A stretch of 64,000 nucleotides of DNA. It comes from Norana najaformis. Taxonomy: Eukaryota; Annelida; Clitellata; Crassiclitellata; Hormogastridae. The notes beneath the pieces were generated by a model. That model was not told where the DNA came from, did no database searches, and worked only from the letters and a program-made list of their open reading frames with translations. The stretch is from positions 10,857,738 to 10,921,737 of the forward strand of contig OZ029923.1 in the NCBI GenBank assembly GCA_964023275.1, given 5' to 3'. Both the position numbers and the translations under genes were made by a program. Shown in pieces: positions 1 to 64,000 of this stretch. Within the stretch, counting starts at the first letter, position 1. Each line of letters begins with the position of its first letter.

Positions 1-815
1 ATAAAGACCATTATCTCTCTACCAATGTAACCAATAATTGATACTTTTTACGCAATGACTTAAAAAGGCACCGAAACCGGTTTAGAGCAACGTGAAATTC
101 AATTTAGGTGCTACCAATGTTAAATATTCGTAAGCAAAATTCTCAACTAGAAGGCCCCAAAAGAAGGAATGTGGGTTATTTTTAAAAAATTATTTCAGCT
201 AAAGGTCTAGTTTTCTAAAAGTAATTTATTTTTTCTAAATTATTTAACAAAAGGTCTAGTTTGCTAACAGAATCATTGAAATTCCTGACCAATTTTTAAC
301 ATGCCTTTACACATCATATTCTAGTTTAACCGGGTGTTATCCCTTCAACTACTTCATTAGGATAGTTTGAAATAACCAAGTCAAAATACTGGCATGTTAT
401 TAAGTGTTTGCTAGTAACATCAGTTCATGTCAATATCACACAAGCAAAACAAGACCAAAGTTGTAAAAATCTCATTTATTCAGCATCTGAAAAACCAGTC
501 ATGAAAACTAGCTCATTCAGACAGTATGTAGTTTTTCCTCATTTTTTGCTTTAAGTCTGTTTTTAGTATTTGAGATCTTTCACAACCTTCTTCTTACTTT
601 CAAATTTAAAAGGCAACCCTCGCCAAAACCAGTTCAAGAGGGGGCAAAGAGGGGCTTGCTCAAAGTCATATGAGCGGAGGCAGGACTTGCCCCATGGATT
701 CGCCCTTGAAAGCAGATAAGGTTCTGATTAAAAATCCAAGACTCGTGCTTCCAATTCACGCAGCATGTATAAATCAGGAGAAAAGAGCGACTGTCAATTC
801 AATCGAGGCAGAGCA
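1..815. other. 3' flank of INO80C, no gene seen
   Basis: AT-rich sequence with no supported coding region. On the minus strand a possible poly(A) signal (AATAAA, read as tttatt on the plus strand at about 475-480) lies some 340 bp beyond the INO80C stop. A short direct repeat containing 'aaaggtctagtttgctaa' occurs twice between 190 and 270. Nothing else is recognised. Confidence 0.4.
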
Positions 816-3655
816 TCAAGGCATAATGCTGTTCGCTCTGCGCAATGTCAGAAGTCCGTAGACGATGTCGATCGGCAGGAGACGAACACGTGAATATTCC
901 TCGGCCGTTGCATATCGCAGCTTTGTCTGTGGATCGGTGTAGACCGCCTACAACAGGAAAAACAATTAAAAAAAAACAGTAACAGCCATTTCAGAACAAA
1001 ACTTTAGTAATTTTTCAATCTCAAGAGATCATTTCAATAATAACAACAATAATAAATTAAAAGTAATATTAGTAATATTACTTAAAATAACAACTGTTTA
1101 ATTAATAAAACAATGAAAGTGATTTTGTTTCCATTGGACTGTAATCCTTCGACTGTTTTATGATAGAACAGTCTTACAACGTGACAGACAGGGACACATA
1201 TACACCACAGGCAGGATAATGAGACAAACAAACATACAAAGACCAAGATAACCATACATACCGGAAGCCCAGAGATGTCTGAATACTTCTTGGCCGGTTT
1301 AAATGACGGTGGAGCATCAATATTACTATCTGCAACAAGAACAATGACTCTGATAACAATTGCCACCAATAAATGCTCTGGCAATTGTTAAAACATAGGC
1401 AACTGTATGTAACACTTTTTATCAGAACACATAGTATGGTGCCTTTTAGGTACCCCACAAAAGCATCACACACATGACTATGTAGCTGACCTCAAGAACT
1501 CGCTTTAAGGCAGTCTGAAATGTATGCTGAATAGACTCAAATGCAACAGTACACATGTGCACTGGAAGACTGTTTCAAGACAAAGTTTGAAGACAGAAGA
1601 AGGCACGGTGGATTTGAGTTGAATATTCGAATGTTGACAATTATCAGAACAAGCACGGTAACAAACTACAACCTTCTTGTAACATGCTTCATTATAATAA
1701 TGCAGATTGAGACATGGAAAATTTCAGCTTTAGAAAACTGACCTCATTCTTTTGAAAGTATTGTAACATAACCTTATTATAGCACATAATTTAATATGGC
1801 TCCAAGATGTCAGTGTTATACAGAGGTCTCAGTGTAGCTGCATAAAACAGACTGGTTTGTAATATCAAGTCTCTGCGAGAATCGAGCCACAAAGGAACGA
1901 GTTCTAAAGATCTGATTGGTGGAAATATGTAGGTCATGTCATACTCACATAATGTGTCATCTGGTTTCCAAGGCAACGCCCTTTCAGAGGAGACTATCTG
2001 TTTCAGCGTCTTCCAAGTTTTTGGTTTCTTGTTAGGAATATTACCTATGTTCAGCTGCAATAGCAAGGCAACACATCCAGTGACAACTGCTAGAAAACGT
2101 TGCCTAGGTTCAACTGTTCTCAAGAAGCTACATAAACTTTTGACTTTCTAATTTGACTAAAGGTTGCACCCTCTATTTTTTCAGCAGTGAGTTAGTTTAT
2201 GGACAGTCTTGTATTCAAGTTTTGGGTTTTAGTTCAGTTTAATGTTAATAGCGTTGGTGTTAGAATTCAGTGTCTGAGTTACGTTGTGGACAGCACTTAG
2301 GTTTAGCATTGATATACCAATTATTAGCAACAGATGAAGTAAGATAAAGTTAGACACACAGTTCGACAGTAGCAGTTGTTTGCCATCTTTACTGGGCCAA
2401 CTTCAGATCAAACTGCAAAGCAAATATTGTCATTTTGCTGCATTTTTCCACAACTTACCTTACCCCATCAAATGATGCTGCATCACTGGATTGTGCAGCT
2501 ACATAAATAAGAAATTGAAAGTGAAAGTGAAAGGCAGTTGACTAAGGTTAGTGGTCAACTGTCTTATGTAGGTTCATTCATTCATTCATTCATTCAGAGC
2601 ATTTATATAATGTCCCTTCAAGATATCCACCCACAGGCCCTCCCAGCAGTCACAATGAAAAAGAACACTTTTCATGCACTGGTTAAAGATGCACGCAGCA
2701 TCCCTGGCCATGAAAATACACAGATTCAGAGGGGAGGTCATTCCAATTAGAAGGTCCAACCTCTAGACTGATATGAATGGGGCTACTTATGATTTGATCT
2801 GTACGTGTATAAGCACAAGTAAGAAATTTCTTTCCCATTAAAGAAATACCATTTACCTCATATTTGTAATCCTTAAAGCAAAACTGCTTCTTTGGCGGCT
2901 CGGGTGGGGCTTCGGCTGCAGTTGTCATTGACGATGAAGTGTTGGCATCTAAAGCATCAAGTTCTGCCAATCCAACGACACACGATGCACTCTGTACAAT
3001 CAACAGAATCCTATGTAGTGTTCTAGTTCTACTTAAAAAATATAAATGAAATTATTACAATATGTTAATCTCACCATACTGTAAAAAATACTACAATTCT
3101 AAACAAAATTTAAAAATAAAACGTAAACCTATCACGAATGTTAGTTGGGTAATGAATATCATAACAGAATGAAAAATTATAAACAAGGCACAAAGCCACA
3201 AAAATGATTTGGTAATTTTTTGTCTTGTTTGGTGCCACGCTGAGACCCATTCTGTGGGCCTGGTTGAGTTTATCATTCTTATTATTATTATTCTATGAAC
3301 TCATCAGCACTGTACCTCTTGAAATCTCTGTGCAGGTCCTTCACACAAAACTGAGAACACTTCTCTACTACAAATCCTATCCCGATTCCTCCTCTTCTCC
3401 TTGCCTGTCTCGCCCAATTCTAAACACCATCCGTAGAGTCTAACTGTCTGCTTATCTGGAACTGAATCTGACCTTACCTGCCTATTGATTCTGTTTTGAC
3501 TGAGCGCCTGAAAAATAAACTGGTTCACGCGCCTTAGCCTGCGTTGGGCGCTGTAGAAATATCGAGTTTACTTTTACGATTAATCGTCTATATAAAACTG
3601 ATAAATTTACCGATTCAACCGACTGAGATTGCGGCTTTTTCTTTCTGGCAACCAT
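816..3655 (-). CDS. INO80C: INO80 complex subunit C (IES6 orthologue), 5 exons
   Basis: This is a nuclear subunit of the INO80 chromatin remodeller; in known INO80 complexes the YL1_C protein helps anchor the Arp5 module. Coding exons, in transcription order, are 3655-3611, 2991-2857, 2054-1949, 1329-1262 and 947-816. All introns are GT-AG and all phases agree, giving 161 residues. The start MVARKKKPQSQ is the first ATG before a GAATCG|GTAAAT donor. Exon 3 carries the conserved TWKTLKQIVSSERALPW block. Exons 4 and 5 carry the YL1_C domain, with IDAPPSFKPAKKYSDISGLP followed by YTDPQTKLRYATAEEY, and end in SIMP like vertebrate INO80C (SIVP). The N-terminus is shorter than in human (192 aa). 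Intron 1 contains an antisense L2 fragment. The next gene, MRPL9, lies on the same strand upstream. The identification is secure; only the first 15 residues rest on splice logic alone. Confidence 0.95.
2573..2597. repeat. (ATTC)n microsatellite
   Basis: Five to six tandem 'attc' units in INO80C intron 2. Confidence 0.8.
3300..3592 (+). mobile_element. L2 LINE 3'-end fragment (family A)
   Basis: About 290 bp matching the sense 3' end of the full L2 at 12297-15933. It includes the remnant of the ORF C-terminus, the 'gttttgactgagcgcctg' block, 'ggcgctgtagaaat' and an eroded GATTAC-type tail. It is 5'-truncated and sits in INO80C intron 1, antisense to the gene. Confidence 0.85.
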
Positions 3656-4750
3656 TTTGTTTAACAAAATGTCGCATTAATCAAAGACATGTAATTTATA
3701 CTTTTAACGAGCAACTCTAAAAATTACTCTCAAAATTCCACGAACACAGCATTGAGTTTAGCTGATCTCCAGGATTACATATTTGAAAGAAAAACAAGCT
3801 ATTATTATTGTATCGACCTCTAGCGGTTGATTGAAACAGTCTTTTAGTCAATCACGAATCGCCACTCTCGTCTGCATAGTAGGGGTTTGTGAAAAATTAA
3901 ACCGTTTGCAGCATTCTACAATTTTCCAGATAATTTAAAGAAAAATAGATGACAGAATTGCATCGTACTGTTATAGCGGATCAAACCTGTCAATACTGAT
4001 GGTGTGATCATTGCATTCTATTTTTGAAAACAGTTCCTAATGACCATTCCTTAGAGCGTTACCCCTATTGACACTTAATGAGTTGTCAAGGAAACCTTTG
4101 TAGCTGTACATCAACTTTCCTCAGCTCTGACCCCCACATTATTTCGACTAAAAGTTTGGGGGTTAAAAACGTACAAGAGATCCACACTTCTGAGGAGTGC
4201 CTGTATGCAAGTGAAGAAATGGTAGCTTTAATTCTATGTCCCCGACTACCCAGCAACGTCCCTTAACAAGTGTTAACTACACTGTAACATTCCTTTTAAA
4301 CCCACATCAGAACATTCAACAGGCCAATGAAAGTAAACACTGTTTAATCTGAAACATTTGCATCCGACTTCAGACTGTTTTACTGACAGTTTAAAGTAAT
4401 TCAACAGAAATTCTAAAGCTCAAGTACGGAGTACCTTAACATTTCTATCAGTCATTAGTTCATTGCATTTTTGGACTGTCCAAAATCCAATTCACAAAAA
4501 TTCTTGGTGCTCTGCATTCATGGCTAGAACAAGAGAATAGCCTCCTATCGATGTTTTGTCTCTGCATGCACAAAGCACTACAAAACACGAAGTAAGTTTT
4601 CTAATCCACGCTTATACACGTCCAGCTACAGTACATTAAAGTGAATCATCATCGCAAATCAGCACAAATGAATCGAATTAACGATAAAATTTCGGCCAAT
4701 CTGATGATTATAGATGAGTTGCGCACAAGATTTTCGTGCTGGAAAACAAA
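3656..4750. other. Intergenic spacer between INO80C and MRPL9
   Basis: This stretch contains the INO80C promoter side and the 3' flank of MRPL9, both genes being on the minus strand. I see no coding region, RNA gene or clear repeat here. Confidence 0.4.
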
Positions 4751-7700
4751 TTACTGCTTCAGCTTTAGATTGTGCAGTTTTTGTGCTGCTTTTGCTATTG
4801 ATTCGTAAATGTTAAACTTTGTTGAATCCGTATCACACCAGATACGTGGCAGCACGGGTGCTACGCTCTTGCTGCAGTGATAAACAATCGCCTTCACAGA
4901 TACGGTATCGAGTTTGTTGACCTAAAATTGAGAAAAGTTCACAACAAACACTACATTCGATTATTCAATCTTAATATAAAAAACATCTGAACAACAGCCT
5001 CAGTTTTACAAAACCTCCACAATAATTTTACAAAACATAACCTCCACAACAGTGCTTATTTTATGCATGTCTATGCATGTCTACTCCAACATGAATACAT
5101 GGTTTGAACAGCCAAAAAGAAGGCTGTACACTTGGACGTCACCAGATGGGAAACATCGGAATCAGATAGATTACATACTGATAAACAAAAGATGGAAAAG
5201 CACGATAAGGGATGTAAGAACGAGACCAGGCGCGGATTGTGGAACTGATCATGAATTATTAGTGGCAACAGTGCAAACGAAATTGAAGAAATTGAAAAAA
5301 GGAGAAAGACTGAACACGTATGACTGCAAAGGAATTACACCGGAATACAGAACGGAAATAAGGAATAGGTTTGAAATATTAGAGAGGGACGAGACGATGA
5401 TAGATGAGGACAAGAACCACCTGTGGGAGAAGGTGAAGGGAATAATACTAGAAACTGCTGAGAAACACATTCCGAAGAAAAAGAAAGTCACAACAACTCC
5501 GTGGCTCTCGAAGGATGCTATCAACATAGCTGTAGAAAGAAAGGAGGCAAAAAAAGAAGGAGACAAAAACAAGGTACGAGAAATGAATAGAGCATTCCAA
5601 AAGCAAGCACGTATAGACAAAGAAAAACATCTAAATGCAATGTGCAAGGAAATGGAGGAAGAGGGAAAGAAAGGAAGAACTAAAGAAATGTTTTCAAAAG
5701 TGAGGGAAATAACGAGAAAATTCACACCAAGAATGGGATCAATGAGGTCAAGGGATGGACACATAATCGCAGACGAAGAGGAAATGAAGAACAGATGGAA
5801 AGAATACACAGAGGAGCTGTACAGTGAAGATAGGAGAGTAATGAAAGAACGAATCGATACATCAGAACATGAAAAGGAACCGACGTTTTGGAAGCAGAGG
5901 TGGAATGGGCAATTAGACAACTGAAGGACAATAAAGCACCGGGTCCAGATGGGATACCCATAGAAATGGTAAAAGCAGGAGATGGCGCAATGACAAAGAC
6001 AATAACAAAAATGTGCAATATCATATGGACAACCGGAAAATGGCCAGAGGATTGGAAGAGCTCAATCTTTATCCCTATATTCAAAAAAGGAGATGCGAGA
6101 GAGTGTGAAAACTACAGGACCATAGCAATGATATCGCACATAAGTAAAATACTACTTAAAATAATACATAAAAGAATGGAGAACATAATAGAGAGGGAGC
6201 TTCCAGATAACCAAGCAGGATTTAGGAAATCCCGCGGAACTCGTGATCATATCGCCAACATGCGGTGGATAATGGAGAGACAAAAGGAGTATGGACAAAA
6301 ATTATACATATGCTTCATTGACTATAGTAAGGCATTCGATTGCATTGATCATGAGTTGATGTGGAAAACCTTAATAGAAATGGGAATACCAAGGCACTTG
6401 ATACAACTTCTCAAGGGATTGTACGAAGAACAGATTGCGGTAATAAGAACTGAATTTGGAGATACTGAAAGAATCAAAATAAAGAAAGGAGTGAGGCAGG
6501 GATGCATTCTGTCCTCATTCCTATTTAACCTATATGCAGAAAGGATAATGAGGATGGCGGAAATGGATGGAGCAAAAGAGGGAGTAAAGATAGCGGGAAG
6601 AACACTGAATAATCTGAGATACGCAGATGACACAACACTATTAGCAGGTAAAAAAAAAGATCTGGTAGAACTGATAAGAAGGCTGAAGAGAGAGAGCGAG
6701 AAAGCAGGACTATACTTCAATATAAAGAAAACGAAGATCATGACAACAGCTGAGGAGGGCAGTTTTATGGTGGATGGAGAGGAATTAGAGACGGTAACAA
6801 GCTTTACATTCTTGGGATCAGTAGTAGAAAGAGAAGGAAAGTGTGACATGGAAATAAACCGAAGGGTGGCGATTGGAAAAGCAGCAATGAATGGACTAGA
6901 AAAAATATGGAAAGACAAACATGTGAGCACAGACACGAAAAAAAGATTGGTGAGGGCCTTGATTATACCAACAGTAACATACGGCAGTGAGACGTGGACA
7001 ATGACCAAGAAAATAGAGAAAAAAATCAATGCTTGTGAAATGTGGATATGGAGGAAGATGCTGAGAACATCATGGACGGAGAAAAGGACTAATGAATGGG
7101 TACGCAAGGCGATTGGAATTGAGCAAGATGAGACGTTACAACAAACAGTGCTAAAATCAAAGCTGAGGTTCTTTGGACATGTTATGAGATCAGATGGATT
7201 GGAAAAAGAAATGATGCTGGCTTGTGGAGAGGGAAAGAGAAAACAAGGGAGACCAAGGAAAAAATGGATGGACAAGATACAGGAATCAACTGGAATGAAG
7301 TGCTTATTTTATGCATGTCTACTCCAACCCAATAGGCAGTCCCATTCCATGCTGTATCATGTTTACCAAGCAGCATTTCTTATGTGCATCTTATGCCCAC
7401 TGTTACCAGCAGTGTATGCATGTACATATCTATGTATGTTTGTATGTATGAACACTTAACACAGCACCTTTAATTACCTATCAGAAGCAATGCAGTCACA
7501 ACTAGGTGTAAAAATAATGCTATTGGTCAACACAGGTTACATGGCACATTACAAAGCTAAAATAAGCAGGGTCGAGGTCATATGGTAGAAATAAACAACT
7601 GTGTAAGTTTACATTTACAGTATCTGTATCTGCAATTGATTAAATGCAAATGAATGAGTTGATGGTAACATGATGTTGCATCATGGATAAGATCAAAAGA

Positions 7701-10700
7701 CTCATCAGTTCGTACTTTAACTTGAACTGTCGTCTCAGTGGGTGCAGAAATTGGTTTTTCAGGAAGCTCAATGCAATCCTCTGATAAGATAACACCCTAG
7801 TGACAAACAAAATCAATCACTAATCATTTACTGGTGAATAGGTATGTAAAGTAATGTAACTGCTCATTTATTACACATCCCTACTGCCTTTGTGTGGTTC
7901 TTTAAAAGGCACTAAACAAGCAGCCAGATTCAGTATAAGTCCTCAGAGGCGTGGTTTGGGGTTGATGGATCTTTTGGCTTAAGTACAAATATGACAACAA
8001 CAATCCAACAATTGGACAACCATTCCCTAAAATGGGTTACAGTGCTGAACAACGAGTTGTTAATTTCCAATGTAGTTGGATTGAAAAAACACAAAGCGGT
8101 GAAAGGCAGACAATTCAGCGATCCATCAACACCCACCAGAATAGTTTAAACTATAAAGCCAGTGCTGATTTTTCAAATTCTAACTTTATAAAGCCAGTAA
8201 TGCCTGGACCGATAAAAATTTGAAGGAAGTGAAAAGTCATCCAGAAATTCACATAACATTAATTTCAAGTAAGCTACTGTACTTCCCTTTTGTTCAGATC
8301 AACAAAGTACAGAATTTAAATCAGCCACACTAATATATTCACACAGTGTCCATAGGAGAACACAAAAGGAACAGACGTGCTACAGTTGCCAAATTAACAC
8401 ATTCATTTATAGGTGACAGCATCAGTGGTCAAAGATATTACTCGATTCTGTGTCAACTTGAAACATTTCTAACTATTCCACCAGATTCTCTCTTACCACT
8501 GATGAATTCACCTCCATTGGCCTCTGATTCTACACCCGTTTTCGGGTGCAGATCAATTTAACTCGGCCTGTGATAACCTCAGATCAAGAATAACAGCCCA
8601 ATGCTTCATCCATTAAATGTTAGGTTAGATTTTCCTGAAACATACGCAATTTCTGAAGGCAACTTTCACGTGAGTCTTGTTAAGCTCCCAAGGAACTGTA
8701 GCACTCATGCCAATCGGTAAGGTCATGCCTGCCAGCTTTTTTAAAGTCTATAAAATATAAGCAGATATTTTAAAAAGAGAAATCACTCATTCCTTGTAAA
8801 ACACACAAACTCGAGGGTAGAAATTCCAGTGTACAGTAGTAACCATGCATTTTTAACATTTTAATGTAGGGCATCTAACACCCTTAACCAAGGTGCTTCA
8901 AGATATCTTATAAGTAAATGATAGCCTCTCATATCACTTATGATAGTTCATAAATAAATATACATTTACCACAATGTCAACTTCTAACTAATTTACCAGT
9001 CGTTAATAGTATTTTACAGCTACTGGAAAATGAATAACCTATTTTTATTCCAATGTAACAAAAATTCTATAGCACTTTCCCTGATCTCAGCTTTTTTGCT
9101 CCATCACGAATGATGAAACAAAAGAAGCCTAATAATTCAGTTATTACTTAAATATTTTGATGCCTAGTCACTTTATACAATGAATTAATTAAATGCACTT
9201 TATACAGACTAAGTAATTAATGAATTAATTAAATGTTCATCCTACCTGATGTCCAGTCAATGATTGTCTAACTTTGTCTTTGTTGCTCTGTAAAATAAAA
9301 CTAAAACCGTTAAAATAAAATGAGAAAGACAACTCAGAAATTTAATGTTTCTGTAAGGATGAATGCAATCTACAGTTTTGCATTTACAAAAAATGATTTC
9401 CTAAATCACTGACCATGCTTCTTGCTGCAAAAACCACATTAATGCCACGCACAATTTCAGCTATCATGACAGGATAAAAATTATGAATCGTAATCGTAAT
9501 CTCGAGATTTCTACAGCGCTCAACGAAAGCTAATTCGCGGGAACCAGCTTATTCACAGGCGCTCAGTCAAAACAAAATCGATAGGCAAAAGGGTCAAGAT
9601 CCAGAAGCAAGCCACATGGTGCAATAAATAAAATGGTAAAATTTTTGAATGTCTTGTTTTGTAGCTTCATGTACATCAAGTGAACTTGCAACCAGCAATA
9701 ACTTAACATCAAAAACAATCCTTCATTTTTCATTTGATAACAGAATTGCCTTCATGTCCAAGGACTGTCTTATTTATCGATTTCTAAACTTTTGCAGTCT
9801 TGAGATTCCTGCACATTTTCATAGCCAAACAAACTGTCACTAGGATTGTTCTAATTCATGTTTGAACTCTACAACCACCAGTTAAACAAGACCTCACAAT
9901 ATAACTGAATGTTTTAATAATTAGCTTACCTGTACTACAGATTCATATTTGATTAAATTTTCTGGACAAACATAATCTGCCACGCCAGATGGAAACATAT
10001 AATTCCTTGCTAATCTCTTCTCCATGGTGACAGTGTCTCCTTTGAAACCAAGTCCTATATGAGTGCCAAAACATTTCTAAATATTTTATTACTTACAAAA
10101 ACAAACAAATATTGGCTGAGTGCATTTCACACCCATTCTGTGTCTTGAACACAACACAACAATGATTAGCAGTTACAACACTAACGATACTATAGCAAAA
10201 AACATCTAAAGCAATGCAAAAATTCAAAAGCTATTAAAATGCCAAACAATCCATAGCTTTAATCTGCAAAACCATATGAAACAATTTATGAGTAAAGCTG
10301 TAAAGAAAATGCAAAACCTTCGATATCAGTTGCCAAAATGACATCCATGTTTCCAGCTGGTTTACTGTTAGTATCTTCCTCTAGAATATAGACATATTCT
10401 CTACGCTTTAGCTTTGGCCTGAAAGGTCCTGTCTGGTGCAATTTGTAAAGTCGCGGCTTATACATCCTCCGGACAATGGCAACATTCTAAAACATCAAAC
10501 AGAAAACAACAGTGACTAACCTCATAACATGACAAGAAAATGTAGCTATGTTAATGAAATCACATAAATGAAAAATGTTGAATCTGAGCCTTAAGCGAAT
10601 AAAATAACACGACTCTTACATTTGATATAATCTGATAAACTAATGCAACTTAAATAAGAGTAACTGTAATCATAATTTCGAGATTTCTACAGCTTATTCA

Positions 10701-11754
10701 CAGGCGCTCAGTCAAAACAGTCATCAGTAACAATCAGCAGTTGGTAAGAAAGTTCAATAAATAACCAGAAAAGACTGTTCCTGTGTTGCCATCACCATTT
10801 CCCATCCACATTTTGGATCTTCAATTTAACGGCTTGTTTTGTGCCATCTAAGATTGCATGGTCTTTGCAGTTGCAGTCTGGAGAAACCCAGAAATCCTAC
10901 CATCATTATCTGTGGTGTGCCTCTCTCTGAACCACTGCCCTTTCCTCAACATGCTGCCATCCATTTCTATTCAGGACATGTGTTCAGACCCTGTGTAGTC
11001 CGAAATTCAGTGGATGATCCATTCTTGTCCACGCATGGCAAAGGTATTCAGCAGGTCTCTTCCAACCTCTCGAGGAATCCTATGCCGGCTGATTTTCTGT
11101 CCTGCAGTTTTCAGTCTGACTTACCCTTACTGACTGTCGTGAAGATACAGCCAAAGGAACTGTACAGACTGCACGCAACAGGTGTCCACATGTATAGGCC
11201 ATGGCTCTTCAAGTGCAGCAACTATACAGATAATACAACATTAAGTAAGTGAGCATTTTATTCGTCACAATCAATGCTGTTGAATACAGCAGCATTCATA
11301 CAACTTATGTCACAACCACATCTGTGGAGTTGTACATAAAACTCACTAGGTGAAATATAAATCTGAAGTTAGCCATTCAACGATCCACTGACAACGGACA
11401 AACAGAACTAAAATACAGTTACATCTTTAGTTCTTGGCACTACTGTTGTTTCTATATCATTAATAATGTTTCAAGGGGCCACATTAATTTAAATAATTTA
11501 TACATGAGCAGCTACTGTCATTTTATAAGCAAATCGATACCACTAATGCGGTGTGTGTGAAGACTTAACAAGTATTGCTTCATTTCAACCATGAATTGAT
11601 CTAGAGAAATTATAACTGCCCGTACAACCGATAGATGCATAACGTTATCTGGACCTGAGCAGTTAACAGAGACATGAGTGGACTATAACTCCACAAAATA
11701 TTAAATACAAGACAGTACCTGTTTTAACTCAGACAAATTTATTATCTTGTACAT
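4751..11754 (-). CDS. MRPL9: Mitochondrial ribosomal protein bL9m, 7 exons (first one tentative)
   Basis: A structural protein of the mitochondrial large ribosomal subunit. Coding exons are 11754-11719 (tentative), 10486-10318, 10054-9930, 9287-9246, 8747-8646, 7796-7716 and 4921-4751, with GT-AG introns and consistent phases. Exon 2 gives NVAIVRRMYKPRLYKL...YVYILEEDT, matching human TVIVERWWKVPL...RVYKLVEDT. Exon 3 is the bL9 core (GLGFKGDTVTMEKRLARNYM). Exon 5 matches the VGMKNNVKWEL region, and exons 6 and 7 match GVVVAPHTLKLPEEPI and VNGLDTV. The tentative first exon encodes MYKIINLSELKQ and joins in phase, but it lacks an obvious mitochondrial presequence. An ATG at 11943 (MMAARKMRPTLT...) might belong to a further upstream exon. 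The last intron holds an antisense RTE LINE; other introns hold L2 ends at 9.5 and 10.7 kb. Confidence 0.9.
5051..5090. repeat. Left target-site duplication of the RTE insertion
   Basis: This matches 7299-7328 (30 bp beginning agtgcttattttatgcatgt) exactly, except that this copy holds one extra 10-bp 'tatgcatgtc' unit. The pair brackets the RTE body precisely. Confidence 0.85.
7299..7328. repeat. Right target-site duplication of the RTE insertion
   Basis: The 30-bp partner of 5051-5090, starting directly after the RTE coding sequence breaks off at KIQESTGM. Confidence 0.85.
9487..9610 (-). mobile_element. L2 LINE 3'-end fragment (family A)
   Basis: About 120 bp, nearly identical to 12300-12425: GATTAC-type tail, 'ctcgagatttctacagcgct', the 'gcgctcagtcaaaacaaaat' block and 'gggtcaagatccag'. 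It lies in an MRPL9 intron on the same strand. Confidence 0.9.
10668..10722 (-). mobile_element. Tiny L2 3'-end fragment (family A)
   Basis: About 55 bp of the same 3' end with an internal deletion: 'cgagatttctacag' is joined directly to 'cttattcacaggcgctcagt'. Confidence 0.75.
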
Positions 11755-11943
11755 GGACTACCATTAACGTTACATTCATGTAGTCGATGTGCACATCGTG
11801 GCAATTTAGATAGGTTAATGCCTACTGTCTGTAAACAATGCCTACATTCGGATTTTACTTATACGGACATAATACAATATAAGCTGGTAAGGGTGGCCAT
11901 GGTTTAGCGTCAATGTCGGCCTCATCTTTCGTGCTGCCATCAT

Positions 11944-12279
11944 AAAAAGCAACTTTGTTTCGACGATAAAATAATAAAATCATTAGTACAAAGTGTAAAT
12001 ATAATTCCAGTCGGATTTATGCATGTATAAGAAAGTAGAACATTTACACTTTAAAATGTTCAGCAACACACATGCATCACCGGATACGAGCTCAAAAGTA
12101 AGTAAGCACATAGCAGCGCAATAGCAGACAACGTATTTTATGGCCGTAGAACAGGCCCGTTATATTGCGATTAATTTTCTACAATTTTGCAAGTTAAACA
12201 CCCAGACCAAAATTTAAAAAACACAAAATAAAAGTTTTAAGCAAGAATAAAACGAGTGACTCGATTCTAACGATTTGTA
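11944..12279. other. Spacer between MRPL9 and the L2 element
   Basis: AT-rich sequence in which I see no gene. It may contain the MRPL9 promoter or an upstream exon of that gene. Confidence 0.3.
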
Positions 12280-15200
12280 GGAAAGAAACTAGCTCGTAAT
12301 CGTAATCGTAATCGTAATCTCGAGATTTCTACAGCGCTCAACGAAAGCTAAGTCGCGGGAACCAGCTTATTCACAGGCGCTCAGTCAAAACAAAATCGAT
12401 AGGCAAAATGGTCAAGATCCAGGAGTCAGGCACTCAGACAGTCGGACGGCTACGGTGGATGCTGTTTTAAACTGAAGCGAGAAGAGAGACAAGAGGAAGA
12501 GGAAGAATCAGGATAAGATTTCTGGAAAAGAAGTGTTTTCAGTCTTGAGTGAAAGACCTGCGCAGAAACTGAAAGAGGTGAAGTGTTGGTGAGTTCGTAT
12601 GATTGACCAGACAACTGTCGCAATTCTGGCGGGAGTTTATTCCAAAGGGGTGGGGCAGCTATGGCTATGGAGCGATTTCCAAATTTTAAGGATGAGGTGA
12701 CGGGAGGGCGAAGAAGTGTTAGGACAGATGAGGAGCGGGTTGAACGGAGTGGTTGGATAGTAAATAATTGACGAAGATAGGAGGGTTGGGAGGATTGAAG
12801 TGTGTTGTAGGTGAGGGATAAGACTTTGTACTCTATTCGTTCTGGTATTTTAAGCCAGTGCAGTGATTTGAGAACAGGGGTGATGTGATGGTATTTGGGG
12901 GTTTTGGTGACAGCACGTGCGAGAGCATTCTGGATAGCTTGTAGGCGATTTATCTGGGTTGTGTCAATATTGAGGAAAAGTGAATTGCAGTAGTCAAGTT
13001 TTGCATGGACTATGGATGTGGCAATGACAGATGCGGTTTTGAAGTCAAGCATAGGACGGATTCTGCGAAGGTCGCGGATATGCATAAAGCAAGAGCGGGA
13101 AAGATGGCTGATATGATCAGAAAAAGTAAGGTTCTGGTCGAAAATAACACCTAAATTACGGACAGAAGAGTTAGTATTAAAGGTGTGGGTGGAGGCAGAG
13201 TCCAGGCTGAGGGAGATAGAGGGGTCAGGAATTTTCTTGAGCTGGTCACGTAGGCCGATAAGTATGAATTCGGTTTTAGATGGGTTCAGGCATAAGAGAT
13301 TAGATGTCATCCAAGAGGAGATTTGCTTAACCACACAAAGAAGATGATCTGTAGATTCATTGAAACAATTTGGAGAGAAAGAGATGAATAGTTGGGTGTC
13401 ATCAGCATAGAGGTGATGGTCAACGGAGGATGCTTTAATGAGTGAACTGAGTGGGGTAGTGTAAAGGATAAACAGAAGAGGTCCAAGAACGGAGCCTTGT
13501 GGAACTCCGCAAGTAAGAGGGCATGACTTAGAAGAGGCTTCCGAAGTTTTAATAGAGAAAGAGCGGGAGGAGAGATAAGACTGTATCCATAGGAGAGCAG
13601 TGTCAGCAAAACCAAACCAGGTTGAAAGTCGGTGGAGTAAGATATTGTGATCTATGGTGTCGAAGGCTGCAGAGATATCGAGGAGACAGAGGCAAGAAAC
13701 CTGTTGATGAGAAATGGCAGAAACAAGCTTGTTGTAGAGAGATGTCAGCAGAGTTTCGGTTGAGTGGCGTTTAGTAAAACCAGACTGGTGTGGGTTAATG
13801 AGTGAGTTAGAAGCTAAATAGTTATTGATTCGAGAGAGGACAATCCGTTCAGTTAATTTGGAGATGAAAGTCAGATTAGAAACAGGCCGGTAGTTAGAAA
13901 GGATTTCCTTGTCGAGAGATGATTTCTTGAGAAGAGGGGTAACAAGAGAGTGTTTAAAAAGAAGGGGAAAATTTCCAGTAGAGAGGGAGAGGTTAACTAT
14001 TTTGGTAATAATTGGAACAAGGACAGATGCACAGTCTTTCAATAAGGAGGTAGGTATAGGGTCAAGTTCACACTGTTTGTTTGGGAGAGATTTTAGCAGA
14101 TTTAATATTTCGGTCTCTGATGTAGGTTGAAAAGCAGAAAATGAGGATCGAGGTGGGGAAGGTGGGCTGTCATAGGTGGAAGAGGAAGCATCAGCAGCTG
14201 GATTGTTGGAGGTTTTGGAAAGTAGAGATTGAAGAGAGAGACGGAGGGTACTAATTTTGTTCGAAAAGAAAGAACAGAACGAGTCGGCTATTGAAGAAGA
14301 CGGAAGAGAATTTGGAAGTGGGCTAGATGAGTTCCGATGGAGGAGCTGGTTAATGGTTTTCCAGAGAAGGCGAGGGCTAGAGGATCGAGAACGAACTAGT
14401 GAGGAGTAAAATCTTTGTTTAGCTGCAGTAAGAAGGCGATGGTATTTATTTGTGGCAGATTTAAGGGCAGAGAGAAGTTGAGGATCCCTGGTGCGTTTAT
14501 AGGCACGCTCAAGGCGTCGCCGGAAAGATTTGAAGGCCTGGAGATAGGAATTGAACCAAGGATTGTTAGAGTGAGAACGGGATTTGGTAATAATAGGAGC
14601 ATGCTTGTCAAGGATAGTGGAAAGAGTGGTGTTATAGGAAGAGAGAAGGTCATTCAGGGAGGAGGGTGGATTTAACACGAGATCAGAACAGGAAATATCT
14701 TGTGTGAAGGCTTCAATATTTATTGAACTGATGCGACGAAAAGAATGAAAGACAGGATCAGGACGTGGTGTCGGAAGAATGTTAAGATATGTAAAGATGG
14801 GGTAATGATCAGATGGCGTGTCAAAAGAGAAAGATATATCAGGTGATAGAGTGGAGAATGATGATGTGATAATAAGGTCAAGTGTGTGATTGTGAATGTG
14901 GGTGGGGAATTTGACATGTTGAACCAGATTAGTTGAGGACAATAGGGTGAGGAATTCAGAAGCAAATGTGTCAGAGGGGTTATCGACATGTATATTGAAG
15001 TCACCTGTAATCAGAAATTCATGAGGTGTAGTGGCGGCAGTAGAGAGGAGGGTGGTAAATTCTTTCAGGAAGACCGATGGAGGACTTGAATATGAAGAGG
15101 AGGATGGAGGGCGATATACATTAAAGATAGTCAGATTTGTGTGAGGAAGTTTAAGCGTAACTGATGCACATTCAAAAGAGTGGAAACAGTAACCAGGTGA

Positions 15201-15950
15201 GTCTAAAACTGTGGTAGGTTCTCGGGTGAGAAAGGCAATACCACCGCCAGTTGGATTTTTATGAGAAGGGCTAGATGGTTTGCAGGGACGAGGTGTACTG
15301 TAAAGATGGTAGCCAGGAGGAATACAGTCTTCATATTGAGCAAGAGTGGTGTTTAAATTAAACCAGGTTTCAGATAAGGCAAATATGTCAGGCGGGTGAG
15401 AAGAAAGGGCTATATCACTGATTTCTTGTGAATGTGCAGGATGTAGTAATGATCGAATATTTAGCGTGCAAAGTAAGAAGCGGTTGTTGTCAGTATTTTG
15501 AGCATTGTCGAGGATGTTGGAGGAAGAAATTCTGGAAGGAGGAGGGCAGGTAGGAGGTGAGGGAGGAGGACATGAATAAAAATCCAGTGGGCCAGGATTT
15601 GGGTGGATGTCCCCGGAAAGCAGGATTAGTATGTTGAAGATGGTATGGCGGGTGAGGTGCTGTGGTGGTCGCCTGAGAGATGAAGTTAGGAAGAACGATA
15701 AAGGAATAAAATACATACGTCCATACTGCATAGTCGCAGTGCCAAATTGGGCGCAGTAAGAATGTTCGGCTGTAGGAACAATGTAGGGCAAGCGGGTGTG
15801 GAAGGGTTGGCAACTAATATGGAAGGCGATCATGAAACGTAGACCGAAAATAAGAAGAATGATTGAACTGTACATTATGTGATCTAAGATGACGTGGCAG
15901 TTTGATTTCTGTATGACGTAAAATGATAAAAAAGGAAAGAAACGAGCTCG
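12280..15950 (-). mobile_element. Full-length L2-clade LINE with 17-bp target duplication
   Basis: The element proper is 12297-15933 (3637 bp). The flanks ggaaagaaactagctcg (12280-12296) and ggaaagaaacgagctcg (15934-15950) differ at one base and form a target-site duplication. The 3' end, at the left, is a run of CGTAAT units (a GATTACG repeat in sense). The short 5'UTR is at the right. One uninterrupted ORF fills most of the element. This is the source-like copy for the many 3' fragments in the window. It sits between MRPL9 and CLIP4 in the same orientation as both. The near-perfect duplication and open frame suggest a young insertion. Confidence 0.93.
12450..15875 (-). CDS. L2 LINE polyprotein: endonuclease and reverse transcriptase
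   Basis: The protein is 1141 aa when started at the ATG at 15875. The frame is open up to 15983, but the 5' target duplication ends the element at 15933, so the first 17 residues of the longer frame come from flanking DNA. In order: a hydrophobic leader (MYSSIILLIFGLRFMIAF); a 2A-like SGDIHPNPGP at about residues 87-96; an AP-type endonuclease with LNIRSL, SETW, GDFNIH and SDHYP; a linker rich in Ser and Pro; a reverse transcriptase with PIPTSLLKDC, NYRPVSNLTFISKLTERI, LLDISAAFDTIDHNILLHRL, GVPQGSVLGPLLFILYTTPL and YADDTQLF; and the L2/CR1-type C-terminal domain (WLKIPERIEYKVL...APPLWNKLPPELR). All catalytic motifs look intact. Function is retrotransposition by target-primed reverse transcription. 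The clade call rests on motif likeness. Confidence 0.93.
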   Translation of the reverse strand: MYSSIILLIFGLRFMIAFHISCQPFHTRLPYIVPTAEHSYCAQFGTATMQYGRMYFIPLSFFLTSSLRRPPQHLTRHTIFNILILLSGDIHPNPGPLDFYSCPPPSPPTCPPPSRISSSNILDNAQNTDNNRFLLCTLNIRSLLHPAHSQEISDIALSSHPPDIFALSETWFNLNTTLAQYEDCIPPGYHLYSTPRPCKPSSPSHKNPTGGGIAFLTREPTTVLDSPGYCFHSFECASVTLKLPHTNLTIFNVYRPPSSSSYSSPPSVFLKEFTTLLSTAATTPHEFLITGDFNIHVDNPSDTFASEFLTLLSSTNLVQHVKFPTHIHNHTLDLIITSSFSTLSPDISFSFDTPSDHYPIFTYLNILPTPRPDPVFHSFRRISSINIEAFTQDISCSDLVLNPPSSLNDLLSSYNTTLSTILDKHAPIITKSRSHSNNPWFNSYLQAFKSFRRRLERAYKRTRDPQLLSALKSATNKYHRLLTAAKQRFYSSLVRSRSSSPRLLWKTINQLLHRNSSSPLPNSLPSSSIADSFCSFFSNKISTLRLSLQSLLSKTSNNPAADASSSTYDSPPSPPRSSFSAFQPTSETEILNLLKSLPNKQCELDPIPTSLLKDCASVLVPIITKIVNLSLSTGNFPLLFKHSLVTPLLKKSSLDKEILSNYRPVSNLTFISKLTERIVLSRINNYLASNSLINPHQSGFTKRHSTETLLTSLYNKLVSAISHQQVSCLCLLDISAAFDTIDHNILLHRLSTWFGFADTALLWIQSYLSSRSFSIKTSEASSKSCPLTCGVPQGSVLGPLLFILYTTPLSSLIKASSVDHHLYADDTQLFISFSPNCFNESTDHLLCVVKQISSWMTSNLLCLNPSKTEFILIGLRDQLKKIPDPSISLSLDSASTHTFNTNSSVRNLGVIFDQNLTFSDHISHLSRSCFMHIRDLRRIRPMLDFKTASVIATSIVHAKLDYCNSLFLNIDTTQINRLQAIQNALARAVTKTPKYHHITPVLKSLHWLKIPERIEYKVLSLTYNTLQSSQPSYLRQLFTIQPLRSTRSSSVLTLLRPPVTSSLKFGNRSIAIAAPPLWNKLPPELRQLSGQSYELTNTSPLSVSAQVFHSRLKTLLFQKSYPDSSSSSCLSSRFSLKQHPP

Positions 15951-16003
15951 GTGTGGTACCACTAAAATTTTACAAAAAGACAAGTAAAGCTGAGTATTTT
16001 ATA

Positions 16004-16215
16004 GGGATGCCCAATGGTCTAATGATTACTGTGCTAGATTGTCAATCCAGAATTCGGGGGTCCAAATTCTCTGGCAGAAAGATGTTCGAGATTTCTGCTG
16101 CACTTCCGCCACCTAACAAACTCAGCTATAAAAAGAGCACAGTGCACGTCGGTGGGAAATCAAAAGGCGAGGGGAGGACTAGACAACCTCCCTCCTATGT
16201 CAAGGCAAGAAAATA
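16004..16215 (+). mobile_element. tRNA-derived SINE (Asp-like head, family II)
   Basis: 16004-16075 reads as a tRNA-like head. It has an A-box-like 'tggtctaatga', an anticodon loop 'ttgtcaa' with GTC (Asp) at 16041-16043 and a degenerate B box 'gggtccaaattc'. The body 'ctgcacttccgccacctaac' recurs in diverged form at 55526-55560. Stem pairing is too poor for a working tRNA. The right end is not clear. Confidence 0.6.
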
Positions 16216-16362
16216 AAATCTATTATGCCTCGTTCCTATGACCGCCTCTCCGGGCAACATCCCCTCTCTTCTTCTTTGTCTAGACCTGTTGTCTTGTCAT
16301 TGGTTTTAACGACCTTCGCTCTGAAGGTTATGTATGATTCGCGCCAAATACCTGAAAACGTA

Positions 16363-16716
16363 GGGGTCTTCCATAAAGGACGTCTGCAAAAACGACCTAC
16401 TTTGTAACCCTTCTCCGCATCAATCCGAGTACCAAGGCCTAGATTGGGCTATCCTGTTGATCCTAAGCGACTAACGGTGCTACGGGATAGAGTATTTTGA
16501 TATTGCCCGGTCCATCAAAGGCACTCTTTTTGATCCAGCGCAATACAGACTGTCTGCTGTCTGGCTTATGTTGGTGTTTACGGCACCGGCTGTACTGAAA
16601 TAACTATGTACCAAATTTCGATGCGGACGTCCGCATTGGGCAAACCCCCTCCCCAGTCGGCATTTGGGTGACTACACCTTTCCTCTGCTTTTGGACGTCC
16701 TTTATACACGAACCCC
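16363..16716. mobile_element. MITE-like non-autonomous DNA transposon
   Basis: 354 bp with inverted ends. The left end starts GGGGTCTTCCATAAAGGACG, and the reverse complement of the right end starts GGGGTTCGTGTATAAAGGAC. An internal perfect palindrome, TGCGGACGTCCGCA, lies at about 16621-16634. A second, partial copy lies at 52128-52260. There is no coding capacity. I could not assign a transposase superfamily or a sure target duplication. Confidence 0.65.
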
Positions 16717-18309
16717 AAAGAACAATCAAGAGACACCAAACGAGGAAAGAGCTCACGACTTCAGTTTTGTGTCCAACTTCCGAATTATATTGGATCCTCG
16801 TGTCAGCCTGAGCAATATGGATCGTGTGTGGGCATAATTTAATGCTCTTTTCACTGTAGAGTACAAAGTGCATACTCAACATTTAAAATCTGTTTTAAAA
16901 AATCAAGGCAATAAATGGCTTTGTGTATATGCATACATGGGCATTAATATGCCTCTTGGAGACCCCTAAAATTATTATTGCCCTTTTGTACCATAAAGCT
17001 CAGTCAGTCAGTCAGCCAGCCAGCCAGTCAGCCAGCCAATCAGTCAGTAGAGTTGGACTAAAGCAACCAATAGATCAGCTCTATCACGTTTCTTAAAAGC
17101 AAGCCATAAAGAAGCTGAAAACCGACTGCTAAAAATTATCTTCAACTGTACAGCAGAAAACATATAATCTGAAACATAATTTAACAAACAGAAGATTAGT
17201 TAATCAGAATTTAACACATTATGACCCTGAAATCTTTAAAAAAAATCCACAAAATTGCAATCCAAAAGTGTAACTTAAACCAGAATCCCATCTGTTCAGA
17301 ATCATCTTGAGGCTCAAAGTTTAAGCCTTAAAAACCAATAAATCTAAAAAACACTAAAAACTACATACAACCCGTCTCATTTCACTAAAATGTGTTATGC
17401 CAACAGCACAATTGAGAAGAACGCCACAAGTAAGAAACAGTATTACGATTTCAAATGTTGATCAGTGACTAATTTTGAAACTCTTAACAAGTTACTAACC
17501 GGTTTAAAAAGCTCATAGGAATAAGCATTTTAAGTGTTCATTCTTGCATTATTAACTAAACAACCTGAGACGTTTTATACATGAAAAAACCAGTGCATCA
17601 CTTTCCTTTGGCTAATACCAGTACTTATTACAACGAGATCCACGCACAGATGAAACGCCAGAAAAACACCAATACAAAAAATTTTGATTGTTTAGTTTTC
17701 TTGTACATGCAATGAGCATGCAAACAAAAAATAAACAGTTGCTGGGAACTGCAACTAAAAACAGCTAAGAACATTGGAATCAAAAGATGTCGTCATATTC
17801 ATCACTTGAAACTCAAAAAAACCTGATCTCAACATCACACCTAAAATCGAAAGAAGGCTAGTGAGCTGGCTACTTATATAGCACCTTTTAAGAACCTCAC
17901 AAGGGCGCTAAACATCGCTATCTAACAATTCTAAAAAGATGCAACTTAGATATGCAGAATTTTGAAATGTGTTTTACAGTGTTTCAATGAGGCTTACATA
18001 GTAAATGGCTATTTAATGCAAAACACTGATAAAATCAAGTTACACTCAAAATGGGTTTTCTGCCAAATCAACCAGTCTCATACTTTGAAATAATTTCACA
18101 AAATGTCTTAATCAATCAAGTTGCAACTAAATAATCAGTACAAATTACAAAAAATAGGCAGAAATAAACTGAACAGATTGAAGAAAATGGCCGTAATAAA
18201 TTAAATTGAAAATTATGACAAAAAATGTACTTACTACAGATTTTCACGCAAGTAATTAACACGACAAAATCTCTTCAGAGTAATTGCAGCTAATTGCATT
18301 CTATCACAG
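16717..18309. other. Spacer downstream of CLIP4
   Basis: Apart from a CAGT/CAGC microsatellite at about 17001-17048 and a short LINE-tail-like motif near 17880-17915 ('gcaccttttaagaacctcac'), nothing is recognised. It should contain the 3'UTR of CLIP4. Confidence 0.4.
17001..17048. repeat. (CAGT/CAGC)n microsatellite
   Basis: About twelve tandem tetranucleotides alternating cagt and cagc (gtca/gcca). Confidence 0.8.
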
Positions 18310-21300
18310 TTAATTGAAAAGCAGTTTTGATCCATTAATTCCTCGAAATGTAACTTTGCTTGGTCGGACAAGAAGACCGTGTCCAGGACGGCAGGTGAAG
18401 TATCGTCTGCCCTGAACAGATCCATCGTGCTTTCCCTTGGGCAGTTTCAACTCAACTCCCAACCAGACACCCTCTGCAAATTCCACTGAACCGATGTATC
18501 TCACCACACCTAAATAAAATGTCAAAACTTGCGTACAGAAACCAATCACGCAATAGTTTTAGAAGCCTCAGGACTGTGCTACATAACTGCGACAATTATC
18601 TGACCCATCAAACGAACTCGCCATTGCTTCACCCCTCGCAAATTATGCGCAGGTCTTCCACTCAAAACTGAAACAGATCCTATCCTGATTCCTCTTCTTC
18701 CCCTTATTTATCCTGCTGCTCCAATTCCAAACATCAGCCACCATAGCAGTCTGACTCCCTGCCCTCCTGACTCCTGGATCTTGACCTGGAACTGAACCTT
18801 TCTTGCCTATCAATTTTGTTTAGACGGAGCGCCTATGAATAAGCTGGTTTCTGAATCTACCAGTCCCCTACTTCAGATGGAGCGCCTGTGAATAAGCTGG
18901 TTCTTGAATCTCGAGTTTATGATTACAGTTACGATTAGAGCTCACATATACAATTCTCAATCACTAGGCATCTCAGAATAAAATAAAACTGAAATACGAT
19001 AATGCCATATTACAACAGTTCAGAAGTAGACATAACGTTACAGGTTGTAGGATACTAGGAATGACAGACAAACATTGGAGGGCTTAGCTTCAGAAAGTAA
19101 CAATACAATTTCATGTGGAATGTTATACACGATTGCAGAGGCTACCAAGCAAAACATCTCAGTAACAACTAGTTCTTTGTAAATGTAAGTCATAGTAACA
19201 TTTTAAAATCTTCTTAACTCAAGACTAATTATTTAACTGCACAAAAGTGTTTAACTAAGGAATTAAAAATTGCCAGAATAACTAGAGAATGTAGAGCGAG
19301 AGTAGTTTTTTAATTTTCCATACTATTCATTTTTTAAAATCCATAATACATTTACCTACCCATTTCACCATTGCACAAGACACTCATTCCCTCTGCTAAT
19401 CTCAATTCTCCTGAACCCCGACCATGTAACGATGATAATGTCGACATCTTATGACCAATTGAGCCTATTGTCTTCGACCTGAGACAGCAAATAAGCAATA
19501 AAGAAAAACTGATGTAGCACAAAGAGAAAAACTATTTACTTGTTACTTTAAATAAGTTACTTTAAAACAATTCAAATCCAAGGGCCTATCTTAATCTCCA
19601 AAAGACCTACTTTTGACAATAGTGATAGGCTTGTAAGGAAAACTCATCAGCTAAGAGATTCCCCCAACCACTCGCCAGGAAAGCGTGGGGTAGGTGGTTG
19701 ACCTGCGCCACATGAACTTAGGGTTCCACACGACCTGGAGACGAGCACAGAAAGAGACGTCTGGGCATCTCGCCACTGACGTCATCATTAGGAAGGTGTC
19801 TTGTATTGTTAAATGAATCATCTGGCCACATTGCTTCTACCTAGAAAGGACTTTTTATTTCTTCTTGCCAGGGATGCTGCAAGCATCGTTTATCATTGCT
19901 CGAATACAGTTTTCTTACCGAGGCTAGACTTTAAGCACTTCTGATTAGATGGTGATATATAAACTGAAAGGCTCTATAAATCTAATAAATAAATGAATTA
20001 ATGGCTACAATTCTCCGATTACGTGACTACTGCTACATCATTGAAAATGTAATCAGCAGAACATCATCAGAGTTGTATCTGCAAGTAGTGATGTTGAAAC
20101 GACACAAACACGTGCTGGGTACTGTGTGAAAGAATGACGGTCCAGCTTAGAAATATTTTCAAATTGGTGCAGACCTTGTGAGCACGGCTTTACTTGGAGT
20201 ATTGAAAGACTGGTTGAAACTGGCTGCAGCTACAAACACATCAAATCTAACTTTTAAAATACAGTTGAACATTAAACATCTAATCATAGCAAAAATGAAA
20301 ACTTCATGACTTGTAATCTAAAACATGACATTTTACATGTATGTCTTTTTAGCAAATACTTCATCTCATTCTGGACTGAACAACTGATTGGAAAGACGTT
20401 GCTGGAAATATATATTTCTTAACTACCATACGTAAGATGCCTGATTTTAAAAAGCCCTAAGAATAACTTTGTTCTTTGCTCTTATTCCAAAGCACACTAA
20501 ATCCCACCATCTCCAAAGAAGTAATGACAAAAGTCATAACAAGAAGTCTTTTTCATTTAAGTTATAATCTGTAATTTATAGTCAAGGCTTTTTGCATTGA
20601 TGCAAAAACATACCAGCTGAACCTAACATGTTACGCATGCCCAGAAGAAACCATTTTCTGCCTTCTCTTCACCATAAACATTCCAAAAAATGTTTAAGTG
20701 AGCCTCTAGCACCTAGTAACTGTACAATGCATTTGATGCCTACAGTGCACTTAACCTCTTAACCTAAACCTCTTAAAAAGCATCAGAGGTCAATTCAACG
20801 ATCAAATTAATCATACCTTTTATGCTATACAAAATTTGTTGTGCATAATGATACTGAATGTTCACCTGTTAAATGTCTGTGAATGTCGCTAGTTGAAGCA
20901 GATATGGACATTCTGTCGCTAATGTCATCACTAACCCCATTTGTAGAGCTGCTTATTCTAAAACAAACATCACCCATTTCACTGCCAAGAAAGATTAATC
21001 CTTGCCAGCAATTTTTCAATCCAGTTTTCATTTCGTTTTACTTTTTCTAGCCAAACTATTCCAGCTAATTGCATTCCATCCTTTCCAGTTTTCTAAATTG
21101 TTTACACAAATCCCAAATTACAAGTCTGCAGAATGCCTCCTTCCTGATCACAGATCTTCAGCAGTAGATTTTAACCACCAAGCTTGAATTGACTCTTGGT
21201 TATCGAAATGTTAAGCAGACTGTTCTAGTTTAAAAGGTTTGTTAGTTTGTTCTGTCATAACAGAACATCAGTCGTGGTTGTCAAAGAGCTCTTTAATGGT

Positions 21301-24300
21301 TCCTTCTTATGATAGACGACGCGAACATTGGACCAGAGTATGGAACCAGAACTCGTATGTTGAGTTGTCCACATATTGAAACAACTATCGACTGATATCT
21401 TGTGCAGCTTAACAACAGCCTAAGAGAAATCATTAGATTATGATGTTGGATTGCGATTTTGACTTGAAGCAACCATCAATTGATGCTTTGGGCATTATGA
21501 CAATGGCGCTATAGAAGTCTTTAGATTAGAATATCACTCAGAGAGCAAGTGAACACAACGTGCTAGCTTATGACTGCCTTACTTTTGGACTCTAGATGGT
21601 GGTGCAAACACACCATGTCTCGGTTCACAGGTGAAATACCTCGTACCGTTAACCGATCCGTCATTCTTTCCATCCGGTCGGTCCAACTTTATACCAAACC
21701 AAACACCTATAGATAAAATGAACAAAAAACCGATAGCTTCAAGAATAATGCTGACAAGTCTGCAGAAGCTTTAAAATAAGCAAAGCTTTATTAAAACCTA
21801 CACTTTCACATGTGCAAAGCCTTATTAAAGCTGACTCAACCATGAGCAGTTTTTTACAGTTTCCTAATTTCCACAGGTTATATGTGTATATTGGTAATAT
21901 CCGTGTAGAGGTTATATGCAAGAAAATATGTTACATATGCACTTATGTATCCATAATTACAGTTGCGTTACCTGAAGCAAAGTCTGTTTCGCCGATAAAC
22001 ATAACCACTCCAGTCTTTTTTCCAGCTACCAGAACTGGGTCTGATATCTGTATCTCTTCATCAACTGTTTTTGCACTTCGTAAACCTTCAGAAGATAACC
22101 AACACAAATAAACAAATTCCAGCTGCTTCACAATTTTGCCTCATCTATGATACAAAGTGGCTGGCAAGTTGACTTTAAAATGTAACGTAAGAATATATCC
22201 AAAGAACATGAACATAGGGTAACCAAATATAGAATTACCAGATTCATATTCATGAGTGCGATGAGACAAAATGTTAATATTTTTTACAATGGTGAAAAAT
22301 GTCTGTAACTGAAAACTTATACAGCTTTAACAAGCAACTTAAAGTATCAAACTAAATCCTGATACTTAGGTTTGATTTTAACTTTTTAAACATGAAACTC
22401 AAGTCTGAAAATCACAGTTGCACGTAATTAAATTTAAACAATGCATGCCACATTGCTTCACAATGAATCTATACATACATTTTCTAAATAATAATTTGTA
22501 TTCATTGTAACTCAGTAAGAACTTAGAAAAGTAGTTTTAAGTTGCAAGAGCTAGAGCTCTGATAATTCAAGTCCGTATACAAGTTAACTGTATAGTGCAG
22601 ATGCAGAAGGTTCAACTAAATACATAAACATTAACATTTGATAATAATATACAAACCAGTGTTGACTTTTGCAGTCACACGACCTAAGTCAATTCTACCG
22701 TGGTTAAGTCGTAGAAGAGATGCTCTTGACTGGCTTTTTGCCAGGACACCAGGTCGTGAGATTTTGTGGATTGGAGCAAAAATACCTAAAACCAAAACAG
22801 AACTAAAGTCCAAACCAGCAACTTAATGTTTTTACACTAGTGTAACAGGTTCCAAATTTCTGGATATCCTAAGATAATGCAAAAATCATTACTGGTTAGC
22901 CATGGATGTTTCCAAATTCTTCAAATCCAGGACTCTGCATAACTCTGAGAAATGCCATGTTCAAACCACCAACCAGACTTCGACATGAGCCCATCTCATG
23001 TGTTGGATCATCCCTCTCACTGAATTTACATATATGTTACACTGGACTCTTTTCAGTATACAGTTTTGCTCACCTCAAACCCATTTGGTTCAGCGCTTCT
23101 GTGATGTCCTTCAACGATGCTACATTAAGTGCCTTGAAATATGCCTACATACATGCATGGAGACTTTTCACCTTTGGGAGCTATTTTATTACAAGCCTTT
23201 TACCAACCGTGCTATCTTATATATTTGGTACAACTGCAAGCTTCAGTTTCTACTGTAAATGCAGTGTTCAATGGTGGGGCATGGTGGCCAATTGGTGGGG
23301 CACGGTGGCCAATTGGTGGGGCATGGTGGTCAATTGGTGGGGCATGGTGGTCAATTGGTGGGGCATGGTGGCCAATTGGTGGGGCACGGTGGCCAATTGG
23401 TGGGGCATGGTGGCCAAATGGCGAGGCACGGTAGCTGATTGGATAGAGCCCTCGTCCTTTAACGTGGAGGTTAAGGGTTCGAGCATTCCCTCTGACGGTT
23501 ACTATGTAGGGACCTTGAGCAAGTCATTCATACATAGTTGCCCAGTGCCATCGATGGATGCTTAGTCATTAGACAGTGGCACTGAACAAATTTAGAAATG
23601 ACACCAAGCACGGTCCTATGTTTGTGCAAATGCTCGATGAGCAATAATTTTTTAGTCAAGTCTTTAGTTTGCAGCAAGAAAATAAAAACCGCATCACAGA
23701 CATACCGTAGTTCGGTGGACATTTGAAGTACTGGACATCGTCAACAGTGCCATTGTTCTTGCCCACTGCTTCGTCCAGCTCTATGCCGGACCACATGCCA
23801 TCAGCGAATAAAGTAGGACCACAATAGCGCAACGTACCAGACTGAAAAATCATTACACAAACACATAGTCAGATGGCACCACTAGTACTGATAAATACAC
23901 AAAGTAATACAAAGGTGCTCCCCACAAAGATTTAAAATTGGTCTCAAGAAATTATACCATATTTCAGTATCACCTTAGAGAAAATTTTACAGCAGACCTG
24001 GTACGGGAGTTGGTTTTTAATGACATCGGAATGTACATGCCACTCTTATCAAAGATGATGGCCTATGAGAATACGCACATTTTGACAACACAATAAAATG
24101 TAATGCATGTCAATCTCACATCACCGTCTTGGGATTTGAACTCGGATTGTAGAGGTGAAAAGTCAACACATCTGCCACTCGACGGCCTTAATTTCGTGGT
24201 CCTATAGGCAATAGATCCTTAGATCTTTGGAGGAAATTTTTCAGCTGAAGCATATACACAGCAGCAGCAATTCAACAACAGCAATCTGTTGTTGCAAGCC

Positions 24301-27300
24301 ACAATCTATATTTTATGAGCCACAACCTATTGTTATGAGCCACAATCTATTGTTATGAGCCACAATCTATTGTTATGAGCCACAACCTATTGTTATGAGC
24401 CACAACCTATTGTTATGAGCCACAACCACAACCAACTGTTATGAGCCACAACCTATTGTTATGAGCCACAATCTATTGTTATGAGCCACAACCTACTGTT
24501 ATAAGCCACAACCACAACCTATTGTTACGAGCCACAACCTATTGTTATGAGTTACAAGAAATGTCAATTTCACAAGACACATGGAGAATCAAACCTTGGT
24601 CACAGAGGTAAATAACCAAAAAAATATTAGCTGAAAGATGCTAAAAGATCCCTTTCAATATTTATATAAATATCAAGAATAGCTGCAGCCAAAAATCAAA
24701 ATCTCTGACATCACCCATCATACTCACTTTCGCACCACCAACAACAACCTTATCGCCGACTTGCACTCCTAACGCCTGAAGAACTCGAGACACTTTGGAA
24801 CCGTCTTCAGAAGACAGCGGTGCCATGCAGTTGGAGCTGTCAGCACCAGCAGGTATCTCAGCCTCCTCCAGCATCACCTTCAGCCGCAACACCAGCTTCC
24901 GTGTCTCTGAGTCTGGCTCAAAACTCTCTGGATCAGGTAACCAACCTATATCAGAAATAAACCGGCAGTCAGTCAGCATCAGCTCATAAAAACTGGCCCA
25001 CACGGCCGACTACATAAAACAGACACACTGGGAAAAATCACCCATTGCTACAACATACAGTCTTGCAGGACTCATTTAAACATAAACTTCCAGTCCATGT
25101 TAAGTCACACCTTTTTAGATCAGTAAGATAACCAAGCATACAGGGCTTCTGAAAGGTTCTTAAAGGCGCTAAATAAATGTCCTGACATGTACTGACATAT
25201 GTAACAATACCATACTGCAATATCCCTCCATCTTCTATAGCCCTGTCTCTCAGCATAAATATTTGTTTAAAATTAAACTGATCATGGAACCTATTGGCAT
25301 TTTGTCTTCCATGTCTTTTGCAGATGGATCGGCACCGTTCTGCAGCAGTACCAGTGTAGATTGGTAGGACAGATTACGAACGGCAATGTGGAGCGGACCA
25401 CCATGGTCAAATTCACTACAAGGACTGTCGATATCTACAAAAAATCACCTCAACCGGTAAGAAATTCTGCACTTTAGCACTCAGTTCAGCAAACAATTTC
25501 AAAATGCTTTAATATATGAGTTAGCGAGCCTTGCTGGAGCGCTTCTGCGGGGTACTTAAAAGGTGCAATGAAGTGTACTGACACATACATACTTACAGGA
25601 ACAACACCACATGTACTATAACCTACTTAGAACACTGCCTTGGGAGCTATATAAAGAAGCACCTTAAAATGAGATTGCATTGCATGCTTTTCTTCAGCTC
25701 AACTGCATTATTATATCGGAATTTTTATCTAATAATGTAGCGTATTGTAAACAGGCTCTAGTGTATCTGCAAATATGCATATTCATTCACAAATAATTTA
25801 TTCACAGCAGCTGAATAAGAACTTTGGCTGGTCATCATATCCAAGGCATGTACATATGCCCTCCTTCTGGGATGTTCATCAGATCTGTTACATAAATGCA
25901 ATGCTACAGCCTTCAGTGGATGATCATACATCACTGTCACCTTCCTCTTCATCATCATCTTCATCACCTTTATCATCACAATCGTCATTATCAGTAACAT
26001 CATCATCACAATAACATAAAATAATTTTCATGCACTCAAAATGATTGTACAGTCATCGTAATCAATCATCATCATAAGACAAATATCTAAGGAATCCAAT
26101 GTACCAATTGCCTTCGTTGCTTTCAGCAGAAGCATTATTACAGGTGCCACATCAAAGTACGTGGCATAATGGATGGCAGCCATATTTGTCCAGCGACATC
26201 GTACGTAGGGATCAGCACCTCGAGACAAAATCAGGGTCACCACACGGCATGCCTCTTCAACATCACCCATACCACGACAGCCAGCTTTGCAAGCATAATG
26301 CAACATCGTCATATCCGTAAGGCCATCTCTGTCATCAATGTGTGCTCCGACTTTCAGCATCTGAAGGCCAAAGGACAGATGTTAACTAATTAAGAAATAT
26401 CGCAAGGTAAGGTAAAAAAACATTAAAAACGTTCCTCAGAAGCATGATCCGATAAGATCTCAAATAAATTTTGGCCGAAGACCAGTACGAGCTGTATGTT
26501 ACAGGTATGTGTCAGTAGGAGTTCTTGGGGCATATTTGTGATCATGCTGAGTGCATAATGTTGCAGACACAATTTCATGTGGAATGTCTTCTGGCTCTTT
26601 GCATTAATAATGAAACAGTTCATTTTATAGTTTAATTATTACAAGTTCAAACGTGCCAAAACTTGTCTCTGATAGATAAAAGAAATGCAGGTGCAACACT
26701 CAAATAGCGTGAAAAGATAAAAAGATAAAAGAAATGCAGGTGCAACACTCAAACAGCATGAAAAGATAAAAGAAATGCAGGTGCAACACTCAAATAGCAT
26801 GAAACAGGAACACTGTACTTGAGTTTTAAGTTATGCACAAATATTAAATTATATTACATCAAATTACATTACAGATCAATGTACCCGAGGGTTTACGACC
26901 AAAGTTCTCATTAACTTCTAAAACCATGGAGCTGCTGTGAAGATTAAAACCAAATTAGAACTCTATCTTCCATCTGGACTTCATTCAAATTATCTGGTAA
27001 AGCATTCTGCATTGTTGATATCGTCTGCTTCACTTAGACTTAATTCAAACAAAAAATAAATTTCAACCTGACGTATGATTATTTCTAAACTTTGTTGAAC
27101 ATGTGGAGTCCACTGGCGCAAAATGGCAAACAGTTCTGCAACAGATGTTGATTGTGAAGTGAGTATGTCCTGACATCCTGCACATTTCGGATTAAAAACG
27201 TTAAACTCTGTTCCACTCTCTTGACACACCGAACAGAATGGCACATCCACTGGTGAATGTATCATCGGTTGCTGGCGACGATTCTCCCAAGTCATAATTT

Positions 27301-27325
27301 CTTTTGTAACATCTACATCACTCAT
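18310..27325 (-). CDS. CLIP4: CAP-Gly domain-containing linker protein 4, 12 coding exons
   Basis: A microtubule-associated protein; CAP-Gly domains bind C-terminal EEY/F motifs of tubulin and +TIP partners. Exons: 27325-27068, 26360-26105, 25434-25291, 24945-24728, 23841-23706, 22785-22657, 22085-21972, 21706-21583, 20957-20866, 20229-20175, 19478-19360, 18509-18310. The lengths sum to 615 codons in one frame (614 aa; human 705). Order: the CLIP4-type N-terminal block TSVAELFAILRQWTPHVQQ; ankyrin repeats (DDRDGLTDMTMLHYACKAG, GGPLHIAVRNL); CAP-Gly 1 (GKNNG), CAP-Gly 2 (GKNDG), a Ser-rich linker, CAP-Gly 3 (GKHDG); and the end VTFRGINGSKLLFN, nearly as in vertebrate CLIP4. The start MSDVDV was chosen because an acceptor at 27354 cuts off the upstream ATG at 27400. 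A 5'UTR exon is therefore likely upstream. Introns carry minisatellites and SINEs. Confidence 0.95.
18565..18942 (+). mobile_element. L2 LINE 3'-end fragment (family A)
   Basis: Remnant of the ORF end, then the 3'UTR. The 'gagcgcctgtgaataagctg' block occurs twice (18829 and 18880), so the end is locally duplicated. It closes with a GATTAC-type tail and lies in the last CLIP4 intron, antisense. Confidence 0.85.
21230..21540 (+). mobile_element. L2-like 3' end, family B
   Basis: It ends in 'gattttgacttgaagcaacc', 'gcattatgacaatggcgcta' and 'tagaagtctttagatta'. The same block recurs at 40120-40250 and, inverted, at 62470-62600. It shares 'gcgct(g/a)tagaaatct' and a GATTA tail with family A. Its left limit is uncertain. 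Confidence 0.6.
23273..23440. repeat. 21-bp tandem array (8 units) grown from a SINE head
   Basis: Eight consecutive 21-bp units of the type ggtggggcatggtggccaat+t. The eighth is the 5' part of the tRNA-like head of the SINE that follows. Because 21 is a multiple of three, several frames stay open (heptads such as NWWGMVA); I do not regard these as genes. Confidence 0.9.
23420..23595 (+). mobile_element. tRNA-derived SINE (family I)
   Basis: A box 'tagctgattgg', B-box-like 'gggttcgagcattcc', then the family body 'tagggaccttgagcaagtc' and 'cagtggcactgaa'. Other copies lie at 49.9, 51.0, 54.4 (minus), 55.3 (minus) and 59.5 kb. It lies in a CLIP4 intron. Confidence 0.8.
24112..24215 (-). mobile_element. 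tRNA-derived SINE fragment
   Basis: On the minus strand 'ggccgtcgagtggcagatgt' followed by 'gagttcaaatcccaagacgg' resembles A- and B-box spacing of a tRNA head, but it belongs to a different family from the 23.4-kb copy. Short and of uncertain limits. Confidence 0.5.
24298..24555. repeat. 20-bp minisatellite, about 12 units
   Basis: Tandem units of cacaacctattgttatgagc with c/t variants and two units enlarged by an extra 'cacaac'. Lies in a CLIP4 intron. Confidence 0.9.
26673..26808. repeat. Three-copy tandem repeat in a CLIP4 intron
   Basis: Three copies of 'agaaatgcaggtgcaacact' plus following sequence start at 26681, 26730 and 26771. The 49- and 41-bp spacings differ by an 8-bp 'aaagataa' unit. 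Confidence 0.85.
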
Positions 27326-27353
27326 CTCTTTTGGAATGTAGAACCTTTGAGTC

Positions 27354-30300
27354 CTATATACAGCAAGATTTAAGAAAAAAGTTCTGTGTAAAGCATTCAT
27401 GACTGTATTTGTTATTCATTCGCTCAGCCAGAGCTATCTGAAAGCATCCCTTGAAGATATAAACAAAATTTCACAAGCCAAGTACAGCCACTGTTTAGAA
27501 CCTCTTTCACAACCTGTCAACTGATGATTGTCCACATATTAACATTTTCCTACGTTAAAGATTGGTAACTCTTGATAACTATGGATTTTACTGCCAAATC
27601 GATCAATTATTTAACTGACTGATGCTGTCAGTAGTATAATATCACAGGCAGACATGCTGCTGTTGTCAATTTGCTGTTTTTATGTTTTCTTGTGTTTTGC
27701 TTTTTGTGCTACCATTGTTTGGTGAAAAAGATTAAATATGTATATAAACCAACAGGCAATGTTCATGTTTTTTTAGAATCACTTTTCACTTCTGATTATA
27801 CCTCAGTTCTTGCCTACTGGAAAGCATAAAGGTAACCAAGGCTTCTTCTAGCAAAGCATTCTGCCAGAGAACAGCTAGGACAACCCACGACAAGAAATGC
27901 TATTTTAGTTTGGCAATGCTGCTGAACTATGGGTTCATGCATTTTGTAACTTTGTTTCACCGTTGTCTTCTGGGACAGAAAATTGTCTGAAATTCTGAAA
28001 CCCCACGAACTGCACATTTGGGATGAATAAAATATCGTTCTGTTGGTTTCCTGCGATCTACCACCAAACACGCAAGCAACATCTATCTCAAACTTCTCAC
28101 AGCAGCACACGAGAGTAATGATTTAAAACAAAACCCACTGCTACTCAAAACCTTGCTCGAGTGGCACAGGCCCGATTTTCACAAACTTTGTTAGCTTATT
28201 ATTGATTTTACTAAGTTTATAACATCTGACCCAATATCTAATCGCAAGGTACTTCTTGAAAAATTACTACCAGTACGTACAGCAAACGGTATTTTAGTAG
28301 GCTATTAAATGTTCGTTATTTGCGCGTGTTGTACCTAAATCAATATTAGTAAAAACAATAATGACAATAATAAACAACTAAGCAGCTTCGATCAATTTCG
28401 GTTCGATCTCAACTCAAATCGACTACCAACCTGCTTTGGTAAAGGATAATAGTACCTCGTGGAGTATGGCGTCTACGACAATGAAATAATAACACTGATG
28501 TACAAGTGCAAATCGTTATCTTGTACGCATCAACGAATTATTGTGAAGTTTTGGGCAGGTGTTGAAGCTAGAATGACTCGAAATCCATTCACGAATTTTA
28601 CCAATTATAAGGTTTGCTAAGCAACAAATTTCCGGTGTTTTAACTGTATGCCGCTACCATGTAGTATTTGAAACCCTTCTTATCCTGTCTGATGTGGTTT
28701 TAGAAGTGCTTAGCTTCCTCCGCTTTAAATAAAGAACAAAAGCAAGAACGTGCTCAGCCGCATTTAATCTGTTTTGCATGTTGAAGTCTTGGCGAACCAC
28801 AGGTGCGTTAAAAAATGATACGTTAAAACTAATCCCCAGCTTCATAAGCCAGTGCAGCGTTAAATCTGTTGACCTTATACCAGAATTACTTGTTGCTTTA
28901 TAGCACTTCATAGCTACCCCCAGGACCCAGTCCTACTCCTAACAATTCATGGCGAAGCCGTTGGGAACAAAGCCGTAAACTGCGGCCAGATGTATGTATG
29001 TACGTACGTATGTAGATTCTAGATGAAGTAGTGTTAAGGTTGGTTAAGAATAGAGTTCATCTGCAAGTAAATAATGTCAGAAAACCAGAAGTCACGATTG
29101 GCGGGTTCTCGCACAGTCTTAAAGCTTGGCCAACTAGCTCGGGTGACAGGTTTAAACCCACATGCAGTTAGCCTTACATTATAGGATGGGCGCTGCACGT
29201 GTTCGGGCACCCAACAGTGGTAAAGCTTCTAGTTGTCATAGCATTGCTTGCTTAATGATGAACTTATTGTTCTTAATGACTTTAATATCATTTAGACCAG
29301 AGCAGGCAGCATGTTTGTCAGGTACTTAAAAGCGCCATGTTAACTGTCTGCATACCTAATACTAATTGTATGAAGTTCTGAAGAATAATGACATTTCAGG
29401 GTTTATTGTTTCCCCACTGCAATCTCTTTCAATTCAAGTCCAGATATCTGCCTACATTCAAACTTTGGATTTTCATTAAATAGAACTGGATATGAAGGAT
29501 AAAGAATAGCAACCAGTTTATAACAGGACTCTGATTTTATTGCTACTTTTATCTTGCACTAGAAATTACGTACTCTACCATTTATTTTTAAACTAGTGTT
29601 GTTTTAGTTTTTGCTTATAGCTTAACAGATGCTAACAGCATACTGGTCTGGTCCCCAGACTGATAAACTCACAAATTTAAGCAGAGTGAATTAAAATTAA
29701 CTCATTAACCAGGAGATTAAGCTCACTAGAGTTATGCCTATGCACATATGATATAAACAATAATCAAAATGAGCTTGCAAAGTCCAAGAACCACACCTGT
29801 GCCAGTGCATGACGCAGACTAGTGGACATAATGCAGTTTACATGTACACTAAGGTACTGGTCAGACAGAGTAAACACCTGATGAAAGTAGCTGAATAAAC
29901 CCTTTTATAGAAGACAGCTTAACTGGCATTACAGCTGATATGCTAACAGATCCTGTACTGCACTAAACCAGCCTTCATCAGCAAAACATGCTTTGATCCT
30001 TGTGAACCAATGCATTTCAGTTGTTGAAATTAAAAGGCAGACTTTTAAGTGAAACATGTCCTGCATGCATCTTCACTAAAGCAAGTTCATTCCTTCAATT
30101 ATGGTGATGACTTTGAACTCATATTCACTCATATGCAGCGGTGAATTAAGCTACTATGCACAGGCAAATATGTCTATATGGTGATATCTGTGAAATGAAG
30201 GCCTTTTAGACACAACTAAAAAATAAACTGCAGATGAAAACTGGTTTAACTGTGACCTATGGAAGATGTGATACTTTATGCTGTCATTACACATCGGTGC

Positions 30301-30583
30301 AATTTCAAATACCACGTCTCTGAATATATCTTTACGCTTTTAAACACAGACTCTTATAGACATATTTAATCTGAGAACAGTATTTTCCAAAATTCAGTTT
30401 CATTGAATGCAATCAAAAGAAACAACGAACAATTTCAAAAAGTGTCTCTATAGTACAAAGTTCAAGAAATTTTTAGAAATAATACAATGTGCATTGCAGG
30501 ACATGACTGCCAACGAAAGACTTTATGTTCAAAGTAGCAGTATTAACAAAGAACCACAGCAAATGCTGTCACGAAACAGTCCA
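27354..30583. other. Spacer between CREBL2 and CLIP4
   Basis: No supported coding sequence. It should hold the CLIP4 promoter and 5'UTR exon and the CREBL2 3'UTR. Seen: an ATGT/ACGT microsatellite at 28990-29016 and a LINE-tail-like 'ggtacttaaaagcgccatgt' at about 29320. Confidence 0.4.
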
Positions 30584-32883
30584 TCACTTGTTTTCTGAGC
30601 TCGAACTAGTCATCTGCTCAACTTCTTTTGGCATCACGCCTCCATCAATATCTTGGCAATATTTTCTGTACTAAAAACAAATAAAAACAGCGCGATATTA
30701 CAATTTGAAATTTAAGTAGCATTCCATCAAACAAGCAATCTTTGGCTTGACATCGAATTGCTAAAGTTATGATACAACAGGAATTTAACTTCAAAGCCAT
30801 GGCTGGTTTCTGGTACATACTGAACGTACACATCACCACGAAACTTGGCAAACTGATTTTTTCTTAATAAAACAACAAACCCAACTACTACTTTCCTGCT
30901 CCCCAGCTTCAACTCTTGGATCCAAAATTAAAAGCAACAGGAGAGGTCAAATGTAAGCAAATTTCATTTTACCATCACAAAAGTGAAAAAACCTTGTAAA
31001 ACTAAAATTGTAATAAATTATCAAATGTAGATGTTTGACTCTTAAAGAAAGATTGTTTATTTCTTAATTAAGGCTAGAGAAGAAGTCATAAGAAAGCAAC
31101 TACTATTTTCAAGACATCATTAACACTGCCATTACATCACCTTATTTATAACCACAATCACTACCATCTTCATCACATTCCCTGTTCTGTGAAAAGTAAT
31201 TATGTTGGCAACACCGTGCAATGAAAATGAAAAGCTGGCTTGGTTAGCAGCTACGGAAAAAGCACACATCACAGTGCCTCTGTGCAAGAAGAAGCTGGTT
31301 CACATGCTGATTGTTATTAGAAAATGGTGTGATGCCTATTCAAACAGGCAGCGATGGTTAAGGAATCTTTCCTGACAACTCATTGAAAATAATCGTAATT
31401 GTAATCCCAAGATGTGTACAGCGAAATCCATGTCATGGGGACCAGCTTACTCACAGGCACTCTGTCAAAAAAATCAATAGGCAAAAGGGTTCGGTTCCAG
31501 GTCAAGATCCAAAAGTCAGGCAGAGAGACAGAGTGGTAGTAGCTTCGGTGGGCGGTGTTTAAGATTGGAACGGAAGGAGAGATAACAGGAAGAAGGGGAG
31601 TCAGCAAAATACTCTGGGATGAGGCGATATAGTTGCTACAGAAAACCGTGTAATGATAAATACCATATTTTTCATACGATAAGTCGTTTTTTTACCTGAA
31701 CTTCTAGGGATGTGTCTTTAATATCAAAAGGGGCAAAAGTGGGGCCATGCAACTCTCACCTTTCAGAGGCTCTAGGATTTCAGTCACTAAAACAAGGCTA
31801 ATGTATGACAGTGAAATTAGAGTACATTTAGCCTAAATTGACTCAACCCCTCCCTTTCTTTGCCAACTATTCCTATTTTTATGCTACAGAATATTTAAAG
31901 TTACTGAAAAACTGTTGCTAACCAATTCAAGTTCTTGTCTGAGAATATAGATAGCCTTCTCTCTGCTTGACACCAGTTCTTCCAGATACTGATAACGCAG
32001 CTTCTTACGAGCCCTGCATTCTCTGGCACTTTGCTGACTGCGTTCCAGTCGGACTCGTGTGTCCAGCTTGGCTGGACGACGTCCCCTCCGGCCTAGGCAG
32101 CGCGATGAAGCCATTTTCTCAGAAGATGATGGTGATGATAATGATAATGAAGGTTTGTTGATTTCCTACCAAACGAGACAGAAATGTCAAACATTAACTT
32201 AATTACTGGGATGCTCAGTGACTGTGGAAAACCATCCCCATTACATTGCAATTAATGTAACTAAACAAATACGAATGTAAAAAAAACAAAGATAAGTGTA
32301 ACTGAACCGTGATTATAAATCAATGCAACTAAGCACAGAGGAAAGAAACTGGATGCTGAATAGGTTAAATAAACAGATTAATGTGTGGTAATTTAAATCG
32401 TATTTGACGTAATTTGATTAGTGAACTGCGTGGTGTAATATCGCAGTGCTATATCAATGTAATTATCAGTCAGTATGTGCGCACTTGGCGTCTAAAATAC
32501 ACAAAGGATCCAGCTGAGAAGCTCACCACCCAAAACTCAGTAACTGGGCGAAAAGATGTTCAGAATGACCCCATTCAGTCCCTTCCCTGCTTCGTATCGG
32601 TTCATTTTCAAGGGCACTAACCTCATTGTAATTGCAATCGCAAATTTATACAGCGCACTTGCACGAGGAACTCATCAGCAATGAATAATCAAATAAACCA
32701 CTTCACAGAAGAATATATGGGTGACATTTTCTTTTTGATTGAGGACAGTCTTTATGCAACACCAGCTTAATTTCGTCATTGTGTGACACAGTTCGAATCG
32801 CAGAATAAAAGCCAAACCTCAGTCTTCTCTTCTACTTCTTCACTGTTATTTATATCTGTTCGACTTGTTGAAGAGCTGCTCAT
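30584..32883 (-). CDS. CREBL2: cAMP-responsive element-binding protein-like 2, bZIP, 3 exons
   Basis: A small nuclear bZIP protein, known in vertebrates as a CREB partner and metabolic regulator. Exons are 32883-32818, 32165-31923 and 30670-30584, all phase 0 with GT-AG introns, giving 131 aa (human 120). Exon 2 carries RRGRRPAKLDTRVRLERS, the basic region QQSARECRARKKLRYQYLEE and the start of the zipper. These are almost identical to vertebrate CREBL2. Exon 3 (YRKYCQDIDGGVMPKEVEQM) matches YKQWCMAMDQGKIPSEIKAL and ends after SSSSENK. The N-terminal exon (MSSSSTSRTDINNSEEVEEK) is Ser- and Glu-rich and poorly conserved. An antisense-free L2 fragment lies in intron 2. The gene is divergent from NGLY1, about 2.4 kb apart. 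Confidence 0.95.
31388..31615 (-). mobile_element. L2 LINE 3'-end fragment (family A)
   Basis: Diverged copy of the 3' end: GATTAC-type tail, 'agcttactcacaggcactct', 'gggttcggttccaggtcaag' and 'cggtgggcggtgtttaagat'. It lies in CREBL2 intron 2, same strand. Confidence 0.8.
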
Positions 32884-34194
32884 TTGCCGAAAGAAATAAA
32901 AACCATTTTAATGTAGAATAATCTGATAGCAAACAATAAACGTGTGTCAAACTTTCCGTTTGTTTATTTTCACATCTGTTGGCACGTGATCAAGTGCGTC
33001 AGCCTTGGCCTACTTTATGAAACATTATCTAGCGCCTTTATAATATATATAAAAGCGTATTAAACGTACGCGTAAATATTTCTCTCGCGCCAAGAAAGCT
33101 GTCGATGGATCCAGCTTCTCATTTAAAACCAGGTCAAAGTATAAGAGGAACGTTAGGCCATGCCTGGTGCCAGTATAACTCAGGCAGGTAGAGCGAAATG
33201 ACGAAGTGCCATAGACTGTGCAATCACGTGTAAAATTAGCGCTTACATTAGCAGTTGAGGCATATTGAAGTAATGCTACTGAGGAAGTTTCCACTAATCT
33301 TATTCCAACCGAGTAGTATAAATACGTTTACAGAAATAATATCCTCGGCTGGAATTTTATCTATTTGGCATTTAAGCTTATACATAAAGTTGCAACTCGA
33401 CCCTGCTTGTTAGCAGATAGGCCTAATTTATCCGATGTGCCCCGCGTTGCAATGTTGGCCTGTATCTACCGCTGGAAATCATGCGAACTTTTTGGTGACA
33501 TCTTCTGCATAGGAAGATGACGTTTCCGAGTCTCCAATTAGACTATATACTAGTTGCACTAATCTTTGGTGTGAATCGGGAGACTAATTGGAACCGAACT
33601 ATGGTATTCAAACTAGCCTCTAAGCTCATGCTATATAGCATCTGCTCTTGCAGTATTGTGTGCAATGATCTTTCATCGTCTCCCCATCATCGTCGATTTT
33701 CACTTTAGCACCCTCCCCTTAGTTGACCCCGAATTATGACCTGGCACCGAAACTGACCAAACAACCCGACTCTTGAGGACTTAATTTCATATAGGGGCCT
33801 AACTCGGGTGTTTTTGCTGGTTTCTGTCACGCGGCTTTTGTTTGCTATAAGAAGTTTCGGGCTAAGCTTCCCGTTACCTTCCTGTGGGCCTACATTTTTG
33901 ATTTCACTTTCTGCTTTCGTGTGCGTGCGTCAATCGTCCATAATGGCCCAGAAAGAACGAGAACATGACCACTGCCGTGCATGAGACAATCGCATCAAGT
34001 GGGAGTACAAGTTAACCGTACGACAAATATCTTTGCTTAAGGTGCAATAACGACGACCATTACACAGAATCGAAAAAGTATCGTGTCAATAGATTGTAAA
34101 TTATGACCATTTAATTTTTGCTAGCAGTATGGTTTTTGTTATTGATAGAACTTATAGCAAGATCTTTGCTTATAGTATCGATCGGATATGCAAT

Positions 34195-34470
34195 ATTTAG
34201 AGAAAAGTCTTTAACACTCCTCCTCCAGAAATTCTATCCTGATACTTCCCATTCCCTAATCTCTTTCGACTCCGATTCCAAACACCATCCACCCACAGCG
34301 GTCTGACCAAGATCTTTGGTCTGCCTGCCTGAATTAAACCAGATTCTGACCCAGAATTTCTGACCCTGCCAAAAGATTTTGTTTTGACTGAGCTCCTGTG
34401 AATAAGCTGGTTCCTGCGAAGTAGCTTTCGTTGAGCACTGTAGGTATCGAGTTTACGATTTACGATAAAA
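34195..34470 (+). mobile_element. L2 LINE 3'-end fragment (family A)
   Basis: Carries 'ctcctccagaaattctatcc', 'gttttgactgagctcctgtg' and 'cgttgagcactgtaggtatc' with a short GATTAC-type end. 5'-truncated. Confidence 0.8.
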
Positions 34471-34499
34471 GGTTAGGGCCTACACAACGAATAATACAA

Positions 34500-35235
34500 T
34501 ACAACTTATATTTATAACGCGCCTTAATAAAACAATGTCTTACTCAAAGGACGCGTTACAACATAATAAGTAGTTATAGTACTGAGAGAATAAATGAGTC
34601 TTAGGTTTTAATTTAAAAGTATCTATTGAAGAACATCTTGGAACAGATTCAGGTAAAGAGTTCCACTCAGTTGGACCAGCTACTTCAAACATTCTTTTAC
34701 CAAACTGTAGGTTAACTCTTCTGACTTCAAAGTCCCCTTTCGAAGCCGAACACAATCTTCTTCTGGACTCAGTGGAAGTACAAGGTTTAACTAGAGAGGA
34801 CAGGTAGGACGGGGCAGAGCCTGACATAATTTTGAACATAAGTAGACAGATTTTGAAAGATACTGTATGCGGACCTGAATGGGTAACCAATGAAGTTGTT
34901 GTAAAGAATGAGTAATGTTATCTCAAGGGCCAAGGCTTTTAACTAGGTGAGCTGCAGCATGAATAACAGAAGTAAGCGGTGAGCGGGTAGACTTAGGTAA
35001 AGCATAAAGCACTGAATTGCAATAATCAATTCTGGATAGTATAGATGAATGAACCAGGACATGACGGCGATGCTCATTTTGAAGTGTCGTAACTTTGCAA
35101 GGCCTACATGACATGATAGTTAATGCGTCACCAACCATTGCTGCTTTACAGAAGGTAGCTTCAAACAGCTTAATCAAATTTGATTTTAGCCAAAAAGCAG
35201 TTCTGACTAAAAGATTTAATATTCCCAGCAATCAG
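34500..35235 (-). mobile_element. Degenerate L2/CR1-group LINE C-terminus
   Basis: Two broken frames. LVHSSILSRIDYCNSVLYAL (about 35130-35020) is followed by KICLLMFKIMSGSAPSYLSS and VAGPTEWNSLPES (about 34860-34600). This is the region after the RT palm in L2/CR1-type LINEs. It differs from the L2 family that dominates the window. The 3' end contains 'taaggcgcgttataaat' in sense. Confidence 0.8.
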
Positions 35236-35313
35236 AATCTGGTTCTGATTCTGCGAGAATATCTGCTAACATTGCATGTTATTCTACCAGATGCAATTGA
35301 GTCGTTCGGCGAA

Positions 35314-35358
35314 GATGGCGGATATGTCCAATGCCTATTACCTCGTTGGTCAAATGTA
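35314..35358 (+). other. Possible NGLY1 leader with upstream ORF
   Basis: A 15-codon ORF (MADMSNAYYLVGQM) lies about 190 bp before the NGLY1 ATG. Its start sits in 'cgaagatggcggat', which resembles a YY1-type site found at many animal transcription starts. Function is inferred only. Confidence 0.3.
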
Positions 35359-35545
35359 ATCAGTTAGTATTTGATGCGCACAGTATCAGAATCGCGAAGG
35401 CGTTGATAAGTAAACTTTATTATCATTATGTGATCAGTTTGAGCAACGGAGCTGCGGATTTAGGTTTTATTCTTCATTTTATGTTGCATCTTTGTTCAGG
35501 TTGCGTAGGTAAACTTTACGGTTACGAACTTGAACGATTTTCAGG

Positions 35546-37021
35546 ATGACGACATCGGCGAAAAACGAGTTTTACCAGAAGGTTCGTTCAGACTTTGATC
35601 GTGTTTTGATATACGAAGATGCCGCCCTTCAGGAAAAGGCAAGATCTCGTATTCCTCTGGAAGAGCTGCAGTTCAAGGCTGAGTCAAAGATGCTGGAACT
35701 CGGTCTAGACCAAAAGGATTTAAGAGATCTGGCGCTAATCGAATTACTCGATTGGTTCAAAAACTCGTTTTTTAAATGGGTTGACAGACCGGAATGTGAG
35801 TTGTGTCGAGAATCAAAAACTACTTTTGTGGGAACGACTATTCCGTCAGCTGACGAGGAATTAGGTGGTGCCAGCAGGGTAGAGAAATACGAATGTGAAA
35901 AATGCAGGGAAACTATTCGTTTTCCAAGGTACAACAATCCAGGTGTCCTTCTCGATGAAAGGCGTGGACGGTGTGGTGAGTGGGCTAACTGCTTCACTCT
36001 GTGTTGCCGAGCACTTGATTATGATGCACGTTTTGTTATGGACTGGACAGATCATGTGTGGACTGAAGTATATTCAGAGAATCAGAAGCAATGGCTCCAC
36101 TGCGATCCATGTGAAAATGTGTGTGACAAGCCACTTCTGTATGAGGCAGGATGGGGAAAGAAGTTGACGTACGTCATTGCCTATTCAAAAGATGACATTC
36201 AAGATGTTACCTGGAGGTATAGTGCCAATCATGCAGAAGTACTTCGTCGCAGAAATTTGGTTTCTGAACCATGGTTGGTTGGACTTATTGTGATGCTTCG
36301 AAATGAACGACAATTTCCTCTGAGTGCATCTAGAAAACGTTACCTTCAGGAGAGGACTATAAAGGAGCTGGTTGAATTTATGGCTTCTAGAACATGTTCA
36401 GAAGATGAGCTTGTTGGAAGGCAAACTGGATCTTTAGAGTGGAGAATGGCAAGAGGGGAACTGGGAAAGAATCAGGCTCGCCCATCACTCAAGTATGTCT
36501 TAGTTCCGACTGAAAAAGAGGTGGAACAGAAATGCATTGAGCTGAAGTACAGTTGTGCCAAAGACCTGTATTTACGAGGTGATGAGAAAATCTTTGAATG
36601 GGTGAGTTTAGTGTTTGAAGCTGAAAATATGATGAGGAAGGTTGAATATGACTGGGAAATGGTCTATCTTGCAAGAGTAGAAAATTCCAAATGTGCAAAG
36701 ATCACATGGAAAGCAGATCTTAGTTCATGTGGGATGTCAGTGGACTCGGTTGAGGTTGAAATTCACAGCGCATGCTATGAAAACGGCAGAGTTGTTTGGG
36801 AACTGTGGGGCGATGAACGGATGGTGAACTTAACAAGCGGAAAACGCCACTCAGTAACAGAGCTTCGTGATTCCAAAGTTCTGCTTCTGACTGCAACACT
36901 AACCTTGGGATCTGGGAAAAACGCATGGCAGCACACTCAGCTGTTTCGTCAGACACGCTTCCCCAAGAGTGGAGTGGACCTGGAGTGGCCCTTCAGCGTT
37001 GTAATTCATCTTAAAAAGTAA
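35546..37021 (+). CDS. NGLY1: Peptide:N-glycanase, single exon
   Basis: A cytosolic peptide-N4-(N-acetyl-beta-glucosaminyl)asparagine amidase, which strips N-glycans from misfolded glycoproteins exported from the ER. 491 aa. The transglutaminase-like core has the triad Cys143 (GRCGEWANCF), His170 (TDHVWTEVYS) and Asp187 (LHCDPCE). A zinc site is formed by CELC (84-87) and CEKC (117-120). The C-terminal half is the PAW mannose-binding domain, ending in NAWQHTQLFRQ...VVIHLKK. It aligns with human NGLY1 from the region after the PUB domain to the end, so the PUB domain (p97/VCP binding) is absent. No intron interrupts the frame. An in-frame stop lies at 35531, and 'gattttcag' just before the ATG could be a 3' splice site for an upstream exon. 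Confidence 0.96.
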   Translation: MTTSAKNEFYQKVRSDFDRVLIYEDAALQEKARSRIPLEELQFKAESKMLELGLDQKDLRDLALIELLDWFKNSFFKWVDRPECELCRESKTTFVGTTIPSADEELGGASRVEKYECEKCRETIRFPRYNNPGVLLDERRGRCGEWANCFTLCCRALDYDARFVMDWTDHVWTEVYSENQKQWLHCDPCENVCDKPLLYEAGWGKKLTYVIAYSKDDIQDVTWRYSANHAEVLRRRNLVSEPWLVGLIVMLRNERQFPLSASRKRYLQERTIKELVEFMASRTCSEDELVGRQTGSLEWRMARGELGKNQARPSLKYVLVPTEKEVEQKCIELKYSCAKDLYLRGDEKIFEWVSLVFEAENMMRKVEYDWEMVYLARVENSKCAKITWKADLSSCGMSVDSVEVEIHSACYENGRVVWELWGDERMVNLTSGKRHSVTELRDSKVLLLTATLTLGSGKNAWQHTQLFRQTRFPKSGVDLEWPFSVVIHLKK

Positions 37022-39422
37022 AATGCTCAAAACCAGATTTGCAGTGTTCCTTCTTTAAGAAATTACAAGTATTTTGGCTTGTTCTTATGAAGAGGTTTTG
37101 ACTATGATGATTTGTTATTGTGTTCATTAACTTTGTTCATCAATTAGAAGCTGCCTGGAATTTGCATATGGTTGATGTTTTATTGTGTCAATATTTTTCT
37201 TTGGGTGCATTGAAAATTGAAGGGCTTAACATAGCCTGACCTGTACATTAAATTAATCTGTCAGGATTGATGTATAATATGCAACTGTGTATATGAACCA
37301 AGTTTTTAAGTAATGTTTTTAATTGGTTTGTTATGCAGTCAATAGACTGCATGTAATTTTGCACTGAAACTATACTCCGTAAACTGACTGTAACTTTGAG
37401 TAATTCAAGTGTCCGCATGGGAATTTTAATTCTTATTCTATATATTACTCATCATCAATCATCATCAATAACCGTGGGCTCAATGCCCGTAGGTGTCTGA
37501 TGCCCGTTTCACAATGTGTCTCCACTCGATTCTGTTCTGAGCCGCATGTCCCAGTCTCTGCAAGTCCGCGCCACACCACTCCTCAATGTCATCCACCCAC
37601 TCTCGATGTGGTCTGCCTCTTTTGTTCGTACCTTCCATAATTCCAAACATCAGAGTCTTAATGCCAGCAAATATTACTAACCTTAACTAATTGCACTAAA
37701 CTTCAGTTTAACAAAAATCAAGACTGTAGTCACTGTCATAATCCTTCATCTGACAACATTGTTGAATGTATTAATGGGTGAAATTTGTGTATTGGCTCTA
37801 AAAAATGTTTCTCAAAGGCACTTCCTGTGAAAATTTGTGAGAATCATAAGTCTATGGATGTAAAAAATGTTGAACCAAGAAATAAAACACATATTAAAAA
37901 AACATGAAGTTTGTTTCAAAAGCATTAAAAATGTGAATGAAAAACATTGGTAACCACCTGAGTATTTGAACAAAGCCAAATTGTCGTGCTTTAATGGCAT
38001 CTCAAGTCTATAGTCACCAGCAGAAAGGAGAAACTGCATGAGATAATATGCATATAATTCCACAAATTTTATTCTTTGTTATGCAGTTTCAAAAACAGAT
38101 TTAAACAATATAATGACATAAGAAAAATTCCAAAAGCAAAATAATAAAACATGTTCCCAAAAATTAGAAACAAACATTTTAGGGAAAAAATAAAGTGGTC
38201 ATTACATTTGTGCTTAAGATCATCTTGAAAGACTAGCACAGTGGAGTTCTCAGTAAAAATTTCCAGTTTTTCTTGTCATCTGGCAATAGTTTGCATGCAA
38301 TAGCGGTTCTGTCTATGATTGTTGTGATTGTTCTACATATGATGTAGCTGAACTAGGAATTGCTGAGATGCTAGTTGATAGGAGGATTAGTGGTATCAAA
38401 AAATTGGCTTGAATCCATGTTCTTTATGTCTTAAATTATTCTGAGTTTCCTTGGTGAGGCTATAATTTTGTTTTAAGGGGATTTTATACTTTTTAGTGTT
38501 TATAATTTAAGTTTGACTTTCAGTCGTATTCAGTTGTTTGAGAATTTGATGACCAGCCTGTTGTTGGGCCATTAAAATGTGCTGGTAGAAATATTATGAA
38601 TTTATTCGTATGTGGGAATTAAATTCTGTTCACAAGCCAAGACATCTGGATTTTTATTGAAGCTTTTGATCAGCTAAGAATGTTTCATGTATGTATGTGC
38701 TGATACAGTGTGAGTCAGATTTCTAATCCTAATCCAAGTTGAGACATTGTCCTTCGGCACCCAGAGAAGACGAATCGTAGAAGACCACCTCAGAGTAAAT
38801 GTAATGAAAATATCAGAAATTTTCAGCACTACACATGAGCTGCATCAGGCAGACCAGCTTATTCACTGGTGCTGAAATAACTGAAGACTGCTGAAAGCTA
38901 CCGTAGATTGTTGGGCGAGTTTTGGTGCCAGGTTGTATGAAGAGTGAGAGGACAGTGCAATGGTTCTGATACAGCTAGAAGTTTTCTGAACCACTTTAAA
39001 AGGTCCTTTATATTATTACGATTTATGTTATCTGCTACAGGATCATAATGCTACTAATATAACCATGACCATTGGACTATGGATAACGTGATGTCACAGA
39101 GTATCAACTGAAAAGCAGGATTTGGTACATGAACAGACATTCAAGGGCATATCCAGCAGGGCAATTCATTTGGCCCTCAAACTGGTTAGGGTAGTGGTTG
39201 CCAACTGAACTGTGCTGCTCTGGTTTGAGTGGATGCATTTAGAAGTAACGTAGGCAAATAGGCAGCAAAGCACACAACATTCACTGAATTCATTAACATT
39301 TAAGAAAATTGCTTGTATCATCAATTAGCAGCATAAGTTTTGCAAATTTCTGCATATTTTCAATCACGTGTTGCCATTACGATAACAAAAAACGGTGAGA
39401 GAATGGCGCCATTTCTTTACAT
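37022..39422. other. Spacer between NGLY1 and ADHFE1
   Basis: It holds the NGLY1 3'UTR and the LINE terminus listed separately. Otherwise it is AT-rich with nothing recognised. Confidence 0.4.
37441..37645 (-). mobile_element. LINE 3' terminus with TGATGA tail
   Basis: The minus strand reads GTNKRGRPHREWVDDIEEWC...LGHAAQNRIEWRHIV before a stop and a short TGATGATGATT tail. This is the final part of the ORF of an RTE/CR1-type LINE. Confidence 0.75.
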
Positions 39423-39865
39423 ACTCGACCACTTACTTTCAATTCATAGATCGTTGTGTTTGAGACGCAGTAGGCCAGAATTAAACTCACCAACACTTTA
39501 CCCCTTGCAATCTCTGAGCAGGTCTTCCACTCAAAACTGAAAACACTCCTGTTTTGCAGATCCTATCCTGACTGCTCTTCTTTCCGTTATCTGTCATGCG
39601 GATCCAATTCCAAACACCACCCATCATAACCGCCTGACTGCCTGCGTGACTCTTTGATTGACCTGGAATCGAACCCTTCCTGGTTATCGATTTTGTTTTG
39701 ACTGAGCGCTTGTCTTGAACTGTTGCCAAACTGAGCACCTGTGAATAAGCTGGTTCCCGCGACTTAACTTTCGTTGGGCGCTGTAGAAATCTTGAGATTA
39801 TGATTACGATACTCAACTACTTACGTTCAATTCACAGATCGTTGTGTTTAAGACGCAGAAGGCCA
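39423..39865 (+). mobile_element. L2 fragment with 55-bp target duplication
   Basis: The L2 body (family A) is 39478-39810, from the last codons of the ORF through the 'gagcacctgtgaataagctg' block to a GATTACGAT tail. It is bracketed by 39423-39477 and 39811-39865, two 55-bp direct repeats differing at six positions. The repeats start and stop exactly at the element ends, so they are a target-site duplication. Confidence 0.88.
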
Positions 39866-40119
39866 TTGATCTAAAATTAGAGTTGGACTGCGATTGGTTC
39901 CAAGCTCTACAACCAACATAGGGCAAGTGGTTTTAATCTAGGACGCAAACCTTTTGCCTGCCGCAAAACTTGGGAATTTAGAGCGTGGGTTTGATTTGCA
40001 AAAATATGGCCGCAAAGGTCCCCAGGGAAAAGGTGTTATTTCTTTTAAAAGCGATTACATCAGCCACGTTAGTATGCAGTTGACATTTTTATTCAACTAG
40101 GGAAATTACATTCTGTGAT

Positions 40120-40250
40120 TACTACTCTGGCTTTTCGCCCCGGACTCACCACGGAATTTGATTCGAAGAATGATTTTGTTTAGCAGCGACCATCGACTGA
40201 TGCCTTGAGCATTATTACAGTGGCGCTATAGGAGTTTTTAGATTAGATGT
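40120..40250 (+). mobile_element. L2-like 3' end, family B
   Basis: Matches 21450-21535: 'gcgaccatcgactgatgcct', 'gagcattattacagtggcgc', 'tataggagtttttagattag'. Confidence 0.6.
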
Positions 40251-40429
40251 GAAATTATCTGTTTGTTGATAGTTACAGACCTTTATTAACCTGTATGATA
40301 TACACCACTCAGTGTTAACCTGAGCCGTAATGCTAGAGCATCTGGAATCGAATCGGAATTTACAGTAGATAGATACATTTAGCATAGTCTGAAATTGGAC
40401 AGACCTTCATATAACTCGTGTATATATCC

Positions 40430-41225
40430 CATTCACTGTTGTCCAACCAAACTTATTTCACTCGTGCGCACAATCCGCTTTTTGCTTCACTTGAAAACTG
40501 AAACCACCATCGCCACATCCATAGTCCATGCAAAACTAGACTACTGCAATCACTTTTCCTGAACATAAACCCAAATAAACCGCCTTCAAGCTATCCAGAA
40601 TGCTGTCACCAAAATTCCCAAACACCATCACATCACTCTTCAAATTATTTCACTGGCATAAAATACCTGAACATAGAGTACAAAGCCCTATCACTTACCT
40701 ACAACACACTTCAGTCCTCATAACCCTCCCATCTTCATCATTTATTTGCAATCCGTTCAACCTTCTCCTCTTCTACCCTAACACTTCTCCACCCTCCCAT
40801 CACCTTATCTTTAAAACTTGGAAATTGCTTCACAGCCATAACTGCTCCACCCCACTGGAAAAAACTCATGCCAGAATTACGACAATTATTTGACCCATCA
40901 TATGAACTCAACAACACTTCACCCCTTGCAATCTCTGCGCAGATCTTTCACTTAGAACCGAAAACCTCTTCCGCAAATCATATCCAGATTATTCCTCTTC
41001 TTCTTATCTCACTCGCCGCTCCAGTTCCGAATACCATCCACCCCAGCAGTCTGACTGTCTGCCTGCCTGACTCTTGGATCTTGACCTAGAACTGGTTCTG
41101 ACTCTTTCTGCCTGTTGATTTTGTTTTGACTGAGTGTCTGTGAATAAGCTGGTTCTCACAACATAGCTTTTGTTAGGCATTGTAGAAATCTTGAGTTCAC
41201 AATTACAAATTTCGATTGTTATTTT
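40430..41225 (+). mobile_element. Longer degenerate L2 fragment (family A)
   Basis: It begins inside the region coding AKLDYCNSLFL (seen as 'catgcaaaactagactactg') and runs to the 3' end with 'gttttgactgagtgtctgtg'. Many small differences break the frame. About 790 bp, the longest truncated copy here. Confidence 0.85.
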
Positions 41226-41818
41226 ATCACTTATTATCAGCACCTTTAATATAAATCAATTACTATTAATAAAATAGAATGTTTAGTAGTACTGAGAACA
41301 GTTTGGCCACTTGAATCAGTCAAAAATAGGGTAGCATTGACTTCATTATTATTTTTTTGCATTGCTCATGGCTGTATTGTTCAAGCAATAGTTAATCATA
41401 TGCATACCACACTGAACATCGTTATTCAGGTAGCAGCTAGAGCACTTAGACACCATTGGCAGTTAAGCACTTTGCCACTCCTATAGCCAGACTGACAATA
41501 CAAACAAACATGTCTGACTGTTGGCCACGTTGGTTCTGTATGATGCTGTTGTTTTTATGATATAATGCTTTTCAAGAAAGAGACACTTTGCATTAAATTA
41601 AATTTAACAGTAAAATGAGGTCTTAAATGGAATGCATTAAGCCATGATTTAGATGCCTCTGGTGATGGCAAATTGATCGCTCTTTGGGGGAGATTTTCCA
41701 CACCTCAGTTCCACACTGGTTGTTCCATGTTTGTGAGGGTTATTGCGATCTCCGTTATTGCAATCTTTGTCGGATAAAATGTCCAGATTCGGTGTATTCC
41801 TTTGTGATTTGTTTTTAG

Positions 41819-44800
41819 ATGTCGTTGTCCAGCACATTCACAGTTTGGTCCTCATGTACATCTTACACCAGCAGGTCTGTTATTAGTTCAACAGAAACAT
41901 GTACTGGCTTTTCAACAGCAACTATTTTACTTTCATTGTCTTGCCTTTCCTTATGTTACCTTACTTTTCCTTTTCTTACTTTTTCAGTTACATGTATTGT
42001 AATTTTTGTAATTGTTGTCAGAGATTTGTATAGCTCTGCTTCAGGAGAAACTGATATGAGGTGCTCCATGTTCAAATGTATCTTTGACTCTATTTAAGCA
42101 GTCAGTATCTGACATTCGGTCGTCTTAGAAGATCAGTAAACAAAGTAGTACTGGTAAATCAAAGGATATAACATCCAGGCAAACATATTTTTGTTTCAGA
42201 GAGAAATGTTCTCCAGAGAAGAACTTCAGTGAGCCAGACTAAACCTGCCAGGGATAAAGATTATGCAGTGGAGGTTAGCACAGAACACAAGATTAAGTGA
42301 ATTTAGTTGGACTGTTATATGTAAGTGAGTTAAGTTCCCAGTAGACAGTTCAACAGATCATTTTATGATTCTTTGCAAATATTTGCAAGTTTACTAATTA
42401 TGCTTTGCTTATCTGGAAGGAGTTTATCTTCGTCGCGTGAGCATTCTATGATAAATTCTAGTTTTAGTCAGTAGAGGAAATGGGAGGAATGCGGCATTTC
42501 CAGTATTTCGACCAGTTGCTTCTGGTTTGTTGTTGAAACAAATTCCCTACCAAGTGGACTTGGCTCTGCACTGGGCATGATGAACTGGATCATGACATTC
42601 TGATGATACCATTGCTTGTGCCCACATAGATCCAAAATAACCCTGTCCAGAGTAGCAAAATGGCCATTTTATAGTTTAACTGACAGGTCATTTTCTCATG
42701 TCGACTTGCCATAAAACCAGTTTGCTGTGGAACCCAGATTTGAAAGTGGTGCCCAACAATTTTGACCCAACCTGACTTGAAGTTCCAAAGTCGACACATG
42801 TCGACTTATTCAAGTCGACTCCCAGGTCTACTTCCCAGTGCAAGAAGCCTAAGTGGACAGGTGACACCAGTTTCCAAGGTATAACTAACTTCTGGTCAAA
42901 CTGATTTATCCCTTTATTTGGTCGGTAGTGTCACTGCAGTAACAGCTGTTGTTGCTGTACATATGATAATGCTGGGCTTATTCTATTTCTTTGGCATCTT
43001 TTATACACTTGGGTTTTTGTGGCTTTTAAATGTCAAGACAAAAGTCGTGGACTGAATAACTGGCACGTAAATCTTGATTGAAAAGGGTATTGAGTATTAT
43101 ATCTAGAAATTATTTTTTATTCTTATTTAACACCGTTTGCGGTATAAATATCACGATTTTTACCTAACTGATTACTTCGTCGTTTTTGGTATGTTTCAGT
43201 GCAGTTTAAATCAAGTTTTAGCAATTTTAAGCATGACTTGTGATTTTGTGATAAAATTAAAGCACCCTAGCTTTTAAACTTCAAACCTTTCTGATATGCT
43301 TACAAGAAATCTTGAACAGAAGTGTTGAATTTGACTGAAGGTGGTTGGATGCAATATTCGTTATGGAGAAGGAGTAACCCAGGAAATTGGCATGGTATGT
43401 TGACGACAACTTTTAATATTTTGTTAATTTCTTAAAGTGTATTTAATCTTCAATGCGTGGCACATAGCACACATGTACCACGTGAAAGTCTGATCAGTTT
43501 TCAAGAAGTCAGTCTGCTGATCTGCTGAGCCTATGGTGGAAATTCTCGTTGTAGTGCACTAGTACTGATGCTTCACTCTCTGTAAGGGTGCTATATAAAT
43601 GTCCGGTCACATTACAGTTTGCATTACTTTGCTTTATGGTTTTTATGGTAAGGTATGATGACTTCAGTGGCCTTGGCAGCAATGAGATGATGTGGTTAAT
43701 GATTGATAAAAATTCCATATTTTACGTGTACATGATTTGACCTAAGAGTTGGTTAGTAAGATGTCTAGGTTCCTATTGCTTTGCCTTATATAAGCTGTAC
43801 TGCATTTTAGGACTTTGCTAATCTTGGTGTAAAGAAGCTGTGTGTCATGACAGACAAGACGCTGGCAAAACTTCCAGCTGTTCAGACAGCTTTAGAATCC
43901 CTCCACAAGAGTAAGGTGACCTTTGAGGTGTATGACAGAGTTCGAGTGGAACCTACAGACAAAAGGCAAGTGCAGTATTGGAAAGGAATAATTATTCTTC
44001 TGGTTCTCTTAAGCATTGCTGCAGTCATTCCAGCTCTCTTTCGAGTAGTTTGCATATTAACTTACAGCATTAGCTTCATGGGTGCTGTACTGAAGTGCGA
44101 TTATGATTACATTTGCATTTTAGCTAAAGTTTGCAGCTGCTTTTGAATTATGGTAATTTTGTCCAATATTGTAAAATAAAATAAATAAGGAAATGCTAAT
44201 CTAAATGTTGGACTGCAGATAAGAGAGTTTTCTGTGTTGTTTTCAGTTTTCAAGACGCCATCAGCTTTTCGAGGCAGGGTCAGTTTGATTCCTATTTGGC
44301 CGTTGGTGGTGGATCTGTGATGGACACTTGTAAGACAGCAAATGTCTATGCATCAAAACCAGACGCTGACTTTCTGGACTACGTCAATGCACCGATTGGA
44401 AAGAACCTTCCAATCATGCATCCGTTGAAGCCACTGATTGCCAGTAGGTAACATTTCTGTAATATAGAGTTAAAAGTAACGTAAATTAACTGTTGTGGTA
44501 GGATACGGTGACATCAACGGCCTGGGCAGTCATTAGATGTTGTTAAACACCAGATACTACTACTAATATCTCTTTAGAGGTTCTTATAAGTGAGTAAGTT
44601 AGTAAGTTAGACATTTGTTAACATGCCATGAGTCCAGCTGAGTGAGGAATCATAGGTGTAAAGGGCTTAATAACTGCCTTAATGTGGCAGTCAAGTGGCT
44701 AATGCATCAGCTTCTGACCTCTGTGACCTGGGTTCGAATACGAGGCTTGTCATGTGAACTTGGAATAGATTGCATCGTCAAACGGTGCATAGCCTTGGAT

Positions 44801-47800
44801 GCTGTCATCCTCAGTATGAGTGCCTCCTTTAATTCAACAGCACTGTTTCCTCTGTGCTGTGGAAATGTGGCAGTGTTTCAGGCAGACAAAGTGAACATCT
44901 TTTGGTCTATCCTTACAGGACCTGATTCACTGGTGATGGATTTGTGATTATGATTATGTTTCATACATTACAGAATGTAATGTAATGGAATCAGAGATTT
45001 GTTTACACATTTTACTGACAAAAAAGTTCTGCATGGATTTGCACCAGTATTTTCAAGGGAAAATGTGCTTTCTTGAGAATTATTTTCCATGCACATTAAT
45101 GAAGACTTTACCTGGTAATTAAATGATTAATGTAGTACATTGTATTTGTTTAATTGTTCATACACATTTTGAGGACCATGATTTCTCGAGGATAATATGT
45201 CGTCTTAGTTCACTTTACCTCACTATAATTTATGACTATTAATAAACATTTTGTGCAGTCAGCCAACATGAAAATATGAGAACGTGTTTGAATATACTCA
45301 TCGTTCTTTCTAGTTTGCATACAGTTTCCTAATAAAATTAATGTTGTATGTGGATTCTTGGAAAGCTGCATGAATAAGAATGAAGTGAAAAATTAGGTGT
45401 GTTACCGGATCATGGATTTGAGATATTCAGACACTTGCAAGTCGTTCTATATCTAAATTTAATTAACTTTAAAAAGAATTGCCCTTTGTTTATTTATGAT
45501 TGCTGTGATTGCGCTTTTTCTGTTAAAGTGCTATATGAATAATTTTCATAGTTCCAACGACTTCTGGAACGGGGAGTGAGACGACTGGAATTGCAGTCTT
45601 TGACTTTGAGCAGATGAAAGCAAAGACAGGTAGAATTCAGATGCTTCCCAGGTGGTATCATATTCTTTGCATTATGAAACACACAAACACACATATGTAC
45701 ACACGTATAACACATATACAACGTACATACAGTACAAAGCCACATATAATGACACGTACAAAGACACAAAAGCATACATACAGATACCTATTGAAATACA
45801 CATAAAGGCACCCATTCAGGGATACATATACTCTGGTTAGCACACATACAAATACACATACAGTCACCGATGCAAACACTTATAGGCACACAGACACATA
45901 CAAGTAACAGATGCCATAATTGTAACAGATACAAACACATATTAACACATACAGAGGCACACAGACACATACAAACACACAAAAATGTGTCAGATTATCT
46001 GCATTTAGAAGCTAATAGTTGCCTCAGAGTGTAGAGTTGCTATCAATATTTGTTACTATATCTCAGAAGTTGTTGATTTTGAAGAGACATCTCAGATGTT
46101 GGGACAATCCTTAAGTGTCCATCTCTGTTTTAATGGTTGCAAAATGAAAATATGCTCCTGTGTTCCTACAGTTACATTAGATCTTTACTTTATATATAAT
46201 TAGAATTCACTGATGCAGTCCGCATTGATATATCTATTTAAGTTTTGTTTTGTTTCTCAAGGTTTTGCTTTTTCCAGATAATACCTAAAAAGTAAAAACT
46301 ATTAAATAATACTATATAATGCACAAGTCTTCACTTGGCCAGTCAAGAAGATTTTAGTTGTTCATCTGATCAGAAATGGTTGCTTTGGTAACAATGAAAA
46401 GGATGTTGATGTGGTAATTTTAATCCTGTTTGATTTCACACATATTTGGTTGCTACAATTATGTGGTTAGGTGTAGTTGGCCGCCCAATGCGTCCAATGT
46501 TGGGGCTTATCGACCCAAAACACACTCTGACGATGCCGGAGAGGGTTGTGGCCAACAGTGGATTTGATGTGCTCTGGTGAGTTACAAACAGGTCTGCTTG
46601 AAGTCACTTGAATGAACTTTAATTTTGTGGATGAAAAACTGCATGATATCTGTGGTCAGTGATTGCTTAGCCTTGAACGTTATTTTGAAAACATAGAGTA
46701 ATTCGAGTTTTATATTGGGTTAAAAATTCTCCTAAAATATATGTAATAATAATGTAATAATAATACTGTAATAATAATAATAGCAGCATCTAGAAAAACA
46801 TAAAAATATAACCCACTTCTGCAGCAATATTATTTTGTTCCCCTCGCTTTTGAAACTCTAGGCCCAATTAATAACGTTGGGCTCACTTTCATAACTGAGC
46901 TTGGGCGCTCTTACGCTGGTTTCTGATGACAAAAGAGAAACGCCTGTCAGTTGCCATCCAACGATTTAATGCTGTCGCCTTCCAAAGCACTTTCTCTATG
47001 CCAAAACTTGACAAGTTTTAGCCAACCAAGACAGATTTTTCTCCGGAGCGTTTTTTTATAAGTCCCGATGGATCATAAGTACCTTGGGCAAAAAAAGAAA
47101 TAATAATAATACTGTAATAATAAACACTTGTTGACGTTTCAGCGCTTCAGTGCTGGTACTTTCTGCAACACATTCTCTGTGCCAGAACTTGATGAATAGC
47201 GACTGTTCCTGATGTTGTTCCTCCTTTGCAATAAGTTTTTAAATCCTGAGGGATCAACAAAAAGTAACCATAATAGATTTATGTGGCATATGTCAGAATT
47301 GAATCACAGGCGCAGGAAGTTGCTCAGCGGGGAAATTAGTGGACAGAGTAAAAATGAAACTAATTAACTGAAAGGTTAACATGTGGGAAAAGTTAGGATG
47401 TCAGCAGTGATTATTTTATTTCCAGTCTGATGTTGATAATGATTTTCTGTTTCTTTTCTAGTCATGCACTAGAGTCATTTACTGCCATTCCATATAATGA
47501 ACGGTCACCCCGTCCTACCAACCCGAAGGACAGACCCACTTACCAGGGCAGCAACCCCATCAGTGACATCTGGGCCAAACAGGCCCTAAAAGTCATCGGT
47601 ACCTACTTTAAAAGGTGTGTAGAAATGACATTTGGAACAAAAAATGAATTTTTGCTTGTTTTGAATATTAAAAACATGGATTCCTAAATTACCAAACTCA
47701 GCAGTCCATTATATTTCCTTGAGGTGAGCTTTATCATGATAATGATCACCATGATCATAACTTAATCTGAAAAACTTCTATAGCACCACTGCAATAATCA

Positions 47801-50800
47801 CAAAACATCAATCAATTATTACGGTAGTTAAAACAATCATCTACGTAGTTTTCACGTGAAAAGCCTACACCAGTTGAATGGAATTCAAATTCACATCTGT
47901 AGAGAAACCTCGACTATAACCAGCGTTCCAACATGCTTGGGGGCCAGATACAAGACATGGTCAATATCTAAAGCCTAAGTAGGCTATTTATGCTCTGTGG
48001 GTAGCTTCAGATTCCAAAAGCAATTTTTTGCAAGTTTGCATTTTCTGCAGCTTCCGTCTTGTTTTCTGTTGGTAGAGCAGTTTTCAATTCAGATGACATT
48101 GAGGCCCGCTCTGCAATGCACCTCGCAAGTCTGTATGCTGGAATGGGATTTGGAAATGCAGGAGTTCATCTCTGGTAAATGTTAAACTTTTGCACATAAA
48201 AATTACTGTTATTTGGGATTGGGATGGCTAGCGAAACAGATCCAGTAGCATTCATTACGGACGTTTTCTGTTGCCCTCTTATTGATCAATAAATGACAAA
48301 CCTACCTCTGCAAATGAGCAGAGATGGGAAACGGCTCCAGGTCAGACAAATTGGCTTTCAGTACCTCATTCAGCGTTCCGTGGGTGCACATTTTTACCTT
48401 TGTTAACTGAAATCTTCCTGTTTAGATGAACCAGCCGAGCTTGACCATAAGTGCCAGACTGATTTTATTTTTGATTAAGCACCTGTGAATAAACTGATTT
48501 CCATGATGTAGCTTTTTGGGTGTTGAAATGAGATACTTAAAAAGCTCTGTATAAAATGTCTTGATACAGACTGATTAAGCACCTGTGAATAAACTGATTT
48601 CCATGATGTAGCTTTTTGGGTGTTGAATTGAGGTACTTAAAAAGCACTGTATAAAATGTCTTGATACATACAATCATAGAAATGCAGAGTTCACGATTAC
48701 AGTTACGGCATCATATTTCTGCGCCTTTTTCCTCAAGTGTAACTGACATTTAAATATAGGACTTGACCTTTTCTGGTATTCTTTTGTTGTTGCAAAATGC
48801 AGAGAATTGTGTTCTGATTTTTTAGTCATGGCATGTCGTATGCCATAGCTGGAAATGTCAAAACCTACAAGTGCAAGGATTATAACGTTGATCACGCTCT
48901 TGTGGTCAGTCTTTGCCATGTTCACTTGTGACAACAGTTTTCCTTTAATTCTTTCTGTTATTCAGTTATTGTGCAGTAATGTGAAGATTATTTATTTTGT
49001 TATAATTTATTTTTTGTGTAGATTACTCGTTGCTGGTTTAATATTTGAATAGTAATGCTTGAATATCAGATCACCGATTATAAGACAGACAGATGTTAAG
49101 CTTTGTGTACAAATGTATTAAAATGTAGCATACACCTTGATCGAGATGTTTACATAGTTACTAACTACTGCACTTGAAGAGGATGATAACAATAATGACA
49201 ATATTGTTGCGTTTGTCTGACAGCCAGGGTGGGGAATGTGAACCCAAAGCCACCATCAGTGGTGCAATGCTGGCCAGTTGTGGGCCCAGTGAATGTGTCT
49301 GTCTGGGTTGTGCGTTACCCTGCAATGCAGCAATGACATAATATTACATGGGTAGCATTTTGCGATGAACAACTTCCTATTTAATGGCATTTTATAGATT
49401 TTACAAGGCTTCAGACTCAGATGCACCCACATGTGCTTGCATGTGGTATTCTGGTTTAAAGAATGCAGTTAACTTTCTGGATTAGTATTACATGAGGTAG
49501 TTTCAGTTAGCATTATTTGTTCGGTTAGCATTATTTGTTCAGTTAGCATTATTTGCTCTTTTAGCATTATTTGTTTAGTTAGCATTATTTGTTCAGTTAG
49601 CATTATTTACTCTTTTAGCATTATTTGTTCAGTTAGCATTATTTGCTCTTTTAGCATTATTTGTTCAGTTAGCATTATTTGTTCTTTTAGCATTATTTGT
49701 TCAGTTAGCATTATTTGTTCTTTTAGCATTATTTGTTCTTTTAGCCTCACGGTTTGTCAGTTGTTTTGACGGCACCAGCCGTCTTCAAATACACATATCC
49801 GATGTGTCCAGAACGTCATATTGAAGCTGCACAGCTTCTAGGTAAACCCTGCAACTTAAGCCAATTGGAAAGAGTGTTCGGCTTGTAATGTGGAGAGTAT
49901 AGATTTAAGCCTCCCCTTAGACAGTTGCTGTGTAGGAACTTTGACCTCAAGCAAGTCCTTCACAAACAATTGCTTTGTGCCTCAGATTCAGATTTACTGA
50001 CCTTGCTTGCATAATAAATGCAAAAATAATAATAATTTTGAAGCTCACGCTGTTAAAGCTTACTGTTGTACAGCCTAAAAATAATAAAGCGTGTATTTGT
50101 GAAACGTTATAGTGTATGGTAATGATGTAAACCAGGTAATGGTAAAAGCCTTAACTGTAAAACCAATGATGATGATGTGAAGTAAAATGATTGATAATAA
50201 TAGTGAAAACTATACTAACACCCATGGATAAGATGTGAAACTTGAAAAGAGATCAGAGATCATTCTAGTAAGTATGGCAGTGAAAGTTAATACGATAGTG
50301 GCATAAGTTTAGAAATTACCAAAAGTTAATTTTGCATATAAGCAGTTAATGATGGGTCGTTCATTGAATATGAATATGTTAGATTCATTTCAGAGAACAG
50401 AGAAACCATTTAAGAACAAAACACTTGGTGGCCTGAAATGATTTGCTGTGATATTGGAATAGAATGAGTGCAATATGGAATGGCAAAACGTTTTAGTGCA
50501 TCCAACATATATGGGTAGGTTACAGCATTTTCCAGAATCAGGTCAGACTGTCAGTTGTTTTGTTGCAACAGGAACCGATGTGAGTGGAACACGGAAAGCA
50601 GATGCTGGACTTGTCTTGTCCGATACAGTCAGGCGGTACATGTACGACATGAAGATAGACAACGGACTGAAAGCCGTTGGCTTCACGACAGATGATATCA
50701 AAGACCTTGTCAAAGGAACCTTACCACAGGTGTCAAATTCAGCAATTACTTCTGTGTGTTTCTTGGTGTGGGCACATTCGCATTTACGTAGTGCCTTCCG

Positions 50801-51541
50801 AGAACCTCTAGAATTTACTCCATATGAGTTGAAATGTTGCATATGGACATAATAATGAAACCTTCATCCTCAGGCAAATGATGCCAGCTATCCCACACGA
50901 ATAGAACTCAACTAATGGCTTGGTTCGACCAGATCTCGTTGGATAAAAATGCGACTGGTAGCCAACTGGTTTAGGCGCCTGCCTTTTGAGTGTGCGGCTT
51001 AAAGCTTCCCCTGAGACGGTTGGTGTTTAGGGACTTTGAACAAGTCCTTCACCCATAATTACTGCTCAGCACCACTGATTGATTCTGTGTCTTTATGTAG
51101 GAGCACTTAATCAGTACAGAAAGAACAATCTTGCAGATTCTTACTGCTGAAGGTGACACAGTTTAACAGCTAGTCAGTTTTATATTTTATCCTACAAGAT
51201 GTTGTAAATCACTGTTTAAAACCCCAAAATCCAGCGACTTACTAGGCCCTAGTAGTTAGTGTGATCGGAAGTCATTTCCATGTGCTTTGTACAAGACCAT
51301 GTGAACACATCACTCTCACAAACAACGAAAAAGTTAGCAAATTTTGCTACACTGAATATTTCCTCCAAGGGTTCCATGTTTTAACCTAGACATTTAGTAA
51401 ATATCTAATTTCCTAACTACTCTGGGTCGTAAGTTCTGTTTTATCTGTTTCATTTAGGAACGTGTTACAAAAATGTCACCACGAGCAGTTGCTGAGGAAG
51501 ATTTGGCTTACCTCTTGGAAGAATCAATGACAGTTTACTAA
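41819..51541 (+). CDS. ADHFE1: Hydroxyacid-oxoacid transhydrogenase, 13 coding exons found
   Basis: A mitochondrial iron-dependent alcohol dehydrogenase family enzyme; the family oxidises 4-hydroxybutyrate coupled to 2-oxoglutarate reduction. Exons: 41819-41874, 42200-42273, 43341-43394, 43811-43965, 44247-44443, 45552-45629, 46471-46576, 47462-47614, 48076-48174, 48826-48904, 49745-49841, 50572-50729, 51458-51541. These give one frame of 463 codons including the stop (human 467 aa). Landmarks: [104 protein letters not shown] at the end. The metal-site histidines are present. The intron after 43965 uses a GC donor (AAAAG|GCAAGT). The presequence exon is not found. An ATG at 40006 (MAAKVPREKVLFLLKAIT) looks suitable, but its donor phase does not fit. 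Confidence 0.95.
44678..44900 (+). mobile_element. tRNA-derived SINE (third family)
   Basis: 'tggcagtcaagtggctaatg' and 'gggttcgaatacgagg' give A- and B-box-like motifs at tRNA spacing. The body follows to about 44900. It lies in an ADHFE1 intron. The family is not seen elsewhere in the window with confidence. Confidence 0.55.
45665..45995. repeat. Degenerate ACAC/ACAT-rich simple repeat
   Basis: About 330 bp of imperfect (ACACAT)n and (ACAC)n sequence in an ADHFE1 intron. It explains the many spurious frames there. Confidence 0.85.
46860..47275. repeat. Two related copies of an unknown repeat
   Basis: 46965-47085 and 47145-47270 share 'actttctctatgccaaaact'-type text followed by 'gatggatcataagta' or 'gagggatcaacaaaaagta'. 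It is probably a LINE 3' end, not identified further. Confidence 0.4.
48425..48700 (+). mobile_element. Diverged L2 3' end containing a 100-bp tandem duplication
   Basis: The block 'gattaagcacctgtgaataa' occurs at 48473 and again at 48573, with the next 100 bp repeated almost exactly (period 100). Each unit ends with a 'ggtacttaaaaagcactgta'-type LINE tail, and a GATTACAG end follows. It lies in an ADHFE1 intron. Confidence 0.8.
49507..49740 (+). repeat. 18-bp tandem array forming a splice acceptor tract
   Basis: Exactly thirteen 18-bp units of ttagcattatttgttc + ag/tt (234 bp). The array ends where the ADHFE1 exon at 49745 begins: the functional ttag (49741-49744) is the first four bases of what would be unit 14. 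Every unit contains TTAG after a T-rich stretch, so the array is a ladder of acceptor look-alikes. 'cag' and 'ctt' type units alternate in part, hinting at growth by 36-bp steps. Confidence 0.93.
49858..50040 (+). mobile_element. tRNA-derived SINE (family I)
   Basis: Body 'ttgctgtgtaggaactttga' and 'gattcagatttactgacctt', ending in an AATAAT-type tail. The head is truncated at 'ccaattggaaag'. It starts 16 bp after the ADHFE1 exon ending at 49841. Confidence 0.8.
50953..51115 (+). mobile_element. tRNA-derived SINE (family I)
   Basis: Head 'ggtagccaactggtttaggc', B-box region 'cggcttaaagcttcccc', body 'tagggactttgaacaagtcc'. It lies in the last ADHFE1 intron. Confidence 0.8.
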
Positions 51542-52127
51542 AATTAATGTCACAGCCGAGTACTCTTCTGTTGCATCAGGGCAACCGTACAACAAATTTC
51601 AACAGTGCAACGATGTTATGGTCTTGACGCCAAGGTTTAACTGATCATGTTACTTGTTCATTAAGATATCAAGAGTGCTATTACTTGCACATAATCATGC
51701 AATGGGATAAAAATAATGTTGCAATTTCAGTAATTATGTCTGATAATCGAAAGTGCCATTAAGTAATCTTTATTAGTGCAAGACAAAAGCCCAACCTATG
51801 TGCAAGCCTGCAACAAGTCTGTAAAGTTAATATTACCATTTAAGTAATCATGTTGTGTGTATAATTAGATTAGTTTCCAACAGCTGATCAGTACTAATGA
51901 AGTGTTTATAAGCACTGTTGATTTTAATTGTATATATATTTGGCTACTGGTGACATTAATGAATTAATTAATGGCCCTGTTTTAACTAGTTGTGAGTTAA
52001 GTTCTGTGACCAAGTATGTTAGCCGAGTCCTTCAACAATATTGTTACATGTTTCTGTGGATATTTGTGATAAAACTGGATATATTGCACATGCCTTTTCT
52101 AGTTATTCAGCCTCTGGCCGGTTGAAA

Positions 52128-52270
52128 GGGGTCATCCATTAAGGATATCCACAGAGGGAGGATGAAGGGGTAACTCAAATATGGAAGTTTGGAGGGGACC
52201 ATGCCCAGTGCAGACGTCTGCATCTAAATTTGGTACATACACCTGTGCCTTGCACACCAACTTCAGGTAC
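52128..52270. mobile_element. Partial copy of the MITE
   Basis: It begins ggggtcatccattaaggata and continues like the right end of the 16363-16716 element in reverse orientation, with the internal palindrome TGCAGACGTCTGCA and 'ctaaatttggtacata'. The other end is not found. Confidence 0.6.
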
Positions 52271-52494
52271 AAAAGTGTGTACAGTTTGTGGGTAGTAAGT
52301 GGCAACTCCTGCCTCACTGGTTCAGATGATCCCCTAACTGGGGTGCACTTCCCCAGTTACTATGCTTTTGCCCCCACATCTACCTCCATAATTCTTCCAG
52401 ACAAATTGCTTCCGGCTAGGTAATCCTAACGTGTTCTTAGACAGTTCTGGTTCAGGTTGTTGTGTGTAACTGCAAGCTGGCCCTTTCAGCTACT

Positions 52495-52580
52495 GATAAT
52501 AATAATAATAATAAGACAATTTATATAGCGCCGTAGCACAGCCGAGGCCGAAGAAAAGGGCGCTGTACAAGGGTTGTGTC
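52495..52580 (-). mobile_element. LINE/SINE 3'-tail remnant with (TAA)n
   Basis: (aat)n, then 'caatttatatagcgccgtag' and 'gaagaaaagggcgctgtaca'. Read on the minus strand this is a GCGCTATATAAATTG end with a TTA-repeat tail, as in many L2/CR1-group elements. Confidence 0.55.
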
Positions 52581-52639
52581 TGATGTGTCCCACGATGCTA
52601 GCTAATTACTAATCGGAATAACTCTCAGTAATTCCCAGC

Positions 52640-52950
52640 TGTAATTGTAACTGTAAATTTATATTGTAATTGTAATCTCGAGATTTCTACAGCGCAAGCT
52701 AAGTCATGGGAATCGGCTTCTTCATGGGTGCTCAGTCAAATCAAAATCAATAGGTATGGTCAGATTCGGTTCCAGGTCAAGATCCAATGGTCAGACAATC
52801 AGACGGCTATGGTGGATGGTGTTTAGAATTGGAACAGCAAGAGAGATAAGGGGAAGAGGAGGAATCAGGAAAGGACTTGTGGATGAGGAGTGTTTTCAGT
52901 TTTGAGTGAAAGACCTGCACAGAAATTGCAAGAAGTGCAGTGACATATGG
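52640..52950 (-). mobile_element. L2 LINE 3'-end fragment (family A)
   Basis: 'taatctcgagatttctacag', 'ggtgctcagtcaaatcaaaa', 'ttcggttccaggtcaagatc', 'gaggaatcaggaaaggactt' and the start of the ORF end region. Confidence 0.85.
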
Positions 52951-54377
52951 TGTCGCTTCAATACAAATTACCGAGAGACACTCACTGCTGCACTAACCTA
53001 AACAATGTTAAATGTCATTAAAACCAAAGCTCCTCAGTTACCAAGCAAAGCACAGATACCTAGAAAAGTCACCAGTGACAAAATTGACAGTGATTTGACC
53101 CTGTAATTAAAACCTGGCTTCAAATTATAAAACGTTGTTTTGCCAGTTTAGTCCTTGGACGCAGCTTTCGAGTAATACAAATTCTCAAACAAATTTAGAT
53201 AACATTTTTAAAAATCTTAAAGCAACCTTCTAGAAATTCTCACAGCTTCCATAAAAATACAGGAATTGCTTTAAGATAAGAAAATCGTAATATCTCATTT
53301 CACAGTTCAAGGTATTAGTTGCAAACAAGACCTTGCAACGTGGTATCTCGCAAACACTTTCCAAGAATTACTTAACAAACAAACATATATATATATGATA
53401 AATCAGTCAGGCAACATACAACAATTTAATAAACAAATTCCAGTAGTGTGTTGACCAAACCCACAAACACTGTAGTTCCTATAAACTATTAGTATCACAG
53501 AAGGTCCACAACAAATGTCAAAGCACAAACATGACAAGGTGGCAACCAAGAACAATTTTCTGCAGCCGTCCCCAGTCAACTAAATTTTTCTCAGCTGTTC
53601 TGTCTTGTCAGAAAGTAAATGACTGGTAACATGAGACATTAATGTGGCTTACATGCAAACGTTTTGTAAATGTACATTTATACATACAATTTTTAACCAG
53701 TGTATAGTTACTGACAAAAGTTCAACACTGTAGGTGATTAGTATATGCTCAGCTGTTGAGACGATACAAATCCTTTTAACGCTAGACATTACTTACACAA
53801 ATGCCTCTAAACTGAACAAATTATGTTTGTCAGATGAAAATGTTTCTTTCCTTTACAAATCATTAATTTCAGGATTTTAATGGAATGTAATTATTAACAG
53901 CATCAATTGTTTTACTCCTTATTAATTTAAACAACATGCTTACATGAACAAAGAAAATGCACAGATGCTTTGAAGATGCCGAGTCGGGTAAAAACATTAC
54001 TTGCCATAAAAACCGTTTCAAAATAGAATTATCAGTGAATGTGCAAACAACATTACACTTGAACTTCTTTATAACCTGCATCATTATAAAAAACATCTCT
54101 TTATAACATTCCCCGTTGTAACGCAATATCGTTTGTAAGGCAACTGTTAACATGGCTCCCTCAATTCAAGTTACAAGGTTCCAACGTACTAACGTGCACG
54201 CACAAACACACATGTTTAGAATGTACCTGCAAGAACATCTATCAATTATTTCAACTTTAGTTCTGTACTATGCATGAAAATTAATGGCTTTTTGTGACTG
54301 ACAAACAATTATCGTTCTTCATTGTTTTCACTCATTCAACTTAACGCATTGAGAGAGACATACAAAGACAAAGAGAC

Positions 54378-54563
54378 AGGGTATTTTATTTCTGCATTTA
54401 TTAATCACCGCTATCTAGTGACCAAGCATCAATCAATGGCGCTGAGCAATTTTAAGAGGACTTGCTCAAGGTTCCTACACAGTAACAATCTCAGAGAAGG
54501 CTCAAACCCGTACTCCGCATTACAAGCCAAGCGCCCTATCCAGTCGGCCACCGTGCCCCACAT
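54378..54563 (-). mobile_element. tRNA-derived SINE (family I)
   Basis: On the minus strand 'ggggcacggtggccgactgg' starts the head and 'ggtttgagccttctc' is the B-box region. The body 'taggaaccttgagcaagtcc' follows, with an ATTAATAAAT-type tail. Confidence 0.8.
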
Positions 54564-55227
54564 GTATTGTATAAAGATAGGCACAAAGACAGACAGGTAG
54601 ACAGTTATGTGATCAGCTAACAGGTGATTTTGCCAAAGTATATCTTTGGCAAGTTGCCAGTTCTGTCAAACTGATGGAGCTACAGAAATAGTTTACCAGT
54701 AAGGAACATTTTCACATGTTCAAACAGAAATCAGTTAACATTTTTCAAGATAAAGAAGGCAGTCGTCAAGTTTTTATGAATCTACACATTTATTATGATA
54801 CAAAAGTGTCCCCCATGAAGCTAAAATTACTGCAACAATACGGATAAAATTATTTACAATTACATGGAAAAACTAATCACCACTCTTTAAAAAAAAACAG
54901 AAATAAAGATGAAACAAAATTTTAACATGTTTCAACGAGCTGTTCTTGTATAAGAGAAATTTTTTTACAATCATACCAAAGAATTATCTCCTACTCAAAA
55001 GTGTTATAAACCTTCATAAATCAGGCAGCCTCTATATCAGTTGGAATGCTATGAACCTAAATTATACGATTTGAAGACTGACAATATAAACGACTGCAGC
55101 CAATAAACACCACAGCACTGGATATCACATTAGGAATGATGGGCATCGGTGGATCAAACGTCACAGAAAAACAAAGTCACACTGCAACAGAATTAAAAAA
55201 TAAACAAACAGCAACATTAAAAAAGCA

Positions 55228-55412
55228 TTATTATTATTATTTCTGCATTTATTAAGCGCCACTATCTAATGACTAAGCATCGATGGCACTCGGCAGTTGT
55301 TAGCACAGGACTTGCTTAAGGTCTCCACATAGTAATTACCTCAGGGGATGCTCAAACCCATACTATCCACGTTTCAAGCCAACTGCTTCAACCATTTGGC
55401 TACTATGCCCCA
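55228..55412 (-). mobile_element. tRNA-derived SINE (family I)
   Basis: On the minus strand 'ggggcatagtagccaaatgg' and 'ggtttgagcatcccc' are the head. The end is 'aataaatgcagaaataataa'. It has the same layout as 54378-54563. Confidence 0.8.
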
Positions 55413-55454
55413 CATTAGTCACGCAACAAAAATAATCAACAAATGGCATAGTAG

Positions 55455-55615
55455 TCAAGTAGTAGTCACCTGCACAAACTGCCAATCAAGTATTCAACCC
55501 CTGACCCTGCCAAGTTCAAAATTTCTGTTCCATTTGCACCACCTGGTAAACTCAGCCACGCATCTGACTGAAGAGGGGGGTCACAAGACAGCAGCCACAC
55601 CAACTACCCTACCTG
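55455..55615 (+). mobile_element. SINE related to the 16.0-kb copy (family II)
   Basis: 'ttctgttccatttgcaccac' and 'ctggtaaactcagcc' are the counterpart of 16097-16131, preceded by a decayed tRNA-like region. The copies share the body far better than the head. Confidence 0.5.
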
Positions 55616-56095
55616 CAATTCTCATGCTTGTTCACAGAATACACATTGTGCATTGGCTAAAATTACAAAAATGATGGCCTTTAATATCAAAGTATAAAGA
55701 TATAAAAGAGAGCAATTTTAATCCTTACATACTAAAAGTATTCAATTAAGATTTAACAGTATCTCATTAAATAGCTTCTAATAAATGTGCACAAATCTTA
55801 CTGTGTCATTAAGGTAAAAGTTAAATGCAGCACGAGTTCCTTGTTTCTTATGATGTTCAAACTATGTGGATGAAACGTACTGTCAGTGAACTGTCAACAA
55901 AATGTGTAGTAGCACTAGGGATGTACTTAGTTTAGTACCACCTGATCACACCACACTAATTATCCTAAGGCCCTAATTAACCTAATTAGCATAAAATGCT
56001 GAATATAAGGGTTTGAGCACTGATTCACAAATTGATCACTTGTCCTTCATTATTATACAAGCATTGAAATCATTCTTACACCCCTCTGGACATCA

Positions 56096-59000
56096 TTAAA
56101 CGGCAGCATTTTCTTCTGGGGGTTTCTCAGGATCTAAAGGTTTTGGCGGTTGATGTAGATTCTCCTTCTTCTCTGACCCATCTTGCCTTGCCCCAAACGA
56201 TTCCTGATGATCATGCTCATTCTGTAAAGTAAACCAGCTCATTAGGTTATATTCTAGATCATTTTTCTTTCTTTTTAACCACAAGACAAGTTCAAATGTT
56301 AAAAACTACAACTGAAGCTGTTGCATCAACTCGGTCACAAACCACGTTACGATTGGCTCTTCAGTAAGGCCAAGTTTTGGTTTTTCTTTCATCCGCTTCA
56401 TTTTAGCCACAATTTCGGTAAAAGGAAAAACCTTAAGTTTTCATCATCTTTACCGTGAACTCCCATGATATCATCAACATTAATATGCTATCCCATATAA
56501 TCAAACTGCCATCCAAAGCAGAGATGCCTATCCATCTTATTTGTATGAAAAGCAGCTAAAAATTGTATCTGTAACCTGTAACAATTTCTCGTCAGGCGTC
56601 ACAGAAGCAGGACGATAGATTGCTTCTCTCAATCCATCTCTGTCATTTGCTTGAACCAGATGATTAACTTCAGCAGCACTGTCTCGCTCTCGCAATAGTT
56701 TCGTGGAGTTATCAGCAGTTGCATGGCTATTTGATCTGTGACGGCGTCGCTGCCGCTGAACTGGAACTTGTCTTGCAGATTCCTCTCCTGCTAATTCTCT
56801 ACAAACAGAAAAAATCAGTGCTTTACAAAACAGATAAACTCCAAGTTTCACTGCCTTACTGTACATCTTGTCTGTGCCGCTGTACAGCTGCAAAGCATGG
56901 ACAACCACGGATGCCCTCAACAAGAAAATCAATAGTTTTGATGCGTGGTACCTAAGGAGAATTCTCAAGATTTCATACACTGACCATGTCACCAACAGCA
57001 ACATTAGAGCAAGGACAGCATGCATACCAGTTTCTACTGTCATCAGAGAATGCGGGCTGCAGTTCTTTGGTCATGTTGCACGCGCTCTACCTGATGAGGA
57101 CCACAGAAGAGATTTACAGGCAGCAATTTATATAGCTTCCACAGACTGGATGAAGCCACGTTGTAGACCAAGAGTAGTGAAAAGGATCTGGAATGTCATG
57201 GTTTTGGGCAGTATACTGCTTGGAACACAGCCCAGGGCAGGAAGGCGTGCCATCGCATTATCAATAAGGCTATGCTCACATACAGTGTGTCCCAGGAAGA
57301 AGATCCCTGCCTTCACGTGCTAAGGCTCTACATCATTAAGACTCACACCATAACTGCAGATCTGTGTAGCTTGCAAACCTAAATTCCAAGTGCATAAGGT
57401 AAAAATGGAAATTCTTGGTTGTGCCTTATAATGAATAAGGAAGGGTTTTCCACTGGTTGGAATTCTGCTGCTGTGTCCTCTGCAGTTCACTGGAAAGACC
57501 GTCCAATCCTATGATACACATCCAGCTTCAACTGGGAGGACTTTTATAAATTTTAATTTGCCACAAGTTGACAGCACAAAAAATTAAATACAAATACAAG
57601 GATGAAAAAATGTTTACAGTTGAAATATAATTACATAATGTTGTAATAAATTTACATGCTGTAAATATATTTACTTAATATTTACAGTTGTAACACACGC
57701 AGTTAGCTTAATTTCTGCCACAACTCAGTTCACTTATTCCAGTCAGGCAATGGAAATACTGATGAAGCTTTCAGTCTTAGAAACATCCAAACCACCTCAG
57801 CTCATTCATCAGGCTTCAATTCACGAAAATACTTCAGCAAAATGAAAAGAATTTAGACGGAATTTTCTAGTCAGATGGCATCAGCAGAAGACATCCATTC
57901 ATTTTCGTACATCACTGACATTTAAAAAAATCAAAATCATTCAAATCATAGTGCTATCATTCATCAAAAAGCATCAACATCTCATGAAGTACTTTCAAGT
58001 CATCGTCATCATCATCATCGTCATCATCAACTTCCTCTTCTTCTTTCCAATTATCAAAATAATTACTGTGAAAGTGATCACTTGAACCATCGTTGTTAAT
58101 CTGATGGCACCTGCACTTTGACAAAATATTCACATTTCTTTTCATTTCAACCTAATGTCAATGATGTAGACAGACAATCTAATAGTCAGGTAGCATACCT
58201 CTTTCTGTGTGTATCCAAAACTCTTCCGTCCTGATCCGACCGCTTAAACAGCTGCCTCTGTTCGTGTTGGTTCTGCTCTCCGATGCTTTGCTCCCTCTGA
58301 ACCTCTTCTCTCTGCTGTAGCTTTTTCTGTTCTTTGTTTTCTTCCTGCTGCTGCTGCTGTTCTCCTTGCCTGAGCTGATAAAGGTCCTTAGACCTGGTTT
58401 GTTCTCGTTGCTCCCGTTTTTCTTCAGGCACTTGTCTACCGTCCACTTCCAGCTGAAGCCCTGAGTTTTCTGTTTGAACCTTACGATATTCCTCATTCAT
58501 CTGCCCTTTTCCCAACTGCACCTGGTCACCAATCAAGCTACGTTGCTGCACTTTATGTTGAATTTGTTGCCCAGAAGGTAGTTTTTGATTATTCTGCATA
58601 TTATCTTGATTCTGATGTCGTTCTTGTTTTTGTTCTTGTTGCTCTTGTTGATGTTGGTGTTGTTGCATTTCACCACCCTGTTGCACGTATTTATTTTCCA
58701 AGGGAGGCGAGTTGCTTGGCTGTTCCTTCTTTTCTTGTTCTGGTGGATGCTGTTTCTGCTGCTGCAGCATCTGGTCCAGCTGCTGCGTCTCCTCGTACTG
58801 TAACTTCAGCTGCTTTTTCATCGTGTTCAGCTGGTCGGCCGACTCTTGCTGCAGCTTCTCTTTCTCTGCACTGCATGAACTCTGCATCTGCAGATGTAAC
58901 TCCTCCAGCCTCTGCTCGCATTCACTCCGTGCTAATATACAAAACAAAAGAGTTTAAAAACCAACCTGAAGGCCATAGTTGAGCTGAAGTGCACTGCTCA

Positions 59001-62000
59001 CATAACTGGTAACCTGCTCACTCTTGAATTTACATTGGGACACAACATACAACATAATGTATGAATATCCTGTATGTACGCATTGTATGTAAGCATATAT
59101 GCAGACATTTACGTGACCATGAATGTATGTATGTATGTATATTAATGCATACCAGAACCTCCTTATAACACGCTTCACTGACACAAGGATTCTCGTATAA
59201 CACAGTCGGGTGCATGGATCCCAAATTTAGTTCAGCTTTAGATGCAATGTCTGACTTAATAAGAAAAGTGATTCATGTTTACACATCTAATGCTACACAA
59301 ACAACCAAGAATTTGTGAAGATTTCACTAACGCTGCTAAACATACACACAGACAGTGCATAATTAACTTCACAAAAAGCATAGACAAAACACATAAGATT
59401 GTATAATTACATCTTTCTTAAGAAATAATCTTTTAATCTAATTTACTCCAACACACGAATAAATAAGCTTTAAACATACTTCACAGAGGGGCACAGTAGC
59501 TGATTGGATCAAGCGCTCAGCTTGTAAAGTGGAGAGTACAGGTTCAAGACTCCCTTAGACGGTTACTGTGTAGGGACCTTGAGCAAGTCCTTCACTCACA
59601 ATTGCTTCGTGCCCCAGATTCAGATTTACTGATCTTGCACAAGTAATAAATATAAAATAATAATAATAATAATATCAACTATTAAACCTGAATGGGAAGC
59701 TCTTTGGTTGCCTCTGCAAGTTTGCATGAGCCTGCCCAGGGTGACTTTTCTAGTCATCAGCACACTGTTTTTTTAATTATCAACTTTTTGCGCTTGATGA
59801 ACTTTTATTCCAACTATGCTAGCAAATGTTAGATAGTGCTTTTCGAGATATTTAAAAGGCACTATATTATGTGTATAAATACTTACTTACTCATGCAACA
59901 ATTCACAAGAATAGCTACACCACAAAAAACTTCAAATTTAGCTTTCTCCACACAAACAAAAGACAGGCCTGCAAAAATTTTAAAACAAAACTCAGGGAAC
60001 TTAAAGACAGTCATCACTTACACTTGTTCTCTTTCATATTGCCAGACAATTCGGTACTAGCCTGTAAAATTGATAACAATATCTGAACATTAGTCCCATA
60101 TACGAAATGAAAAACAGTTAATTCAAATTTGGCTTTGGTCCTGGTGAATATCGTCAGTCTTCCTGATCATGTGAAGATTGCCCCATCTTTGGACAAATTC
60201 AAGACATGACTTAAGACCCACCTTTTTAAAATATCCTATGACTGTCATTGATTTTTTAACTCACTTACGGTGCCCTTTTTCAGCCTTGGCCGTGTTATGT
60301 CACTATAAAATTGTATTATCATTATTCACCAGTACATGAATCAAATCTGTAACAGTTGCTACTCCGATTTAGTTTTTGGGCTAGGTCAATGATCAGACCA
60401 GATAGGTCAAGTTGATGATATAACAGGTCAAGCCAAGAAAACCAGTGCAACTTTAATACAGAAAAATCTCATCACATGGCAAGGCTCCCTGTGCAATTTG
60501 AACTCCAGATGCTGTGGTTGGAACACAATCATAACAGATGTCTTGAAATATGTTTCAAAGCATCAGCACAGTTATTTATTGCAGATGTAGCATTTAAGGG
60601 TATTACAATGTTACAAAAGGTAAATATGCTTTCTGTAAAGCACAAGGAAGTATCTTCTAATTGCATACTCTGCATTATTGTCAAAATGGTTAATTATAGA
60701 AAACCAGCTTCATCACAGGTCCTTCATTTTCTAACAGTCAGTGATCAAGTTTTCCTTTTTAAAACTCAACCTCCTCTTTTTCAGCAGAGAAGCATGAGGA
60801 TTTCTATATAATGGACTGATAAGACTTACAATCTGACTCAACAGTCTCGTGATGTTTTGTCGTAGGATGTCTGCTTCTGCTTTTAGATCTTCCACAATTC
60901 TTCTCGTATCTTCAAGAATGATTTCCTTCTTCTGATCGGCCTCTTCATGCTCCTTTCGCTTCTTCTCCACCGCCACCAACTGTACACTGCAATCCTATGA
61001 CAAATGGAAGCAAAGGTTTTCTATGTTGCCCATGATTATTCGGGCAATCGGATTAAAGTTATGCACATATATATATATATATATGTAATAATAATAATTA
61101 GTAACTTCTAATGCGTCGGTGTCTAATGCACAAGGTATCAACCGATCGCGTAAGTATCAATGTAACATAACGTAATCGTAATCTCGAGATTTCTACAGCG
61201 CTCAACGAAAGCCAAGTCGTGGGAACCAGCTTATTCACAGGCGCTCAGTCAAAACAAAATCGATAGGCAAAAGGGTCAAGATCCAGGAGTCAGGCACTCA
61301 GACAGTCGGACGGCTACAGTGGATGCTGTTTGAAATTAAAGCGAGAAGAGAGATGAGGGGAAGAGGAAGAATCAGGATAAGATTTCTGGAAAAGAAGTGT
61401 TTTCAGTCTTGAATGAAAGACCTGCGCAGAAACTGAAAGAGGTGAAGTGTTGGTGAGTTCGTATGATTGACCAGACAACTGTCGCAATTCTGGCGGGAGT
61501 TTATTCCAAAGCGGTGGGGCAGCTATGGCTATGGAGCGATTTCCAAATTTTAAGGATGAGGTGACGGGAAGGCGAAGAAGTGTTAGGACAGATGAGGAGC
61601 GGGTTGAACGGAGTGGTTGGATAGTAAATAACTGACGAAGGTAGGAGGGATGGGAGGATTGAAGTGTGTTGTAGGTGAGGGATAAGACTTTGTACTCTAT
61701 TCGTTCAGGTATTTTAAGCCAATGCTGTGATTTGAGAACAGGGGTGATGTGATGGTGTTTGGGGGTTTTGGTGACAGCATGTGCGAGAGCATTCTGGATA
61801 AAACGTATGAGTTTGTGGAAGGCTGGATGGCGCACGGAGCAAATGGTACAACGTTTTATGCTTAAAATTCGACTGTTTCTTCATTTTAAGTAGTTATTAA
61901 TATCACCGCAACCACAACCCATTCTAAACGATTACCTTTTTCTCGGACTCGAGGCGTTTAAAGTTACTCTGAACTTTTCCTATTTCAACCAAAAGCAGCG

Positions 62001-62145
62001 AATTCTTTTTCATCAAGTTCCAGAAATTAAATCCGACTACAATTACTGTCACAAGTAAGCACATGATTATAAACGGTTGGAATTTCGATGGCTGATAGGG
62101 ACGCAAACCTCCACGCCCAGTAGGAGCCATCTTGTCTGTCAACAT
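56096..62145 (-). CDS. Golgi membrane protein GOLM1/GOLM2-like, 6 exons
   Basis: A type II Golgi membrane protein of the GP73/CASC4 family. Exons: 62145-61936, 60994-60830, 60061-60022, 58931-58199, 56798-56576, 56221-56096. The phases chain (0, 0, 1, 2, 0) to 498 aa. Exon 1 gives a short basic N-terminus, then a membrane segment at about residues 24-43 (FIIMCLLVTVIVVGFNFW), matching the GFNYW motif of GOLM proteins. The next exons are charged coiled coil. Exon 4 opens with SECEQRLEELHLQMQ, matching CEERIEEV of GOLM1, and then becomes extremely Gln/Glu-rich. The C-terminus is hydrophilic (PPKPLDPEKPPEENAAV). A start at 62130 (MAPTGRGG) is also possible. Introns hold LINE fragments. Whether it is the orthologue of GOLM1, of GOLM2 or of their ancestor cannot be told here. 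Confidence 0.88.
56830..57330 (+). mobile_element. LINE reverse-transcriptase C-terminal fragment
   Basis: The main frame, 56868-57323, gives LRRILKISYTDHVTNSNIRA...IRECGLQFFGHVARALPDED. This is the post-RT segment of an RTE-type or related LINE. Upstream coding is frameshifted near 56870. It lies in a GOLM intron, antisense. Confidence 0.8.
58000..58035. repeat. (ATC)n-rich microsatellite
   Basis: Tandem atc/gtc triplets in a GOLM intron. Read on the minus strand they give a run of Asp codons in a 62-codon ORF that is not part of the spliced gene. Confidence 0.75.
59125..59142. repeat. (ATGT)n microsatellite
   Basis: Four to five tandem atgt units in a GOLM intron. Confidence 0.75.
59484..59672 (+). 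mobile_element. tRNA-derived SINE (family I), best copy
   Basis: 'ggggcacagtagctgattgg' is the head, 'caggttcaagactccc' the B-box region, 'tagggaccttgagcaagtcc' and 'ccccagattcagatttactg' the body, and (ATA)n the tail. It is antisense to the GOLM gene. Confidence 0.85.
60125..60310 (+). mobile_element. L2/CR1-group LINE C-terminal fragment
   Basis: The plus strand reads LPDHVKIAPSLDKFKT, a stop, then LKTHLFKISYD. This is the last-helix motif common to L2/CR1/Rex-type ORFs. Decayed; antisense in a GOLM intron. Confidence 0.65.
61064..61100. repeat. (TA)n and (AAT)n microsatellite
   Basis: About nine TA units followed by three to four AAT units, just downstream (in gene sense) of GOLM exon 2's flanking L2 insert. 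Confidence 0.8.
61168..61801 (-). mobile_element. 5'-truncated young L2 copy (family A)
   Basis: It matches 12298-12940 of the full element almost base for base. It encodes the last 160 or so residues (QNALAHAVTKTPKHHHITPV to SSRFNFKQHPL) with the frame still open to the natural stop at 61314. The match stops at 'gagcattctggata' (about 61800). It lies in GOLM intron 1, same strand as the gene. Confidence 0.92.
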
Positions 62146-62189
62146 CAGTGGCTCATTTGTTTAGCGCGACGAAAGAAAGTCATGTAATG

Positions 62190-62250
62190 TAGTAATCGTA
62201 TTCGTAATCTCGAGATTTCTACCGCGCCAAAAGAAAGCTAAGTCGCAGAA
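62190..62250 (-). mobile_element. Tiny L2 3'-end fragment (family A)
   Basis: 'cgtaatctcgagatttctac' and 'aaagaaagctaagtcgcag'. It lies about 45 bp from the GOLM start codon, so within its promoter or 5'UTR region. Confidence 0.7.
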
Positions 62251-62461
62251 TACAGTACGACGTGAAATACTAGACTAACTCTAGGGATCGAGTATGTGCA
62301 AAAACTTGGAAATCTTTTAAACCTGGCATTTAAAGTTCGACCTTTGAATAGTAATTAAGACAGCAATTATTAGAACTTACGGTTGGCAACCCTAGGTTTG
62401 GGTTTGCCAACCGCCCAGAAATGACCGTGACAGTCCCTCAATTTAACCATGCCATACCGTG

Positions 62462-62640
62462 TCCCAGTAATCTAATCTAATCTAAAGATTTCTATAGTTT
62501 CTATACCGCCGTTATCATAATGCTCAAGCCATCAGTCGATGGTCGCTTCAAGTCAAAATCGTAGTAAAAATCATAAACCGTTGAAGCTTGGGAGAATTCC
62601 GATAGGTCGGAGAAACCAGAAGCCAGGCTACGGTGGGTAA
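62462..62640 (-). mobile_element. L2-like 3' end, family B
   Basis: A (TAATC)n tail, then 'agatttctatagtttctata', 'catcagtcgatggtcgcttc' and 'aagtcaaaatcgtag'. This is the inverted counterpart of 21230-21540. Confidence 0.65.
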
Positions 62641-62675
62641 GCAAGTTGGAAGAGATGTACCTTAAGTTCATCGCA

Positions 62676-62855
62676 AGCTCGAGATTTCTACAGCACTCAA
62701 CGAAAGCCAAGATGCGGGAACCCGCTTATTCACAGGCGCTCAGTAAAAACAAAATCATTACGCAAAAAGGGTTGGAAGAGGTGGAGTGTTGGTGGGTCCG
62801 TATGATGGTTCAGATAATTGTCGTAATTCTGGCGGGAGTTTATTATCCCCAAATG
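62676..62855 (-). mobile_element. L2 LINE 3'-end fragment (family A), internally deleted
   Basis: The 3'UTR (tail, 'cgagatttctacagcactca', 'gcgctcagtaaaaacaaaat') is joined directly to an ORF segment ('gaggtggagtgttggtgggt', 'gtcgtaattctggcgggagt'). Confidence 0.85.
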
Positions 62856-62904
62856 GTTTATCACTCCCAAGTGGACTAAATACGGCTAGTTGGCTACCAC
62901 GATT

Positions 62905-63375
62905 CAATCATATCATCGAAGACCTTACCTTAAACCTTAGTCCCTCCACGTGCTGGCGCACATTGGGAGATACAGGTTCTCCATCCTTCTCTGTCCTGAG
63001 CAGCTCTGGCAGCCTCCTCCCACGTCAGTCTTCCATCTGTGAGGTCTTTTGTGATCGTGTTCTTCCAGCTCTTTTTTGGTCTTCCTCTCTTCCTTCTCCA
63101 CCCGCCTGGGGCCCAGTCCATTGCCTGCTTCGGGATTCTGTCCTCATCCATGCGGTGCAGGTGTCCCAACCATCGCAGTCTTGCTCTCTTCATCATCTCT
63201 TCAATTCTCTCCATTCCCGTTCTTCTACTGATCTCCTCATTCCTCACCATGTCTCTCCACGTGACTCCCAAGATTTTTCGCTGCCAGCGGTGATGTGCTG
63301 CCTCCATTCTCTTCAGGCTTGCAACTGTCATCGGCCAAGTCTCGGAGCTGTATAGCAGGGTAGATAGGACTTATC
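62905..63375 (-). mobile_element. LINE reverse-transcriptase C-terminal fragment
   Basis: The frame 63331-62930 gives KILGVTWRDMVRNEEISRRT, then LRWLGHLHRMDEDRIPKQAM, KRGRPKKSWKNTI and AAQDREGWRTCI. This is the end of an RTE-type ORF, distinct from the 5.1-7.3 kb element. 5'-truncated; its frame is open. Confidence 0.85.
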
Positions 63376-63450
63376 ATCGAAGCGACAATCAAAATAAATC
63401 ACGATAAAGAAATGTCGCACAATCATTCACAAAACATAGTCATGCCGCGT

Positions 63451-63720
63451 TAGTATAAATAAATAAATAAATGTTTTATATAGCGACCGTATGGCCTTGA
63501 CCCTGCTCATTTTGCAATGAATTGATCGGGTGAGATCCTTCACCACCGCTGCCAGTTTGAATGGCCGCCACGCCAGTTAAGGTCTCCGTGCACGGACCGT
63601 ACTAGCCCGAGATTCAAATCTTTGAAATAAGCCACGATCGGGACGCGAACCGGGGATCCTCACGCATAGAGGCTTCCCTCGCGTACGCATTTACCGATGT
63701 AGCTACCTAGGGCAGTTAGG
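63451..63720 (-). mobile_element. tRNA-derived SINE (fourth family)
   Basis: On the minus strand 'taggtagctacatcggtaaa' and 'ccggttcgcgtcccgatc' give A and B boxes. The other end carries an (ATTT)n-type tail at 63455-63475. Confidence 0.6.
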
Positions 63721-64000
63721 TTTCGTATCAATGCAGATACGGCGCAGTTTGTCTTACAACTGTCCAACTGGTCGACTCACAGCAAGTGTATCCACGGCCG
63801 GGTTAGATACATTGGTTAGAACGAACGTCAAAGCACCTCTGTGCGCAAGGATCCCGGTTCTCATACCGTTCGTGGCTATACTTAGAGATCTGAATCTTGA
63901 TCTAGCACATTTCATACACTGGGACCTTAAATAGCATGGCACCCATCCAAACGGTAAAGGGTGGTGCAGAATCCAACACGATCAATTCACTGAAACATGA

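Follow-up and report, generated by a model that had tools for sequence, protein, structure and literature searches.

How does splicing choose a single 3' splice site when the end of an intron is built from tandem copies of one? The question arises in the annelid Norana najaformis, where a minisatellite of 18-bp units runs up to an exon of a gene resembling ADHFE1. Regular, near-equal AGs at a constant unit length make such a locus a natural experiment on how splicing picks one. Our analysis covers a stretch of 64,000 nucleotides, here called the window. It takes up an earlier note on this DNA, which had claimed that the array supplies the exon's acceptor and that the spliceosome must select the last of about fourteen near-identical sites.

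An ADHFE1-like exon and the array beside it

The gene and the parts of it that matter here are as follows.

42200–51541, plus strand: ADHFE1-like iron-containing alcohol dehydrogenase gene, 12 modelled exons; the model starts at 42200
48826–48904, plus strand: upstream exon (exon 9 of the model), ending in CTT GTG before the donor gtcagt, phase 0
48905–49744, plus strand: intron 9 of the model, 840 nt, phase 0
49743–49744, plus strand: AG of the 3' splice site of intron 9, the sole frame-keeping AG among 56 tested
49745–49841, plus strand: exon 10 of the model, 97 nt (32 codons and the first base of the next codon), ending in G before the donor gtaaac

Judged by its iron-alcohol dehydrogenase domains and its close similarity to the animal enzyme, the gene is ADHFE1-like and predicted to encode a hydroxyacid-oxoacid transhydrogenase. 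The name rests on similarity to the human ADHFE1 protein sequence, which served as the tblastn query, and on Pfam. The query matched 11 stretches in order on the plus strand, from 43353 to 51538, with 48–79% identity. These cover 11 of the 12 modelled exons, the first (42200–42273) having no match; the weakest of them, at 43353 (E 0.12), is carried by its position in the order, and the remaining three matches are weak and on the minus strand. The first exon and the exact boundaries of all 12 were set by eye from frame and splice signals, so that the single open frame of the model (443 residues with one terminal stop) is partly a product of its construction. The model protein contains PF00465 (5.5e-39) and PF25137 (1.1e-30), both above the Pfam cut-off, and matches 38 distinct solved-structure sequences. 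NCBIfam returned 14 families, every one below its cut-off.

The start of exon 10 is marked by the tblastn matches themselves: the one in the upstream exon ends at residue 355, and the next begins with residue 356 at 49745 (PHGLSVVLT...). Because the upstream exon ends in CTT GTG, intron 9 lies in phase 0 and exon 10 begins CCT CAC. Taken alone, the exon 10 peptide found no match in the solved-structure search and only families below the cut-off in Pfam (ADH_Fe_C, E 0.018; a family of unknown function, E 0.029). The support for this exon is coding evidence, namely the tblastn junction and the open frame.

Two other features of the model were seen. Its intron at 43966–44246 is of the GC-AG type (AAAAG/GCAAGT...TTTTCAG) and keeps the frame. 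The intron preceding exon 9 holds two 100-bp copies at 48472–48668 with 96% matches; a similar sequence, CACCTGTGAATAAGCTGG, was noticed by eye near 39736 and 41131 and is perhaps a dispersed element.

Tandem Repeats Finder (TRF) reports the 18-bp array at 49502–49738, with 13.2 copies, 86% matches, no indels and a score of 362. Shuffling the 840-nt intron 500 times with dinucleotides preserved gave a best score of 89. Laid out unit by unit, the array has two parts.

49502–49735, plus strand: 13 full 18-bp units, consensus TTCAGTTAGCATTATTTG, with AG/GG or TT at unit positions 4–5
49736–49745, plus strand: terminal partial unit of 10 bp, TTCTTTTAGC, containing the pyrimidine tract, the acceptor AG and the first exon base

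The motif TTAGC occurs 14 times at a spacing of exactly 18 nt, and its last copy is the acceptor at 49744. Repeat and exon overlap by one base, a C. Across the 13 full units, 13 of 18 columns are invariant, and the differences define two types. Six of the 14 copies are of a CTT type (units 4, 7, 9, 11 and 13 and the terminal copy), and eight are of an xAG/CGG type with AG or GG at positions 4–5, seven of which carry an extra AG 4 nt upstream of TTAG. The fourteen sites of the earlier note are thus real as TTAGC copies, while their near-identity has to be qualified by this division.

The unit is almost confined to the array. When 64 bases of the array were compared with the animal's own assembly (608 Mb, 17 contigs), in a search that skips very common words and scores the best candidates only, all five matches fell within 49502–49745. 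In a search of the same kind, the 16-mer unit core TTAGCATTATTTGTTC occurs ten times in the assembly, nine times in the array and once, solitary, on contig C4. In the window outside the array, six 18-mers lie at four mismatches from a unit and none lies closer. A dispersed origin of the unit is unsupported, as the lone copy on C4 is the only one of the core outside the array. Two plus-strand frames, 49473–49769 and 49579–49824, are open across much of the array; the latter is a LALFVQ-type frame that would be read from acceptors at the extra xAG sites.

Coding outcome and the choice of acceptor

We tried each of the 56 AGs between 48935 and 49800 as the acceptor in turn, holding the other boundaries of the model fixed. 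The AG at 49744 is the only one that leaves the modelled frame open. Together with the TTAGC layout and the start of the tblastn match at 49745, this bears out the claim that an 18-bp minisatellite adjoins the exon and that its last copy provides the ADHFE1 acceptor. All 22 AGs from 49496 to 49726 lead to an early stop. A unit of 18 nt, divisible by three, leaves the phase unchanged, so that from each of the 13 upstream TTAG copies the acceptor's own TAG is read in frame, giving a stop at residue 337, six codons beyond the junction. The other nine AGs in that interval shift the frame and also meet an early stop. Skipping the 97-nt exon 10 produces a stop at residue 335, and retaining intron 9 produces one at residue 340. 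Each decoy's coding outcome can be read from the sequence in this way, and any upstream choice within the array would be recognizable through its premature stop. Messages with premature stops are destroyed by nonsense-mediated decay, and the same may be expected of such transcripts here.

The earlier note saw in the array an unusual problem of choice for the spliceosome. Comparison with the other introns of the gene weakens that view. The used AG lies 18 nt from the previous AG, and in the other ten introns this gap is 16–69 nt (16–25 nt in eight; 36 and 69 nt in two). An 18-nt gap being typical here, the used acceptor is ordinary for this gene and one unit amounts to an acceptor module of normal size. 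The pyrimidine fraction in the 20 nt before the used acceptor is 0.75, within the span of 0.40–0.85 over all eleven introns. The last 240 nt of intron 9 contain 20 AGs, compared with 11–18 in the other ten. At the acceptors 49726 and 49690, the preceding 20 nt are identical to those of the used acceptor. Local sequence therefore gives no reason for preferring the last site, and a difference, if there is one, must come from the exon context or from the position of the branch point.

To place the branch point, we took the consensus yTNAy and counted as candidates all adenines with a T two bases upstream and at least one of the flanking pyrimidines. The last 300 nt of intron 9 contain 30. In mammals, the first AG is used unless it lies within 12–15 nt of the branch point, where it can be bypassed, or has a neighbor less than 12 nt away, with which it competes (PMC1431707). 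The preference for the first AG is also reported elsewhere (PMC7317903). Under this rule, use of 49744 follows from one or two of the 30 candidates, located in the last two full units, and the range is the same at each of eight minimum distances from 8 to 20 nt. Three candidates lie near the acceptor.

49713, plus strand: predicted candidate branch adenine in ATTAT, 31 nt before the acceptor
49725, plus strand: predicted candidate branch adenine in TTTAG, 19 nt before the acceptor
49731, plus strand: predicted candidate branch adenine in ATTAT, 13 nt before the acceptor

Intron 9 has no full yTNAy in its final 60 nt, which is true of two of the ten other introns as well, and for this reason the branch point of intron 9 is uncertain. 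The last 300 nt hold just two full motifs, TTTAC at 49609 within the array and TTAAC at 49472 ahead of it.

Known repeats that carry splice sites

Repeats that abut an exon and bear its splice site are already known, and the ADHFE1 array is a further example of them, not a new kind of thing. The closest likeness is to the mirages of amphioxus, in which a functional gene has one of its splice sites multiplied by tandem repeats at an intron-exon boundary (PMC3087553, PMC3902484). In the globin gene BflGb6, the 3' end of an intron is repeated, with six and three units in two haplotypes (PMC3087553), and similar repeats are described in PGBD5 (PMC3902484). RT-PCR suggested that splicing is undisturbed by mirages (PMC3087553), and the PGBD5 paper repeats the statement of no interference for Adh and troponin C (PMC3902484). 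This apparent harmlessness further weakens the notion of an unusual choice. As in a mirage, the ADHFE1 repeat is a tandem array at the boundary, ending at 49744/49745, and its units contain a splice signal, the 14 TTAGC copies 18 nt apart. Unlike mirage units, which span the boundary and include exon sequence, it stops at the junction with one base (C) in common. The unit length given for amphioxus is about 150–160 bp in globin and 10–72 bp in Adh3, against 18 bp here. Amphioxus Adh3 is a medium-chain enzyme unrelated to the iron-containing alcohol dehydrogenase ADHFE1.

A second likeness is to a variable number tandem repeat (VNTR) in human ABCA7, also a short-unit array flush with an exon whose edge bases form the splice site. 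The donor GT of exon 18 forms the start of the VNTR in ABCA7 intron 18, and a unit can be retained in the mRNA; array length is reported to correlate with skipping of exon 19 and not with retention of the unit (PMC5954066). A retained unit introduces a premature stop (PMC5954066), as use of an upstream acceptor would in the ADHFE1 array. The two differ in that the ABCA7 array carries a donor and the ADHFE1 array an acceptor, and in that the 25-bp unit of ABCA7 shifts the frame whereas the 18-bp unit keeps phase but contains an in-frame TAG. The ADHFE1 array is intronic and flush with the exon, and its terminal bases form the acceptor; in sequence layout, the locus can be regarded as the acceptor-side counterpart of the ABCA7 VNTR.

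Other parallels are more distant. Tandem NAGNAG acceptors also involve a choice among neighboring AGs, but these are 3 nt apart and yield isoforms differing by three bases (PMC3250501), whereas the TTAGs of ADHFE1 are 18 nt apart (with extra AGs 4 nt off in xAG units) and all upstream choices in the array lead to a stop. In dog LHX3, contraction of a 7-bp repeat in intron 5 impairs splicing, probably by making the intron too short (PMC3223203). Among the matches listed from the open-licence literature, none besides the amphioxus cases describes a short-unit array abutting an acceptor, an absence that is unproven. To the published cases we found of minisatellites bearing a splice site, the ADHFE1 array adds one on the acceptor side.

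Explanations for the array and its growth

We consider it probable that the array grew on the intron side of an existing splice site and is spliced through the choice of a branch point. On the intron side of the ADHFE1 3' splice site, an intronic minisatellite would have expanded by slippage or unequal exchange, leaving the exon-most copy as the working acceptor. Each CTT-type unit would be a complete acceptor module of ordinary size, with a weak branch-point-like ATTAT, a T-rich tract and TTAG. A branch point in the last two full units would then lead to use of 49744. Because the 18-nt spacing of the TTAGs exceeds the reported range of AG competition, it is most likely the branch point that determines which AG is used, and acceptor choice here would be mainly branch-point choice. 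The upstream copies would be decoys; as their use gives premature stops, they would cost some mRNA without yielding a full-length variant protein. We take the array to be most likely near-neutral. If splicing proves clean, this would argue for the branch point or the exon context as what sets the choice, and against the acceptor itself.

The array might instead act as a brake sensitive to copy number, its decoys diverting transcripts to mRNA with premature stops so that a longer array means less enzyme. Decoy use would indeed be unproductive, given the early stop from every AG between 49496 and 49726, and in human ABCA7 a longer exon-abutting VNTR goes with more exon skipping and lower expression (PMC5954066). 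Mutations in human NF1 that introduce an AG between branch point and acceptor frequently disrupt splicing, with exon skipping in 24 of 49 (PMC7317903), so extra AGs near an acceptor need not be harmless. Together with the high number of AGs in the last 240 nt of intron 9, this speaks against too ready an assumption of neutrality. On the other hand, amphioxus mirages are reported to splice normally (PMC3087553, PMC3902484), and in ABCA7 the retention of one unit was independent of length, only skipping of the next exon being variable (PMC5954066). On balance, we regard a brake as unlikely. We put slightly less faith in a more elaborate version, in which some 14 acceptor modules form a natural ladder, the exon-most copy is picked and array length tunes the dose of ADHFE1 by setting the loss to premature stops.

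The remaining explanations alter the premises. A branch point upstream of the array, with the spliceosome passing over the AGs within it, gains some appeal from TTAAC at 49472, which shares with TTTAC at 49609, itself inside the array, the distinction of a full yTNAy in the last 300 nt. To reach the used acceptor from 49472, the spliceosome would have to pass at least 22 AGs, contrary to the first-AG preference, and the predicted RNA fold of 49490–49780 is no more stable than shuffled sequence (z −0.55; 49 of 200 shuffles as stable), which leaves a looping-out of the array without support; we judge this reading very unlikely. The same fold gives no support to RNA structure as a means of hiding the upstream acceptors. 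An assembly artefact, whether in the number of copies or in the array as a whole, is highly improbable. Short tandem arrays are prone to mis-assembly, and the authors of the amphioxus globin study reported an aberrantly assembled repeat (PMC3087553), but this array is just about 240 bp long, its unit variants do not form a simple copied block, and the assembly consists of 17 contigs. Finally, the gene might be an unused pseudogene or the exon mis-called, and the model does require one GC donor. Against this stand the 12-exon open frame and both Pfam domains above cut-off. Moreover, the DNA of exon 10 has one match in the assembly, and of its four Fe-ADH domain matches three lie in the ADHFE1-like gene itself, the other being weak, below the cut-off (E 2.78) and on C4. 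We give almost no credence to an unused exon or gene.

Returning to growth on the intron side of the splice site, the array offers some indications of how it may have proceeded. On the exon side, CTT units 11 and 13 show no difference from the terminal copy along its 10 bp, whereas CTT units 4, 7 and 9 begin with C. Identity is 192/208 at a lag of 36 and 196/226 at a lag of 18, an excess that hints at pairwise (36-bp) duplication near the acceptor. The two unit types do not alternate significantly, since an alternation at least as strong occurs in 539 of 3003 arrangements. The earlier suggestion that the array arose by duplicating a working acceptor is consistent with the match of the exon-side CTT units to the terminal copy and gains nothing from the alternation. 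Growth by the copying of 36-bp pairs near the acceptor would fit the pattern. A first duplication might have been seeded by TTCAGTTAGC and TTCTTTTAGC, which lie around a single unit at a distance of 18 nt.

How often would an array lie beside an acceptor by chance? We surveyed 20 chosen 10-kb places (200 kb, contigs C1–C7; a small, non-random sample) with a non-overlapping TRF count. Seven arrays had a period of at least 9 and at least 5 copies, three of them with at least 10 copies. These counts are a lower bound because arrays whose best-scoring report has a long period are missed; in the window the same rule gives two arrays and misses one at 24297. Assuming 100,000–200,000 acceptors, about 10–21 arrays would be expected within 1 nt of an acceptor genome-wide, or 4.5–9 for the longer arrays.

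Other arrays were noticed along the way. In the window, a 21-bp array of 7.7 copies at 23272–23432 (TGGTGGGGCATGGTGGCCAAT) resembles by eye the head of a tRNA-derived SINE, and the 20-bp array at 24297–24551 has about 12 copies, with overlapping reports at periods of 86 and 106 bp. In one surveyed stretch (L016:9094–10000), a 23-bp array of 39 copies with 99% matches (TCTTTCAGTTAGTTAATAATAGT) reaches the end of the sampled stretch. It has TTCAGTTAG in common with the ADHFE1 unit, probably by chance.
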